Assembly (NCBI GenBank): GCA_028818225.1
Contig: JAPPOG010000051.1
Coordinates: 1-64,000 of the forward strand
Origin: Gammaproteobacteria bacterium
Lineage (GTDB): Bacteria > Pseudomonadota > Gammaproteobacteria > Pseudomonadales > Pseudohongiellaceae
DNA: 64,000 nt
Direction: 5' to 3'
The position numbers and the translations under genes are program-made. Shown here one piece after another: positions 1 to 64,000 of the stretch. Each line of letters opens with the position of its first letter. Within the stretch, counting starts at the first letter, position 1. Below the pieces are notes generated by a model. The model was not told the DNA's origin and did not search any database. It saw nothing but the letters and a program-made list of their open reading frames with translations.

Positions 1-6
1 GTTTTA

Positions 7-252
7 TTGAAATTTATGAGCCAAGCTCCCCTCTCAGCAGCTAATAGCGGAGATCGCTGTGTTGTACTCGAAATAGCCTCGGAACCCGCCGAATTGAGGA
101 GTCGACTCTATGCGCTTGGCGTCATTCCAGGTTGCGCCCTTGAGATTCTGCGATTCGCTCCGCTGGGTGATCCAATGCAGGTAAAGGTGGGCGGAAGTTT
201 TATCAGCATTCGTAGAGCCGAAGCAGACATTATTAAGGTAGAAATCCAGTAG
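7..252 (+). CDS. feoA: FeoA-family ferrous iron transport protein
   Basis: 81 aa SH3-like FeoA protein (RSRLYALGVIPGCALEILRFAPLGDPMQVKVGGSFISIRRAEA); immediately upstream of feoB. Confidence 0.9.
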   Translation: MKFMSQAPLSAANSGDRCVVLEIASEPAELRSRLYALGVIPGCALEILRFAPLGDPMQVKVGGSFISIRRAEADIIKVEIQ

Positions 253-256
253 CACC

Positions 257-2377
257 ATGCGAAAAATAGCCCTTATAGGAAACCCAAATTGTGGCAAGAC
301 CACACTCTTTAACATTTTTACTGGTGCAAACCAGAAAGTTGGCAACTGGCCTGGAGTAACGGTAGAAAAAAAGTTTGGTTATTTTTCTATCAATGGCGAA
401 GAAGTGGAGCTGGTTGATCTCCCCGGCATTTATTCCCTCGAACAGGAACACAAAGGAGTAGACGAAGAGATCGCCTTCGATTTTATCGAAAATGGTGACA
501 TCAGCCTCATCGTCAATATAGTCGACGCAACCAATCTTGAACGCAGCCTCGTACTAACTCAACAGCTACTGGAAAAATCAATTCCGACGGTTGTAGCCAT
601 TAACATGCTCGATGTGGCCGAGCAACAGGGAGTATCGGTATCCCCACAGGCATTAGCCGAACGACTGAATATTCCAATTACTTCGCTGATCGCATCTCGG
701 AAGCATGGCATTAATGAGCTAAATGAAGCTTTGAGTGCTTTGCTTGCGGATCCGGACCAGGGCATTAGTCAACTAAAAATGGAAAACAAAGAGCAGTTGG
801 AAGACAAAATCTTGCAGCGCTATCACAAGTCACGCCAATTAGTAGACGGTGTAGTCGAGGTTAGCCCGACCCAACATAACCTCTCCGAAAGACTGGATTC
901 AGTAGTTCTCAATCGTTGGCTGGGTGTTCCCATCTTTTTATTAATGATTTATCTGATGTTTACCATTGCAGTGAATGTTGGCGCGGTATTTATAGACTTC
1001 TTCGATATTCTATTCGCGGCATTTCTGGTTGATGGTACGACGTGGTTATTGGAACAACTGTCGATGCCCGCGGTGGTTATCACACTACTTGCACAGGGAG
1101 TCGGTGGCGGTATAACACTGGTAGCCACCTTTATTCCTGTTATCGGTTTCCTGTACCTGTGTTTATCTTTTCTTGAAGATTCCGGCTATATGTCTCGGGC
1201 TGCATTTGTCATTGACAGACTGATGAGCGGTATCGGCTTGCCCGGCAATGCTTTCGTTCCGTTAATAGTTGGTTTTGGTTGTAACGTACCTGCGGTCATG
1301 GCAACACGAACACTTGGTCGGGATAGCGATCGGCTGATGACTATTTCCATGGCACCGTTTATGAGTTGTGGCGCCAGACTGACGGTTTATGCCCTGTTTG
1401 CAGCGGCGTTCTTCCAGGAAAATGGACAGAATATAGTGTTCGGGCTGTACCTGTTAGGTATTGGCTTGGCGATATTTACCGGCTGGATATTTCGTAAACA
1501 ATTATTCACCGGGGAAATTACACCTTCCTTCCAGGAGATGCCTGCCTATCACGTTCCTATAGTACGCAACATATTGTTGACCACCTGGTTTCGGCTGAAG
1601 GGATTTATCTTTCGCGCAGGCAAGACTATCGTAGTGGTGGTAATCGCTTTAAGTTTTTTGAATTCAATTGGTACTGACGGCAGCTTTAACAATGAAGATT
1701 CTGAGAACTCTGTACTCAGTGTAATTGGCAAGTCAATTACACCCGCTTTCGCTCCTCTCGGCATTACTGAAGAAAACTGGCCAGCAACTGTTGGTTTGTT
1801 TACCGGTATGTTTGCCAAGGAAGCAATCGTCGGCACACTTGATGCGCTCTATAGTGAGCCAGCAGAAGATGATGGTGATGGCAGTGCACCGGACTTAATA
1901 GCCGCCGCAAACGAGGCAGTCGGCACTATTGGCACTGAGCTGGCCGCATTAGGCGGAGCTCTGGTTGATCCTTTGGGCATTTCGATCGGCGATGTATCCG
2001 ATGTAGAAGCAGTGGCTGAGGAACAGGAAGTCAATACCAGCACATTAACCAATATGGCATCACTCTTCTCTGGTCCATTTGCAGCTTTTTGCTACCTGGT
2101 TTTTATTCTTTTGTACGCGCCATGCGTAGCCGTGCTGGGCGCAGTAAACAAAGAAGCAGGTTGGCGCTGGACATTATTAGTATTCAGCTGGTGCACAGGT
2201 CTTGCCTATATCACCGCTACTGTCATTTACCAGATAGGCACTTTTTCAGTTAATCCTATGTTTTCTTCAATCTGGATCGCAGCCATGTTGTCTATACTGA
2301 CTGTATTTATTCTTAACTTAAAAAGATTATCCAGTAAGATGGTGCCCAGGAACCTGATCCAGGCTGTTCAAATTTAG
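257..2377 (+). CDS. feoB: Ferrous iron transporter FeoB
   Basis: 706 aa; G1 motif GNPNCGKTTLFN, G3 DLPGIYSL, Gate domains with VPLIVGFGCNVPAVMATRTL and C-terminal TM helices. Confidence 0.96.
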   Translation: MRKIALIGNPNCGKTTLFNIFTGANQKVGNWPGVTVEKKFGYFSINGEEVELVDLPGIYSLEQEHKGVDEEIAFDFIENGDISLIVNIVDATNLERSLVLTQQLLEKSIPTVVAINMLDVAEQQGVSVSPQALAERLNIPITSLIASRKHGINELNEALSALLADPDQGISQLKMENKEQLEDKILQRYHKSRQLVDGVVEVSPTQHNLSERLDSVVLNRWLGVPIFLLMIYLMFTIAVNVGAVFIDFFDILFAAFLVDGTTWLLEQLSMPAVVITLLAQGVGGGITLVATFIPVIGFLYLCLSFLEDSGYMSRAAFVIDRLMSGIGLPGNAFVPLIVGFGCNVPAVMATRTLGRDSDRLMTISMAPFMSCGARLTVYALFAAAFFQENGQNIVFGLYLLGIGLAIFTGWIFRKQLFTGEITPSFQEMPAYHVPIVRNILLTTWFRLKGFIFRAGKTIVVVVIALSFLNSIGTDGSFNNEDSENSVLSVIGKSITPAFAPLGITEENWPATVGLFTGMFAKEAIVGTLDALYSEPAEDDGDGSAPDLIAAANEAVGTIGTELAALGGALVDPLGISIGDVSDVEAVAEEQEVNTSTLTNMASLFSGPFAAFCYLVFILLYAPCVAVLGAVNKEAGWRWTLLVFSWCTGLAYITATVIYQIGTFSVNPMFSSIWIAAMLSILTVFILNLKRLSSKMVPRNLIQAVQI

Positions 2378-2391
2378 GCGGAGTAAAAACT

Positions 2392-4326
2392 TTGTCAGAC
2401 TCCGATGCGCAGGTCTTCGCTAAACCTGTCTTCAGGCTTGTAGCAATCGCGTTTTTAATCGTGCTGCTACTTAAACTTTTTTTCGCAGCGGCTCTTGATC
2501 TCTACAGTGACGAAGTCTTTTATTGGCAGGCTTCTGCTTATCCTGCCCTGGCCTATAGCGACTTGCCTTTTATGACTTCTTTGCTAGTAGGTCTGGGTTC
2601 TGCCCTCGATCCTGGCAATGCATTCGCTGCCAGAGTTCTGTTTATAGTCCTGGGTTCAAGCATCCCCTTTCTGATCTACTGGTTAGCAATACCCATTACA
2701 AATAGACAGGAGGCGCTGGAAGCGGCGGGCCTGAGCTTATGCCTGCCATTGTCTGGATTTCTCGGATTATTGGCCGTTCCAGACGTACCACTTTTATTTT
2801 TCGGTATTCTCTCGGTAGGGTTTTTCGATCGCGCCTTGCGCAGCAATGAATTGAAATATTGGATGGCAACCGGCATTTTTGTTGCACTCGGCCTTTGTAC
2901 TCACTATCGATTTTTCCTCTATCCTGCTGCTGTAATTATTTTTCTTGGCTTCTATTCGCCGGCTCGAGTCCAATTCAAAAATCCTAAATTCTGGCTAACG
3001 ATACTTGTTTCGGCAATCGGACTAATTCCGATCATTTGGTTTAACTTGAACAACGAACTTAGTAGTGCGAGTTTTTACTTCCTTGATCGTCACCCCTGGG
3101 AATTTCAGCTAAGCGGCTTACTCCACGTTTTTAAGCAGGCCGGATTATCAAGCCCACCGCTTTATCTGATTTTTCTATTCACTGCGTACTTGATGTATGA
3201 GAAATCAAAACTTGATAATCGGAGTGCCGCTCTACTGTTAAGCATCGCATTAACCAATCTGCTGGTTTATCTAATTTTTGCTCCCTGGACCGATGCCACC
3301 AGCACCAGCATTCACTGGCCGCTATCGGGCTATATGCCCTTATTGGTATTTACGCCGTTTGCACTCAGGAAAACCTATCAATGGACTAAGGAGAAATGGA
3401 ATTTCGTGATTGCCACAAATCTTTGCAAAGCTATTCCAATGATTGGCTTTTCAGGAACATTGATCGCGCTTGTTGGCGTTGGATCGCAGGCTTTTCAAAT
3501 GCCCTTGCAAGCAATTGTTGGAACCGGCGTCCTATCCAATAAGATGGCTGGCTGGAGAGAATTTTCAATTCATACTAATACACTAATTCGAGAAGAATTC
3601 TCCGCTGCGAAGCCTATCATTGTTACTGACAACTACTACACAGCTGCTCAAGTGGAATTTGCTGGTATAGCTCAAGAAGTTTATACACTGGATCGCGATA
3701 AAGCGGTTAGAGATGGAAGATTTACCCAGTACGAACTCTGGGCGAAAGATGAAATGGCACTCGCTAACATCACTGGAAGACCGATGCTTTACATAAATGA
3801 AGACAGCACGCTGACCGTGCCTGACAAGCACGAACTATTATTCGCCATGTGCAGTTACGTGAATCAGATTGACCTCATCGATGAATTGATACTTTATAAC
3901 GGTGATAAATCTTTTAGCTTTTATCGGGCTGATAATTTGTTGGGTAGAAGCACCGCTTCTGCTTATAGAGCAACTCCCTGTCCATTTCCACCTCGGGCCT
4001 GGATCGATTTCCCCGAGGCAGACGAAACTCTTAGCGGCACAGTCAACGTAAGCGGCTGGGCCTACAATGAAGATATCGGGATTGAGCGTGTCGAATTAGT
4101 GATTAACAACGATATGATTGCTACGGCAAACTATGGCATGTTGAGACCCGATGTGGTGTCTGCCATGGGAGTTGGTACTGACCCAAACGCGCCTAATCTT
4201 GGTTTTAATATAGCATTTGACAGTACTGGTATTGACAACGGCAGAGCCGAGCTGGCTATTGACTTGATAAACCAGCAGGGGCACCGATCCCGCTATGGTA
4301 GTCGCTTAATCAGGATCGACAACTAG
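2392..4326 (+). CDS. ArnT/GT39-like membrane glycosyltransferase with C-terminal Ig-like domain
   Basis: 644 aa (TTG start); N-terminal LYSDEVFYWQASAYPALAYSDLPFMTSLLV motif of the PMT/ArnT family, multiple TMs, and a C-terminal soluble beta domain (GTVNVSGWAYNEDIGIERVELVINND). Confidence 0.8.
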   Translation: MSDSDAQVFAKPVFRLVAIAFLIVLLLKLFFAAALDLYSDEVFYWQASAYPALAYSDLPFMTSLLVGLGSALDPGNAFAARVLFIVLGSSIPFLIYWLAIPITNRQEALEAAGLSLCLPLSGFLGLLAVPDVPLLFFGILSVGFFDRALRSNELKYWMATGIFVALGLCTHYRFFLYPAAVIIFLGFYSPARVQFKNPKFWLTILVSAIGLIPIIWFNLNNELSSASFYFLDRHPWEFQLSGLLHVFKQAGLSSPPLYLIFLFTAYLMYEKSKLDNRSAALLLSIALTNLLVYLIFAPWTDATSTSIHWPLSGYMPLLVFTPFALRKTYQWTKEKWNFVIATNLCKAIPMIGFSGTLIALVGVGSQAFQMPLQAIVGTGVLSNKMAGWREFSIHTNTLIREEFSAAKPIIVTDNYYTAAQVEFAGIAQEVYTLDRDKAVRDGRFTQYELWAKDEMALANITGRPMLYINEDSTLTVPDKHELLFAMCSYVNQIDLIDELILYNGDKSFSFYRADNLLGRSTASAYRATPCPFPPRAWIDFPEADETLSGTVNVSGWAYNEDIGIERVELVINNDMIATANYGMLRPDVVSAMGVGTDPNAPNLGFNIAFDSTGIDNGRAELAIDLINQQGHRSRYGSRLIRIDN

Positions 4327-5280
4327 TGGAAGATCCAACGGGCGCAAGACTTCGACGGCTATGCGCCATTCATTACTTTCGTGAAGGCGCCATAATCGTA
4401 AATAACTGGTCTGAAAAGGCTTGCCGTCTTGACTGAACACCAAATCATCAACTTCGTTCACTTCCATAATGCCGTAGGTATAAGCAAGCTCCTTTGAATC
4501 GGACATGAACCCGCCAATATGAGTAAGGCTGATTGGATTTGTTGTGCTTAATTGATTATCAAGGTATGCCCCGTAAACAGAACTTGCTGCGTCCGCGCCA
4601 ACTGCGGGTGCCATGCCTGGTAAATAGACTCGAGTGTTTTCGAGTCCATAGCGCAGCAATGCACGCTGACCACCTCGAAAGTTAATCGAACGACCGAATA
4701 GATTGTCTGCTTCGATTAAACTCTGCATCGTATTGTCTTCCGTGCTGGCTACTATTGGATGCGCTGTTTCTTCTAGGACTGGCCGAGTGTCTTCGAAATC
4801 TGGTTCAACATTCAAACTCAAAAATCCCGGTACACCCGCTACCATATCAGCCATTAATTCCCATCGGTCAGCATTCTTTTTCCAGACTGAAACGATATGG
4901 CCGAATAAATAAGGGTTTTCGAGCGTGGGGTCTATTGCCTCATAGGGTCCTGCGGTTAATCCCAGATCGCCATCTCGCGAGACATCGATATAATGAGATT
5001 CCCAGGTAAGCTCATCAGCTTCATAGTCCGCAGTTCGATATTCCTCTAATGCATCCACAGGCCCTCTAGTTTCGCGAAACACTATAGACCCTTCGCCGAG
5101 AAACTCACGAAACGCGGCTGTGCGGCCTATCTCATTGGCCAGATCTGCATAGGATTGATCCGCAGCAGATAATTCGAGCCAGTATTGCAACTGACCGATT
5201 TCTTGCGCTACGACCAATTCAGGCCTGCTGATTACCAGACTTGAAAGTAGTAATAAAGCTAACTTGAGGCGATTTAACAT
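4306..5280 (-). CDS. Exported protein with two NTF2/DUF4440-like domains
   Basis: 324 aa, signal peptide; two similar halves ending FGHIVSVWKKNADRWELMADM and SYLRLWRLHESNEWRIAVEVL. Confidence 0.6.
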   Translation of the reverse strand: MLNRLKLALLLLSSLVISRPELVVAQEIGQLQYWLELSAADQSYADLANEIGRTAAFREFLGEGSIVFRETRGPVDALEEYRTADYEADELTWESHYIDVSRDGDLGLTAGPYEAIDPTLENPYLFGHIVSVWKKNADRWELMADMVAGVPGFLSLNVEPDFEDTRPVLEETAHPIVASTEDNTMQSLIEADNLFGRSINFRGGQRALLRYGLENTRVYLPGMAPAVGADAASSVYGAYLDNQLSTTNPISLTHIGGFMSDSKELAYTYGIMEVNEVDDLVFSQDGKPFQTSYLRLWRLHESNEWRIAVEVLRPLDLPLVVDPD

Positions 5281-5458
5281 AGAGCGGTGCGATAGCGTCG
5301 TTTTCCACTTTCTTTAAATGGTAATCGGAAAAATTGAGGAGAGATAGAGATAAATCGATCAAAAGTATGCATCTAACAGCTAAAGCGTTGATTTTGCGCG
5401 ACTTGTACTGAATATTAGGTTCACGCTTTCGATTGTCTGGAGTGGCCTGAATCGCTAA

Positions 5459-5944
5459 AATTCAGTCCTGCTTCATTTTATTGACGAAGCTCAGGCAATG
5501 CCAGAGGAAACGCTAAGCGCAATACACTTACTAACTCAAATTGAGGCAAGCACCGGAAAACACTTAAAAGTAGCTCTCTTTGGGCAACCTGAACTTGATG
5601 CGCTACTCAATCGTACTCTGTAAAAGCAGGTTAAAGATCTAATTAGTTTTCAATTTCAGATACCAGCCCTCGATCGTGACGGCGTAGAGTCATATGTAGC
5701 CCATAGACTTTCCAAGGCCGGTTATAACGGACCACACATGTTTACCACGGACGCTATCGATAAATTGTATGAGGGCAGCAAAGGCATTCCCCGCTTAATC
5801 AATATATTGAGCCACAAAGCATTAATGGTTGCTTATGGCAAGGGGGATCGCATCATTACCGGGCAGTATCTTGACCTTGCCATTAATGATACTGAGGTGA
5901 GCAAATCGAGAAAATCTCTGATTCAGCGCCTTTTTGCTGGTTAG
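5459..5944 (+). pseudogene. Truncated ExeA/MshM-type AAA ATPase remnant
   Basis: Frame reads NSVLLHFIDEAQAMPEETLSAIHLLTQIEASTGKHLKVALFGQPELDALLNRTL*KQVKDLISFQFQIPALDRDGVESYVAHRLSKAGYNGPHMFTTDAIDKLYEGSKGIPRLINILSHKAL...; Walker B present, Walker A half missing, in-frame TAA at 5621-5623. Confidence 0.8.
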
Positions 5945-6019
5945 ATTCTATCTCCCACTGTTGTATAGGATAGTCAAGACCTTATAATCTCCCATCCTCA
6001 GGCTCTCGCGGATAAAGCC

Positions 6020-6820
6020 ATGACTGAAGAACTATGGCAACAACTAAGAACTGAAGCAGAAGCTGTGATTCGAGAAGAACCGCTGCTGGCAAGCTATGTT
6101 TATGCCTGCGTGTTGAATCATGATTCACTGCAATCGGCTTTAAGTTTTATCCTGGCAAACAAACTATCAGATGATGTTATGCCAGTCGTTACAGTAAGAG
6201 AACTTTTTGACAATGCCTATTCTGCGTCTCCAGAAAATATTGAACATGCAGCCTGTGATATCAAGGCTGTCTACGAGCGGGACGCTGCAATCTGCAGTTA
6301 CTTACCAGTAATTCTTTATCTCAAGGGGTTTCAATCTATTCAAGTCCACCGATTGGCGCATTTCTTATGGAAAAATGATCGTAAAGAGCTCGCCCTCTTT
6401 ATCCAGAGCCGGAACTCAGAGGTGTTCTCGGTAGATATCCATCCTGCCTGTGTAATGGGACGTGGCATCATGTTTGATCACGCTACCGGAATAGTTGTTG
6501 GCGAAACTTCAGTCATTGAAGACAATGTTTCAATTCTGCAGCAGGTTACTTTAGGCGGCACCGGCAACGAACAAGGTGACCGTCATCCCAAAATTCGCTC
6601 TGGGGTACTGATTTCAACCGGCGCAAAAGTGCTTGGCAATATAGAAATAGGAGAAGGCGCCAAAATTGGTGCCGGCAGTGTTGTACTGAGCGATGTAGCC
6701 GCTCACACTACTGTCGTCGGAGTCCCTGCACGCGCTGTTGGCAAGCCTGGCTCCAAAGCACCGGCGGAAACAATGCAGCAGAATATTTTCGAAGACGAGT
6801 CCAATAGTGGCTTTCTATAA
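6020..6820 (+). CDS. cysE: Serine O-acetyltransferase
   Basis: 266 aa; SATase N-terminal helices and left-handed beta helix: DIHPACVMGRGIMFDHATGIVVGETSVIEDNVSILQQVTLGGTG. Confidence 0.93.
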   Translation: MTEELWQQLRTEAEAVIREEPLLASYVYACVLNHDSLQSALSFILANKLSDDVMPVVTVRELFDNAYSASPENIEHAACDIKAVYERDAAICSYLPVILYLKGFQSIQVHRLAHFLWKNDRKELALFIQSRNSEVFSVDIHPACVMGRGIMFDHATGIVVGETSVIEDNVSILQQVTLGGTGNEQGDRHPKIRSGVLISTGAKVLGNIEIGEGAKIGAGSVVLSDVAAHTTVVGVPARAVGKPGSKAPAETMQQNIFEDESNSGFL

Positions 6821-8227
6821 ATGTTCCTCAGCAAATTGCGCCAACGCGGAACGAGGCACACCTTGCAATAAAATTGTCCCCCCTTTATTGAATCCTTTAA
6901 ATCGTTCTGAAAGATAAGTCAGGCCGGAGCTAATTGGTGTCAGATAAGGGGTGTCAATCTGTGCCAGATTTCCGAGACAGATTACTTTAGAGCCATTACC
7001 AGCACGAGTGACAATTGTCTTGATCTGATGGGGTGTTAAATTTTGAGATTCATCGATAATTATCAAACTACTTTGGAATGATCGACCGCGAATATAATTT
7101 AAAGACTTAAACATCAGAGGTACTTTGTTTAAGACATACTCAACACTACTCGAACAATTTTCATCTTCCCAATGCAGTGCTTCAAGATTATCCGTAATGG
7201 CGCCCAACCAGGGTTCCATTTTTTCTTCTTCTGTTCCCGGCAGAAAACCAATATCTTCATCTAGTCCCTGGGTGCTTCGAGTAACGATTATTCGTCGGTA
7301 AACTTTCGTCGGCACTGTTTGCTCAATCGCCGCCGCCAATGCAAGTATGGTTTTTCCTGATCCCGCAGATCCGGTCAGGTTGACGAGATGCACTTCCGGA
7401 TCCATTAATAAATTTAGCGCCATAGCCTGATAGACATCACGAGGCTTTAGCCCCCAGGCTTCGGCATCCATGATTCGCTGTAAGTCCAGATGCAGTAGCG
7501 TCACAGTTTTATTATCCCTACTGAGTACTCGCGCAATAAAACCCGACTCATCTCGCAGAAACTGATTCGGATAGACTTCCTGGCCAAACAGAGAACGAGC
7601 AATTCGATGCAGGGTGACGCCGCTCTTCTGAATTGTTTCTACATCATCGACCCTATCCCAGAATGAACCTGTGAATTCCAGGTAACCGGTATTAAGATGT
7701 TCAATATCACTCAGAAGTTGATCGCTGTGATAATCCTGTGAATCGATACCACAACCTCGTGCTTTCAATCGTACATTAATGTCTTTAGTTACCAATACTA
7801 CTTTACGATCTGGGTAACTTTGCTTTAGAAAACCAACGTCATTCAATATTTTATTGTCATTTAGATGAGTTGGAAGCATGATCAGATTCTCTGGTGTTTC
7901 AGTCATCAAAACCGATAATGTACCTGCTTTTTCACCACCACTTCTTTGGATAACGACCCCATTTTCAACTTCTTCTGGACTCGCTCTTCCCAGCTGCTTA
8001 TCCAGTTCGCGTATCACCTGACGACAATCTGCGGCAATAGATTGCCGTCCACTTTTCAGCGAGTCGAGTTCTTCTAATACGGTTATTGGAATTACTACGT
8101 GGTGTTCGTCGAAATTAAGAATGGAGGTTGGATCGTGGATTAAAACATTCGTGTCTAAAACGTAAAATATTGGGTTTGAGGAGGTACTGCTGTCAACAGA
8201 GTTTTTGACAAGTTTCACTTCGCTCAT
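6815..8227 (-). CDS. PhoH-family protein with N-terminal PIN domain
   Basis: 470 aa; PIN domain YVLDTNVLIHDP and PhoH ATPase LTGSAGSGKTILALAAA, IIDESQNLTPHQIKTIVTRAGNGSKVICLGNLAQID. Confidence 0.92.
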   Translation of the reverse strand: MSEVKLVKNSVDSSTSSNPIFYVLDTNVLIHDPTSILNFDEHHVVIPITVLEELDSLKSGRQSIAADCRQVIRELDKQLGRASPEEVENGVVIQRSGGEKAGTLSVLMTETPENLIMLPTHLNDNKILNDVGFLKQSYPDRKVVLVTKDINVRLKARGCGIDSQDYHSDQLLSDIEHLNTGYLEFTGSFWDRVDDVETIQKSGVTLHRIARSLFGQEVYPNQFLRDESGFIARVLSRDNKTVTLLHLDLQRIMDAEAWGLKPRDVYQAMALNLLMDPEVHLVNLTGSAGSGKTILALAAAIEQTVPTKVYRRIIVTRSTQGLDEDIGFLPGTEEEKMEPWLGAITDNLEALHWEDENCSSSVEYVLNKVPLMFKSLNYIRGRSFQSSLIIIDESQNLTPHQIKTIVTRAGNGSKVICLGNLAQIDTPYLTPISSGLTYLSERFKGFNKGGTILLQGVPRSALAQFAEEHL

Positions 8228-8419
8228 AGTACTTGGAGCCCCTTATGATTCGAGTATGGCTGGTATCGTTTAGTTATCTTGTCTGTTTAACCTCCCTAGT
8301 ATCAGTGAATTTACAAACACGCTTATTAATTTTCTTCGGCCGTCATCGGCCCAGCTTTAGACTAGTGCGAGAATAAACTGGATTTAGAACTGAAGTTATA
8401 TGAACTGCTAAGTGTATGC

Positions 8420-9550
8420 TTATCCTGCGAACTGGATGAGTACGCCAGCGGCAATGGTCGAGCCAATGACACCGGCCACGTTTGGCCCCATCGCATGCAT
8501 GATAAGAAAATTATCGGGGTCGGACTCAATACCCACTTTGTTCGCTACCCTGGCAGCCATTGGCACGGCTGAAACTCCAGCAGCACCAATCAGTGGATTG
8601 ATTTTCCTTTCCGAAAACATATTCATGACCTTCGCCATCAAGACTCCGGTGGCTGTGCCTATAGCGAATGCAACCACTCCTAATCCAAGGATTCCCAGGG
8701 TCGCGCCCACCAGAAATTCATCAGCAATGAGTTTTGAACCGACAGACAAGCCTAAAAATATTGTAGCAATATTGATAAGTGCATTCTGTGCAGTGTCTGA
8801 CAAACGTGCAACGACACGACACTCCTTCATCAGGTTGCCAAAGCAAAACATGCCCAGTAGCGGTGCAGCACCAGGAACAATTAGCGCAACCAGGATTAGC
8901 AACAATAACGGAAACAGGATTTTTTCTGTTTGCGAAACTTCCCGCGGAAGCTGCATCTGAATAATTCGTTCGTCGTGAGTAGTAAGAGCACGCATTATCG
9001 GTGGTTGAATAAGTGGAACCAGGGCCATATAGGAATAAGCGGAGACAGCAATAGCCCCCAGTAATTCCGGCGCCAAGACACTGGAAACGTATATGGCTGT
9101 TGGACCGTCCGCCCCCCCGATAATGCCTATTGCTGCAGCCTGGGCCAGACTAAAGTCAAAGACACCAAGCTGGGTCATGGCCAGGGCGCCCAATAAGGTG
9201 GAGAAAATGCCAAACTGCGCCGCGGCGCCTAACAGCATGGTTCGGGGATTTGCCAGTAAGGGACCGAAATCCGTCATTGCTCCTATCCCCATAAAAACCA
9301 GTAATGGAAATATACCGGTATCCAATCCCATTCCTGCGAACTGGGCCAGCACCCCATCCCCCACGGCTATCTCGACTCCGGGAATATTTGACAAAATTCC
9401 GCCAAAACCAATTGGGATTAAGAGTAAAGGTTCGAAGCGTCTCGCAATTGCCAGATACAATAAGAACAGGCCTATCAGAATCATTACCGCCTGAGCGACA
9501 CTGATTTGATAGATTCCTGAAGATTGCCACAGCGCGGCTAACTGGCTCAT
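8420..9550 (-). CDS. oadB: Sodium ion-translocating decarboxylase subunit beta
   Basis: 376 aa; [45 protein letters not shown]; adjacent to oadA. Confidence 0.95.
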
Positions 9551-9566
9551 AAATAGTTTCGTTTGC

Positions 9567-11357
9567 TTAGTTGAGCGTCAGAAGGACATCGCCAACTTTG
9601 ACCGCATCTCCAGTATTCACAAGAATTTCCGCGACAACGCCGGTTTCCAATGATCGAATTTCTGTTTCCATCTTCATTGCTTCCAGCACGAGAATTACAT
9701 CCCCTTCCTCGACAGCATCACCAACAGAAACCAGAATATTAAATACGTTTCCAGCCAGTGGAGCAGGAATATCGATGGCCTCACTGCGGGAAGTAACAGC
9801 CACTGGTTTGGGTGGAACCGGCGTTGGAGATCCCAAGACCTCACCCAGATGAGATACATCACCACCATCGGTAACTTTCACCACATAGGATTTGCCTTCC
9901 ACTTCCACGGTGTACACACCCGCTTTTGCCTGCTGGTTTGATCCCGCTGGCACCAGGTCTTCTTCTGTTGGCGGCGGCTCAAAGGCATTGGGATTTTTTC
10001 GATTCTTGAGGAATTTCCACCCCACCTGCGGGAACAAAGCGTAAGTAAGCGTATCGTCTACTTCATTCTCAAGGGTGACACCCTCATCATTAGCTAATTC
10101 GAGGACATCTGCCTTTTGTTTTTCAAACTCTGGCTCCAACAAATCTGCTGGTCGACAGGTAATCGGTTCACCACCGTCAAGCACCTTTGCCTGAAGCTCA
10201 GCATTGACCGCTGCAGGAGTTGCACCATACTCGCCTTTTAATACGCCTTCGGTTTCTTTGGTGATATTGCGATAGCGCTCGCCCGATAACACATTCAATA
10301 CTGCCTGGGTTCCAACAATTTGTGATGTTGGCGTTACCAGTGGAATAAATCCGAGGTCCTCGCGAACTTTGGGAATTTCTTCCAATACCTCATCGAGTTT
10401 ATCGCTAGCATTCTGCTCCCTGAGCTGATTCTCGAGATTGGTGAGCATGCCACCCGGCACCTGGGCGACAAGAATCCGAGAATCAATGCCTTTGAGAGAG
10501 CCTTCAAACTTTACGTACTTCTTGCGGACTTCGCGGAAGTAGCTGGCAATTTCTTCCAATAGTTTTATGTTTAAGCCGGTATCTCGATCTGTTCCCTCCA
10601 GAAATGAAACAACAGTTTCTGTCGGCGAGTGACCGTAGGTCATACTCATTGAAGAGATAGCTGTATCGACATTATCAATGCCGGCCTCAATAGCTTTTAT
10701 GTAAGTTGGTGTCGACAACCCGGTAGTAGCATGGCACTGCATGTGAATGGGAATAGCTACTGTCTGCTTTAATTTGGTGATTAGCTCATAGGCTACATAG
10801 GGTTTGAGCAGGCCAGCCATATCTTTAATGCACAGCGAGTCAGCTCCCATGCTCTCAATGGAGCGCGCCATGTCCAACCAGCTGTCAATATTGTATACGG
10901 GACTTATGGTGTAAGACATGGTTCCCTGAGCATGTTTACCGTGTTTACGCACTGACTTGATAGCAGTTTCAAGATTACGCATGTCATTCATGGCATCGAA
11001 TACCCGAAACACATCAACACCATTAATTGCTGCTCGCTCTACAAATCTGTCTACCAGATCATCCGCATAGTGACGATAACCTAAAATATTTTGACCTCGG
11101 AACAGCATTTGCTGCGGGGTATTAGGCATCGCTTCTTTAAAGCGACGAATTCTTTCCCACGGATCTTCGCCAAGATAACGGATGCAGGCGTCAAAGGTCG
11201 CCCCACCCCATGATTCCAGAGACCAGAACCCAACCTGATCAAGTTTCTCGGCTATAGGGAGCATGTCGTCAATACGCATGCGCGTAGCGAACAATGACTG
11301 GTGCGCATCACGCAGAACCACGTCGGTAATACCCAGTGGAGTTTTGTTATCGCTCAT
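9567..11357 (-). CDS. oadA: Oxaloacetate decarboxylase alpha subunit
   Basis: 596 aa; [23 protein letters not shown], and C-terminal biotin attachment site [12 protein letters not shown]. Confidence 0.96.
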
Positions 11358-11403
11358 AGATGTGGCTCATACAATAATTTACTAAACAGTGCCCAATGCA
11401 CCA

Positions 11404-11646
11404 TTAATCACCTTCGTTTCGGTGTTGCGCAATGGCAGCAGCAATAACCTCGATTAAATGCCTGTCGACTTTGTGTGTCGCTGTTTTTACAGCAGTTTTT
11501 GGCGTTTCGGGCTCATATTTCTGCACCAGTCGTGACATCCCATGGGTTGCAAGGATGAGGAGGGTCAGGAATACGAAAACTGTGCCCATGCCGAAAATAG
11601 CTAGCTCGAATCCTTGGCTTACTAAGTTTTCCACAGTTTGGCTCAT
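11404..11646 (-). CDS. oadG: Oxaloacetate decarboxylase gamma chain
   Basis: 80 aa; single N-terminal TM (FELAIFGMGTVFVFLTLLILATHGMS) upstream of oadA on the same strand. Confidence 0.85.
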   Translation of the reverse strand: MSQTVENLVSQGFELAIFGMGTVFVFLTLLILATHGMSRLVQKYEPETPKTAVKTATHKVDRHLIEVIAAAIAQHRNEGD

Positions 11647-12231
11647 CGTCTCAGGTTAGGGGAGCGGGAATCATACAGGGAATCATTGAAATAGTTTAGA
11701 CCTAGATCTCATGCAGCGCGCAATATTCCAGCGTGGCTTCAGCATTCTGGGGAAATCCGTTCACCAGTTTGGGTCTGAAATTCCACCAGGCTACACATCG
11801 CATTTGCTGTCTCTCTGCATCACCGAAGTGACTTCTGATTGCTGTATCTGAGGGTCAATAACTAGTCTCTGCAGCTGGGGTTGACGCAAGAGCTTATCGA
11901 TTATTGGAACAAGTCACTCATCAACCAGCGATTCTGCGAACGTGAGTTGCTGCAGCAATTAGACCAGGGAATCTTGAGCGAGCAATGTACTGCATTGCCG
12001 AATATTTAATAATTCTGCTAAGAAAATCCGCCTCTCAATGCACATTCCGAAAACCCGTGGATAATACTTCTACTTTGGTTAGTGTAGAGACCCCGGCAAT
12101 CCATGCTAACTTACTCCCCCAAGTCATTGCGATAGCCTGATGGCTGTGGTCGCCAACCAATTCCTTGATTATACTCGGCCTAATTAGCAAGATTGAATAG
12201 TCAGAATGAATCCACACTTTAGGAGCTTAAC

Positions 12232-12657
12232 GTGCAAAAAATCATGAAAACTTCGGCAGTTTCACTCATTTCGCTGATTATCGGGCTCGGAGCAGGAATT
12301 TTCTTCAGCACCTCGGCCCAGGATCAAAAGGTGTTCGAACTTCGGACCTACACGGCAACGCCAGGCAATCTGGACAACCTGCATGCCCGCTTTCGCGATC
12401 ATACAACCCGCATTTTTCGCAAGCATGGCATGGAAGTCATTGGTTACTGGTCACCTACCAGTGAAGAAGAAAGGGAAGACACCCTGGTTTACTTACTTGG
12501 CCATGATAGTCAGGAGGCAGCCAACGCATCCTGGCAAGCATTCATCGCTGATCCCGAATGGGAGAGGGTTGCTGAAGAGTCGAATCGAAACGGCCAGATT
12601 TTAGGCGGCATAGAAAGAAAGTACATGGTTGCCACTGATTACTCGCCCATGAAGTAA
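12232..12657 (+). CDS. Exported NIPSNAP-family protein
   Basis: 141 aa, signal peptide; VFELRTYTATPGNLDNLHARFRDHTTRIFRKHGMEVIGYW. Confidence 0.88.
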   Translation: MQKIMKTSAVSLISLIIGLGAGIFFSTSAQDQKVFELRTYTATPGNLDNLHARFRDHTTRIFRKHGMEVIGYWSPTSEEEREDTLVYLLGHDSQEAANASWQAFIADPEWERVAEESNRNGQILGGIERKYMVATDYSPMK

Positions 12658-12670
12658 AACCCTGAGACAC

Positions 12671-12700
12671 AAAAAAGGCTGGCAATTGCCAGCCTTTTTT
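12671..12700. terminator. Bidirectional rho-independent terminator
   Basis: Perfect 30-nt palindrome aaaaaaggctggcaattgccagcctttttt between the convergent NIPSNAP gene and the 54-aa minus-strand ORF. Confidence 0.9.
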
Positions 12701-12714
12701 GTGTGCGAACTGAA

Positions 12715-12879
12715 TTAGCCGTAGGCCAGCTCCAGAAGTTCACGCACCGACTGAATCTGAAAGAACCAGTAAACTACGGAAAAAATAATGAATGTCGAGG
12801 CAGCCACCAGGGCAGAAGTCTGAGCATCCTTTAGCTCTGTGTTTTGGTTAGTTGTTATAGTTTGATTTTCTTCGCTCAT
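12715..12879 (-). CDS. 54-aa single-TM membrane protein (below ORF-track cutoff)
   Basis: My translation: MSEENQTITTNQNTELKDAQTSALVAASTFIIFSVVYWFFQIQSVRELLELAYG*; 14 bp downstream of the minus-strand gene 12894-13478. Confidence 0.7.
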   Translation of the reverse strand: MSEENQTITTNQNTELKDAQTSALVAASTFIIFSVVYWFFQIQSVRELLELAYG

Positions 12880-12893
12880 TATCTTCTCCCGCC

Positions 12894-13478
12894 TTATCCG
12901 CTAAATCCGATCCAACGGCCAGTTGCCGCCACCAGGAACCAAACCAGGATTGATGCAACTGCGGTCATCTTTAATATTATAGGATTAATAGATTCCAGGT
13001 CATGGGCAACCAATGGTCTGCGCACACAGTAGTGAAAAAGCATGCCAGCGACCAGGGCCAACATCTTGTACCAGTACACTGGCAAGTAATAGATTTTCAT
13101 GGCGACACCGCAGGCCATAAAAATTCCAGTTGCAAGCAAGGTGAGCAATGCCCAATAAAAAACTTTATCAGCCCGCTCTACTACAGTTCTATGGGGAACA
13201 TCAGTAAGTATTAGTCCCAGCAGTCTTCCATCACTAACCAGGACGCAACCACCCAAAACTCCCAGCCCTATAAGATGTCCAGCCTGAATCGTTGCAAAAG
13301 CTCCACCCCAGGTTTTCCCTATATAGCCAAACCAGGTGGTTTCCATCCATTCGAAGAATGGCATTATCTCGGTGTATACGTTTATGCGGGCATAAGTAAA
13401 ACTGAACATTAATGTTGCAGCTATCACCGTAACAGTGAGAATCGATCTTGTATAAGGTCCCAATATGGCAGTGGGCAT
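12894..13478 (-). CDS. DUF6644-like multi-TM membrane protein
   Basis: 194 aa; several TM helices; IQAGHLIGLGVLGGCVLVSDGRLLG parallels the neighbouring ORF. Confidence 0.65.
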   Translation of the reverse strand: MPTAILGPYTRSILTVTVIAATLMFSFTYARINVYTEIMPFFEWMETTWFGYIGKTWGGAFATIQAGHLIGLGVLGGCVLVSDGRLLGLILTDVPHRTVVERADKVFYWALLTLLATGIFMACGVAMKIYYLPVYWYKMLALVAGMLFHYCVRRPLVAHDLESINPIILKMTAVASILVWFLVAATGRWIGFSG

Positions 13479-13514
13479 ACTTAACTCCTTGCTAATAAGA
13501 AGATTATTTCGTCG

Positions 13515-14084
13515 TTAATATCGCGTTTGTCCGTCTACGCATCCGGCTACGAATTCAATAAAAGCAGATTGTTCATACTGACAATCAAACCAATCGTAGG
13601 CGATGAAGCGTCCACACATAACAATGATTGACCAGAACCCTAGCGATAACAGCGCTCCGGTTCTGATTCTTTTCGGGGCCCGTGCATCGTTATCCCAACT
13701 GGATACTGATTCACTCATGCGTTTGTGGAACAGATACGCGTTTATGGCACAAGCCACCAGAAGAACCATCTTGATACGAAACCAGACACTTTGTGAGGTT
13801 CTGACAGGTACTGCATAAAATAGCAATATGCCTGTAATAAACATCACTGTGAATCCGATCAGCATCGGAAAGTTTAGACGATTTGCAAACTTGGAAGCTG
13901 GCACATCTGGAAAGGCATAACCCAGCATTCTCAGATCAATCAAAAAAAGCATGCCAAGGCTGAGCATTAGCGTTAGCACATGGGTGGACTCAACCCAGTT
14001 ATACATATAATAGGATTCATGCAGCATGGTGCTCCAACGCGTGTCGTCAAACCATATCGCAATGTTATAAATTAATTCATCCAC
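13515..14084 (-). CDS. DUF6644-like multi-TM membrane protein (paralog)
   Basis: 189 aa; VESTHVLTLMLSLGMLFLIDLRMLGYAFPDVP shares the H-x(n)-D-x-R-x-L-G pattern with 12894-13478. Confidence 0.65.
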   Translation of the reverse strand: MDELIYNIAIWFDDTRWSTMLHESYYMYNWVESTHVLTLMLSLGMLFLIDLRMLGYAFPDVPASKFANRLNFPMLIGFTVMFITGILLFYAVPVRTSQSVWFRIKMVLLVACAINAYLFHKRMSESVSSWDNDARAPKRIRTGALLSLGFWSIIVMCGRFIAYDWFDCQYEQSAFIEFVAGCVDGQTRY

Positions 14085-14118
14085 TAATGGAACCTCCGCC
14101 CAACTCTGGCTTTTAACG

Positions 14119-14145
14119 TATACCCAAACCTATGCTTGGGGTATA
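14119..14145. promoter_or_regulatory. Candidate inverted repeat upstream of the DUF6644-like operon
   Basis: TATACCCAAACCTATGCTTGGGGTATA; TATACCC/GGGTATA arms ~35 bp upstream of the minus-strand start at 14084. Confidence 0.3.
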
Positions 14146-14439
14146 GGCATTAATTCAGCAAGTTAACAATCCAGGAGATTATCCAAACCACGGTAACCCT
14201 CACATTGAGTCTAAATCAAAGCATCCGGATAACAGGAATTTTGGAGTTCTGGATTTTAGTTGTCTTATTCTTTGTTACTAATAGTATTTTTTTCTATTTA
14301 TCGATTTTATATCGACCTTTTATTCAGGTTTTGTCACTTTATATAAGCCGAGACACCCTATTTCATTGGTCTGTGCAAGAATATCGAAGGAAATAGCTAA
14401 AATCTACAGCGGCAATGTGGCTGATTGTAACGCCTGCGC

Positions 14440-15534
14440 CTAATCGCCTTGCTGCATCTTTTTCCGGTATTCGGACGGAGTGACGCCCTTGATTTCCCGG
14501 AAAGCATTGTTAAAAGGTGTGATTGATTGATACCCAACAGATAAGGCAATAGTTAATACTGGCAAATTTCGATTTTCACCGTCGGAAAGGGCATTACCGG
14601 CATCTTCGATTCTGTATTGATGCAGCATGGCATTGAAGTTCCGGAATCCTAATTGCTTATGAATGAAGGCGCGTAATCGATATTCTGGCATTTTGAGTTT
14701 CTTTGCCAGCATAGAAATTGTAAGACCAGCCTCTCTATAAAGCTGACCGTCTTTGAATACCTTGTTAAAACTTTCCGCATCGAAGGTGACTGCTCCCTCC
14801 TCCTCCCTGTCTTCAGTTAGCTCGGTTACCTTTCTAATCACATAGCTCAAAGATACGAAATCGAAACGAAGAGCAATTAGCAGCATACCGAAAGTAAGCA
14901 ATGCGATTGAAAATACGATAACTGCCTGCTCTGTCGCATTGCTTCCCGAACCGCCTGCCAGAAGGAAATTTTCAATGAAAACCACGGCAAAAATCAGGGT
15001 ACCCTGTACGCTTATTATGAACCAACGCAAAATACGCCTGTCCGCTACCAGGTCAGCACGCCAGCCTTTCAGTGTCCAATAGATGGCAAATCCGACAAAT
15101 AGGAGCATGAGTACGTCCAGTGCAGTGCTAAGCATATTTAGCGTACCCACCGAAGTAGCAGCCCCATCGGATAAACTCAGAAACTCAATAACTGCATCAA
15201 GTAAAATCTGTAAGCCAAAGGCGGCACCTAGCGTTAAGGGAAATTTTTCTCCTTCCTGAAAAATCAGGAAGCAATAGATCATGAACAATCCCGGAATTGT
15301 GTTCGTGCCTACTGTGATAAAAAAGTCCCAGCTCGACAAATCCAGCTGAAACTGAGGTTCGATATGATCTGCAGTCATTCCATTAAGCAAATACAGTACG
15401 ACAAAAAACGCAATCAATCCAAAAACTCGGGCACTGTTAGCCTTAGGATCGGTTTTTAGATAGCCCGCCGCCAGTAAAATTACAGAAAAAATGGCTACAA
15501 TTTGTGCTGCAAAAAGCAGCAGTGGATTTGGCAC
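14440..15534 (-). CDS. AraC-family regulator with N-terminal membrane domain
   Basis: 364 aa; ~7 TM helices then AraC HTH: LTISMLAKKLKMPEYRLRAFIHKQLGFRNFNAMLHQYRI...AVGYQSITPFNNAFREIKGVTPSEYRKK. Confidence 0.88.
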   Translation of the reverse strand: MPNPLLLFAAQIVAIFSVILLAAGYLKTDPKANSARVFGLIAFFVVLYLLNGMTADHIEPQFQLDLSSWDFFITVGTNTIPGLFMIYCFLIFQEGEKFPLTLGAAFGLQILLDAVIEFLSLSDGAATSVGTLNMLSTALDVLMLLFVGFAIYWTLKGWRADLVADRRILRWFIISVQGTLIFAVVFIENFLLAGGSGSNATEQAVIVFSIALLTFGMLLIALRFDFVSLSYVIRKVTELTEDREEEGAVTFDAESFNKVFKDGQLYREAGLTISMLAKKLKMPEYRLRAFIHKQLGFRNFNAMLHQYRIEDAGNALSDGENRNLPVLTIALSVGYQSITPFNNAFREIKGVTPSEYRKKMQQGD

Positions 15535-15717
15535 GTATTCCTACCTGGTGTCTGATCAAAGTGCTTGTAAGACCATACCCGAACAATATTCAAATTACAA
15601 AAACAGGAGAATGCTTGCTAACCCTGCTCTGACCAGAATTGTATGCAAGCGAACCAGCATGGATCTGTTTTGCTAAATACCTTAATACTGCTAGAAATCA
15701 GCATTTTCAGTGCAGCA

Positions 15718-16041
15718 TTAACTGCGGAAGCGTTCTTCCAGATCGTTTATCACACCATCGACAGTATGGGGCCCCTGATACTCTGGATCGTATTGATTAA
15801 AAAGATTTATCGCTCTTTCTGTTTTCCGACCATAAGCGAGAACTTTCTCAAAATAGCAATCAGAACCAGAATTACGCTGCACAACATCTATCAGGAATGC
15901 TCCCAGGGTGACGGCGCTTAATACAATATCGCGAAAGGCATCTATATAAAGTTTGACCTGGAGAACCAGCAGTCTCCTAGACTGTGGCCAGAGCTCCTCT
16001 ACTTTCTCATTTACCTTCGCTGGATCAATATCCATAGTCAT
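15718..16041 (-). CDS. Hypothetical protein
   Basis: 107 aa ORF with one hydrophobic segment (AFRDIVLSAVTLGAFLIDVV); start codon overlaps none of the neighbours. Confidence 0.55.
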   Translation of the reverse strand: MTMDIDPAKVNEKVEELWPQSRRLLVLQVKLYIDAFRDIVLSAVTLGAFLIDVVQRNSGSDCYFEKVLAYGRKTERAINLFNQYDPEYQGPHTVDGVINDLEERFRS

Positions 16042-16484
16042 CTCCGAAACAAAACATGCAAGCTTGCTTCAATCTAACAGGCATTTGGTAGCAGCTAATA
16101 ACAGAAAAAGAGTTCGACTGCAGGCCAAGAGGATCGGACCTGCAGCCGAAATCAAGCGCAAAAACTCTTACCTGAAGACTCTATTGTGGGTTTCATGAGT
16201 TAGACGCCCCCAATCCAGGTAAAGTTACAAATGCCTTAAACTGAATAGAGTTAAGCAAACCTGCTTGACTAAACTCGGCCTAGAAACAGAATTCACTTAA
16301 AGCTATACATAATCCATGCCATACATGTAACTTGCTGTTTTTATAATCTTTTTGTGAATATAGCAGAGCAGGATTTAGCCGATTTCACCATCCATAATAA
16401 AAATACCCTAATTCATAGTGATCGATTTCTTGTTTACTGTGATAAATGCTATAAAACAGCGCCAATGTTGCACAGATAGTTCAA

Positions 16485-17843
16485 ATGAATAGCTTCTCAA
16501 TTATTAGAATAAGTCTGCTTGGTCTGCTTGCTAGCGCCCAGTTAGCTAAGGTGGTTGCGGCTGAAGCGCCCTCCCGGATAAATGATGTGCTGGGACTGGA
16601 TGACGGCTTCAGCCTGGGGCTGATACAACGCACTCGCTTTGAAAATATTGCTGATAATGTGCAGGCAGGTGCCAGCGATAATGATCAGGTTCTGGCGCTG
16701 CGCACCATTCTGAACGGGACATACAACAGTGACAATTTTACCGCCCAGATTGAATTTGCGGACATCAGGCAAGAGTTAGCGGACCGGGACAGTATTCTCA
16801 AAAGCCGTACGGTTAACACGCGGGACTTTCTGCAGGCAAACATCGGCTATCGATTGGGTACCAATAGAAACACCTGGATAAGAATTGGTCGTTTTTCAGA
16901 GGACTGGGGTAGTCGCAGATTAATGGCACGAAATCGATACCGAAACACCATTAATGCTTTCGACGGCGTTGTGATACACCATAATGGCCCAAACGGGATG
17001 CATACGCGGGTAATGGCAACCGAAATCGTTCGCAGATTACCGGGTGATTTCACCAGCCTCCTGGATAATAAATATCAAGCCGATGAATCCAGCGATGCAC
17101 AGCGTTTTTATGGATTCCACACCACGCTACCAAATCTTTTTGACGCTTTCAGTACAGAACTTTTCTATTATTCTTTAAAGGAAAAAGACACGAGTGATGT
17201 AAGTACCAGAAATCGAGATTTCGATTCGGTTGGTTTTCGGCTAAGAAAAGGTCCCTCTCCGGGAGAGCTGGAGTACGAACTTGAAACCATTTTTCAATTT
17301 GGTGAGCGGCGAGCCTCCAGAGCAGCAAGTGATGTAATCGATTTAGATCATCGTGCATTCTTCCAATATGCAATGCTGGGGTACAGTTTCGATGTTCCTT
17401 CAAATCTCAGAATTCAATTCGAAATGGATTACGCAAGCGGAGACAATAATCCTTATGATCAGGACAATGAGCGTTTCGACTCATTGTTTGGACCTACGAC
17501 TTTCGAATTTGGTGTAGTGAGTCTCTATGACCCCTTCAATAGAAGCAATCTTTTCACACCTGGCATCAGAGTATTCGCCGATCTCCGTGATGACGTGAGC
17601 CTCATGACTTCCTATCGTCATTTCTGGTTGGCGGACCCACAGGACAGCTGGGGTCGAACTGGCTTAAGAGACAGGTCGGGTGAGAGTGGGCGTTATCTGG
17701 GCCAACACTTGCAAATAAGGCTCCGCTGGGACCTTATTCCCGGAAATCTAAGAATTGAGGCTGGTGGTATTTACCTGGATGCGGAAAACCTGAGCAATAA
17801 GAATCCAAAGTTCTTCTATACAGGCGCGACATTTACTTTCTAA
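16485..17843 (+). CDS. Alginate-export-like outer membrane porin
   Basis: 452 aa, signal peptide, alternating beta-strand pattern (RTRFENIADN, WIRIGRFSEDWGSRRLMARNRYRNTINAFDGVVIHH), C-terminal FFYTGATFTF. Confidence 0.75.
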   Translation: MNSFSIIRISLLGLLASAQLAKVVAAEAPSRINDVLGLDDGFSLGLIQRTRFENIADNVQAGASDNDQVLALRTILNGTYNSDNFTAQIEFADIRQELADRDSILKSRTVNTRDFLQANIGYRLGTNRNTWIRIGRFSEDWGSRRLMARNRYRNTINAFDGVVIHHNGPNGMHTRVMATEIVRRLPGDFTSLLDNKYQADESSDAQRFYGFHTTLPNLFDAFSTELFYYSLKEKDTSDVSTRNRDFDSVGFRLRKGPSPGELEYELETIFQFGERRASRAASDVIDLDHRAFFQYAMLGYSFDVPSNLRIQFEMDYASGDNNPYDQDNERFDSLFGPTTFEFGVVSLYDPFNRSNLFTPGIRVFADLRDDVSLMTSYRHFWLADPQDSWGRTGLRDRSGESGRYLGQHLQIRLRWDLIPGNLRIEAGGIYLDAENLSNKNPKFFYTGATFTF

Positions 17844-17846
17844 TAC

Positions 17847-19115
17847 TTAATCCACTTCCTCGGCGACCACTTCTTGCTGGGTTGGTATTGCAGACTGTAA
17901 CTCGAAACTAAGACCAGCATAATTCTGTAGTCGCTCGATGAGCCTGTCACCATACGCAGTTGCTGGAGTCCAGAAACCACCCGCAATTTCGCTTTTATCA
18001 ACATCGCGTCGCAGACTTATTCCAGCTTGCGCTAGCATCTTTGCCGAAGACCCGTAGCCGGGATCTCTATCCCCAGTTACTTTTACCTTAATTTCGTCAC
18101 CTTGCTCGGTTTTGCCAATAAACCGCAAATCAAAGAAGCCAGCTTTTTGCTCTTCCGGGCTCGGACCTTGCCCAGGTTTCGGCAGGAAAAACCTTGTCAA
18201 TATTGCCCGTATCGGTGGAATTGCCAGCAGCATAGGTCCGATTCTGGAAAATCGAGCGAGACCTTTTGCCTTCTTTTCTCCTTCTCTGCCATCTGCGGTC
18301 AGGGTCGCCTCATTGTATTCAAACTGGGAAGCATATTGTTCATCAGCAATTGCATTACTACGCAAAACAATACGCATATTAATTCCTGCCATAATAAATG
18401 GCGCTACCCAGGAACTAAAATCTTCATCGTACTCAAGGCCTACCGACTTTTGAATTACTTCATTCTGATGGGAGGATGGGCACAATGAATAATAATCCCG
18501 AAGCTCTTTGCGTAAATCAGGGTTCTTTGCAGCTTCCTTATAGATGTTTATTGCACTGGCAATAGTGCCGCCGGAAGCTCCGCCCTTGGTTGCCTTCACA
18601 CGCATATGGACTTTGTTGCAGCACCTGCCAAATTTGTACTTGGCATGTTGTTGCAGAAATTTGACGCCCAGGTCTGAAGGAATTGAATCGAATCCGCAAC
18701 AATTAATGATTCTGGCGCCAGAAGCTTTTGCTGCTTCCTCGTGAGCTGCAATCATACGACGAATCCATTGTGCCTCTCCTGTTAAGTCACAGTAATCGGT
18801 TCCACTCTCAGCACAGACCTTGATTAATACATCGCCGTAAAGCGCGTAAGGCCCGACAGTAGATATAATTACATGGGTTCGCTCGCATAAGCTTTGTAGT
18901 GCCTGCTCGTCAAAAGAGTCCGCAACGATTAACGGGATATTGCTCGCATTAGAGCCAAGTTCTTCTTTTAATTCATCGAGCTTTGCTTGAGATCTGGCAG
19001 CCATAGCCCAGCTTAAATTGGGTTCAAGATGTTCGCCAACAAGATATTCGCAAAGTATTTTTCCAACGAAACTGGTTGCGCCGAAAACTACTATGTCGAA
19101 TTCTTTATTAATCAT
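17847..19115 (-). CDS. Saccharopine dehydrogenase-like / trans-acting enoyl reductase family protein
   Basis: 422 aa; FDIVVFGATSFVGKILCEYL, ARSQAKLDELKEELG, GTDYCDLTGEAQWIRRMI, NCCGFDSIPSDLG. Confidence 0.88.
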   Translation of the reverse strand: MINKEFDIVVFGATSFVGKILCEYLVGEHLEPNLSWAMAARSQAKLDELKEELGSNASNIPLIVADSFDEQALQSLCERTHVIISTVGPYALYGDVLIKVCAESGTDYCDLTGEAQWIRRMIAAHEEAAKASGARIINCCGFDSIPSDLGVKFLQQHAKYKFGRCCNKVHMRVKATKGGASGGTIASAINIYKEAAKNPDLRKELRDYYSLCPSSHQNEVIQKSVGLEYDEDFSSWVAPFIMAGINMRIVLRSNAIADEQYASQFEYNEATLTADGREGEKKAKGLARFSRIGPMLLAIPPIRAILTRFFLPKPGQGPSPEEQKAGFFDLRFIGKTEQGDEIKVKVTGDRDPGYGSSAKMLAQAGISLRRDVDKSEIAGGFWTPATAYGDRLIERLQNYAGLSFELQSAIPTQQEVVAEEVD

Positions 19116-19136
19116 TTTTTACGCTATACCGAACAC

Positions 19137-20171
19137 CTAGAGTGATACCTGATTCCTGATTATTGCAACCCTGCCCTCCGGCGAACTGTCTCTTGAATGA
19201 CGATAGCTCATCCAGATCAAAAACTGTAAACCGAACAACAGGGCTGCCGCCAGCAAATGCGTAGGTTGCACTAAAGCGGGCATACCCAGGTGTCCCAAGG
19301 TGGCCCCTGAAAGTACTGATAAACCGATTACCAGAATCATGGCAAAAGTGAGCCTGGTTAATACATGCTGCCAACCCAGTGAAATAATAAGCAACCGAGC
19401 CAGCCATAAATTTGCAAACAGCACTAAGGCTGAAAAAGACCGATGAACAAAGAAGAACCACGGCATAGCTTCAATCCAGCTGGACCTTAATGCTTCACCT
19501 TGAGCTTCTCTAATAAAGTCTGTCATCTCCCTTACCTGAGTTCCCATAGCAACCTGCAGCACTGTCATTCCCAGCACGATGTAGAGCCATAACTCAAAGC
19601 GGGAATCGATACCGGTAACAGGTTGTCTGGCCATTATTCCTCTTCTGGCTTCCGCCAGGGCAAACAGCAGGGTCCCAACTATCGCCAAAGCCATCAGCAT
19701 ATGAATGGTAATCATGCCAGGTTGTAGATTAGAACTGACTACCCTCGACCCGAGCCAACCCTGAAATCCCACCATTAAAAAAGCAGCAACCGACGCGACA
19801 AAAATTGAATTGTTAAAACGGCGCAATGGCCATGAACACAATGCTGTTAGAAATATCAGAATACCGATGACCACACCAATCAGGCGGTTGGTGTACTCAG
19901 TCCAAGTCTTGACCACATTAAAGCGCGCATCTCCATAACCCAGGTCGGCGTATATTTCTTGATAGTTGCTGGGCAATTGTGACTCCTGGGTCGGGGGAAT
20001 CCATTGTCCAAAACAAGTAGGCCAATCTGGACAACCCATTCCCGCCCCGGAGGCGCGCACACTCGCTCCAACCAGAATAAGAAAATACACAGCGCCGAGA
20101 GTAATCAGTGCGATGCGTCGAAAACGAAGAAGAGAATGCTCTGTGTCGGTTGATAATGCTGGGTTATTCAT
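19137..20171 (-). CDS. ctaA: Heme A synthase (COX15/CtaA family)
   Basis: 344 aa; LVGASVRASGAGMGCPDWPTCFGQWIPP, EYTNRLIGVVIG, HMLMALAI, VHRSFSALVL. Confidence 0.92.
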   Translation of the reverse strand: MNNPALSTDTEHSLLRFRRIALITLGAVYFLILVGASVRASGAGMGCPDWPTCFGQWIPPTQESQLPSNYQEIYADLGYGDARFNVVKTWTEYTNRLIGVVIGILIFLTALCSWPLRRFNNSIFVASVAAFLMVGFQGWLGSRVVSSNLQPGMITIHMLMALAIVGTLLFALAEARRGIMARQPVTGIDSRFELWLYIVLGMTVLQVAMGTQVREMTDFIREAQGEALRSSWIEAMPWFFFVHRSFSALVLFANLWLARLLIISLGWQHVLTRLTFAMILVIGLSVLSGATLGHLGMPALVQPTHLLAAALLFGLQFLIWMSYRHSRDSSPEGRVAIIRNQVSL

Positions 20172-20252
20172 TAGTTTACTTTGCTAGCGAATAGCCTACT
20201 AAAAATGGGCGGCGCAAGCATAAACCAGTGGAAGTATTACTGCAATGCGCTT

Positions 20253-21443
20253 CTAGTCTCGCAAACTTTCCAGCAGTTGCGCTGATGCATACCCGTCCAT
20301 GGGAACATCAATACTCTCCTGATAAGCAAGAATCGCCGCACGAGTTTGCCTACCCACGCGCCCATCCGGCTCACCGGAATCGAAACCTGAGGCGTTAAGC
20401 AATTCCTGTAATTCCCGCACATCAGCGACACTCATCGCAGTTTCATTTACAGGCATTCTCTGAATCGGACCGGCACCAGTATAGCGATCCGCAAGATGCC
20501 CGACTGTAAGCGCATAAAAGGTCGACGGGTTATACCCCATAGTGGCACGGAAATTCTGATAGGCGAGGAATGCTGGTCCTGCTGCTCCCGCTGGTATAAC
20601 AACAGATGCGTTCATAGTGGCAACTGGAATCGGACTGCCATCGACTCTCGTTATGCCAAGATCCTGCCACTCTTGTAAAGACTTCCGTGTTCGGGTTCCG
20701 GCCAGGGAATAGTCAAAATCATCGGGAAGTAACACTTCCCTGCCCCAGCGCTCATCCCCTCGCCAGCCGAGGCTATTTAGAAAATTCGCTGCGGAATGAA
20801 AGATGTCCGGCAAACTATTCCAGATATCTACTCGTCCATCGTTATCCCCGTCAATGCCATATTCATAAAAAACCGAAGGCAGAAACTGTAACTGCCCCAT
20901 CGCTCCGGCCCAGGAACCGCTCATATTCTCCGCGGCAATATGCCCATCATCAATTATCTGCAATGCTGTGAGCAATTCCCTGCGAAAGAAAGCCGAACGG
21001 CGAGGGTCATAAGCCAGGGTCGCTAATGCCTGTAACACTGAAAAACCACCGGTAGCTCTACCATAATTACTTTCAACAGCCCAAAAGGCCACGAGGTAAT
21101 GAGGTTGCACACCATAACGCTGGCGAACTTCTTGTAACAAAGTCTCATGCTGTTGCAACAGGCTCTGGCCGCGACTCACCTGAGACGCAGTTATGCGCAA
21201 AGATAAATAGCGAGTAAAAGTTTGTACAAATTCAGGCTGGCTATTATCCAGCTCCAAAACTCTTTCCAGTGGCGCTTCCAGATCATTCAGAGCGATCAGG
21301 GTTGATTCACTAATTCCCAGAGACAAAGCTTCGGCTCGGAGATCTGCCAGCCATTCATCAAATGACTGATCTTGAGCATTAGAGGAACAACTTAAAGCCA
21401 GAAACAGGCCAAAAGAAACCAACAAGGTACGAGGGATTCTCAT
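20253..21443 (-). CDS. Lytic murein transglycosylase (MltB-like) with C-terminal peptidoglycan-binding domain
   Basis: 396 aa; VAFWAVESNYGRATGGFSVLQALATLAYDPRR, SWAGAMGQLQFLPSVF, C-terminal ELQELLNASGFDSGEPDGRVGRQTRAAILAYQ. Confidence 0.92.
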   Translation of the reverse strand: MRIPRTLLVSFGLFLALSCSSNAQDQSFDEWLADLRAEALSLGISESTLIALNDLEAPLERVLELDNSQPEFVQTFTRYLSLRITASQVSRGQSLLQQHETLLQEVRQRYGVQPHYLVAFWAVESNYGRATGGFSVLQALATLAYDPRRSAFFRRELLTALQIIDDGHIAAENMSGSWAGAMGQLQFLPSVFYEYGIDGDNDGRVDIWNSLPDIFHSAANFLNSLGWRGDERWGREVLLPDDFDYSLAGTRTRKSLQEWQDLGITRVDGSPIPVATMNASVVIPAGAAGPAFLAYQNFRATMGYNPSTFYALTVGHLADRYTGAGPIQRMPVNETAMSVADVRELQELLNASGFDSGEPDGRVGRQTRAAILAYQESIDVPMDGYASAQLLESLRD

Positions 21444-21536
21444 CCGTACATAATAATAGATTATCTTCGGAATGAAAATCCGTAAGCAGTGGATTAATCC
21501 GATGCCAGAACTACTACTCGCAAGTTCTTAAGCAGC

Positions 21537-21857
21537 CTAACCATGGCTGATGTATTCGGTCACTTTTTTCTCATCAGACGCGGACAGGGTTACGAAGTTT
21601 AAACCAAGATGGTACATATCCTGACTTAAACGACGGCAATCAGAGACATTGCAGGTCGATTTGATCGTCTTTTCTTTTTCCTTGGAATTAGGTACCGAAA
21701 ATTCCAACTCAAAATCGGGAAACAGCCCTGCATCAGATTTAAATTTCGCCATCTGCTCAATTAGCTGATGACGGCATTTACGAATTACGCCCGCAATCTG
21801 AATATTTACTTCGCCATCTATTTCTACACGAGGATATTTTCTGCGCTCATTATTCAT
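21537..21857 (-). CDS. PilZ-domain protein
   Basis: 106 aa; NNERRKYPRVEIDGEVNI ... CNVSDCRRLSQDMYHLGLNFVTLS. Confidence 0.65.
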   Translation of the reverse strand: MNNERRKYPRVEIDGEVNIQIAGVIRKCRHQLIEQMAKFKSDAGLFPDFELEFSVPNSKEKEKTIKSTCNVSDCRRLSQDMYHLGLNFVTLSASDEKKVTEYISHG

Positions 21858-22056
21858 AGCCTAACTCATTAAAACTACTTTCTTAACTAAATCGTAAAAG
21901 TCGAGTATCGCAAAATAATTAATCCAAACCTTGACCTGTTACACACTTTTGGAATGCGAGGTTAGGGTGCCTGATCGGGCATCATGCTTTACAGTAAATT
22001 GCTATCTAGGAGACATGGCACTTGTTCAGGGAATCTCCTTAATATACAGTCTCCCG

Positions 22057-22770
22057 ATGCTGAAAAATCTTACACTCACTCGCCACTCCTGCAATGCTTT
22101 GGTGGCTTACTTGTTTCTACTCTGGGCATCAACTACACAGGCTACAGAAGCTCAAGCAGTGAGAGAATATATCGAATCTACCGCTCGTGCCCGGTATGAC
22201 GAATTGGTAGCTGAATATGGAACCAATAAAGAGCTTCCACCGGGGTTTGAACTCCAGGCACTATTAGCTTTAAGTCATTATCCCGAACTAAAACCAATAC
22301 ACATCAAATTCGTTGTAGATGATGTGGGGATTCCACTTTCCTCCAGACCTTTGTGGACCACTCTGCTGCGCTCGGCAAGAAACAGAACTTATTTAGTAAT
22401 GATCGATAATCACCTTGAAGGCCCGAGGGACGTGCTACTTTTAAAGAATCAGCCCTTTAATGCCCAGGTGGGAATAATCGGGCACGAACTGGCGCATACT
22501 GTTTATTACCTGAATCGATCTTTCTTTGGAATTGCCGCCGATGGCCTGTGTCAGCTCAGCGACTGCCGAATAAATTTTGAGAGAAATACTGACCGCCGCC
22601 TTATCGATTATGGTCTCGGATGGCAACGCTACGACCATGCTCTTTTCGTACGCAGTCGATTCGCTTCGTCACCAGAAGCAGCTATCAACACGCAAGGTGG
22701 TGGAGGCGCTTATATGAGCCCTGCTGAGTTGTTACAGATAATAGAAAGTAATGAAAGTTACGCTGACTGA
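22057..22770 (+). CDS. Exported zincin-like putative metallopeptidase
   Basis: ORF track gives 21931-22770; ATG at 22057 gives a signal-peptide-like N-terminus (MLKNLTLTRHSCNALVAYLFLLWASTTQA). HELAH motif in AQVGIIGHELAHTVYYLNRS; downstream FERNTDRRLIDYGLGWQ. Confidence 0.7.
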   Translation: MLKNLTLTRHSCNALVAYLFLLWASTTQATEAQAVREYIESTARARYDELVAEYGTNKELPPGFELQALLALSHYPELKPIHIKFVVDDVGIPLSSRPLWTTLLRSARNRTYLVMIDNHLEGPRDVLLLKNQPFNAQVGIIGHELAHTVYYLNRSFFGIAADGLCQLSDCRINFERNTDRRLIDYGLGWQRYDHALFVRSRFASSPEAAINTQGGGGAYMSPAELLQIIESNESYAD

Positions 22771-22800
22771 CATGCTATCAGCATAAATTGAACCATTGAT

Positions 22801-23143
22801 CTAGAGAGATTGCTGGCCAGGTTCTTCCCAGTGGCGCGACGCGTTTAGGAAGGCGAGCTGCTGAAATACTTCACCCTCTCCTGTGCGCGCCGGCGCCACA
22901 CGGGAAGCCGCATTATCAAAGCCACCATTGCAAATGTATGCCATAGATCCATCAAGAGCCATTGCTACTGTTTTTGCACCATAGCCTGGATAACTCACTG
23001 CAATCAGCAAATATTCACGCCGGTATCGAATACGCTTTCAGTCGTCATGCGTGGCGTCGGAATCGATGTCTCCAGCATCGTTATTGGAACTGGCTTCTTT
23101 ATCAATAAATTGCAAGGAGTATTGAACGAATGGCATAAGCAGA
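22801..23143 (-). pseudogene. Possible decayed gene of unknown family
   Basis: Continuous minus frame ...MPFVQYSLQFIDKEASSNNDAGDIDSDATHDD*KRIRYRREYLLIAVSYPGYGAKTVAMALDGSMAYICNGG...; interrupted by TGA (complement 23038-23040). Confidence 0.3.
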
Positions 23144-23425
23144 GTTTATACACACAGAGTTACGAATGTGACAAAAATGCTTTTCTTTATTACCTGGTCG
23201 CAAAATACCCCCTTCCTTTCGATTTAAAAATTAACTTAGGTCGGTAGATTATTATCGATGCAGTAAAGCTTGAGTGTGAGTATCTGGCTCACACAATGGA
23301 GAGCATTTGCAGTAAAGTGGTTAACTTGGTCACAGGAAACTTATAAACCGAAAAGAATTAGTAAATTCCAACCTCTCTTCGAATTTTTGTGACACTGGGC
23401 AAAGATATTTTGGGAGGCCAAGTGA

Positions 23426-24922
23426 TTAGTGGCGCGCACTATCAGGCAGGAATTCCCATTTATATTCTGTTACATCTGGTACTATTTTAATACCAGAAGA
23501 AAACTTAAAAGGAACGGATATGCCGCTGGGAAAATGCATTTCCACATAATAGGCAGTATATCCATCGTCCGGCGGATCCAGCTTTACCTGATAGACTCCT
23601 GGCTCGATCTCATCCAGGGGCGTACTTTCATATGCCCTACCAATCATAGCCTGTGTAAAATTTCTGCTTTCGGGATTATGTGCCTGCCATAGCAACACTT
23701 GTTGTGGCTTATCGAGCGAATTAACCGTTATTGTCCCGTCTTCTGCCAGATTCCACGAATACCTTGGCATTTTTACATTGTGCACAATTGCGTGATACCA
23801 GGCATCAATACTGTCGTATATATCGGTTCCTCCCATACCATGATTCGAATTTGGCACATAGCGTACATGCTTCTCTCCTACCAAATCATCCCAATAAAAT
23901 TGCGATGAGTCCGGAAGAAAAAATTCATCTCCAGTGGAGTTAAGCAAGAACTTAGGAAGTTCGAGCCGGTCTCGATACTCGTAAGGTTCGACTATATCCA
24001 TTAATGCATCCCATTCGGGAGTGCCAATCCAATTCACATTGCGACTGGTGACATAGTCGATAACAGCCAACGAATAAGCGCCATAAACAGAAAAATGATG
24101 CTTGAATGATTCGCTAACATTCAACATATCGATAACGATTGGCATGATTGCCACCACCCGCTCATCCACAATTGCTGTGGTCCAGGTTGTCCAACCTCTT
24201 TTCGAGCCGCCGGCAACGACAAATTGAGACACGTCAATTGCTCCTGCCGCATCGCTGGCCATTAGATCAGTAATTGTATCCATGGCGCGAACTGCAGCTT
24301 TTGTCATTGGCAACCTTAAAGGCCATTTCTCATCACCACTGCGTAAATATTTGTCCCAGGTGTAGGCGATTATGGCGTCTTCGGTACGTTGCCTATCCTC
24401 GTCATCAACAAAAACTAATGGTTGGTTAGGCACCATATACAAGGTGCTAACAACGGTGCCGCTCTCAATCGCTCTTTTAATGTCTGTCTCTGGAGCCGAT
24501 GCAGGCGCATCATTGGATTTGCTGCCGCCGGTAATTGTAAGAAATCCGATATCACTTACAACCTCATCCGGAACAACCACTACCATGAAGTGTTCCCAGA
24601 TTGGCAGATTGACTTCGGCTTCAGTCAGCCATTGCTGTGAAGTCATTTCAAGAATATATGTTCTGTGACCATCACCTTCGATGGTATTTATTACTTCATA
24701 GCGATAGTTCGGATCAGGAGTATTAACATAACGATCCAATGCTGTGAGTCGTAGACCATTACCGGAGTCAGCACTAAAGGACGACGAGGCGATTAAAAGC
24801 AGTAAAAATCCAAACAATTTAAAAATTTTCATAGTCTTCCTGAGATCCTTTATTCTCATACTGTTGATGCTTCTGACTGGTTGTGCATTTTCTTGATTAA
24901 CTCTGAAATTAGTCCAGGGCAA
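23426..24922 (-). CDS. PhoPQ-activated pathogenicity-related (PqaA-type) family protein
   Basis: 498 aa; LTALDRYVNTPDPNYRYEVI, FVVAGGSKRGWTTWTTAIVDERVVAIMPIVIDMLN, PKFLLNSTGDEFFLPDSSQFYWDDL. Probable start at internal MKIFKLFGFLLLLIASSSFSA. Confidence 0.9.
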   Translation of the reverse strand: MPWTNFRVNQENAQPVRSINSMRIKDLRKTMKIFKLFGFLLLLIASSSFSADSGNGLRLTALDRYVNTPDPNYRYEVINTIEGDGHRTYILEMTSQQWLTEAEVNLPIWEHFMVVVVPDEVVSDIGFLTITGGSKSNDAPASAPETDIKRAIESGTVVSTLYMVPNQPLVFVDDEDRQRTEDAIIAYTWDKYLRSGDEKWPLRLPMTKAAVRAMDTITDLMASDAAGAIDVSQFVVAGGSKRGWTTWTTAIVDERVVAIMPIVIDMLNVSESFKHHFSVYGAYSLAVIDYVTSRNVNWIGTPEWDALMDIVEPYEYRDRLELPKFLLNSTGDEFFLPDSSQFYWDDLVGEKHVRYVPNSNHGMGGTDIYDSIDAWYHAIVHNVKMPRYSWNLAEDGTITVNSLDKPQQVLLWQAHNPESRNFTQAMIGRAYESTPLDEIEPGVYQVKLDPPDDGYTAYYVEMHFPSGISVPFKFSSGIKIVPDVTEYKWEFLPDSARH

Positions 24923-26822
24923 ATACTTTCAATGCCGGACCATTGCGTGACAGGTTGCGAATTACGTTATCTTCACCTCCTAAAAATCCATTTACAGTTC
25001 CGATCCAGACGTTGGCATTAATCGTTGGTGTTCCTATAGCAACGGCGACATATTGAATGTCGTCGACCTGGTAGGTGATTGGAAAGGAAGCAGGTATATC
25101 TCCCAGGTCTGTTTCCCAGAGCACTTCACCGGTAGTTTCATTCAATGCCTTGAAGGATTCATCCAATGCGCCAAAAAAAACCAGACCACCGGCTGTCGAT
25201 AAGGCTGCACTGGTCGGCGGCACTATTTCACGGTGATTCCAGATTAATTCCCGGGTTTCTACGTTTATAGCCTGCCAGCGTCCAAACTGGCCATCACTTC
25301 CTGCCAGCGGGCTGGGCATAGGCCGCATTGCTGCACCGCTGGAGAGAATTCCACCCTGGCCTGTAGGGCCGGCATTCATACAAATTTCAGCTATGGGCAA
25401 AAACAAAATATTGGTCTCTGGATTGAAACTTGCCGTTTGCCAATTGCGGCCACCATTGGCAAATGGGCAAAGTAAATGCGTATCCTCGGCATTGGGAGTT
25501 GCCGCAGGGCTAATTGTTTTAGCACCGGTTTCTGGATCTATGGCGGTAATAATGTTTTGCAATCCGAGATCAATGGAAAAGAGATATTCGCCACTCGCTG
25601 CATCCAGAGCATCATATAGCGCCATCTTGCCAGCGGTTAAAACTACCTTGCGCTGCACGCCATCTACTTCAAGTTCAATGAGTTGCCGCTCGTAAACCCA
25701 ATCCAGATCCCACTGGTCATTGGCCACATGCTGGAAATACCAGACTAACTCGCCAGTTGCTGGTCGCAGAGCTACCGTTGCATTAGTGTAAAGTGCGTCA
25801 TTGTTAACTCCAGCAATGTTCACCGGTCGCAGCAAAGGTTCAGTATTATAAGTTGGCGCCAGGCCAAAATAGGCCAGGTCCAAATCGGCGTCGTAGGATC
25901 CTGGCACCCAGACCGATCCGCCACTCCGCTCTTCCAGCGGAATGTCATTCCAGGTATTACCCCCTGGTTCACCAGGCCGAGCAACCGTATTAAATCGCCA
26001 GATTTCTTCTCCGCTATCCAGATCAATCCCTACAATAAAGCCCCCACCAGGAACCATGGTTGCGGTTACGCCCTGAATAAGCGTATCACCAGCTACCAGC
26101 GGTGCTCCCCGCAAGGCAAACGGCAACGGCCCGGCTTGGGGAGCCGAAATTTGAGAATCCCAGATAACAGCACCGGTTTTATTGTTTAGCGCCAAAATAT
26201 TCAGATCGGCTGTTGGCATTAATACCTTGTTGCCGTGCAAGGCAATGCCGATTTTAGAGCTGGCGGCGGAATTTGATTGATGTTGGTAGCGCCACAATGC
26301 AGTTCCATTCCTGGCATCCATAGCCAGTAGCGTATCCCTGGTGCTTAACAGATACAGAACACCATCATGGACCAGAGGCGTTGGTGTATTAGGACCTGGC
26401 TCTAATTCGATTTCCCAGGCCAGGTTTAAGTCTGCAACATTGTCCCTATTGATCTGCCGAAGCGGACTGTGACCATAGCTCGCGTAATTTCTTCGCCAGA
26501 TTAACCAGTCCTGCGGCGGAGGATTGCGCAACATTTCGCCCGTGACGTCGCTGACTCCATTCAGTAATTCATCTGCTGATTGGCCGCTTCCAACCAGTGG
26601 TAAACTGATAGCCAATGCTGTCAGGAATACCAGGATCCTATGTCTTAGTCGCGCCTCAATTAAATGCATGTCCAGTTTCTCCCCCTGCTGTTTAGTATGG
26701 CTCTTTTCAGGTCGCTTCAGATTCACAGCCAATAACATCGAAACCGTGCGATTTGCGTAGAATACAGCACCTTTATTCTCAGTAATCATTGTGTTTCTGA
26801 ATAATTGATTTGTATCTGGCAT
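24909..26822 (-). CDS. PQQ-dependent dehydrogenase-like beta-propeller protein
   Basis: 637 aa; DWLIWRRNYASYGHSPLRQINRDNVADLNLAWEI, GELVWYFQHVANDQWDLDWVYERQLIELEVDG. True start probably internal, near MHLIEARLRHRILVFLTALAISLPLVGSGQS. Confidence 0.88.
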   Translation of the reverse strand: MPDTNQLFRNTMITENKGAVFYANRTVSMLLAVNLKRPEKSHTKQQGEKLDMHLIEARLRHRILVFLTALAISLPLVGSGQSADELLNGVSDVTGEMLRNPPPQDWLIWRRNYASYGHSPLRQINRDNVADLNLAWEIELEPGPNTPTPLVHDGVLYLLSTRDTLLAMDARNGTALWRYQHQSNSAASSKIGIALHGNKVLMPTADLNILALNNKTGAVIWDSQISAPQAGPLPFALRGAPLVAGDTLIQGVTATMVPGGGFIVGIDLDSGEEIWRFNTVARPGEPGGNTWNDIPLEERSGGSVWVPGSYDADLDLAYFGLAPTYNTEPLLRPVNIAGVNNDALYTNATVALRPATGELVWYFQHVANDQWDLDWVYERQLIELEVDGVQRKVVLTAGKMALYDALDAASGEYLFSIDLGLQNIITAIDPETGAKTISPAATPNAEDTHLLCPFANGGRNWQTASFNPETNILFLPIAEICMNAGPTGQGGILSSGAAMRPMPSPLAGSDGQFGRWQAINVETRELIWNHREIVPPTSAALSTAGGLVFFGALDESFKALNETTGEVLWETDLGDIPASFPITYQVDDIQYVAVAIGTPTINANVWIGTVNGFLGGEDNVIRNLSRNGPALKVFALD

Positions 26823-27095
26823 CTATCCGAATCACTGAGCTACTCTAATCTTTAGCTACCACTGTCAAGGCAATAGATACATTAATTATCGATTTATAAT
26901 TGGGTGGAAATAAAATCAAGGATTATAAATACAAAAATGGAATAAAGTATTACTCAATCCAATAGAAATTTCCTGTTGATCAACTGCAGTTCTCAGTACA
27001 TCCACTGGTATTAGCTTCGGGCCTACTGTGTATTTCAGAAATTTAAGCATTACCAAATCAATTTCGAAATATACAGCGCCGACGTCAGTAATCAA

Positions 27096-27475
27096 ATGGC
27101 GAAGAAATCTTTGGTCTGCAGCGTAGACAATAATCTGGAACAGACAACAGTTACCACGAAACTGCTGGCAGATGAAGGATTCGCTACAGAGACCTGCTAA
27201 ACCAGCGAACCATTCCTGCTATGGAATATTATTTTAAGGAAATCCTGCGTTCTTCTGGATAAGCGTTGGCCTGCGGCATGTCAGGCCTGCTGAGCAAGCT
27301 TAGCGATCCCGCCGGGATGCGCTTATCCATCGTATTTAGGTGCAGCGAAATTGAATTTCGGCATGTGGTAAAGGCCATGAAATCTGCTGCGCATGCAGGA
27401 CAAACTCAGGATCTGGCCGGCGTAAAGTATCCAATGACATTAACAATTGATAATGATCGATCCTTGCAAGTTTGA
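27096..27475 (+). pseudogene. Decayed FixJ/NarL-type response regulator receiver domain
   Basis: MAKKSLVCSVDNNLEQTTVTTKLLADEGFATETC*TSEPFLLWNIILRKSCVLLDKRWP then, after a frame change, ACGMSGLLSKLSDPAGMRLSIVFRCSEIEFRHVVKAMKSAAHAG; matches the FixJ-type order VxxVDDD..GFxxxTYxSxxxFL..GCLLLDVRMPGMSGLELQ..LPVIFLTGHGDVPMAVRAMKAGAxDF. Confidence 0.65.
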
Positions 27476-27616
27476 TCCGAGCCAAGCGAGAAGACCAACA
27501 ATACTGCTATGAGCTTATTGGAAAAAGTAATTGCAGGGGTTCTCTCGTTTAGCTGCAGGAATTTAACTCGAGGCTAAAACAGCAATTTATTGGAAAACGC
27601 AATGCCAGCCATTGAT

Positions 27617-28360
27617 TTAGCCAGGTTTTTTCCGGTAGCGATCCACGAACCGTTGCAGAATAGATTGTGCCTCTGGCGTGTGTTCATCTGCTACAGCTTT
27701 AATCAAATCCTGCGCTGATTCTGGCGGAAAATAGCCATAATCCTTGTACACATGTATACGCACGATAAATCCTTCAGCATCTCCTTCTGGATGAAACTGT
27801 GTTGCGTAAATATTGTTCTTGAGGCGAAACATCTGCACCGGGCATGAATCGTTAGAGGCCAGCAACTCGCAACCTGGCGGTGTTTCATCGCAGGCTTCCT
27901 TATGCCCCAACAACACACGAATTGTCTCTGGAAATCCGGATAATAATGGATCAGATTTCCCAGCCTCGGTTAACTTAATGTTTGTCGCCCCAACCGGTTC
28001 GCCATACCTTGTCGAAATAGAAGAACCACAATAGCTACCAAGCAAACCATTTCCAGAGCAACAACCAAGAAATGGAAAATCAATCTGCACCAACTCATCA
28101 AACAATCGATTAAAATCTGCTTCTACTTTCTGTTGGATCGCTGATTTCTCTTGCGCAGGCGTGCTTACATTAAAAGGACTGCCACCGACGATTATTCCGG
28201 AGTAATCTTCCAGCTTAATTGGCGGCAATCCATTTTTTTCCGCCCTAACTCTGACTACCTCATCGTCTCCAAGACCACCATAATACTTAATCGACGCAAA
28301 TTCGTTGTCTGCCGTTTCATCCTCAGGACGTAACTGAATTATAAGAAATGGTTTTGTCAC
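27617..28360 (-). CDS. Class I glutamine amidotransferase (GMP synthase-like)
   Basis: 247 aa; IIVGGSPFNVS, DFPFLGCCSGNGLLGSYCG, YATQFHPEGD. Confidence 0.88.
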   Translation of the reverse strand: MTKPFLIIQLRPEDETADNEFASIKYYGGLGDDEVVRVRAEKNGLPPIKLEDYSGIIVGGSPFNVSTPAQEKSAIQQKVEADFNRLFDELVQIDFPFLGCCSGNGLLGSYCGSSISTRYGEPVGATNIKLTEAGKSDPLLSGFPETIRVLLGHKEACDETPPGCELLASNDSCPVQMFRLKNNIYATQFHPEGDAEGFIVRIHVYKDYGYFPPESAQDLIKAVADEHTPEAQSILQRFVDRYRKKPG

Positions 28361-28445
28361 AACGATACAATTTTCCTGATAGCTCTGGATATAACTGGTT
28401 TGCTGTTTACAAATCTCAAAACTAAAAAAATAGTTGGCAATAAAA

Positions 28446-28475
28446 AAGGGCCCAGTTTATCGGACCCTTCTTTAA
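28446..28475 (-). terminator. Rho-independent terminator of the 28489-30636 gene
   Basis: Minus-strand reading aagggtcc-gataaact-gggccctt followed by a U-tract (stem includes one G-U pair). Confidence 0.75.
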
Positions 28476-28488
28476 TAAAACCAGCAGC

Positions 28489-30636
28489 TTAATCCGGTAA
28501 ACGATACGCAACTATCGCTCCTGGATAATCTACCCGCGAACTGCCAATCTGCACAACTATATATTGCTTGTCGCGATGCATATAAGTCATCATGCCATAT
28601 TGCGCTGGTGCGGGCAGTGGGACTGAGCCCACAACTTCTCCCGTTAACTTATCTCTGGCATTTAGGGTAAGAGGTGCATCTGGCTCTATTTGCGCCATTC
28701 CTTCACTCAACGCTCGAGCTTGTACTAACAAATCACCTGCCACCATCTGTATTGACCAACCCGCGCCGCCAGTATTTGGCACGTCAATGTTTTGTAGGAG
28801 CGGATGATTTTCATATTCAGCTGGTGTTTGGCCTACCGGCAAAGACCAGACCTTGTCCCCTGAATTCATCTGGTAGGCGGTAAGCTGATTATTCATGCGC
28901 TTATAAATAGGCAATCCATCGATGGTGGGCAATCCTCCGCCACCTCCAGGCAACCAATCGACAACCGTGGTTCCTGTAGTAGGCGTGCTGTTTGGCGTAG
29001 CGCCACCTTCACCTGGTTCTGGGTAGTTTGGATTATCCCGATCGACGCCATTTGTGGGACGCATAAATCCCGGCGCAAAACAATTACGGCGATGGGAATT
29101 AAACATCAGACCCATTGTCGGATCTGCAGTCGGTGGATGAGAAATTATATTCCCCCCTCCCAGGCAGCCGACATTATTTATAAATTCGCCCTCATAGGTA
29201 TTTGGAAGTGCGGGGACATACAGACCACCCACCCGATAGCCATTTAAAATAGTTGCAGCCTGCTCGCGCAACTCCGGCGTGAAGTCAATTAAGAAATCTT
29301 CGGTAATACCATCGGTAATAATTGGATCCACCGGTTCTGGCCAGGTCGGATAAGGCTGGGTAGCAGAAGTATAGTTTCCAGGCACTTCAGTCTGAATCAC
29401 GGCACGATCTTCAATTGGCCATATTGGCTCACCAGTTTCGCGGTTAAAAGCAAACACCAGGCCTTGTTTGGTATTTTGGACAGCGGCAGGGATCTGCTGA
29501 CCATCCACTGTTAAGTCCATGAGAATGGGCGGCGTTGGCAAATCATAGTTCCATTGGTCACTGCGATGGATTTGAAAATGCCAGCGTCTTTCGCCAGTTT
29601 GCACGTCCAGTGCCAGCAAGCTGCCACCGAAGAGATTATCTCCAGGCCGATGCCCTGCATAGGATTGCACAGTGGACGCGTTGGTAACCAGATAGACCAG
29701 GCCTAATTCCGGGTCAGCCGAGGCTGGAGCCCAGGTCGACATGTCTCCGGAAAATCGCCAGGCATCGTTGTGCCAGGTTTCATGACCAACTTCACCGGGT
29801 CTTGGAATCACATGGAATTTCCACAGTCTTTCACCGGTTTCCATATCGAAACCCATGATGTCGCCGGGAACATTCTCGATTCGGGTCTGGCCGTAACTGG
29901 GCTGATGCCCGACTAAAACAATCAGCACTCCATTAACAACAATAGGTGGTGCCGAAGCAGTTACCATTCCCAGTTCACGGGGAATTCCATAATCTGCATC
30001 GTACTCGCCCCCGCCAACAACATAATCTTGCCAGGGTCCCCAGTCATCAACTAGATAAGGAACTAAATCGATTACACCGGTTTCAGGATAACCACCTACC
30101 GGAAACGCGTCACCCCAGTTCTCCAAAGGCCTGCCGGTTTTGGCATCTAAAGCCCAGAGGAAAAATCCTGGCGTGGTGATGTATATGACACCCCGCCCAT
30201 CGATTTCCCCGTAGGTCACGCCTTTACCGTAGGCCTGCCGCGGCGACCTTTGATGACGAATGGTTTCCGGTTCTCTGAAGGTCCACAGAGTCTCACCGGT
30301 TGCCGGGTCAATAGCGACTACCTGGCGTCTGGGTGTTGCGACGGTGTACAGAATTCCATCGACATATATTGGTGTTGAACGAGAAAAATAATCGGGATTG
30401 GGGCCAAAATTATCCGTCCGCCAAATCCACGCTTGCTCGAGCTCACCAAAGTTATCCCGATTTATCTGATCGAGTGGCGAGTACTTGGCGTGACCAATTG
30501 TTCCGCCTATGTATCGCCATTCTCCATTTTCCGTTCCCTGCGTGACTTGCGCCTGCAATGAACTGCAAAGAACGAGAGCAATACCACCTATTCCTGCCCT
30601 AATAACCGATAGACAATGTTTTAAATTCATTTGCAT
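28489..30636 (-). CDS. Membrane glucose dehydrogenase-like PQQ-dependent dehydrogenase
   Basis: 715 aa, signal peptide; [90 protein letters not shown]. Confidence 0.92.
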   Translation of the reverse strand: MQMNLKHCLSVIRAGIGGIALVLCSSLQAQVTQGTENGEWRYIGGTIGHAKYSPLDQINRDNFGELEQAWIWRTDNFGPNPDYFSRSTPIYVDGILYTVATPRRQVVAIDPATGETLWTFREPETIRHQRSPRQAYGKGVTYGEIDGRGVIYITTPGFFLWALDAKTGRPLENWGDAFPVGGYPETGVIDLVPYLVDDWGPWQDYVVGGGEYDADYGIPRELGMVTASAPPIVVNGVLIVLVGHQPSYGQTRIENVPGDIMGFDMETGERLWKFHVIPRPGEVGHETWHNDAWRFSGDMSTWAPASADPELGLVYLVTNASTVQSYAGHRPGDNLFGGSLLALDVQTGERRWHFQIHRSDQWNYDLPTPPILMDLTVDGQQIPAAVQNTKQGLVFAFNRETGEPIWPIEDRAVIQTEVPGNYTSATQPYPTWPEPVDPIITDGITEDFLIDFTPELREQAATILNGYRVGGLYVPALPNTYEGEFINNVGCLGGGNIISHPPTADPTMGLMFNSHRRNCFAPGFMRPTNGVDRDNPNYPEPGEGGATPNSTPTTGTTVVDWLPGGGGGLPTIDGLPIYKRMNNQLTAYQMNSGDKVWSLPVGQTPAEYENHPLLQNIDVPNTGGAGWSIQMVAGDLLVQARALSEGMAQIEPDAPLTLNARDKLTGEVVGSVPLPAPAQYGMMTYMHRDKQYIVVQIGSSRVDYPGAIVAYRLPD

Positions 30637-30670
30637 CTTCCTCTTTAGAGGTACTCTTAATTTTACTTAA

Positions 30671-31702
30671 CTATTCCCAGTCGCTCGCTGGCTGATCCGG
30701 GTCTGAAGTCAGGAAGCGAATCAGGTCTGCATGAAATTGATCAGGAATTTCAATCTGTGGCGCGTGACCGATTCCTGGATAAAGCAATATCGCTGAATTC
30801 TGTAATTGATCTGCTACGTTATGGGCGAGAGTTGGGAAATCTGCTACCAGGCCATCTTCTTCTCCACCGATCACCAAGGCCTTGGTATCTACGTGCTGCC
30901 AGTCATAGACAACAGGATCATTGTAGAGCATGCCACCTTGTAGTCTTCTTACCATTGTTAAACGAGGCCATTCACTGCTAAGAGTCTGGCCATACTGGCG
31001 CCGCACAAATTCCAAATGTGCTGGTGGCCAGTCCTGGGGAAAATAGATTTGATGTCCGCGCAATATCCCGCGATACGTTGGTGGTGACAACTCTGCTCCG
31101 AATGGATCATTCCAGGGTCGACTCTGCCGCTGATCGGTCAATCCAATCTGGTTTACCATGACCACATGGGAAGTAATGTCTGGATAGAGCATCGCAAACC
31201 TGCTTACTACCATGCCTCCCATGGAATGACCCACTATGGCGACTTCATCGATTCCCAATTCATCCAGTAGCAACTTCATGTTCGCTGCAACAAAGTTGAA
31301 GTTATAAGGAATAATCGGCTTGGATGATTTGCCATAGCCAACCCGATCAACCGCAATTACTCGAAAGCCTTCAGCTGCCAATGCTCTGAGAGTTGGTGTG
31401 TAGGCCTCAGAGTAAAAATTCATGCCATGCTGCCAGAATACTGTCTGGCCGTTAGCAGGGCCGCTTGGCGGAATATCCATATAGGCCATGTTCATGTCCT
31501 GCTCGAAACGCCGCAACTTGAGAAACTGCACAGGATAGGGGTAGTCAATTTCCTCAAAATTTGCCGAAACTGGACCCCAATCCGCTGGGGGTTCCGTGGG
31601 CGGCACCGCAGGCCAGGACTCTGCTGCTAGCGCATAAGGACCAAGAATTAAAAAAGTAACCGCGCCAAGAGCTGCAAAAGACTGCTTAAGAATAGCTTTC
31701 AT
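30671..31702 (-). CDS. Exported alpha/beta hydrolase
   Basis: 343 aa, signal peptide; FRVIAVDRVGYGKSSKP, VAIVGHSMGGMVVSRFAMLYP, YPGIGHAPQIEIP. Confidence 0.92.
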   Translation of the reverse strand: MKAILKQSFAALGAVTFLILGPYALAAESWPAVPPTEPPADWGPVSANFEEIDYPYPVQFLKLRRFEQDMNMAYMDIPPSGPANGQTVFWQHGMNFYSEAYTPTLRALAAEGFRVIAVDRVGYGKSSKPIIPYNFNFVAANMKLLLDELGIDEVAIVGHSMGGMVVSRFAMLYPDITSHVVMVNQIGLTDQRQSRPWNDPFGAELSPPTYRGILRGHQIYFPQDWPPAHLEFVRRQYGQTLSSEWPRLTMVRRLQGGMLYNDPVVYDWQHVDTKALVIGGEEDGLVADFPTLAHNVADQLQNSAILLYPGIGHAPQIEIPDQFHADLIRFLTSDPDQPASDWE

Positions 31703-31913
31703 AGTAAGTAAGCCTTTGTTTTTATTAATTAATTAGTTGTTATTAGTAGAATTCGGTTGAACAGTGTATTACACAATGCTTGGAAGCAAAAATAAATCCA
31801 AACCCGACGAAGCGAATCCACTGTGCATTGATACTTTTTTGACGATACTTTGATAAACTGCAAGCCATTCGGACAATTCAATTTCAGGCTTTTTCACTTA
31901 CAGGTGGGTCTTC

Positions 31914-32912
31914 ATGAAAACAATAATTCGAGTTTGTGGCATTTGCCTAGGTTCATTGGTGGCAATATCTTCACTGCAGGCACAGGTTGATAGCAATTAC
32001 GAGATTCCCCGAACTATTGATGGCCACCCAGACCTGCAAGGTGTTTGGGAAAACAACACAATTACTCCGGTTGAAAGACCCGATGTATTTGGAGACAAAG
32101 AGTTTCTTACCGACGAAGACTTGGACTTTCTCCGCGCTGGGTTAAACTCGATCGAGACTGCTGGTGATGACGCGCTTTTTGGTGAAGGTGTAATTCAGGC
32201 AATATTCGAAGGAGAAATTAATTCCTATGACCCAAGCACCGGAAATTATGATTCTCAATGGATGGCGCCGCGCACGATCCATCGTCGAACTTCGCAGATT
32301 ATCGATCCACCGACGGGCAAGTACCCACCACGTACTGAAGAAGCGATCGCTGCAGCTCGAGATTTAAGAGAGCATCGACGACTGCATCCTGCCGATTCCT
32401 GGACAGATCGACCACTGGGTGAAAGATGCCTGAGTTTCGGAGCACCGCGCTTGAGTTCGGGCTATAACAGCTATTGGCAAATCGTCCAATCGAAAGAAAC
32501 AGTCGCCATCATTCAGGAAATGGCACACGATGTCCGTATCGTTCCAATTGTTGCAAAACCACACCTAAATGAAAACGTAAAGCTCTGGCATGGTGACTCC
32601 AGAGGCTGGTGGGAAGGCGATACACTGGTTGTAGAAACCACTAATTATTCGGAAGCCAGTAGTACCAGCCCGCGAACCGTAGAAAAAGTAAATATAGAGC
32701 GCCTAACCCGAATCGGTGAAAACGCTTTACAGTATCAGTTTACTTCCAGTGACCCCGGCAGTTATACCGCATCATATACGCGTGAAATTATTTTTGACAA
32801 AACTCCAGACAAGATTTATGAATACGCTTGTCATGAAGGTAACTATGGTATGGAGTACATCCTTTCCGGGCATCGCGCTGAGGAAAGACTGGCGGCAGAA
32901 GCAAACGATTAG
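31914..32912 (+). CDS. Exported protein of YEYACHEGNY family, subgroup A
   Basis: 332 aa, signal peptide; DGHPDLQGVWENNTITPVERPDVFG, LWHGDSRGWWEGDTLVVETTNYSE, YEYACHEGNYGMEYILSGHRAEE. Paralog of 52491-53456. Confidence 0.75.
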   Translation: MKTIIRVCGICLGSLVAISSLQAQVDSNYEIPRTIDGHPDLQGVWENNTITPVERPDVFGDKEFLTDEDLDFLRAGLNSIETAGDDALFGEGVIQAIFEGEINSYDPSTGNYDSQWMAPRTIHRRTSQIIDPPTGKYPPRTEEAIAAARDLREHRRLHPADSWTDRPLGERCLSFGAPRLSSGYNSYWQIVQSKETVAIIQEMAHDVRIVPIVAKPHLNENVKLWHGDSRGWWEGDTLVVETTNYSEASSTSPRTVEKVNIERLTRIGENALQYQFTSSDPGSYTASYTREIIFDKTPDKIYEYACHEGNYGMEYILSGHRAEERLAAEAND

Positions 32913-32926
32913 AATTAACGAGGCAG

Positions 32927-32954
32927 AAAAAAGGGTCGCTAGCGACCCTTTTTT
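32927..32954. terminator. Bidirectional rho-independent terminator
   Basis: Perfect 28-nt palindrome aaaaaagggtcgctagcgaccctttttt between convergent genes ending at 32912 and 32978. Confidence 0.92.
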
Positions 32955-32977
32955 ATTTTAGGTAATAAACAACCAGC

Positions 32978-35479
32978 CTATCTCAATTGTTCAGCTATAC
33001 CTTCAAGAGTTGAGGCTAATGAAAGATACCTGGCACGGCTACGGCCAGTACGATCAATACCTAAATCTTCCATTTCTTCTGCCAATTCAGCAAAATCATT
33101 TGCCAGACCCCTATTACTGGAATTGCTCCCTAATAATCTATCAGCCTGATCCAAAGCTGCATTGAGTTGGAGAACCAGCCCACTATCAATAACATTGCTT
33201 CGCTGAAGCTGATCCATATAGGCTCTTGCAACTACAGGCACATCTGGCCATGTTACCCGCTCCTGGGTCTGCGCATTGACCGTAAGGTCTGCATCTTTCA
33301 AGGAAGCCGCTGCAATTTCATTCGTCGTCATAAAATCACTAGGTTCTAGTGCAAATACATCCAGTCCACGGGCGATTTCAGTGCCATAGATATGTCCACC
33401 ATACCAGTAAGTAGACCAGTACCCGGCAGTGATCAACTCTTCTTCATCCAGGGGGCCACGATCGAAGAAAGCGATCTCCACGGGATTTGCAGAATCGGTG
33501 AAATCAACTACTGAAACGCCACCTTGATACCATGCTTGCACAAAGATATCCCGACCTGGCACTGGAATGAGCGAGCCATTGTGTGCCACGCAGTTTTCAG
33601 TATCCGTCTGTGGTGCTGACAGCTTGTAGTGAGAGCGAAATTCCAGCTGCCCGTCAACAATGTCATAGAAAGCATCTGCTCCCCATGTCACCGGATCCGA
33701 AGCGCGGCAGCGTGGTCTGCCGCCGCCGCCCCATTCATCGGTAAAGATCACCTTGGTGCCGTCATTATTAAAGGTTGCGGAGTGCCAGTAAGCAAAGCCG
33801 GGATCTACAACCTGATCGATTCTCTCAGGGTTTGCCGGATCAGAAATATCCAAAAGAATGCCGTTTCCAGAACAAGCTCCGGCTGCTAATCCGATTTCAG
33901 GAAAGGTTGTGATGTCATGGCACTGATTGGTTTCGCTGGTACGCTGAGTATCAGGGCCATGATCCCCACCTTCCCAAAGACCGGCAAGCACACCAGTATC
34001 CGGGTCAGAAAATATAAATGGGCGATTGACGATGCGCGCATCCTGTGGTCTGTCCATTGGAATTTCGATGACTTCAATTCTAAACAAAGCGGATTCTGGA
34101 TTTTCAAAAGGTGAATCATCAGAACATCCAGCCAACTCCTCATCGTCCCGCACACCCGAAGTGCCAGAAACGTAAACATAGGCAATATTATTGTCATCGG
34201 GTTGACTAACCACTGTATGAGTATGAGATCCACGACAGGTTTGTACGGCTCCTACCTGGATTGGCATAGTGAAGTCACTTACATCAAAAATTCGAATGCC
34301 ACGAACGCGCTCCTGGCTGTTTGGCTCAGGAACACCTTCCAGGCCACAATCCAGTCTTCCACGAGTTTCCTGCACTGACATAATCAGCAAATTACCCATC
34401 AGTGAAACATCGCCCTGGCCTCCGGGACAAACCACAGAACTAATATGCTGCGGCATTGCGGGATTGCTGATGTCATAAGTATTAAAGCCATGATAATTGC
34501 CCGCTACCAGATAATTACCACTGAACAACAGATCAGTATTAGAAAAACTCAATAGAGAAGGACGGGGATCGGCATTTTCATCTTCTTCCTCGTCTTCATC
34601 CGCAGGTGTTTCTGCCAAAGCGCTTGCCGCATCGGGTGAAGTGACTTCTTCGGCGTCTGAGTCTGCTTCGGCATCATCGGGATCTAATGTTTCTTCTGAC
34701 TCTCGTCGATTAGGCAGGCCCGAGGGATTATCTGGATCGAAAAAGCCATCTGGCTTGGGAAGTGATGCGACCAATTGCAGATTGAGTGATGCTTCGCCAG
34801 CATCACGAAACCCAGGTTCCAGATTCACTCGAGGATCGGGAGAAAAACCTGCCAACATTAAATCCATACGATCGATTTCAGCACTCTGGTCTGAAGTAAC
34901 ATCAGAAGTGAATGCATAAAGCACCGGATCTTGTGCCGCACCTCTCTGGTCCAGCAAGTTCTCAACCATTTCCAGCGCACCTTCATGATGCTCAATCATG
35001 AATTCAAGAAACAGACGATCGAATTCATCCCCTGCTGCCGCTTCCAGTTGCGCAAAATCTTCATCACTGAGCATACCCGGCATAAGGTCATAATCGTCAG
35101 CATGGTGAGCATCCATACCTGGGACGTCCAGACCACGATCACGCAACCAATCTAGCATCATGGAAATTTCATCTTCCTGGGAAAGTGAAATACGCTCAGC
35201 CAGCAATTCCATTGCCTCTCTGTTTGAACGGGAAGCAACCAAAGCTGACATCTCCATGGCCTGGGCATGGTGTGAAATCATTCCTTGCAGAAACATGACA
35301 TCACCAGCGGAGTACTGGATACTGGCCAAATCGGCAGCTTCCTCAGCTGTGATTATGCGACCGGGTTGACCAGGCGCGCCAGGCTGAATAATTGGCACTT
35401 GCGCAAGGCTTTGGCTTGTGGCGAACCCAGCAGCAACAACAAGTAATAAGGATGAAAATTTGGTGTAAACGGTTTTCAT
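32978..35479 (-). CDS. DUF305 - LVIVD-repeat fusion, exported
   Basis: 833 aa, signal peptide; DUF305 motifs MFLQGMISHHAQAMEMSALV and EFMIEHHEGALEMVENLL; acidic linker; propeller-type repeats (NYHGFNTYDISNPAMPQHISSV, IRIFDVSDFTMPIQVGAVQTC). Confidence 0.85.
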   Translation of the reverse strand: MKTVYTKFSSLLLVVAAGFATSQSLAQVPIIQPGAPGQPGRIITAEEAADLASIQYSAGDVMFLQGMISHHAQAMEMSALVASRSNREAMELLAERISLSQEDEISMMLDWLRDRGLDVPGMDAHHADDYDLMPGMLSDEDFAQLEAAAGDEFDRLFLEFMIEHHEGALEMVENLLDQRGAAQDPVLYAFTSDVTSDQSAEIDRMDLMLAGFSPDPRVNLEPGFRDAGEASLNLQLVASLPKPDGFFDPDNPSGLPNRRESEETLDPDDAEADSDAEEVTSPDAASALAETPADEDEEEDENADPRPSLLSFSNTDLLFSGNYLVAGNYHGFNTYDISNPAMPQHISSVVCPGGQGDVSLMGNLLIMSVQETRGRLDCGLEGVPEPNSQERVRGIRIFDVSDFTMPIQVGAVQTCRGSHTHTVVSQPDDNNIAYVYVSGTSGVRDDEELAGCSDDSPFENPESALFRIEVIEIPMDRPQDARIVNRPFIFSDPDTGVLAGLWEGGDHGPDTQRTSETNQCHDITTFPEIGLAAGACSGNGILLDISDPANPERIDQVVDPGFAYWHSATFNNDGTKVIFTDEWGGGGRPRCRASDPVTWGADAFYDIVDGQLEFRSHYKLSAPQTDTENCVAHNGSLIPVPGRDIFVQAWYQGGVSVVDFTDSANPVEIAFFDRGPLDEEELITAGYWSTYWYGGHIYGTEIARGLDVFALEPSDFMTTNEIAAASLKDADLTVNAQTQERVTWPDVPVVARAYMDQLQRSNVIDSGLVLQLNAALDQADRLLGSNSSNRGLANDFAELAEEMEDLGIDRTGRSRARYLSLASTLEGIAEQLR

Positions 35480-35733
35480 AAATAATTCTCCAAGATGATA
35501 GCTTTACCCCAGCTGCCAGAATCCTGCATTTTACCCTCTGAATTCATTTTGTGGAGGATTAATAGCCATTCTTGGGTGATTGAGTTGGCCTCTGGGTCGA
35601 ATCATCTGCCTCTACCTGATTTACTTCTGTTTTCACTCTATTTAAATGCATAAAATGCTGTGCTGGACCCACTGCAGTGCCCGTAATACACTGTTTTTCC
35701 GATTGACAAAAATGCCCAATAATCGAGAAAAAG

Positions 35734-36948
35734 ATGACTTATCTGAGAAACCTTTTTGTCTTGCTCTGCGCTCTTATTCCTATCTGGATTGTCATGGGTC
35801 AAGACTTTACACCCAGCATATTCGACCGAGACGACGGCTTAATTCCGGTAAATACCAGTGATCCTTCCTACGATCCCTGGAGCCAGTTGAGAGACCCAGA
35901 AAATGATCCGGATCGTGAACCGGGCCCCTTTTATCCCGGCAGACTGCGTAATGCGGGCGTACTTACCTTTTTTGGACTGCCAATTGCAATTAATGCTGAA
36001 GATTTAACAGCTGGTGAGGTCGATGTGGCGATATTGGGCGCGCCGATCGATATGGGAGTCGGCATGCGTGGTGCGGCATTTGGTCCTGGCTCCTTGCGAG
36101 AGAGCATGGGTGTTGGAGGTGGTGGCGGGCTTCCGCACATGCACACCGGAGTTTCCTGGAAACGCGAACTAAAGGTTGTCGATTACGGCAATTCACCAAT
36201 CGATCGCTTCAGTGTCGAAAGGAGCATGCTGCCAGTGAGGGAACTGGTAAGAGAAATTGCCTCCACCGGCGCTATACCACTCATCGTTGGTGGCGATCAT
36301 TCGCTCGAATATCCTGATGTCGCCGGAGTAGCTGACATCTACGGCAAGGAAAACGTGGGGGTGATTCATTTTGATGCGCACTACGACGCAGCCACCGAAG
36401 GATACAGTGGACACCTGATCTCCCATGCTCAACCGATTGCACGACTCATCGAGGAAGGCCATGTCCTGGGGCAAAATTATATCCAGGTTGGCTTGCGCGG
36501 GTATTGGCCGGGAGAAGATGGGTTCGAGTGGATGCGGGAACATAACTTCCGTTATCACACCATGGTTGAAATAGAGCGGGACGGTTGGGATGCCGTTATG
36601 GAGCGGGTAATTGCAGAAGCCAATGATGGTCCCGAGTATTTATATATTTCACTGGATATCGATGTGCTCGATCCTGCCTATGCTTCCGGAACTGGTACGC
36701 CGGAACCGGGCGGCCTTACGACCCGGGAATTATTTCCTTTAATTCGCGCGCTCTGCACGGAAAACAATATGGTAGGTTTCGAGTTGGTTGAATTGAATCC
36801 CTTAGTGGATCCGGGATACACAACAGTCATGAATGCAAATCGTGCTATACAGGAATGCTTAACTGGAATCGCGATGCGAAAAGTTGGGATTACCGATGGA
36901 GATTATTTGAATCCGTTAACGGTCGAGGATGCGGTTCCTGACCCCTAG
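35734..36948 (+). CDS. Agmatinase/arginase (ureohydrolase) family protein with signal peptide
   Basis: 404 aa; metal-site motifs VGGDHSLEYP, VIHFDAHYDAA, SLDIDVLDPAYASGTGTPEPGGLTTRE; hydrophobic N-terminus LRNLFVLLCALIPIWIVMGQ. Confidence 0.9.
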   Translation: MTYLRNLFVLLCALIPIWIVMGQDFTPSIFDRDDGLIPVNTSDPSYDPWSQLRDPENDPDREPGPFYPGRLRNAGVLTFFGLPIAINAEDLTAGEVDVAILGAPIDMGVGMRGAAFGPGSLRESMGVGGGGGLPHMHTGVSWKRELKVVDYGNSPIDRFSVERSMLPVRELVREIASTGAIPLIVGGDHSLEYPDVAGVADIYGKENVGVIHFDAHYDAATEGYSGHLISHAQPIARLIEEGHVLGQNYIQVGLRGYWPGEDGFEWMREHNFRYHTMVEIERDGWDAVMERVIAEANDGPEYLYISLDIDVLDPAYASGTGTPEPGGLTTRELFPLIRALCTENNMVGFELVELNPLVDPGYTTVMNANRAIQECLTGIAMRKVGITDGDYLNPLTVEDAVPDP

Positions 36949-36974
36949 CAAACCTATTTGCTTGATCTAAATAT

Positions 36975-37004
36975 AAAAGGCTTCAGGTTGAATTGAAGCC
37001 TTTT
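36975..37004. terminator. Rho-independent terminator
   Basis: aaaaggcttca-ggttgaat-tgaagcctttt with 3' T-run, between convergent genes ending at 36948 and 37023. Confidence 0.85.
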
Positions 37005-37022
37005 TATTAAAATGCTAACAAA

Positions 37023-38003
37023 CTACCTGACGGTCACTGTCACTTCGGAATAAGTTGTGTAAGTCGAATCGTCCGCATAGGCCCGCAGTATATATGTTCC
37101 GCTCTGGCTAAATGTCGCAGTCGCAACAACTTCCTCACCAGCTGGATCTAATTCAGCCACGTCATTGTCGATAAAAACCTGTCCGGGGCCTCGATACTTT
37201 ATCCAGGTCACTGCCAGTCCGGTTTTATCCGCAGCTGCATAATTTACAACATCTTGTTCTTTTGGAGAGTTACGGCCAATGCCTCCACCAACTTCCGGCA
37301 ACCGGTTAGGTAACTGATCCATGCGCCCCCTGCGCTCACGTTCATAGGGGCCGGGAACGCCATCATCGGCAGCAAACGCTCGCAAATTGATGGCCTGTCC
37401 CACCTGCGCCGATACAGCGCCTTCGATGCCAACCAGACGCACGGCAGGTCTTTGATTGGCATACTCCACTTCAGTACGCCCTCCTGTTCCCCTACCCCGG
37501 TTAGCACTCCATACACCTTCATCGATAGCCCAGATATTTTCTCTTTCCAGAGTGCCAACGGCCGTTCTCGTTTCCCCATTGTGGGTAACCGACCAGATTA
37601 ACTCGTTACCAATAAAGTCTGCCGGCAAGGTGACACCGAACACAAATTGTTGGCGACGTGGGTAAAAGTAAGTTGGCTGGCCCCGATCCTGTGCACCAGG
37701 ATTACTGAGTAGCAAACTCCTGTCCAGCGGCCCTGCTGTATTCACGCCATCGGCTGCGTAAAAGGCGTTGTTATCACCTATTTCAATGGTAGGTTTTTCA
37801 TCGTAATTGCGGTTGAGATAACCAAACCACATGGTGAAGCTACCATCATTATTGCGCTCGAAACCTTCATAAATTGGCTGAATACTTTGTCCGAATCGAT
37901 GCAGAGTCTGAGCGACCGCCAGCGAGGAATTTAATAGAAGCAGCAGCGCCATGAAGGCGCCGCATGTATATCGAATTTTCATTTCCAGTTTTCGAACTAA
38001 CAT
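37023..38003 (-). CDS. Exported hypothetical protein, likely co-transcribed with the cytochrome c/PHM-like gene
   Basis: 326 aa; probable start at internal MKIRYTCGAFMALLLLLNSSLAVAQ; beta-rich, FTMWFGYLNRNYDEKPTIEIGDNN, C-terminal Ig-like VVATATFSQSGTYILRAYADDSTYTTYSEVTVTV; 33 bp downstream of 38037-39344. Confidence 0.7.
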   Translation of the reverse strand: MLVRKLEMKIRYTCGAFMALLLLLNSSLAVAQTLHRFGQSIQPIYEGFERNNDGSFTMWFGYLNRNYDEKPTIEIGDNNAFYAADGVNTAGPLDRSLLLSNPGAQDRGQPTYFYPRRQQFVFGVTLPADFIGNELIWSVTHNGETRTAVGTLERENIWAIDEGVWSANRGRGTGGRTEVEYANQRPAVRLVGIEGAVSAQVGQAINLRAFAADDGVPGPYERERRGRMDQLPNRLPEVGGGIGRNSPKEQDVVNYAAADKTGLAVTWIKYRGPGQVFIDNDVAELDPAGEEVVATATFSQSGTYILRAYADDSTYTTYSEVTVTVR

Positions 38004-38036
38004 CGTTCGTCCACTCCTTTTATATTATTGGTTTTA

Positions 38037-39344
38037 CTAATCGCTCCCTGAGTTTATCTGGGAAAACCGTTCTTCAACGGCTGCCTCGTACTCTTCATCG
38101 GTCAGTTCATAGTAACTAATCCAGGAGAAAGACATGTCATCGGTGGATCTCTGTCCAAATCCAACCCAGTTTCTCGAATCCCCTGCCCAGGGATTGGATG
38201 GGGAATTGTTGTACCAGCTTGTTACATGCAACATCGATCCTTTTGGTATCAAGGGTTGCACATCTTCGGCATAGTTATAGGCAATGTGCCAGCCAAAATC
38301 CCAATCGGCACAACTTAAAGTCTGACGGCGATTATCCTGGTAAATAACTTCGATACACTGACGTGTCCCGAGATTATGTAAATGAGGCTGGAATGTGGTT
38401 ATACGAATATTCTTGTCCAGGAATTCGTAACCGTCGGTTCGAATTGCGGCTTCACCACCCGGCAAATCCAAATCCTCATTGTCCGCCATGTGGGCACGAA
38501 TCAATTCGTGCTCAGGCTCTTCGCCCTTGGGTAGGAACCAGAGCGCCAAACGCGTTCGATCTGTTCTATCGAGACCATCCGGGCTGGAGGCATAGTGAAC
38601 ATTCCAGATTAATCGCGTGCCGGCCTTAATTAGCTGCCCGGTGCCCGGCGGATTAATATCGGCTGTCTTGCCCAGCGCGTATTCGCTGAGAAAGCCACCG
38701 CCGCCCTCCGGGAATTCCATGGACGTCACTGCGTGATGCACAACAGGAAACCCTTCTGCCGACGGCTTGGTTTCAAACGCCTTGATCCAGCGGTCTTCGG
38801 TTAACCCGGTATCGCTGTAAAAAGTCATCCACCAGTTTGGTCCATCCGCAGGAACCATGAAAGGTTCTGGGATTGGTATGATCAGATCAGGTGGACGCCC
38901 CATTTCGTCTTCAAGGGTCCATGCCACACTGTCCTCAAATTCAGGCACTGCAGGTAAATTGCTGATATCACCCTGCGGCGATCCTGCATCAACCCAGGCG
39001 GCGATGGTCGCTATTTCCTCATCGGTGAGAGATCGGTCATCTTCAAATGACTGCACACCGACTGTCTTGTCAATAAAGTACGGTGGCATCTTGCGCCTGA
39101 CTACTCGGTCCTTGATTACCGGACCCCAGGCTCGAACAGTTTCATAATCTATAAGGGTCATGGGCGCTATCGACCCAGGTCGATGGCACTCTACGCAGTT
39201 TTCATAAATTATTGGCGCTACATGATCGACAAAGTTAGGCTCTGTAGCTTGTTGAGCAAATACCATAGGAGCAAAACAAACTCCCAGACAAACCGCCACT
39301 TTTCTTATGCTTATCACTTGGCAACCTCCCGCTAATTTCGACAT
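38037..39344 (-). CDS. c-type cytochrome fused to PHM/DBM-like copper type II monooxygenase fold
   Basis: 435 aa; heme site APIIYENCVECHRPGSIAPM with KMPPY; C-terminal Cu-ligand motifs FPVVHHAVTSMEF, LIWNVHYASSPDG, TTFQPHLHNLGTRQCIEVIY, RSTDDMSFSWISYY. Confidence 0.85.
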   Translation of the reverse strand: MSKLAGGCQVISIRKVAVCLGVCFAPMVFAQQATEPNFVDHVAPIIYENCVECHRPGSIAPMTLIDYETVRAWGPVIKDRVVRRKMPPYFIDKTVGVQSFEDDRSLTDEEIATIAAWVDAGSPQGDISNLPAVPEFEDSVAWTLEDEMGRPPDLIIPIPEPFMVPADGPNWWMTFYSDTGLTEDRWIKAFETKPSAEGFPVVHHAVTSMEFPEGGGGFLSEYALGKTADINPPGTGQLIKAGTRLIWNVHYASSPDGLDRTDRTRLALWFLPKGEEPEHELIRAHMADNEDLDLPGGEAAIRTDGYEFLDKNIRITTFQPHLHNLGTRQCIEVIYQDNRRQTLSCADWDFGWHIAYNYAEDVQPLIPKGSMLHVTSWYNNSPSNPWAGDSRNWVGFGQRSTDDMSFSWISYYELTDEEYEAAVEERFSQINSGSD

Positions 39345-39555
39345 TCTGTGCGTGTTACAGCGTTCGAACAGGGCCGAGAATTGCTTTAAGTATTTTCACG
39401 GTTAAGTGACCGAAGAGTAGTAACGAATCCGGGGTGCAGTCAAGAATTTCTACCCTTTTCTCTGCTTCTTACGACTCAAAACCGTCTCCGGAACAGCAAT
39501 TGCAGCAAGTCAAGAAATAGCGGAAACTGCTGTTTCCTGTGCACGCGAGGAAAGC

Positions 39556-40371
39556 ATGACCAGTCTCTCAACTCAGGCCACAATTCGCTATCTGATTCCG
39601 GGTCCGGAAAAACCCGTCTATTTTGCATCGGAGGGCGGCGCCAGTGCCCAGCTCAATATCAATGCCGAATTCGAAGATGTGCAGGTGAATATTCATGACG
39701 CCAGAGAACTCGACCCGCCAGCCACTCTCGACCATGAAGGTTTTCAATTGCACAAACACAAAAGTGCGATTAGGAATTTTTACTCGATCGCAAGTGAAAA
39801 AGAAATTTACCAGACTGAATTGGCTGAACTGGTGTTGCCAATAGTTGGGGCCAGTTCACTGTTCGTGTTTGACCACACACTCAGATCTGATTCTTCCGAA
39901 GTAAGAGAGGCAAAGCAGACGCGAGAGGCCGCGGCGATAATTCACAATGACTATACCAATGCCTCGGCAAGAAAACGAGTCAGGGATTTATTAGAGCCAG
40001 ATAAAGCAAAAGCAAGATTGCTAAACAGATTCGCCATCATCAATGTCTGGCGTTCTATCTCGGGCACAGTATTAAGGTCACCTCTTTGCTGTTGCGATGC
40101 GCAATCGGTTAATGAAAAGAATGTGTTTGCCAGCGAACGGGTTGCCAAGGACAGAGTCGGAGAACTGGAACTGGTCAGCCATAACCCGGCTCACAAATGG
40201 TATTACTATCCTGAAATGCAAGCTGATGAGGTGCTATTAATTAAAACTTTTGATTCGGCAACTGATGGCAGAGCTACCCGATCAATTCATACTTCCTTCC
40301 ATAATCCGCTGGCACCAGAAGATGCCCCTCCCAGGGAGAGTATGGAGTCTCGCATGCTGGTTTTCTTCTAA
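39556..40371 (+). CDS. CmcJ/NvfI-family oxidoreductase
   Basis: 271 aa; IHNDYTNASARKRVRDLL, RFAIINVWRSISGTVLRSPLCCCDAQSV, SHNPAHKWYYYPEMQADEVLLIKTFDSATDGRATRSIHTSFHNPLAPEDAPPRESMESRMLVFF. Confidence 0.85.
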   Translation: MTSLSTQATIRYLIPGPEKPVYFASEGGASAQLNINAEFEDVQVNIHDARELDPPATLDHEGFQLHKHKSAIRNFYSIASEKEIYQTELAELVLPIVGASSLFVFDHTLRSDSSEVREAKQTREAAAIIHNDYTNASARKRVRDLLEPDKAKARLLNRFAIINVWRSISGTVLRSPLCCCDAQSVNEKNVFASERVAKDRVGELELVSHNPAHKWYYYPEMQADEVLLIKTFDSATDGRATRSIHTSFHNPLAPEDAPPRESMESRMLVFF

Positions 40372-40742
40372 CTCGAAGTGCGCAGATAGTCATCGCTTCC
40401 ATCGAGCCAATCATCCCTGCGAGGTGCCCACATATCAATTTCCTCTACTGCTCCAATACAGGTTGCCTGATGAGGCACGTGGGCCGGTATTACAACTACA
40501 TCACCAGGGTTTAAAAGCAGCTCCTTCGGCTCGTCCCCTGCAAAAACAAATAGCATCTGCCCTTTTATAACTTGTGTGATCTGCTCGTTATGATGACTAT
40601 GCATGGGAACCACAAAACCATCAGTAAAATAGATTTTGGCTACCGTCATTTTTTTTCCGGTAACAATACGCCGCCGCATGCTCTCATTAACTTCTTTTAA
40701 TGGCACATCTTCCCAATTTATCGCCTGCAATTCAGCTGACAT
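40368..40742 (-). CDS. Cupin-domain protein
   Basis: 124 aa; VPMHSHHNEQITQVIKGQMLFVFAGDEPKELLLNPGDVVVIPAHVPHQA. Confidence 0.9.
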   Translation of the reverse strand: MSAELQAINWEDVPLKEVNESMRRRIVTGKKMTVAKIYFTDGFVVPMHSHHNEQITQVIKGQMLFVFAGDEPKELLLNPGDVVVIPAHVPHQATCIGAVEEIDMWAPRRDDWLDGSDDYLRTSS

Positions 40743-40758
40743 GATTTTCCCCCAGACA

Positions 40759-40802
40759 AAAAAAATGAAGCAACACTACTAAAGTAGTATCGCTTCATTT
40801 TT
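40759..40802 (-). terminator. Rho-independent terminator of the PAL-like gene
   Basis: aaaaatgaagc...actact-aa-agtagt...gcttcattttt; minus-strand transcript ends in an 8-T run. Confidence 0.8.
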
Positions 40803-40818
40803 ATAGATAACTAACTTA

Positions 40819-41943
40819 TTAGCGTACCGAGTACTTGGTAAACGCTCCACCCGCCCAACTCAGAGAGTTAGGACCTTCGGCAGCATAAACATCACCGTCA
40901 GCATCGACTGCAACACCCTCTCCCGCCGTACCCTGATAGACACGGTCTGGTCGTTCGAAAGGAGGAATGAATCCGGTAATCCGATCTTCATCAATATGAC
41001 CGATGCGAATGCCGTTACGCCAGCCAACGTGATTGGTTGGACTGGATTCAGAATCGATAGCATAGACCAGGTCATTGTCTGTTATGAATATTCCACTGAT
41101 GCGTCCATAAGCGTAACGAGATTCGAGGTAGTTTCCATCCTGGTCGAAAATTTCTAGACGATGATTACCGCGATCTGCCACCCACAGACGTCCTTTGGAA
41201 TCGAATTCCATGGCATGGGGAGTTCTGAATTCGCCATGACGAACACCAATTTGTCCCCATTCTTTAATAAAAGTGCCATCTGGCGCGAATTTCAAAATGC
41301 GCGCAGTCTGGCCGCTGGCCCTGCCTTCTTCCATAGCGGCATTAGAAGTCATGCCTTGACCATTGTGCCCATCTGATACATAGATACTACCGTCTGGACC
41401 AACAATGACATCGTTTGGCTGATTAAACTGGTTAGCACCAGATCCCGCCTGGCCCGGGGTACCCAGGCTCAGCAACAACTCACCGTCGGCGCTGAACTTA
41501 TGTACCTGGTGGCCTTTGGTGCCATCCGCATTGCCGGCAAAATCTGTTACCCACACATTCCCCTCGTGGTCGGCATGAATGCCGTGAGGTGTTTGCATGA
41601 GTCCGCCGCCAAAATTCGCCAACACTTCACCAGTGTTGCGATCAAATTTGAATATAGGATCAACCGGATTGGTATCGCAGTTAATTGGCACACCGCCGCC
41701 AAAGCTGCTTGCACCGCAGCGCTCATAGGCCCATACGTGTCCATCAGTAGGATCAATATCAACACCAGCCGTTGAACCCCATTCGCGTCCAGCAGGTAAT
41801 TCACCCCAGTTTTGGGTCACGATAGGATTCGGGTTAGGTAAGCCTGTGCCCGAAATTGCGTTTCCTGATTGTGCAGAAACTATCCCGGAAGTCAGGGCTG
41901 GCAATACTGCCGCCAGAATTACTTTCTTGGATAACATATCCAC
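40819..41943 (-). CDS. Peptidyl-alpha-hydroxyglycine alpha-amidating lyase (PAL)-like NHL-repeat protein, exported
   Basis: 374 aa, signal peptide; TPHGIHADHEGNVWVTDFAGNADGTKGHQVHKFSADGELLLSLG, NQFNQPNDVIVGPDGSIYVSDG, RHGEFRTPHAMEFDSKGRLWVADRGNHRLEIFD. Confidence 0.82.
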   Translation of the reverse strand: MDMLSKKVILAAVLPALTSGIVSAQSGNAISGTGLPNPNPIVTQNWGELPAGREWGSTAGVDIDPTDGHVWAYERCGASSFGGGVPINCDTNPVDPIFKFDRNTGEVLANFGGGLMQTPHGIHADHEGNVWVTDFAGNADGTKGHQVHKFSADGELLLSLGTPGQAGSGANQFNQPNDVIVGPDGSIYVSDGHNGQGMTSNAAMEEGRASGQTARILKFAPDGTFIKEWGQIGVRHGEFRTPHAMEFDSKGRLWVADRGNHRLEIFDQDGNYLESRYAYGRISGIFITDNDLVYAIDSESSPTNHVGWRNGIRIGHIDEDRITGFIPPFERPDRVYQGTAGEGVAVDADGDVYAAEGPNSLSWAGGAFTKYSVR

Positions 41944-42110
41944 TCCTCGCTCTACTTATTTATTAGGTCAGACCAAGCATAATTGGGCTTGGCAGAAAAA
42001 TACAGAGTACCCGACAGCTATCTTGGCATCAGCAATCAATTACCGTGTTTTTGGAAATTGCTTGAGGCAAAATGACGCCACTTTTCCCTCATTGAAGGAG
42101 TGTCAGTGCA

Positions 42111-42524
42111 GTGGCAGTGGTAACACAGGAAGAAATGGCTAATTTTTTAGCCAGAGAATTCCCTCAGGCCAGCTTCGAAATAGAAGAATTCAGTGAGAAT
42201 GCGATTTCGCTGCGACAGCAAGTCGATGAATCCAACTTGCGTCCGGGTGGAACCGTATCGGGTCCTACCATGATGAACCTCGCAGATTGTGCCATCTACG
42301 TGGCCATATTGCGGGAAATTGGTCTGGTGGCGCTGGCAGTTACCACCAGCTTTAATATCAACTTTCTGCGCAAACCCCAGGCGGGAAAAGACATCATCGC
42401 CAGCTGCCAATTGCTGAAACTGGGAAAATCACTGGCAATCGGTGAAGTATCGATCTACTCCGAGGGGGTCAATGAGCCTGTTGCCCATGCCGTTGGCACT
42501 TACTCGATTCCGCCCAAGAAGTAA
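42111..42524 (+). CDS. PaaI-like hotdog-fold thioesterase
   Basis: 137 aa; RPGGTVSGPTMMNLADCAIYVAILREIG, TTSFNINFLRKPQAGKDIIASCQLLKLGKSLAIGEV. Confidence 0.85.
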   Translation: MAVVTQEEMANFLAREFPQASFEIEEFSENAISLRQQVDESNLRPGGTVSGPTMMNLADCAIYVAILREIGLVALAVTTSFNINFLRKPQAGKDIIASCQLLKLGKSLAIGEVSIYSEGVNEPVAHAVGTYSIPPKK

Positions 42525-42551
42525 TTATCATTGCCCTTCATATTTTGCTAC

Positions 42552-42995
42552 TCAGGCTTTCTCGCTTTTCACGCAATACTTTTCTACAAACACAGCCGGC
42601 ATTTTGACTGGCTTGCCGTTTTCCAGGTTGGTGCAGACAAAATCCATTTCTGCCCTCACCAGGGTCTTCCCGCTCGTCGCATTAATTATTTGAAAAGCTC
42701 GTGACGCCCTCAGCTTGCCGTCATTTGAGATAATCCAGTTGGCAATCTTCAGTTTGTCATCCTGATAGGCTGAGCCCAGTAACTCGGCACGAACCTGACG
42801 AACTGCCATGCCTCTTTGAATCTCAGCACATAAATCGTCTGGTAGCCCAACGGCGGCAGAATGTGCAAACATGCAATCTGTCATCCAGGCAATATAAAAA
42901 TGATTTGAAACATGTCCGTATCCGTCAATATGATCCTTGCTAACACACACATCGATAAGAAACGGATTAGTTCTATCCCATTCAAATTTAGCCAA
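42552..42995 (-). CDS. Acyl-CoA thioesterase (4HBT/YbgC-like)
   Basis: 147 aa; DGYGHVSNHFYIAWMTDCMFAHSAAVG, RVRAELLGSAYQDDKLKIANWI type hotdog pattern. Confidence 0.82.
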   Translation of the reverse strand: MAKFEWDRTNPFLIDVCVSKDHIDGYGHVSNHFYIAWMTDCMFAHSAAVGLPDDLCAEIQRGMAVRQVRAELLGSAYQDDKLKIANWIISNDGKLRASRAFQIINATSGKTLVRAEMDFVCTNLENGKPVKMPAVFVEKYCVKSEKA

Positions 42996-43074
42996 AATTC
43001 ATTCCTGCTCACTTTTCCCGCTGAGAGTTTAATAAAAAATCGCTGCTTTTCTTAATGATTTTTCGCAAACGCAA

Positions 43075-43785
43075 ATGGAAATACACCCAATAGGCATTCT
43101 ACACAGTCCCTACAAACAGAAGTTTGCAATTCCGCGACAGCCTAATCTGGTGCCAGCAGGAATCGGGACGATTGAATTATTAGAAGACTACTCCGATCCC
43201 AATTGCCTGCGGGAAATCGGACAGTTTTCTCACCTGTGGCTAGTGTTTCAATTTCATGGAACCGCCGCGCAGGGCTGGTCTCCCACCGTACAACCACCAA
43301 GGCTTGGAGGCCAGGAACGAGTCGGCGTATTTGCCAGTCGTTCCCCATTTCGACCAAATTCACTGGGAATTTCTGTCGTCAAATACCTCGACCATCAACG
43401 GCTCGACAACAAAACAGAAATTAGGGTTGGTGAGATTGACTTGCTTGATAAAACGCCAATCCTGGACATAAAGCCCTACATTCCCTATGTCGATGCTATC
43501 AGCAACGCAGCAGGAGGTTACGCTGAAAAGAAACCACCCCAGAAGTTTGAGGTACTATTTTCTCAGGAAACGGCAAATCAACTGTCGAAATACAGTCAAC
43601 GCTATCCCCAATTAAAAGATCTAATTGTTCAGATTCTTGCCCTGGACCCCCGCCCATCATGGCGGGTCAGGGACAATGACTGCAAACAATATGGAATGAC
43701 TCTGTATGATCTAAATATCAAGTGGCGGGCTGAAAAGGATCATATCGCGGTTATTGGAATCCATGCCGCTGAATCCTTTGATTAA
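43075..43785 (+). CDS. trmO: tRNA (N6-threonylcarbamoyladenosine37-N6)-methyltransferase TrmO family
   Basis: 236 aa; PIGILHSPYKQKFAIPRQPNLVPAGIGTIELL, RVGVFASRSPFRPNSLGISVVKYL, LDIKPYIPYVDAI, DPRPSWRV. Confidence 0.94.
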   Translation: MEIHPIGILHSPYKQKFAIPRQPNLVPAGIGTIELLEDYSDPNCLREIGQFSHLWLVFQFHGTAAQGWSPTVQPPRLGGQERVGVFASRSPFRPNSLGISVVKYLDHQRLDNKTEIRVGEIDLLDKTPILDIKPYIPYVDAISNAAGGYAEKKPPQKFEVLFSQETANQLSKYSQRYPQLKDLIVQILALDPRPSWRVRDNDCKQYGMTLYDLNIKWRAEKDHIAVIGIHAAESFD

Positions 43786-43844
43786 GCAAGAGACTCTGTA
43801 AAATAACGCATGAATAAAAGAGATTTATACCCAAACAATAACAA

Positions 43845-45626
43845 ATGGTAGTTAAACAGATGATCACAACTCTCCCGGTCAAGTCTAAATTTCTGACACT
43901 AACTTTTTTACCATGGCTTACTGCAGCCTTTCTTTGTCAGTTAGCATTCGCCCAATCTGCATTCGACAACTATGAAAACGTTAGCCTTGAAGAATTAGCT
44001 GATCCTCCAGCTGAAGACTGGTTGATGTGGCGACGCACTGGAGATCACTGGGGTTATAGTCCCCTCGACCAAATAAATAAGGAAAATGTTTCTTCTTTAA
44101 GATTGGCTTTCGCCTGGACCATGGAACCCGGTCTACAGGAAACTACAGCACTGGTTCGTAACGGTATTATGTATTTACCTCAGGCCTGTGATTTTATCGA
44201 AGCAATAGACGCTACCGACGGCACATTGTTATGGGAATACCGTCGAGATCCAGTCGATCACATTGCTTCACTCTCTTGCGCTAATCGCAATGCAACGCTT
44301 TATAAAGATCAACTTATAATTGCTACCCGCGATGCCTACCTGGTTTCGCTGAATGCCATTAGCGGTGAAGTGACCTGGGAGCAACGCGTTGGCGACTGGA
44401 CCATTGGACAACATTATTCCGGTGGACCGCAGGTATTGGATGGAAAAATTATCGCCGGGATGTCCGGTTGTTACTACATTAATACAGGTTGTTGGATTAC
44501 CGCCCACAATCCGGATACTGGTGAAGAACTGTGGCGAACCAATACGGTACCGAGAATTGGAGAACCTGGCGGTGAGACCTGGGGAGATGTTCCCAATGAG
44601 CAACGACGGGGCGGTTCAGCCTGGATGCCTGCCAGCTACGACCCGGAACACGATTTAATTTACCAGGGAATTGCCGTACCGATCCCCTGGGGGTCGATTC
44701 AAAGAGACACTCGTGGGGGCGATGTACTCTATACCAATTCCACCATAGCCCTGGATGCAGACACCGGTGAGATCGAATGGTATTTCCAGCACATTCCCGG
44801 TGGAAACTGGGACCAGGATCATCCCTTCGAAAGAATAGTTGTTGAATCAGAGGTCATGCCAAATCCCGATGCAGTGTCCTGGATTAATCCCAATATTCAG
44901 TCATCAGAAAGGCGAAAGTTGGTAACTGGCATACCTGGCAAGCCCGGCATAATCTGGACGATGGATGCCGAGACCGGCGAATTTCTCTGGGCAAAAGAAA
45001 CCAATTACCAGAATGTCATAGTCGGCGTTGATATCGAAAACCATAAAGGTATTACCAATCCGGAAATCGATATCACCGAGATCAGGCAGCGAAAATTAGT
45101 CTGCCCCACAACCACCGGCGGCATAAATTGGAACTCTGTTGGTTACAGTCCACGAACCAACGCACTCTATGCTCCTACCAATAATACTTGCATGGATTAC
45201 TATTTAAATCCGGTTAATCCCGTTGTAGGCGGCTATCACAGCTCTGCCACCTCGAGGAAAATTTCTGTACCGGAAAGCGATGGCCAGATTGGTATCTTTA
45301 CCGCTGTCAATGTAGCAACAGGTGAATCGCTGTGGACTTATCAACAAAGAGCGGCGATTACTGGTTCGGTATTAACTACCGGTGGTGGTCTGGTTTTTGT
45401 TACCGATGACGCGCGCCGCTTTCGTGCATTCGATGCAGATAATGGCGAAATACTATGGGAACAAATTCTGAACTCCTCTGCTGGCGGCTTCCCTACCACT
45501 TACAGTGTCGATGGCGTTCAATACATCGCCATCGCCGCGGGCGGCGGAATTAATCACAGAACTCTCACACCTGAAATTCGGCAACGTAATGGCGGAAATA
45601 TGTTGTTTGTATTCAGGTTGCCTTAA
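43845..45626 (+). CDS. PQQ-dependent dehydrogenase-like beta-propeller protein
   Basis: 593 aa; probable start at internal [90 protein letters not shown]. Paralog of 24909-26822. Confidence 0.88.
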
Positions 45627-45640
45627 TTAAGGGAAAAATA

Positions 45641-46174
45641 ATGATTTATAAACTCGGCGACTATGAAGTGGATATTGCTGGTGAGGACTTTTTTGTCGCA
45701 GACAGTGCTACGGTATTGGGCAAAGTAAAATTGGAAAACAATGCCAGCATCTGGTTTGGTGCAGTGCTGCGCGGTGATAATGAGTTAATTACGGTTGGTG
45801 AGGGTTCTAATATTCAGGAATGTGCCGTACTCCATACCGACCCGGGAGTTCCCTGCACAATAGGCAAAAACGTGACCGTTGGTCATCAGGCGATGCTGCA
45901 CGGTTGTACTATTGGTGATAACTCACTGGTAGGCATTAATGCGGTAATTCTTAATGGCGCCAAAATAGGAAGAAACTGCCTGATTGGAGCAAATGCATTA
46001 ATTACAGAAAATAAAGAAATTCCAGACAACTCCCTGGTGATGGGAGCGCCTGCCAAGGTCGTAAAGGAGCTGACCCTGGAACAGCAAGCCGGGCTGCTGC
46101 AAAGCGCTGAACACTACGTCCAGCGCTTTAAGAGGTTTAAGCGCGAATTACAAGCAGACCCGCGTTTTAATTAG
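45641..46174 (+). CDS. Gamma-carbonic anhydrase-like hexapeptide-repeat protein
   Basis: 177 aa; [69 protein letters not shown]. Confidence 0.92.
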
Positions 46175-46184
46175 TATCACGGCG

Positions 46185-46991
46185 CTATTCAATAACTTTG
46201 CGATAAAGGTGCCAGGTGGCATGTCCTAGTATGGGTAAGGTAAATGCCAGCCCAACCAAAAACAGCAAAGCGCCAATTGTCAAAAGCGCTACAACTACAA
46301 TTCCCCAAACGGCAAAAACCCAAAAATTCAAAGTAAACGCCCGAATCGATACTGACATCGCTGTAATTGACGTCACCGGTTTATCCAGTGCAAGGGGAAA
46401 GGCAACTACCGAAATCGCCATGGCAGCAAACGCGAACAGGAAACCGACAAAATTACCGTACGCAATTAACGCTCCGCCATGTCTTGTAGCCAATACTTCA
46501 TTGATGAATAAGGAAAATGACTCCGGATATGTGTTACCAAACAAACCAAAGAAGATTGCTTCAGCCATATACAGCCAGGCCACATAGAGAATCATCATTA
46601 TTAGCGATAGAGCAAGAATAGGCGCAAACGATGAAGTGTGAATAAAGCGAAACGAAGAGCGCCAACGAATTTGTAATCCATTTTCACGTCGCCTGCTCAT
46701 TTCGAAAAAAGCGATGGCAATTATTGGGCCTATCAAGGTGAATCCTGCTACTACAGGAAACGCCAGGTACCTGAAGTCTTGACCGAAAGCAAATAAAGTA
46801 AACAACAAGGCAAACAAAGCATAAAAGAGAATAATTAAGGGTATGGAACTTGGCTTAGCCCCATAGTCGTCATAACCCTCTCGCAGTGCTTGCCACAAGT
46901 CGTCGAGAATTAACTTACGAATGGAAATATCTTTTGATGATAATGCAATATCTTCAAATGCAGGCTCATCATGATGAGTGAGTTCAACCAT
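46185..46991 (-). CDS. DUF2189 integral membrane protein
   Basis: ORF track extends to 47132; ATG at 46991 (MVELTHHDEPAFEDIALSSKDISIRKLILDDLWQALREGYDDY) is the likelier start; multi-TM. Confidence 0.85.
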   Translation of the reverse strand: MVELTHHDEPAFEDIALSSKDISIRKLILDDLWQALREGYDDYGAKPSSIPLIILFYALFALLFTLFAFGQDFRYLAFPVVAGFTLIGPIIAIAFFEMSRRRENGLQIRWRSSFRFIHTSSFAPILALSLIMMILYVAWLYMAEAIFFGLFGNTYPESFSLFINEVLATRHGGALIAYGNFVGFLFAFAAMAISVVAFPLALDKPVTSITAMSVSIRAFTLNFWVFAVWGIVVVALLTIGALLFLVGLAFTLPILGHATWHLYRKVIE

Positions 46992-47233
46992 GCCGATACT
47001 ACCTCCTGATCCAAGTCCGCAGTATGGGCGCTCACTTATGCTACTTGCTGAACTACCTGCCTGGGCGCGGCCCAAGAAGCAAATGCTAAATGGCAGATTT
47101 GATGTCCTTGTCCCCACACGTGCAGAACACAAAACAAAATCTATCCTTAACTAGAGTCTATCAGTCTACTCCTCAAGATTAGTCTTAAAAACCCTTATTT
47201 TACGGCTCGACTAATATTTGCAATGCTTTAGCA

Positions 47234-47263
47234 TAAAAAAACCCGGCATGTGCCGGGCTTTTC
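47234..47263. terminator. Rho-independent terminator
   Basis: aaaaaaacccggca-tg-tgccgggctttt, strong GC stem with flanking A- and T-runs, downstream of the minus gene ending at 47293. Confidence 0.88.
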
Positions 47264-47292
47264 GATTTTTAGAATACACTTTCGTTTACAAT

Positions 47293-48318
47293 TTAATCGT
47301 TTCCTTGTCCCTGGGCCTCTCTATGTTCGCGCTCCCGAACCCGCGCTCCCATCAGTGTTGCCGACATGGCGTAGTTTCCTTCATGACAGGCATATTCGTA
47401 AGGCACCTGATCAGATTTAGGCCAAACAAACTCTCCCCCATAGGAGTCTGTGTAATCCGCATCATTAACCATGAAGCTATACAGAAGGCCACCATCACTG
47501 ATTGGCGTGAATCGTTCGGTTACTGTGCGATCGGCCGGTTGGTAAGGCTGATCCAGGAAATTAGTAGTTTCAACAACTAGCGTATCGCCTTCCCACCAAC
47601 CGATTGAATCTCCATCAAAAGTCGCCAGATCAGCAGATTTATGATTCTCATCATCAATACGAATAATGCGCGCCCAGTGCATCCATTCGATATAAATCAT
47701 CATGTACTCATCGGTTTGCACAATGGTCTTAAGGTTATTGTAAACCAAAGGCCTGATTGGAATGGATGCGGCACCTGTATAAATGCAGCGAACCCCAAGA
47801 GTTTGGTTTTCAGGACCATCGTAAGGCTGGTCTCCAGTCTCTAACCACCAGGCGCCATCTCTCTCTGGCCAGGCAAATTTTGGTGCAGCATCTGCTTTGG
47901 CCTGACCCTCACTTGTTCTTGCTGGCATACGGCCGTTTTCCGGGTAAGTTAGAATTGAGGTTCGATAGCGACCATCGATAGTAAATCCATCATTTCCGCG
48001 GTCGAACCAGAAATCGTTATAGGAGCCGATATTGCCTCCCGCTTCTGGTGCTCCTCTCTCCGGGTCACTGGGATCAGCATCGTTGGCACGAATTCCCATC
48101 TCACGATCCCGTAAAGCTTGTACTTCTTCTTCTGTCAGGTAGAGCCGATCGCCATAAGCTGTCGGCCGCTGAAAAGGAGTAAGACTGGAAATATCATAAT
48201 TGCCATTAAAGTCCGGTTTGCCCGACGCGGTTCTGGGAAAGTCGTCCTGTGCGGTGACAGAGGCGGGTGCCAATAAAATGGGTATAGCAGTAAATAAGAG
48301 CTTTAAGATGGTCTTCAT
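47293..48318 (-). CDS. Exported protein of YEYACHEGNY family, subgroup B
   Basis: 341 aa, signal peptide; FPRTASGKPDFNGNYDISSLTPFQRPTAYGDRLYLTEEEV, GDSIGWWEGDTLVVETTNFLDQPYQPADRTVTERF, YEYACHEGNYAMSATLMGARVREREHRE. Close paralog of 55161-56180. Confidence 0.75.
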   Translation of the reverse strand: MKTILKLLFTAIPILLAPASVTAQDDFPRTASGKPDFNGNYDISSLTPFQRPTAYGDRLYLTEEEVQALRDREMGIRANDADPSDPERGAPEAGGNIGSYNDFWFDRGNDGFTIDGRYRTSILTYPENGRMPARTSEGQAKADAAPKFAWPERDGAWWLETGDQPYDGPENQTLGVRCIYTGAASIPIRPLVYNNLKTIVQTDEYMMIYIEWMHWARIIRIDDENHKSADLATFDGDSIGWWEGDTLVVETTNFLDQPYQPADRTVTERFTPISDGGLLYSFMVNDADYTDSYGGEFVWPKSDQVPYEYACHEGNYAMSATLMGARVREREHREAQGQGND

Positions 48319-48518
48319 GTTTTCCTCCTGGGGGAAGCATGTAGTAGGACCGCAAAATGAATTCTGTTGTGAATTCTATGCAGTTCCAAAGCTGGTGTTA
48401 CTTGCCAGTGGGACCTGAGTTTAGCATAAGCCTGAATGTCTACAGAATGATTTTAGCTATCCCAGTTTTATCGAATTCAGTAAACTGTACAGTCTTAATT
48501 TGCCAAGGAGGACCTTGA

Positions 48519-48941
48519 ATGATTTCCGTCAACCGCCTGAGTATCGAAGATGCACGCGTGCTTCTTGAAGGAGCACGCACCAAAGCCGAAGAAATTGGTG
48601 TACCCATGTGCATTGCGGTTACCGACGACTCAGGCAATCTAATTGCGTTCGAGCGCATGGATGGCGGCAAGGCACACAGCATTCAAGTTGCCCAGGACAA
48701 GGCCTTTACTGCAGGCTCAGCTCGTAAAGCTACACATGAATATAATGCGGTAAATACGCCAGGAAATTTAGCTTTCGGCATTCACACTGAAGCCGGCGGG
48801 CGCATAAGCACTGTTGGAGGTGGATTACCAGTTATGGTTGATGGCGATTGCATCGGTGGAATCGGAGCGAGTTCTGGTTCTCCGCAACAAGACATGGAAG
48901 TTTCTCAGGCAGGTCTCGAGCATTTCCTGGCTTCGCTTTAA
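48519..48941 (+). CDS. GlcG/HbpS family heme-binding-like protein
   Basis: 140 aa; LSIEDARVLLEGARTKAEEIGVPMCIAVTDDSGNLIAFERMDGG, GGRISTVGGGLPVMVDGDCIGGIGASSGSPQQDMEV. Confidence 0.92.
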   Translation: MISVNRLSIEDARVLLEGARTKAEEIGVPMCIAVTDDSGNLIAFERMDGGKAHSIQVAQDKAFTAGSARKATHEYNAVNTPGNLAFGIHTEAGGRISTVGGGLPVMVDGDCIGGIGASSGSPQQDMEVSQAGLEHFLASL

Positions 48942-48976
48942 ACAAATTATTCATCCGCAATTAGCACTTCTTAAGA

Positions 48977-50908
48977 ATGCCTGTTATGGAAGCCTTATGG
49001 AATCCGCCAACCGAGCAAAACTCGGCAATGGCAAGATTTCAGGACACAGTCAATTCAAGCTTTAAATTGCAACTGACTGACTATCACTCGCTGTGGAGTT
49101 GGTCGGTGGAAGATGTTGAGCGTTTCTGGGGATTCTGGTGGCAGCAGGCAGACCTTATTGCCAGTCACCAACCAACATCAGTTTTTAAAAAAGGCCAATC
49201 GTTTGAATCGGACACCTGGTTCGTCGATGCGAGACTAAACTTCGCCGAAAATTTATTTCGCTATCGAGACGAAACCAGCGCCATTGTATTTCGAGGAGAA
49301 GATGGAAGCCGTGAAGAACTTAGTTACAGGCAATTATTTGAGTTAGCCTCCCGGGTTGCTGCTGAATTTCAGCAGCTGGGTATCGGGCCCGGCGATAGAG
49401 TCGCCGCAATAATGCCAAACAGGCCTGAAACTATTATCGCCATGCTGGCTACAACTTGGTTAGGCGCAATCTGGTCCAGTTGCTCCCCTGACTTTGGCAC
49501 AGACGGAATCCTCGAGCGTTTTGAACAAATCGAGCCGAAGTTACTCATAGCGATCGATGGATACCAGTTTAAAGGCAAAACAATTTCTGTTTGTGACAAA
49601 GTAGAATCGATTCGCGCCAGATTGGATTGTCTCTGCGTAGTGATTGAGTGGCAACGGAGCGGTCATATCAATGAATCAATTTCCTGGCAGCAGCTAATAG
49701 ACAGCTCAAGACCTGCGCCGGAATTTCACCAGTTAGCATTCAATGATCCGCTCTACATATTATTTTCATCTGGTACTACTGGAAAACCGAAATGCATCGT
49801 CCACGGTGTCGGCGGCACGCTATTACAACATGTTAAAGAACATCGCCTGCACACAAATGTGGATCGTGGTGATGTATTGTTCTATTTCACTACCTGCGGC
49901 TGGATGATGTGGAACTGGCTAGTTTCAGGACTAGCCAGTGGCTGTACCTTATTGTTATTCGATGGTAATCCATTCTTTCCGCAAGCGGACTCACTTATAA
50001 AAGTTGCTGAAGAAGAAGGCATCACAGTTTTCGGCACGTCAGCGAAATATCTTTCCGCACTGCAGAAAGAAGAAGTCAGGCCTGCCGAACGATATTCGTT
50101 ACCGAAATTGAGAACCATTCTTTCTACTGGCTCGCCCTTGGTGCCAGAGTCATTCGATTATGTATATGCAGACTTTAAAGCTGATGTGCAACTATGTTCA
50201 ATATCTGGCGGCACAGACATAGTTTCCTGCTTTGCACTGGGCTGCCCCACTTTACCGGTTCATAGAGGCGAACTGCAGTGCCGGGGGCTCGGCATGGCAG
50301 TGGATGTCTGGGATTCCCAGGGAAAATCTGTGAGAAATGAGGCTGGCGAACTTGTCTGCACAAAACCCTTTCCTTCAAAACCTGTCTTTTTCTGGAACGA
50401 TACAGATGGTCAGCGCTATCACAATGCGTACTTCAAACGCTTCGACAATGTCTGGTGTCATGGAGATTGGGCGGAGCTCACAGACAATAATGGCTTGATA
50501 ATAAGCGGCCGCAGCGATGCCGTATTAAATCCAGGTGGAGTGCGTATCGGCACGGCCGAAATCTATCGACAAGTGGAGCGTATTCCCCAAGTCATGGAAT
50601 CGATTGCTGTAGGCCAGGAGTGGGAGGGTGACGTTCGGGTAGTACTTTTCGTGATCTTAAGAGAAGGTACAGATTTAACTAATGCTCTGCAGGATGAAAT
50701 AAAAAAGTCGCTCCGTAAACACGCAAGCCCCAGGCATGTGCCGGCCAAAATACTGCAAGTAAGTGATATTCCCCGAACCAGAAGCGGAAAAATTACCGAG
50801 CTTGCAGTGCGGGATGCCATCAATAATCGGCCAATCGGAAACACAGAAGCATTGGCAAATCCCGCAGCACTGGAAGAATTCAAGGAGCGTAAAGAATTAG
50901 CAGATTAG
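48977..50908 (+). CDS. Acetoacetate--CoA ligase
   Basis: 643 aa; LYILFSSGTTGKPKCIVHGVGGTLLQHVKEHRLHTNVDRGDVLFYFTTCGWMMWNWLVSGLASG; GGVRIGTAEIYRQVE, RTRSGKITELAVRDAI. Confidence 0.95.
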   Translation: MPVMEALWNPPTEQNSAMARFQDTVNSSFKLQLTDYHSLWSWSVEDVERFWGFWWQQADLIASHQPTSVFKKGQSFESDTWFVDARLNFAENLFRYRDETSAIVFRGEDGSREELSYRQLFELASRVAAEFQQLGIGPGDRVAAIMPNRPETIIAMLATTWLGAIWSSCSPDFGTDGILERFEQIEPKLLIAIDGYQFKGKTISVCDKVESIRARLDCLCVVIEWQRSGHINESISWQQLIDSSRPAPEFHQLAFNDPLYILFSSGTTGKPKCIVHGVGGTLLQHVKEHRLHTNVDRGDVLFYFTTCGWMMWNWLVSGLASGCTLLLFDGNPFFPQADSLIKVAEEEGITVFGTSAKYLSALQKEEVRPAERYSLPKLRTILSTGSPLVPESFDYVYADFKADVQLCSISGGTDIVSCFALGCPTLPVHRGELQCRGLGMAVDVWDSQGKSVRNEAGELVCTKPFPSKPVFFWNDTDGQRYHNAYFKRFDNVWCHGDWAELTDNNGLIISGRSDAVLNPGGVRIGTAEIYRQVERIPQVMESIAVGQEWEGDVRVVLFVILREGTDLTNALQDEIKKSLRKHASPRHVPAKILQVSDIPRTRSGKITELAVRDAINNRPIGNTEALANPAALEEFKERKELAD

Positions 50909-50921
50909 TTCCTCGTTTAAC

Positions 50922-51872
50922 TTGCACCAAGTTTATTTTCCATTATGGTATTGGCTTATGCATAACCCTATTGATCCGAAATCTATTATGTATCGCACAA
51001 TACTGATGCTTATCGGCGTATTGAGTCTTACCACCTGCGCGGGATTAAATTATGTAGACGTCGAATCAACCAACCAGAACAGCAGGGTAAACTATTTAGT
51101 AATACATGCTACCTCAGAATACTTCGATGAATCGCTGAGGCTATTAAGCACCAGAAATATGAACCCAGTTAGTTCGCATTACCTGGTTCCATACCTGGAA
51201 GATCCAACATATGACAGAAACAAACTACGCATATATCGCCTGGTGGATGAGAACAGGCGCGCATGGCATGCTGGCATAAGTCAATGGGGTAATGAGTCTT
51301 CACTTAATGATCGCTCGATTGGTATCGAGGTAGTAAATAACTTCAAGTGCAACGAATTGGAAACCTATATTGATGAAGAAGTAATGATCGATCTGGAATG
51401 TACTTTCCCTTCCTACCCAGCAACGCAGATTGATATTCTTGTAGAACTAATTAATGAAATACTGGTTCGCCATCCAGGAATCGACCCAGTCGATGTCGTT
51501 GCGCATGCGGACATCGCTCCCAATCGTAAATCCGATCCCGGCCCCGAATTTCCATGGGAGCAACTTTACGCGAGAGGAATTGGTGCCTGGTACGATGACG
51601 AAACGGTATTACGCTATTCACTCGAAATCGAACGCAATAAACCCAGCGTTCTCCAGCTTCAATGCGCTTTAGCTAGCTATGGCTATCCCATAGAAATTAC
51701 CGGCACACACGATTTGCAAAGCCAGTTCGCGTTTCGTGCTTTTCAACTCCATTATCGAGCGGCTGATTTCAGCGGCATAATAGATACAGAAACGGCAGCA
51801 ATTCTTTACGCATTGAACGAAAAATACCGCGGCAATAGTCAACGTAATTGCGCAGAGCCCAGTGAGAGCTAA
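50922..51872 (+). CDS. N-acetylmuramoyl-L-alanine amidase (AmiD-like) with peptidoglycan-binding domain
   Basis: 316 aa; probable start at MYRTILMLIGVLSLTTCAG (lipobox-like); VNYLVIHATSEYFDESLRLL, SSHYLVPYLEDP, RAWHAGISQWG, SIGIEVVN, VVAHADIAPNRKSDPGPEFPW. Confidence 0.92.
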   Translation: MHQVYFPLWYWLMHNPIDPKSIMYRTILMLIGVLSLTTCAGLNYVDVESTNQNSRVNYLVIHATSEYFDESLRLLSTRNMNPVSSHYLVPYLEDPTYDRNKLRIYRLVDENRRAWHAGISQWGNESSLNDRSIGIEVVNNFKCNELETYIDEEVMIDLECTFPSYPATQIDILVELINEILVRHPGIDPVDVVAHADIAPNRKSDPGPEFPWEQLYARGIGAWYDDETVLRYSLEIERNKPSVLQLQCALASYGYPIEITGTHDLQSQFAFRAFQLHYRAADFSGIIDTETAAILYALNEKYRGNSQRNCAEPSES

Positions 51873-52327
51873 TATTCTTCGGTTCTGAATCTAACCTCCA
51901 GATATCCAACTACCCCCTCCACAGCCGTATACTGATGGGGAGTTCCACGAGGAATTAGGACCAGGTCACCTACTGTGACTCGCTGCGAATAACCACCTTC
52001 GATACTGGCCGCACCACCACTCTCGGGCCGCACTGCGATCCCGCCGGTAGTTAGTATGCCAGCACCCTCTACAATGTAGTGCAGCTCCGTACCATCCGGA
52101 TGAACGATAGCCCCGGCTGGCTCATTGCGTCGGATCATATGAATATTGTAATCCTCACCAACACTAATCACGCCTATTCCAAGAAATGGCCGCTGAGAAA
52201 GTGATGCAGCCAGGTCTGTACCGATATCATCCGCATAGAAATATTGGGCTGGAGGCATTGAGTCTTGCGCCCAAACCAGAGCAGTGGCACTCAATATAAA
52301 ACTTAAGGAGATTAAAATTTTCTTCAT
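51869..52327 (-). CDS. Exported cupin-domain protein
   Basis: ORF track extends to 52414; ATG at 52327 gives signal peptide MKKILISLSFILSATALVWAQ; GTELHYIVEGAGILTTGG, VGDLVLIPRGTPHQYTAVEG. Confidence 0.85.
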   Translation of the reverse strand: MKKILISLSFILSATALVWAQDSMPPAQYFYADDIGTDLAASLSQRPFLGIGVISVGEDYNIHMIRRNEPAGAIVHPDGTELHYIVEGAGILTTGGIAVRPESGGAASIEGGYSQRVTVGDLVLIPRGTPHQYTAVEGVVGYLEVRFRTEEY

Positions 52328-52490
52328 GTGAATTACCAGGATTTTATTTTGTGCGCGTATTTCAGCACAAATAGTTGGACCTGTAATCAATAGCCACCTG
52401 TTTGATAACAGCAAATTATTCCCTGGAGCGGATGAATAGAGTAACCTTAAGCGTTAATCAACAAGAACAACTCAACTGGATAGTGTCATC

Positions 52491-53456
52491 ATGGTCAAAA
52501 AGAGTTTGTTGCTGCTAATTACCATGGGTGGAATGGCAGCTGCGTATGCGCAGGAAACTAACTGGGAACAACGCACTGCAGATGGGCACCCCGATCTGCA
52601 GGGTGTTTGGGGAAATAACACCATTACTCCCGTGGAGAGGCCGGACAGATTTGGCGAACGTCAATACCTGACGGAAGAGGAACAGACGCTTCTGCAGCGA
52701 CGTATTAGTGAAATCACCCAGGAAGGAGGCGATGCATTATTTGGAGATGGTGTATTCGATGCAGCATTTTCTGGCGAAGTTATATCTTACGACCCTTCCA
52801 CCGGGAATTATGATCAATCATGGTTGGTAGAACGCTCAGTTCATAACAGGACCTCCCAAATAATCGACCCTCCTGATGGCAAGTTTCCACCGCTCGTCGG
52901 AGATTCGGATGGACTAACCTTTAATCGTCCACAACGAGGCAACACCGCACCTTCTTCCTGGACAGATTTAACCGTTGATGATCGCTGCATAAGTTATGGC
53001 GCACCCTATTTAAACGCCGGTTACAACAGTTACTGGCAAATTGTGCAATCGAGGAATCATGTGGTAATTGTGCAGGAAATGATGCACGACGCGCGTATTG
53101 TTCCATTAATAGAGGGCCCGCAGTTGGACGATAAGATTCAACTCTGGCACGGCGACTCAAGAGGCTACTTCGACGACAATACCCTTGTTGTTGAAACTAC
53201 AAATTTTTCCGGTAAAAGCACTTTCGGCCATAATCGCTCGAGAAAAAATATTGAACGATTTACCCGCCTGAATGAAAACCAATTGCTTTATCAAATTACA
53301 GTAGATCAGCCAGACACCTACAGCACACCGTATACGCGGGAATTTATTATGGATTTCACGCCGGACCCCATTTACGAATACGCATGCCATGAAGGTAACT
53401 ACTCCATGGCAAATATTCTTAGAGGAGCCAGGGTTCAGGAAGGTTCTATTGAGTAG
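52491..53456 (+). CDS. Exported protein of YEYACHEGNY family, subgroup A
   Basis: 321 aa, signal peptide; DGHPDLQGVWGNNTITPVERPDRFG, ALFGDGVFDAAFSGEVISYDPSTGNYDQSW, YEYACHEGNYSMANILRGARVQE. Confidence 0.75.
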   Translation: MVKKSLLLLITMGGMAAAYAQETNWEQRTADGHPDLQGVWGNNTITPVERPDRFGERQYLTEEEQTLLQRRISEITQEGGDALFGDGVFDAAFSGEVISYDPSTGNYDQSWLVERSVHNRTSQIIDPPDGKFPPLVGDSDGLTFNRPQRGNTAPSSWTDLTVDDRCISYGAPYLNAGYNSYWQIVQSRNHVVIVQEMMHDARIVPLIEGPQLDDKIQLWHGDSRGYFDDNTLVVETTNFSGKSTFGHNRSRKNIERFTRLNENQLLYQITVDQPDTYSTPYTREFIMDFTPDPIYEYACHEGNYSMANILRGARVQEGSIE

Positions 53457-53466
53457 GCCTACAGAT

Positions 53467-54213
53467 TTATTCAGTAATAGCTGCTTGAAGTTCATCTGCG
53501 AGATTTAATGCCTCATCGATAAATTTTTCGAGGCGATCTTCGTCTTCCGTTTGTAGTTGCATGAACTGACAACGCAGAAAGGACACTTCTGCGTCCTTAT
53601 CATTTAGCATGCCAATTAATTGAATTCCAGACTGCAATTCAAAATCATCAGAAAAATCAATTTTGCAGGCATCGATTAATCCTGGATTGCGAAACTCCTT
53701 TTCAAGGTTTTGCTCGACTCGAAATTTGGCTCCGGAAGACGATATATGCATGACTGCACCCTCTACAATCGCGCCATTTACCATATACAAGGTGACGGGC
53801 ACTCGCATTATAGTCTCCAGATTCACTCGCAAAGTCTTGCGTAGCTGAGTACAGGCTACTTTATAAGGCAGCTCAAAGTGGCTGATACTGGGCGTTTTAG
53901 CATCATCACCAACTGAGTCAGCCAGCCGCGATTGAAAGACGACAGATAACCCACCACTTTGACCCCTAAACATTAAAGTTTCACCAGGGCTAAATTTGGC
54001 GTTTCCCGCATCAGAAATAAATGAAAATAAACCCTCATCTGGATGGACAGATTTCAGTCTAATAGAGTGAGCAATTATTCGACTCTTTACTTTCTTAACG
54101 AACGAAAACGTCCATTGCTGAGCAATACCAACTTTCAGTAATTGAACTATTTGCTGCCGGTGGATAATGTCTCCATCGGACAGGTTGAGTGAATTTAAAT
54201 CGTCGTTTTCCAT
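53467..54213 (-). CDS. PilZ-domain (YcgR-like) protein
   Basis: 248 aa; LRKTLRVNLETIMRVPVTLYMVNGAIVEGAVMHISSSGAKFRVEQN. Confidence 0.7.
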   Translation of the reverse strand: MENDDLNSLNLSDGDIIHRQQIVQLLKVGIAQQWTFSFVKKVKSRIIAHSIRLKSVHPDEGLFSFISDAGNAKFSPGETLMFRGQSGGLSVVFQSRLADSVGDDAKTPSISHFELPYKVACTQLRKTLRVNLETIMRVPVTLYMVNGAIVEGAVMHISSSGAKFRVEQNLEKEFRNPGLIDACKIDFSDDFELQSGIQLIGMLNDKDAEVSFLRCQFMQLQTEDEDRLEKFIDEALNLADELQAAITE

Positions 54214-54389
54214 CTTTGTTTCCAGACATTACAACTGTATTTTTCTCATATGCAGAAGAATAAGACCAGATCAAATTAAGCGGTTTTCAGACATAGTTCA
54301 AAATTTCCTTAAAAATAGCCTTTCTCGCCCTGAACGCAACGCGGTAACTGCAAATACCCACAAGCCAAGTGTAATTTAGCAGAAATAAG

Positions 54390-54440
54390 GACTCTCTCTA
54401 CTTACTAACAATGTAAGAATAGAACAAACCAGAGAGAGTC
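54390..54440. other. Nested inverted repeat in intergenic region
   Basis: gactctctct (54390-54399) / agagagagtc (54431-54440), enclosing cttac (54401-54405) / gtaag (54413-54417). Confidence 0.55.
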
Positions 54441-54548
54441 ACGCACCGGCTCAAGGCCTGATGGAGTTTTTGAAAGGAGACAGCGCAAGACTCGCCGAGT
54501 TTGATATTGAAATGAAAAAGCCTGAAGTTTTTGGGTAGTTGAAAAAAA

Positions 54549-55109
54549 TTAGCTGGCACAGCTTAAAAATAGCGATCTGACAATATCGTTCCGGGATTCC
54601 TGAATCTGCTTACGGCGACATTCATTGGCGCAGGTTAACCAATCCGCTTTGCGCACGGCATTCGCAAAGGTAGGAAACTTTTTGATCAGCCCTTTATTAC
54701 CCAGATTATAGGCCATATCGATCAAGCCAAGTCTGGCCTCATCTGGATATTCATCATATTTGGGGAAGTCTCGCCTTAATTTAGACTCGAAGTTATCGAG
54801 TCTGACATCCACTAGCTGATTAATTTCATGCTCATTTAATACCAATTGCGTGAATTGTTTGTAGTATTTAGCAGGACGAGCAGATTCCTGCTGACTAATT
54901 AAATCAAATTCTTCTTCAATAGCCGCTGCCGATGCTTTTTCACCTGTAGCTTCAACTTCGAATGGCAGTGAAGCCGCGCTGGACGGCTTCTTCAACATAT
55001 TGCCCACGCCCACAGTTACCTTTCCAACTGTATCTAAGTACATATGGGCAATGCAGCCTTCGCCTTCTTTTATGAGTTCGCGAACTTCATCTCTGAATTT
55101 TTCAGTCAA
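54549..55109 (-). CDS. Phage-type lysozyme (GH24, T4-like fold)
   Basis: 186 aa; EVRELIKEGEGCIAHMYLDTVGKVTVGVGNML (E...D...T-type active-site region), DEARLGLIDMAYNLGNKGLIKKFPTFANAVRKADW. Confidence 0.88.
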   Translation of the reverse strand: MTEKFRDEVRELIKEGEGCIAHMYLDTVGKVTVGVGNMLKKPSSAASLPFEVEATGEKASAAAIEEEFDLISQQESARPAKYYKQFTQLVLNEHEINQLVDVRLDNFESKLRRDFPKYDEYPDEARLGLIDMAYNLGNKGLIKKFPTFANAVRKADWLTCANECRRKQIQESRNDIVRSLFLSCAS

Positions 55110-55160
55110 ACATTAATCTCCGTATCGCGGAAAATGAGGACTTTATTGTTACAAGATCTT

Positions 55161-56180
55161 CTATTCCTCGGATCCGTTTTGTTCTCTATGTTCTCTTTCC
55201 CTGACACGAGCTCCCATTAAAGTAGCAGACATCGCATAATTACCTTCATGGCAGGCATATTCATAGGGCACCTGATCTGATCTGGGCCACACCATTTCGC
55301 CGGCATACCTGTCCGTGTAATCGACATCCTCTACGTCAAAGCTATAGATTAATCCACCTCCCGGCTCGGGGGAAAATCTCTCTACTATTTTTTTGCCATC
55401 AGAGGGCTGATAAGGCTGATCCATGAAATTGGTAGTCTCAACCACCAGGGTATCGCCCTCCCACCATCCGATAGAATCACCGTCAAAGGTGGCGAGAACT
55501 TCCGAATTATGTTCGTCACCTATACGAATTATTCTCGCCCAGTGCATCCATTCTATGTACAACATTAAATAATCATCAGTTTGCACAATCGTTTTCAGGT
55601 TATTGTAAACCCGCGGTGTAATTGGAATGGTCGCAGGCTGATGATAGATACAGCGTACGGCGAGAGTTTGATTTTCTGGGCCATCATAGGGTTGATCCCC
55701 GGTCTCCAACCACCAGGCACCATCTCTCTCTGGCCAGGCAAATTTTGGCGCTGCATCCGCTTTCGCCTGCCCCGCTGGAGTCCTGGCTGGCATGCGGCCG
55801 TTTTCAGGATAAGTCAAAATAGAAGTCCTGTACTGGCCATCAATAATGAATCCGTCGTTGCCGCGATCAAACCAGAAATCATTATAGGAACCAATATTTC
55901 CGCCTTCTTCTGGCGCTTCGCGATCAGGATCACTAGCGATTGCATCCTGTTCCCGGATACCCATCTCACGATCGCGCAAAGACTGTACTTCTTCCTCATT
56001 CAGAAAAAGCCGGTCGCCATAATCACGCGGCCGTTCGAACGGAGTCAGAGTTGAGATGTCGTAGTGACCGGTAAAATCAGGTTTACCCGAGGGAGTACGA
56101 GGATAATTATCTTGAGCATTTCCAAGTAGAGGCAATGCCATTGGGACTGATAAAGTGACTACAACTAATATTTTTTTCAT
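55161..56180 (-). CDS. Exported protein of YEYACHEGNY family, subgroup B
   Basis: 339 aa, signal peptide; YPRTPSGKPDFTGHYDISTLTPFERPRDYGDRLFLNEEEV, GDSIGWWEGDTLVVETTNFMDQPYQPSD, YEYACHEGNYAMSATLMGARVREREHRE. Confidence 0.75.
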   Translation of the reverse strand: MKKILVVVTLSVPMALPLLGNAQDNYPRTPSGKPDFTGHYDISTLTPFERPRDYGDRLFLNEEEVQSLRDREMGIREQDAIASDPDREAPEEGGNIGSYNDFWFDRGNDGFIIDGQYRTSILTYPENGRMPARTPAGQAKADAAPKFAWPERDGAWWLETGDQPYDGPENQTLAVRCIYHQPATIPITPRVYNNLKTIVQTDDYLMLYIEWMHWARIIRIGDEHNSEVLATFDGDSIGWWEGDTLVVETTNFMDQPYQPSDGKKIVERFSPEPGGGLIYSFDVEDVDYTDRYAGEMVWPRSDQVPYEYACHEGNYAMSATLMGARVREREHREQNGSEE

Positions 56181-56266
56181 TATGTCCTCCCGATGAAGGA
56201 TGTTGCATTTGCAAATTATTTTCGATGGTTCTTTTGTAATTTGGGTTACGTATTAATAAATTAAAG

Positions 56267-57343
56267 CTAGGGAGAAGCCATAACTTTATTTTTTTCTGAG
56301 TGACTAATAAAAACCTGAGTCATTTTGATATCCAAAGCTGTAGAGATGGCAGTATTTTCTCCAGTCTCAGGATCTCGGTGGGCATCGGCAAGTCGGCGCA
56401 GAGCCTTATACAGTGAGATGCCAGAAATCTGCCCGTTACTCAAATGATGGGTGGAATCATTGCGAATCAGTTGATAGTACCAGGTATCAACATCAGCGTA
56501 GCCTGCAAGCAGGCCGGTCGCATTTTGTTCGTTTAAACTCAGTTGCAGTCGCGCATCCTTAAAGATATGAATGGACGGTACGCTGAGATTCATCCATGGA
56601 ACAACCAAGTCTCCCAGGGGCTCCGTTGTCAGGACCGAGTTAACAATTTTTCCTTTGGATTCCCTGATCAGGCTGGTTCCCCATCGATAATCGACACGCT
56701 GGGTACCACCTGCCATCGCTCTCTGACCAGTCGCATCGGTAAGTAATCTATCCATACCGCGGTACCAACTGACTGTTACCTCATCATCATTCTCTAAATC
56801 ATCTACTCCGGTTAACTCAATCATCATGCGGTTATAGCGGCGATCGAGTATTGCTTTGTTCTGGAAGATAAACTCTACCCCGTCAGGACCGCGAAATCCG
56901 ATAATGCAACCGACGGCACGATAAACTTCATTATCGATTCCCTGGCTTCCGTCAGGATGCGTAAAATCATTCGGTCCTGTTTCTCCATCCAGATTCAATC
57001 CCCATGACAGATCTCCCTCAACTTCGAGAAACTCGAAACCATCTGGTTGCGTGTTTGGATGCCAGGTTTCAATTTCCTGCTTTAGTTGAGTTTCTTCGAC
57101 GGAAAGAAACTCATGGGCCGGGAACAATTGCTCGAATTGCTCTCGAGGGCCATCATTAAATCCACGCGGACATTCTTCAACAGTCTCAGTCTGATAAACC
57201 GACCAGAACAGATCGGTCATGACATAGCCGATTGTGCCGTCTTTAATGACGCCGCTCTGGGCAAGGCTATCAGTACTACCAATAAGGAAGGCTCCGAAAA
57301 CCAAAATGGAAAGTGGCATACGCAAAATATGCTGCTGCATCAT
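56267..57343 (-). CDS. Exported hypothetical protein
   Basis: 358 aa, signal peptide (MPLSILVFGAFLIGSTDSLAQSG); start codon overlaps the stop of the upstream gene by 4 nt (57340-57343). Confidence 0.65.
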   Translation of the reverse strand: MMQQHILRMPLSILVFGAFLIGSTDSLAQSGVIKDGTIGYVMTDLFWSVYQTETVEECPRGFNDGPREQFEQLFPAHEFLSVEETQLKQEIETWHPNTQPDGFEFLEVEGDLSWGLNLDGETGPNDFTHPDGSQGIDNEVYRAVGCIIGFRGPDGVEFIFQNKAILDRRYNRMMIELTGVDDLENDDEVTVSWYRGMDRLLTDATGQRAMAGGTQRVDYRWGTSLIRESKGKIVNSVLTTEPLGDLVVPWMNLSVPSIHIFKDARLQLSLNEQNATGLLAGYADVDTWYYQLIRNDSTHHLSNGQISGISLYKALRRLADAHRDPETGENTAISTALDIKMTQVFISHSEKNKVMASP

Positions 57344-58743
57344 AAAATCCCTCCCATAAAATCGTCACGCAACCAGAACGCGCGTAGTCCATTACGCTTG
57401 CCTCGCCATTCTCCTATGCCACCACCATGCACATCCCCCGGAGCCTGGTCCAGCCCATAGAGGTATACAGGTCGATCTCGGTAGGTCCAAACTCGCAGGG
57501 TGCCTGCTTGCTCCGCACTCGCATAGCGGCCGGTAAGCGGATCAATCGTCCTGATTCTCCAGGTTCGATTAGGGCTCTCTTGGTTATCTCCAGCAATTAC
57601 GTAGGGCCAATGCTCCAGACATTTTTCCGGTTTTCCGGCACCGCACATCGCCAATCGATAGACCTGGGTATCTGCCGGGTGATCGCAACTCAACTGATCC
57701 TGTGAATCATCTCCACAGAAATAGCGATAAATCGTTCTGCCAGTGGAGTCGGCTAATACATCTCCAGCGATGGTTTGTTGTACGGTAAAACCGGGTGGAA
57801 GCGCTGGCGCCCTCTGGGTGAATACATTACTCCAACCGGCATTATCACTGCCTTCCAGACTCCAGGAACCAGTATCCAGTAAATGGGTATAGAGCGGCTT
57901 GCCACGATACACCCATTGTCGCTCGCCAGGAGATCTCTCCAGTAAGGTCCATTCACCCTGCTCACTGGCCAAGCCTGGCGCCAGCACCGGTTTCCAGTTA
58001 GCCAGGCAATCTCCATGACAGACTACTGCACTCGCACTATCTCCGGCATAACTGTAGACCGATTCGTTAGTATTGGTCGTTAACATCCGTCCGATAGATG
58101 TTGATTTTATGGCGAATCCAGGAGGCAACATTGAAGGGGGGACAATTGGCTCCCTGTAAGCCGGCGAGTCACCTCTTGAATTACGGGTAGTACCCCCCAG
58201 CACATCGCCCGGCCGGGTATCGCGAACAGAAGTATATAAAGGCTGCTCATCATAGGCCCATTGTAAACTGCCATCTTTGCGCTCCAGGATTGTCCATTTT
58301 CCAATTCCCGCAGCATCGTCATCAGCATAGGCCGGCCGCCAGAGATCAACACAGCTTGGTCGATTCTCTAGTTCGGGTAATTTGATACCTGCCGGATAGG
58401 GGCTCATAAGACCAGCAGTCACTTCTAATACTTCGTCGTAACATCCTGGAATACCTGGTGTTTCACCACTGTATCCGTTTCTCAAAATTCTAAGTGGCCA
58501 CTCATACAAGGTCCTTCCATTTGCATCTGCAAAAACCGGGCCCTCTAACTCCGAGACAATGACTTGAAAGCCAGGTGGCATTGGGACTTCACGGTAGGTT
58601 TCTGTATCGGCAGCCAATGTGGAACAGGACCAGAGAATGCCTGTTAGTAAAATCAGGAAAGTATGAAGAGCGGTTCCAGTTTTAAACCAGAATTTCACCG
58701 ATCTCACTCGAGGTGGTATTACTCTTGTCGCCCCAGGATTCAA
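57340..58743 (-). CDS. Exported protein with COG4315-type 'secreted repeat' units
   Basis: 467 aa; at least three repeat blocks: VFADANGRTLYEWPL, MLTTNTNESVYSYAGDSASAVVCHGDCLANWKPVLAPG..EWTLLERSPGERQWVYRGKPLYTHLLD, VLADSTGRTIYRYFCGDD..CLEHWPYVIAGDN. Possible GTG start at 58698. Confidence 0.8.
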   Translation of the reverse strand: MNPGATRVIPPRVRSVKFWFKTGTALHTFLILLTGILWSCSTLAADTETYREVPMPPGFQVIVSELEGPVFADANGRTLYEWPLRILRNGYSGETPGIPGCYDEVLEVTAGLMSPYPAGIKLPELENRPSCVDLWRPAYADDDAAGIGKWTILERKDGSLQWAYDEQPLYTSVRDTRPGDVLGGTTRNSRGDSPAYREPIVPPSMLPPGFAIKSTSIGRMLTTNTNESVYSYAGDSASAVVCHGDCLANWKPVLAPGLASEQGEWTLLERSPGERQWVYRGKPLYTHLLDTGSWSLEGSDNAGWSNVFTQRAPALPPGFTVQQTIAGDVLADSTGRTIYRYFCGDDSQDQLSCDHPADTQVYRLAMCGAGKPEKCLEHWPYVIAGDNQESPNRTWRIRTIDPLTGRYASAEQAGTLRVWTYRDRPVYLYGLDQAPGDVHGGGIGEWRGKRNGLRAFWLRDDFMGGIL

Positions 58744-60016
58744 TTTCGAGCCCCATTAGGCGTTGCGCAGTGTATCCAAGTCGACAACCTGGAGAACCCC
58801 CACCATCAATATGCAATCCAGTTTTAACTCTGCCTCCCGCAGTACCAGCACTAAACATTGGAATGCCATCGATAGCATGCAGCTTGGCAAATGATTGATC
58901 GGTTGTAGCATAGATAAAGCTATTGTCCAGCAAGGAACCATCGCCTTCTTTAAAGTTGGCAAGGGCGTTTACATAGTATGCCCATTCATCCATTGCACGA
59001 CGAGTAAACCAGGAAACGTTTGGTTGATAACCCAGTTCCAAATCTACCGCCTCTTCATGAGTAGCTGTGTGATGAGGCTTGTCATAACCTGGTTTGATAG
59101 TTGCGGAGAATGCCGACGCATAAAACATGTTGAATACACGAGTCTGATCACAGGCAACCGCCATTAACATCAAATCAGTCATCATGCGATGACGTTTGGC
59201 TACCAGATCCGCATCCAGTCCAGTTGGCAAGTTTTCTGGCTCTTCGAGAACAACACAGGCTTCTCGTGGATCTGGTTTGCTCAGCTGCAAATCAAAACGA
59301 CGCTCAAGATCTCGAAGACCGGTGAAGTACTGATCCAGGCGAGCACGATCATCGGCACCCACGGATTGCTCCAACTTTTTTGTTTCTTCCTGTACCGCAG
59401 TAAGTGCGCTCTTTCGTACCATTACTTTTGGATCAGGAGAAAAAGTTTCAGCATTTGGATCCTGAAAATCTGCTCCAAACAAACGTTGATAAAATCTTAA
59501 TGGCGACCATTCCGGCGCATTTACAGAATTACCTCCTTCATAACTGAAGCTGTTACGCACATCACCGGTGGCCGTCGCACTCAAACTACGAAAGCGCGTA
59601 GCATTTCCAATCTGACGGGCAACGGAAACATCAATAGTCTCACCCGGCCGATTTTCCGATGTCATGGGAGCTATGCCGGAACGCAGCACTACCCAACCAG
59701 AGTGATGACAGAGGTTTGGTGCATCATCTTTAAAAACATGAAAATTGGTGTAGAGATTTATGTGCTGCTGCACAGGGGCTAAAGCTGCAATCTCTTCCGG
59801 TAAATCGAAGTTTGGACCAGTTCTCTTCGGCACAAATATGGATTCGGACATTCCCAGTCCCCAGGACCAGGTGCCAAAACGCTGCGGAATGGGAGTGCCG
59901 TCGGCATAAGCAGTCCCGTTGTCGTTGAGGAAAACATCAAGCAGAGGTAATCCCACGGTTATCACGCCGCCATTAAGGGCACCTTTCAGAAATTTGCGTC
60001 GATTAATCTTGCTCAT
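58682..60016 (-). CDS. DUF1552-family protein with Tat signal
   Basis: 444 aa; MSKINRRKFLKGALNGGVITVGLPLLDVFLN (twin-arginine), RFGTWSWGLGMSESIFVPKRTGPNFDLPEEIAALAPVQQHINLYTNFHV, SVARQIGNATRFRSL. Confidence 0.9.
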   Translation of the reverse strand: MSKINRRKFLKGALNGGVITVGLPLLDVFLNDNGTAYADGTPIPQRFGTWSWGLGMSESIFVPKRTGPNFDLPEEIAALAPVQQHINLYTNFHVFKDDAPNLCHHSGWVVLRSGIAPMTSENRPGETIDVSVARQIGNATRFRSLSATATGDVRNSFSYEGGNSVNAPEWSPLRFYQRLFGADFQDPNAETFSPDPKVMVRKSALTAVQEETKKLEQSVGADDRARLDQYFTGLRDLERRFDLQLSKPDPREACVVLEEPENLPTGLDADLVAKRHRMMTDLMLMAVACDQTRVFNMFYASAFSATIKPGYDKPHHTATHEEAVDLELGYQPNVSWFTRRAMDEWAYYVNALANFKEGDGSLLDNSFIYATTDQSFAKLHAIDGIPMFSAGTAGGRVKTGLHIDGGGSPGCRLGYTAQRLMGLEIESWGDKSNTTSSEIGEILV

Positions 60017-60020
60017 CTTG

Positions 60021-61745
60021 CTATCTCTGGGACGGTAAACTGAATTCAGGATCCGCCAGCCTGAAAGGCTGTGATTCTGAGTTTGCTGGCAGCATTTTAC
60101 CCTGAGAATCCTCGGTTCTGACAGCGGAAAAAGCCTGACTCAGGGCCAAATCACGCAAAAGTGCAGTTAATTTGTACTGGCTTGCCTCGAACCGGCCCTC
60201 CAACCAGCGCAGAGTAGCAAGCTCGTAGCGCGGCGATACGGGGCCCCCTGTACCATAGGCAAATAGCCTGTTTATCAGGCAACTGGGCAATTTCGGATGA
60301 TCCCGAACAGCTGCAGCAAGGCCGCTTATATCTGTATAAAACACCCCATCCAGCTCTCCACTAATATCAAATTCAGCCCCATTTTCAGTTTCCCGGAAGC
60401 GTCCCGCCCCATCAAAATTCTCCAGCGATAAACCCATGGGGTCGGTTATCAAATGGCAACCGGCACAGGAGGGATTAGTATTGTGTACCGCCAGTCGTTC
60501 TCGCGCGGTGACCGCACCTTCAGCTTCCTCCAACAATGAGAAATCTACATTAGGAGGCGGGTCAGGCACCAGCTGGCACAGAAAGCGTTCTCGCAGTGCC
60601 TGACCGCGAAGTGTTGGCGAGCTGCGCACGGCATGAGAATTGGCAGCTAAAAAACTAATGTGGGTAAGTAAACCAATACGAGGACTGCTCTCTGGAAATT
60701 CGTAAGTCGTCCAGCCATTGCCTGTGGGAATACCATAAACTACACCCAGGGCTGGAGACATGAATGTTTTGCGACTTACAAAAAGATCACGGTAATCCGC
60801 GTCCTGCGTAATGACATGATCGATAATTGTGCGCAGGGTTTGCTCTCTGGCATCTCTTAAGGTTGAACCAGTTACCATCGGATAAACATTTGGGTCTTTT
60901 GCCAGACTATTAAATTCATCAAATCCCAGCATGTCATCAAAGAAAGCACGCATACCATCAGTCAGCCTGCTACTGGCAATCATTCGATCTACCTGCGCGG
61001 CCAATCCTGCTTCTGACAAAAGCTCACCCGATTCTGCAGCTGCTAACAAAGCAGCATCCGGTGGCCCATTCCAGAGAAAGAAACTCAAGCGCGAAGCAAG
61101 TGAGTAGGCTGTTAATCTTTCATAACCAGGCCTGTCTGGGTCTGCCTCTTGTTCATCAACAATGAAAACAAATTCCGGACTAATTAGAATCGATTCCAGG
61201 GCAAGAGCCAGTCCCGCGTAGAAATCTTCAGTTTGTTCGGCCGCATAATTAGCGATATCCACCAGTTCTGCCAAACGTTCATCACCCAGGGGTTGACGAT
61301 TCAAAAGTTCACCGCTGGCCTGAAGAAAAAGTCCTGCACAAGCTCCATCCGGCTGATCCTCGGCTTCGGGTCGACAGGGAATCAGAAAATCCCGATGATC
61401 CTCATCGACTACTCTTACAGCAATTGAGGTGGCAGTTTGTTGTATCTGTGAAATTTGGTCCGATGTAACGCCGACATAGGCCGCACCAGAAGAGAGCAGG
61501 CCATCTGTGCGGGTCATTGGCGGAATCGGCGGCAACACACTATTGGCGATATCATCTCCAAACACTGCTGCAATGGAATTTGTGTATTGCTCACCGGTGA
61601 GCAAGCGAGTGCGGGTTGCGGAAGCACTTTCACCTGGCTCCCCCTGCTCAATTTCTGCCGGCGCGCATGCGCCAAGCAAAATTGCAGCCCCCAGGGTGCA
61701 ACTGATTGTTTTAATTTCTACTTGTATGGACAGCAACCGAGACAA
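60021..61745 (-). CDS. DUF1592/DUF1588-type (PSD-domain) protein
   Basis: 574 aa; RLTAYSLASRLSFFLWNGPPDAALLAAAESGEL, LRDAREQTLRTIIDHVITQDADYRDLFVSRKTFM, GILTHISFLAANSHAVRSSPTLRGQALRERFLC, PSCAGCHLITDPMGLSLENFDGAGRFRE. Confidence 0.92.
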   Translation of the reverse strand: MSRLLSIQVEIKTISCTLGAAILLGACAPAEIEQGEPGESASATRTRLLTGEQYTNSIAAVFGDDIANSVLPPIPPMTRTDGLLSSGAAYVGVTSDQISQIQQTATSIAVRVVDEDHRDFLIPCRPEAEDQPDGACAGLFLQASGELLNRQPLGDERLAELVDIANYAAEQTEDFYAGLALALESILISPEFVFIVDEQEADPDRPGYERLTAYSLASRLSFFLWNGPPDAALLAAAESGELLSEAGLAAQVDRMIASSRLTDGMRAFFDDMLGFDEFNSLAKDPNVYPMVTGSTLRDAREQTLRTIIDHVITQDADYRDLFVSRKTFMSPALGVVYGIPTGNGWTTYEFPESSPRIGLLTHISFLAANSHAVRSSPTLRGQALRERFLCQLVPDPPPNVDFSLLEEAEGAVTARERLAVHNTNPSCAGCHLITDPMGLSLENFDGAGRFRETENGAEFDISGELDGVFYTDISGLAAAVRDHPKLPSCLINRLFAYGTGGPVSPRYELATLRWLEGRFEASQYKLTALLRDLALSQAFSAVRTEDSQGKMLPANSESQPFRLADPEFSLPSQR

Positions 61746-61893
61746 TCTTCCTACCCTTGTTTAACTTTCCTGCTCTTGCTTCTATATAAAGAGCATAACT
61801 AACTCATTACATCGGACTTAAAGTTCAATTATTAAAGAATACTGGCCAATTATAACTAGCCGGCATAAAGGAATCTCGCCCAAAAGACCGTGC

Positions 61894-63177
61894 CTAGCGT
61901 TGAGCTGCCACCTGTTCCGGAGTGACCAGGCCCGCCGCATTATCCCATGAATTACGGATAAAACTGGCGACCGCTGCAACCTCCTCATCACTGAGAATAT
62001 ATTGAAACTCCCCCATAGGGTCTAACCATCTCGGCGTCAGAGGTGTTCCCGGTAGCTCTGGACCATACAAAATGGCATTAATCATCGACGCCGGATTGTC
62101 TGCCTGTACCACCAGGCTGCCCGCATTGAGCCTGGGTGCCATTTCAGGATCGCCCTCTCCCGTAGGCAAGTGGCAAGTGCCGCAGTGCAGATTGTAAATT
62201 GTGCGACCGTTCCCCATTAATTGCGAATCGGGAGTAAAAGGTGCCGCTTCTGGTACTTCAGGAAGGCTCTTTAAATATACGGCCATAGAATCAACATCGG
62301 ACTGCGAGAGGAAACGAGTGCTATTCATTATCACCTCATTCATTGGCCCAAAGGATTCAATAAACTCATTGCGAGCAGTTTTCAGATAATCTGAGAGTTG
62401 TTGGTGCGACCAGAGACCAAGCCCACGGGAACTGGAAGTTAAGTTAGGTGCAACCCAGGTTTTATATTCACCACTTCTTACTCGATCAAGATATTCACCT
62501 CCTGCCATGAACAAGTGCTCGTGTTCGGCCCCGAGAAAATTCCGGGGAGTATGACAGGCACTGCAATGAGCAAGCGCTTCAACTAAATACGCACCCCGGT
62601 TCCATTGCTCAGACTGATCGAAATTATTTTCGAAAACACCGGAGTCGAAAAAGAAAATTTTCCAGAAAGCCATCAAGAATCGTTGGTTATATGGAAAGGC
62701 AAGGATATTCTCTGGCGGTAAATAATTGCTGGCGGGCAAGGATTGCAAATAGGCAAACATAGCCGCTAAGTCTTCGTTGGTTACTTTGGTAAACGCAGGA
62801 TAGGGAAAAGCGGGATACAAATGCTCTCCATTCGGACGTTCACCATGACGCATGGAATTGAGAAAATCCCAGTCAGTCCAACTACCGATTCCAACTTCAG
62901 GATCCGGGGTAATATTGGTGGAATAAATCGTGCCGAATGGCGTCTCGAAGGCGACCCCCCCAGCCATATAATCGCCATTGCCAAGGGTATGACAACTTGC
63001 GCAGTTTCCTGCTACTACCAGATATTCTCCCCGTGCAATTAAGTCAGCTTCACTAAGTTCTGTGCTGGCAACCGGTCCATCACCACTCTCGCGATTGCTG
63101 GATGTCGCGATGAATCCCATCAGTAGCACGAGAAGTACTGCGACCAAAATAAGCAATCGGCGTGCGGATATAGGCAA
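61894..63177 (-). CDS. Membrane-anchored multiheme c-type cytochrome (alcohol dehydrogenase cytochrome subunit-like)
   Basis: 427 aa; N-terminal TM; three CxxCH sites: NCASCHTLGNGDYMAGG, HCSACHTPRNFLG, HCGTCHLPTGEG. Confidence 0.93.
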   Translation of the reverse strand: MPISARRLLILVAVLLVLLMGFIATSSNRESGDGPVASTELSEADLIARGEYLVVAGNCASCHTLGNGDYMAGGVAFETPFGTIYSTNITPDPEVGIGSWTDWDFLNSMRHGERPNGEHLYPAFPYPAFTKVTNEDLAAMFAYLQSLPASNYLPPENILAFPYNQRFLMAFWKIFFFDSGVFENNFDQSEQWNRGAYLVEALAHCSACHTPRNFLGAEHEHLFMAGGEYLDRVRSGEYKTWVAPNLTSSSRGLGLWSHQQLSDYLKTARNEFIESFGPMNEVIMNSTRFLSQSDVDSMAVYLKSLPEVPEAAPFTPDSQLMGNGRTIYNLHCGTCHLPTGEGDPEMAPRLNAGSLVVQADNPASMINAILYGPELPGTPLTPRWLDPMGEFQYILSDEEVAAVASFIRNSWDNAAGLVTPEQVAAQR

Positions 63178-63428
63178 GTTAATTTCTCAGTTTGATAAAA
63201 TTCGAGTAGTCAAAACGAGGGTCTGGATTGAGTGAGTGTTCTAATTCTGATATCTGTTATTACCGCAGCGGCTTAATCCTAGCCTAGGCAACAGTAAAAT
63301 TGTACTGTCAACGTCCCTAGCGATCCATTAAATAGATAACATTCGTCAAATATGACGATTTTTAACAAATTCCAGGTTAACCAGCTTAGGATTACTGTCT
63401 GAATAGGATAGCATCGTTGGTCGATGCC

Positions 63429-64000
63429 ATGAGTGAGGATCCACAATTGAAACACAGTCACCCGAGATTTTTCTGCCTATCTCTGCCCCTGCTTGGTTTG
63501 CTCATGGGACTCAATCCCCTGTATGCCCAGAGCAGTTTTAGCGACGAAGAATTACTGAATCTGGAGTCTCCCATAGCAGCAGGGCAGTCTTATTGGCTCG
63601 AAGAATTAACCTTTATTGAGATTAGAGATTTGATTGCTTCCGGTACCAACACGGTGATTATTCCAACCGGAGGAATAGAAGAAAACGGACCATATCTGGC
63701 AACCGGCAAGCACAATGTAATTCTGGAGGGTACCTGTCCGGCTATAGCAGAACAACTTGGAAACGCCCTCTGCGCACCAATTGTTAAATTCGTTCCAGAA
63801 GGGAATATCGAACCCCCCTCTGGCGCCATGAAATTCCCAGGAACAATTAGCCTGAGCGCAGCCACCTACGAAGCTTTATTAACCGATATTGCTGCCAGCT
63901 TGAGACAAGCGGGCTTCAATCATATCGTTCTCATTGGCGATAGTGGTGGTAATCAAAGAGGGATGGCCAATGTCGCCAGGACACTGACTGCAGATTGGCA
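63429..64000 (+). CDS. Exported creatininase-family protein, truncated by window end
   Basis: My translation: MSEDPQLKHSHPRFFCLSLPLLGLLMGLNPLYAQSSFSDEELLNLESPIAAGQSYWLEELTFIEIRDLIASGTNTVIIPTGGIEENGPYLATGKHNVILEGTCPAIAEQLGNALCAPIVKFVPEGNIEPPSGAMKFPGTISLSAATYEALLTDIAASLRQAGFNHIVLIGDSGGNQRGM...; absent from the ORF track, probably because it has no stop inside the window. Confidence 0.88.
   Translation, partial: MSEDPQLKHSHPRFFCLSLPLLGLLMGLNPLYAQSSFSDEELLNLESPIAAGQSYWLEELTFIEIRDLIASGTNTVIIPTGGIEENGPYLATGKHNVILEGTCPAIAEQLGNALCAPIVKFVPEGNIEPPSGAMKFPGTISLSAATYEALLTDIAASLRQAGFNHIVLIGDSGGNQRGMANVARTLTADW

Follow-up and report, generated by a model that had tools for sequence, protein, structure and literature searches.

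A c-type cytochrome fused to a DBH/PHM-type dicopper core, with a linked partner gene and many paralogs in a Pseudohongiellaceae genome

The window analysed here is a stretch of 64,000 nucleotides from a gammaproteobacterial genome of the Pseudohongiellaceae. The open reading frame claimed at 38037-39344 by a previous sequence-only reading is present at exactly those coordinates on the minus strand, and stops abound on the plus strand across the same interval. This gene, hereafter the fusion gene, encodes 435 residues; its description relies on the open reading frame, a profile match to DBH, an AlphaFold model and Foldseek matches to DBH/PHM. The first 30 residues (39255-39344), which end in CLGVCFAPMVFA before QQ, resemble an export signal in the translation and have a pLDDT below 50 in the model; the N-terminus of the fusion protein is thus predicted to be export-like, of the Sec type. 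Directly downstream and in the same orientation lies a second gene (37023-38003, minus strand), referred to below as the partner, which encodes an exported Ig-like beta-sandwich protein of 326 aa.

The motifs quoted in the sequence-only reading (CVECH, KMPPY, VVHHAV, NVHYAS, PHLHNLG and STDDMSF) were all located, and their succession along the chain is that of the PHM/DBH ligands. The first two belong to a c-type cytochrome domain matched by PF13442 (about residues 35-120, 38985-39242). CVECH (residues 50-54, 39183-39197) is the heme c attachment site, with C50, C53 and H54, and M86 of KMPPY (39087-39089) would be the axial heme ligand by analogy with cbb3-type cytochromes. The other four motifs lie in a DBH/PHM-like dicopper core made of two domains (roughly residues 150-415, 38100-38897), recognised by the profile and by Cu2_monoox_C. 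The Cu_H ligands are H203-H204 of VVHHAV (38733-38738), aligned with the HH of DBH, and H250 of NVHYAS (38595-38597), aligned with VHYHN of DBH. The Cu_M ligands are H321 and H323, i.e. the HxH of PHLHNLG (38376-38384), aligned with QLHTHLTG of DBH, and M404 of STDDMSF (38133-38135), which is outside the reach of the DBH sequence alignment and was assigned from its order, its context and the coverage of Cu2_monoox_C. The copper ligands of DBH itself are His262/263/333 and His412/414/Met487 (PMC4846438).

Then, we investigated the conservation of these positions in an alignment of 64 sequences, the most distant being about 27% identical, drawn from 41 loci on genome contigs and 22 paralogs of the window's own genome. 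C53, H54, M86, H203, H204, H250 and M404 are each present in 64 out of 64 sequences. C50 is found in 62/64, the other two rows being one truncated and one ambiguous, while H323 is found in 63/64 and H321 in 62/64 (one ambiguous base and one real loss). The remaining His, Met and Cys of the fusion protein are conserved in 2-88% of the 64 sequences. The motifs are therefore not due to chance. Non-conservation in homologs had been named beforehand as the observation that would speak against a fused dicopper enzyme; among these 64 sequences, the heme site, KMPP and the six copper ligands are essentially invariant. The real loss concerns paralog L064 (6163-7926, minus strand), which has R and N at the HxH of Cu_M (R-M-N) and keeps the heme site, Cu_H and the Met. 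It is a natural ligand-loss variant, probably a decayed or altered copy.

Searched as a single sequence against Pfam, the fusion protein matches Cytochrome_CBB3 (PF13442) at residues 45-118 with an E of 0.0073, below the cut-off, and Cu2_monoox_C (PF03712) at residues 309-419 with an E of 0.022 (14.7 bits vs. a cut-off of 23). The same scan gave no match to PF01082, the N-terminal DBH domain. These sub-cut-off scores reflect the reach of the models rather than a structural feature of the protein. From the 58 homologs examined, 38 match PF13442 (best E 2.7e-5), and the best E for Cu2_monoox_C is 4.4e-5. Likewise, the single sequence gave nothing convincing by sequence against the PDB, whereas the profile of 58 homologs has human DBH (4zel) as its best match (E 4.4e-5), and a profile of the core without the heme domain retrieves DBH at an E of 2.8e-5. 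In these profile matches, HH, HY and HxH, i.e. all five His ligands, align with the same motifs of DBH. The AlphaFold model, built from the same homolog alignment as the PDB profile search, has a mean pLDDT of 87.1 and a pTM of 0.82, the core being mostly above 90. Compared by Foldseek with 350,542 PDB chains, it retrieves exclusively DBH/PHM at ranks 1-31 (E 3.8e-13 to 1.5e-8, TM on the target up to 0.66), followed by unrelated sandwiches with a TM of at most 0.2. The overall rmsd to DBH/PHM is mostly 4-8 Å, which would fit an altered angle between the two core domains. Homology, fold and ligands firmly place the C-terminal two thirds of the fusion protein within the DBH/PHM dicopper monooxygenase superfamily. 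The proposed combination of a c-type cytochrome with a PHM/DBH-type dicopper core in an exported protein is supported by profile, fold and conservation; in the suggested HMM search for PF03712, PF01082 and cytochrome c domains, both halves are supported by the homolog profiles, with the protein's own matches below threshold and PF01082 unmatched.

DBH (dopamine beta-monooxygenase or dopamine beta-hydroxylase, which makes noradrenaline) and PHM (peptidylglycine alpha-hydroxylating monooxygenase) are classic animal enzymes of the copper type II, ascorbate-dependent monooxygenases (PF01082/PF03712), with two copper sites about 11 Å apart; the long-range electron transfer from Cu_H to Cu_M is still debated. 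The fusion protein resembles them in its core of two beta-sandwiches, in having the same six copper ligands in the same succession and in being exported. It differs by being bacterial, by its many copies, by its linked partner gene and by the lack of both the peptide-binding Arg of PHM and the DBH/PHM disulfides. The pattern of the core disulfides is absent, the only Cys beyond those of the heme site and the signal segment being C330 and C345, which are present in 45/64 sequences. What is new compared with DBH/PHM is the putative electron source, the partner gene and the expansion. In both DBH and the fusion protein, an additional N-terminal domain precedes the core: DOMON in DBH, a c-type cytochrome here. 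DOMON has the fold of a cytochrome domain without heme (PMC4846438), so that the fusion protein parallels DBH with what would be a working heme module.

This parallel can be read in two ways. DOMON provides a precedent for a non-donor at the same N-terminal place, and the heme domain could serve for docking, for sensing or as a terminal electron sink in front of a real monooxygenase core that receives its electrons from a small molecule or another cytochrome. We consider this reading unlikely. The heme site and the Met of KMPP show the same invariance as the copper ligands in all homologs, even in the distant clade with a redoxin-like domain described below, which argues for a heme function tied to the copper chemistry.

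Reduction of a bacterial copper monooxygenase by a c-type cytochrome is known for LPMOs, with less H2O2 by-product than with ascorbate (PMC8981238). In the Cellvibrio Cbp2D/CjX183 system, as proposed here, the reductant is an exported c-type cytochrome (PMC8981238); however, LPMOs are mononuclear histidine-brace enzymes without homology to this dicopper core, and their cytochrome is on a separate protein. The heme domain also resembles the small cbb3-type cytochromes c (PF13442), with a KMPP-type Met motif after CxxCH, but it is short, divergent, below the cut-off and, in the set studied, always fused to the dicopper core. Our search of the open literature, with subscription journals largely outside its scope, found no description of a bacterial cytochrome-DBH fusion or of its partner, and no homolog with tested activity.

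The partner has no Pfam or NCBIfam family, and some of its homologs show weak PKD-type matches only. Its model consists of beta-sandwich domains (pLDDT 82.5), for which Foldseek returned generic Ig-like matches only. The invariant residues are G, P, N, D, W and F, with no His, Cys or Met; the partner therefore bears no obvious sign of being a metal or redox protein. We examined 67 fusion genes for a partner homolog in the same orientation and at most 400 bases away, and found one for 50 of them, downstream in 44 cases and upstream in 6. Of the 17 others, some lie at the end of a contig and some within tandem arrays, and the rest belong to lineages devoid of the partner. Conversely, searching the source genome with the partner profile retrieved 11 full copies, each of which adjoins a fusion gene (11/11), plus one fragment at a contig end. 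The pairing is also found in Acidobacteriota and Gemmatimonadota. That the two genes stay together in three phyla, whichever of them comes first, strongly indicates a joint function.

The 3.47 Mb source genome contains 23 fusion genes, i.e. this gene and 22 paralogs. To judge from how its nearest relatives are named, the window belongs to the OM182/Pseudohongiella group. Uncharacterised homologs, which had been anticipated, are plainly found in many genomes: fusion genes are carried by every one of the 46 genus members searched and by 78 out of 99 genomes of the family, usually in at least about 8-18 copies per genome. Beyond the family they are rare. Among other Gammaproteobacteria they were detected in 4 out of 273 genomes, including a weak cytochrome-only match, and among other members of the phylum in 2 out of 398; they also occur in Acidobacteriota (Vicinamibacteria) and in one Gemmatimonadota MAG. 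No homolog of the fusion gene was found in the plasmids searched. In the tree, the window gene groups with Acidobacteriota sequences and not with the paralogs of its own genome. The subfamilies are therefore old or were transferred.

A second architecture is displayed by seven paralogs of about 580-640 aa, which form one clade (support 99) and possess an extra N-terminal AhpC/TSA- or redoxin-like domain (identified by domain scan in three of them and by eye in the other four). The catalytic cysteines of this domain are inconsistent and poorly conserved, and the clade is devoid of the partner gene. L060, L061, L062, L063, L064 and L067 are such triple fusions, combining a redoxin/AhpC-TSA-like domain, a cytochrome c and a dicopper core. 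Paralogs L065 and L066 have neither the redoxin-like domain nor the partner gene. The sequence-only reading mentions neither this second architecture nor the partner gene and the large paralog family.

The copper and heme could also serve another task, such as the handling of copper or of O2/H2O2, an oxidase or peroxidase activity, or redox signalling, the DBH fold being re-used. Beyond the partner gene, no consistent catabolic operon surrounds the examined loci, and the peptide-binding residues of PHM have no evident counterpart, with Q319 instead of an Arg two positions before the first His of HxH; both observations would suit such a task. Nevertheless, the Cu_H and Cu_M ligand sets are complete and invariant, and many diverged copies that keep their ligands suit a diversification of substrates better than a single housekeeping role. 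We therefore regard a function other than hydroxylation as quite unlikely.

A third reading, bacterial peptide amidation, would make the PHM-like gene and an NHL-propeller gene (40819-41943, minus strand) the counterparts of animal PAM, with the NHL protein as the PAL lyase. The NHL protein has a relative in the PAL part of animal PAM (E 3.8e-24 vs. rat PAL, 3fvz), its gene has the same orientation at a distance of 1.5 kb, and NHL homologs are near 16 of the examined loci. However, it scores other NHL propellers above PAL, its third zinc His is apparently missing (by eye), and an NHL gene is near just 2-3 of the 23 fusion genes vs. about 1 expected. On the side of the monooxygenase, PHM binds its peptide through Arg240, Asn316 and Tyr318, the Arg just before HxH binding the peptide carboxylate. 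The position that matches this Arg is Q319, occupied by Q in 45/64 sequences and by R in 7/64. As the peptide-binding Arg is absent, peptide amidation is unlikely. As the NHL gene is not generally linked and has better matches than PAL, the PAM-like system was dropped, and we judge it highly improbable.

We consider it probable that the fusion protein acts as an exported dicopper monooxygenase of the DBH/PHM type, is reduced via its fused c-type cytochrome, works with its partner and has been amplified for many substrates. The sub-threshold Pfam matches, the missing core cysteines, the ligand loss in L064, the weak enrichment of PQQ dehydrogenases nearby and the literature search, which yielded no homolog with tested activity, count against this reading. 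Located in the periplasm or at the cell surface, it would bind heme and copper; ccmE, involved in cytochrome c maturation, is present in the source genome. The fused heme would take up electrons from a dehydrogenase or from the pool of c-type cytochromes in the periplasm and pass them to Cu_H, from which they would reach Cu_M. DBH, whose ligand set is the same, uses two electrons and O2 at Cu_H/Cu_M (PMC4846438). In the fusion protein, Cu_M would likewise activate O2 and also bind the substrate, one oxygen being inserted into an organic C-H bond and the other being released as water. Ascorbate would not be needed, since the fused heme would be the reductant. The Ig-like partner may hold the substrate, position or dock the enzyme, or anchor it at the surface, and the most simple explanation for more than 20 copies would be that different copies act on different substrates. 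If this is true, a covalently attached and optically visible donor would make the transfer from Cu_H to Cu_M directly measurable, a plausible chemistry (periplasmic C-H hydroxylation) would be available for a large protein family of little-understood marine genomes, and a function for the unnamed partner family would be brought within reach.

More tentatively, and with somewhat less than even confidence, we propose that these proteins form a class of ascorbate-independent dicopper C-H hydroxylases with a heme in cis and a dedicated exported partner, multiplied in marine Pseudohongiellaceae and Acidobacteriota. In the Pseudohongiellaceae, it would constitute a periplasmic toolkit of 10 to 25 members oxidising dissolved organic matter. 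The sister clade HTCC2089 possesses numerous oxygenases and is suspected to degrade algal metabolites or hydrocarbons (PMC8371827). This would fit the idea of a substrate toolkit, without testing it.

Finally, we looked for other genes recurrently found near the fusion loci. The recurrent neighbours belong to the PQQ dehydrogenase, NHL propeller and 'PDLSG' families, of which the source genome contains about 50 PQQ-type dehydrogenases, 15 NHL propellers and about 50 'PDLSG/PDLQGVW' genes. A PQQ gene is located within 6 kb of 9 fusion genes vs. 4.6 expected, and the figures for NHL and 'PDLSG' are similar. These families are so numerous that their proximity is only weakly above chance, and we do not claim them as parts of the system; three adjacent same-strand pairs alone suggest real operons. 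A hydroxylate-then-dehydrogenate pathway is tempting, since PQQ dehydrogenases would fit as the next step, but given this weak enrichment we do not include it. No match to PqqD was found in the source genome, which has an extreme repertoire for periplasmic oxidation and is possibly dependent on external PQQ.

Several other genes of the window deserve mention. An exported family with about 50 copies in the genome and no Pfam match over the cut-off is represented at 31914-32912 (plus strand), 47293-48318, 52491-53456 and 55161-56180. The gene at 32978-35479 (minus strand) encodes an exported protein of 833 aa that contains a ferritin-like domain (DUF305) and weakly matches the LVIVD repeat. Between two minus-strand genes, the plus-strand gene at 39556-40371 encodes a protein of 271 aa without Pfam match, which may resemble the CmcJ/AsaB-type oxygenase-like proteins.
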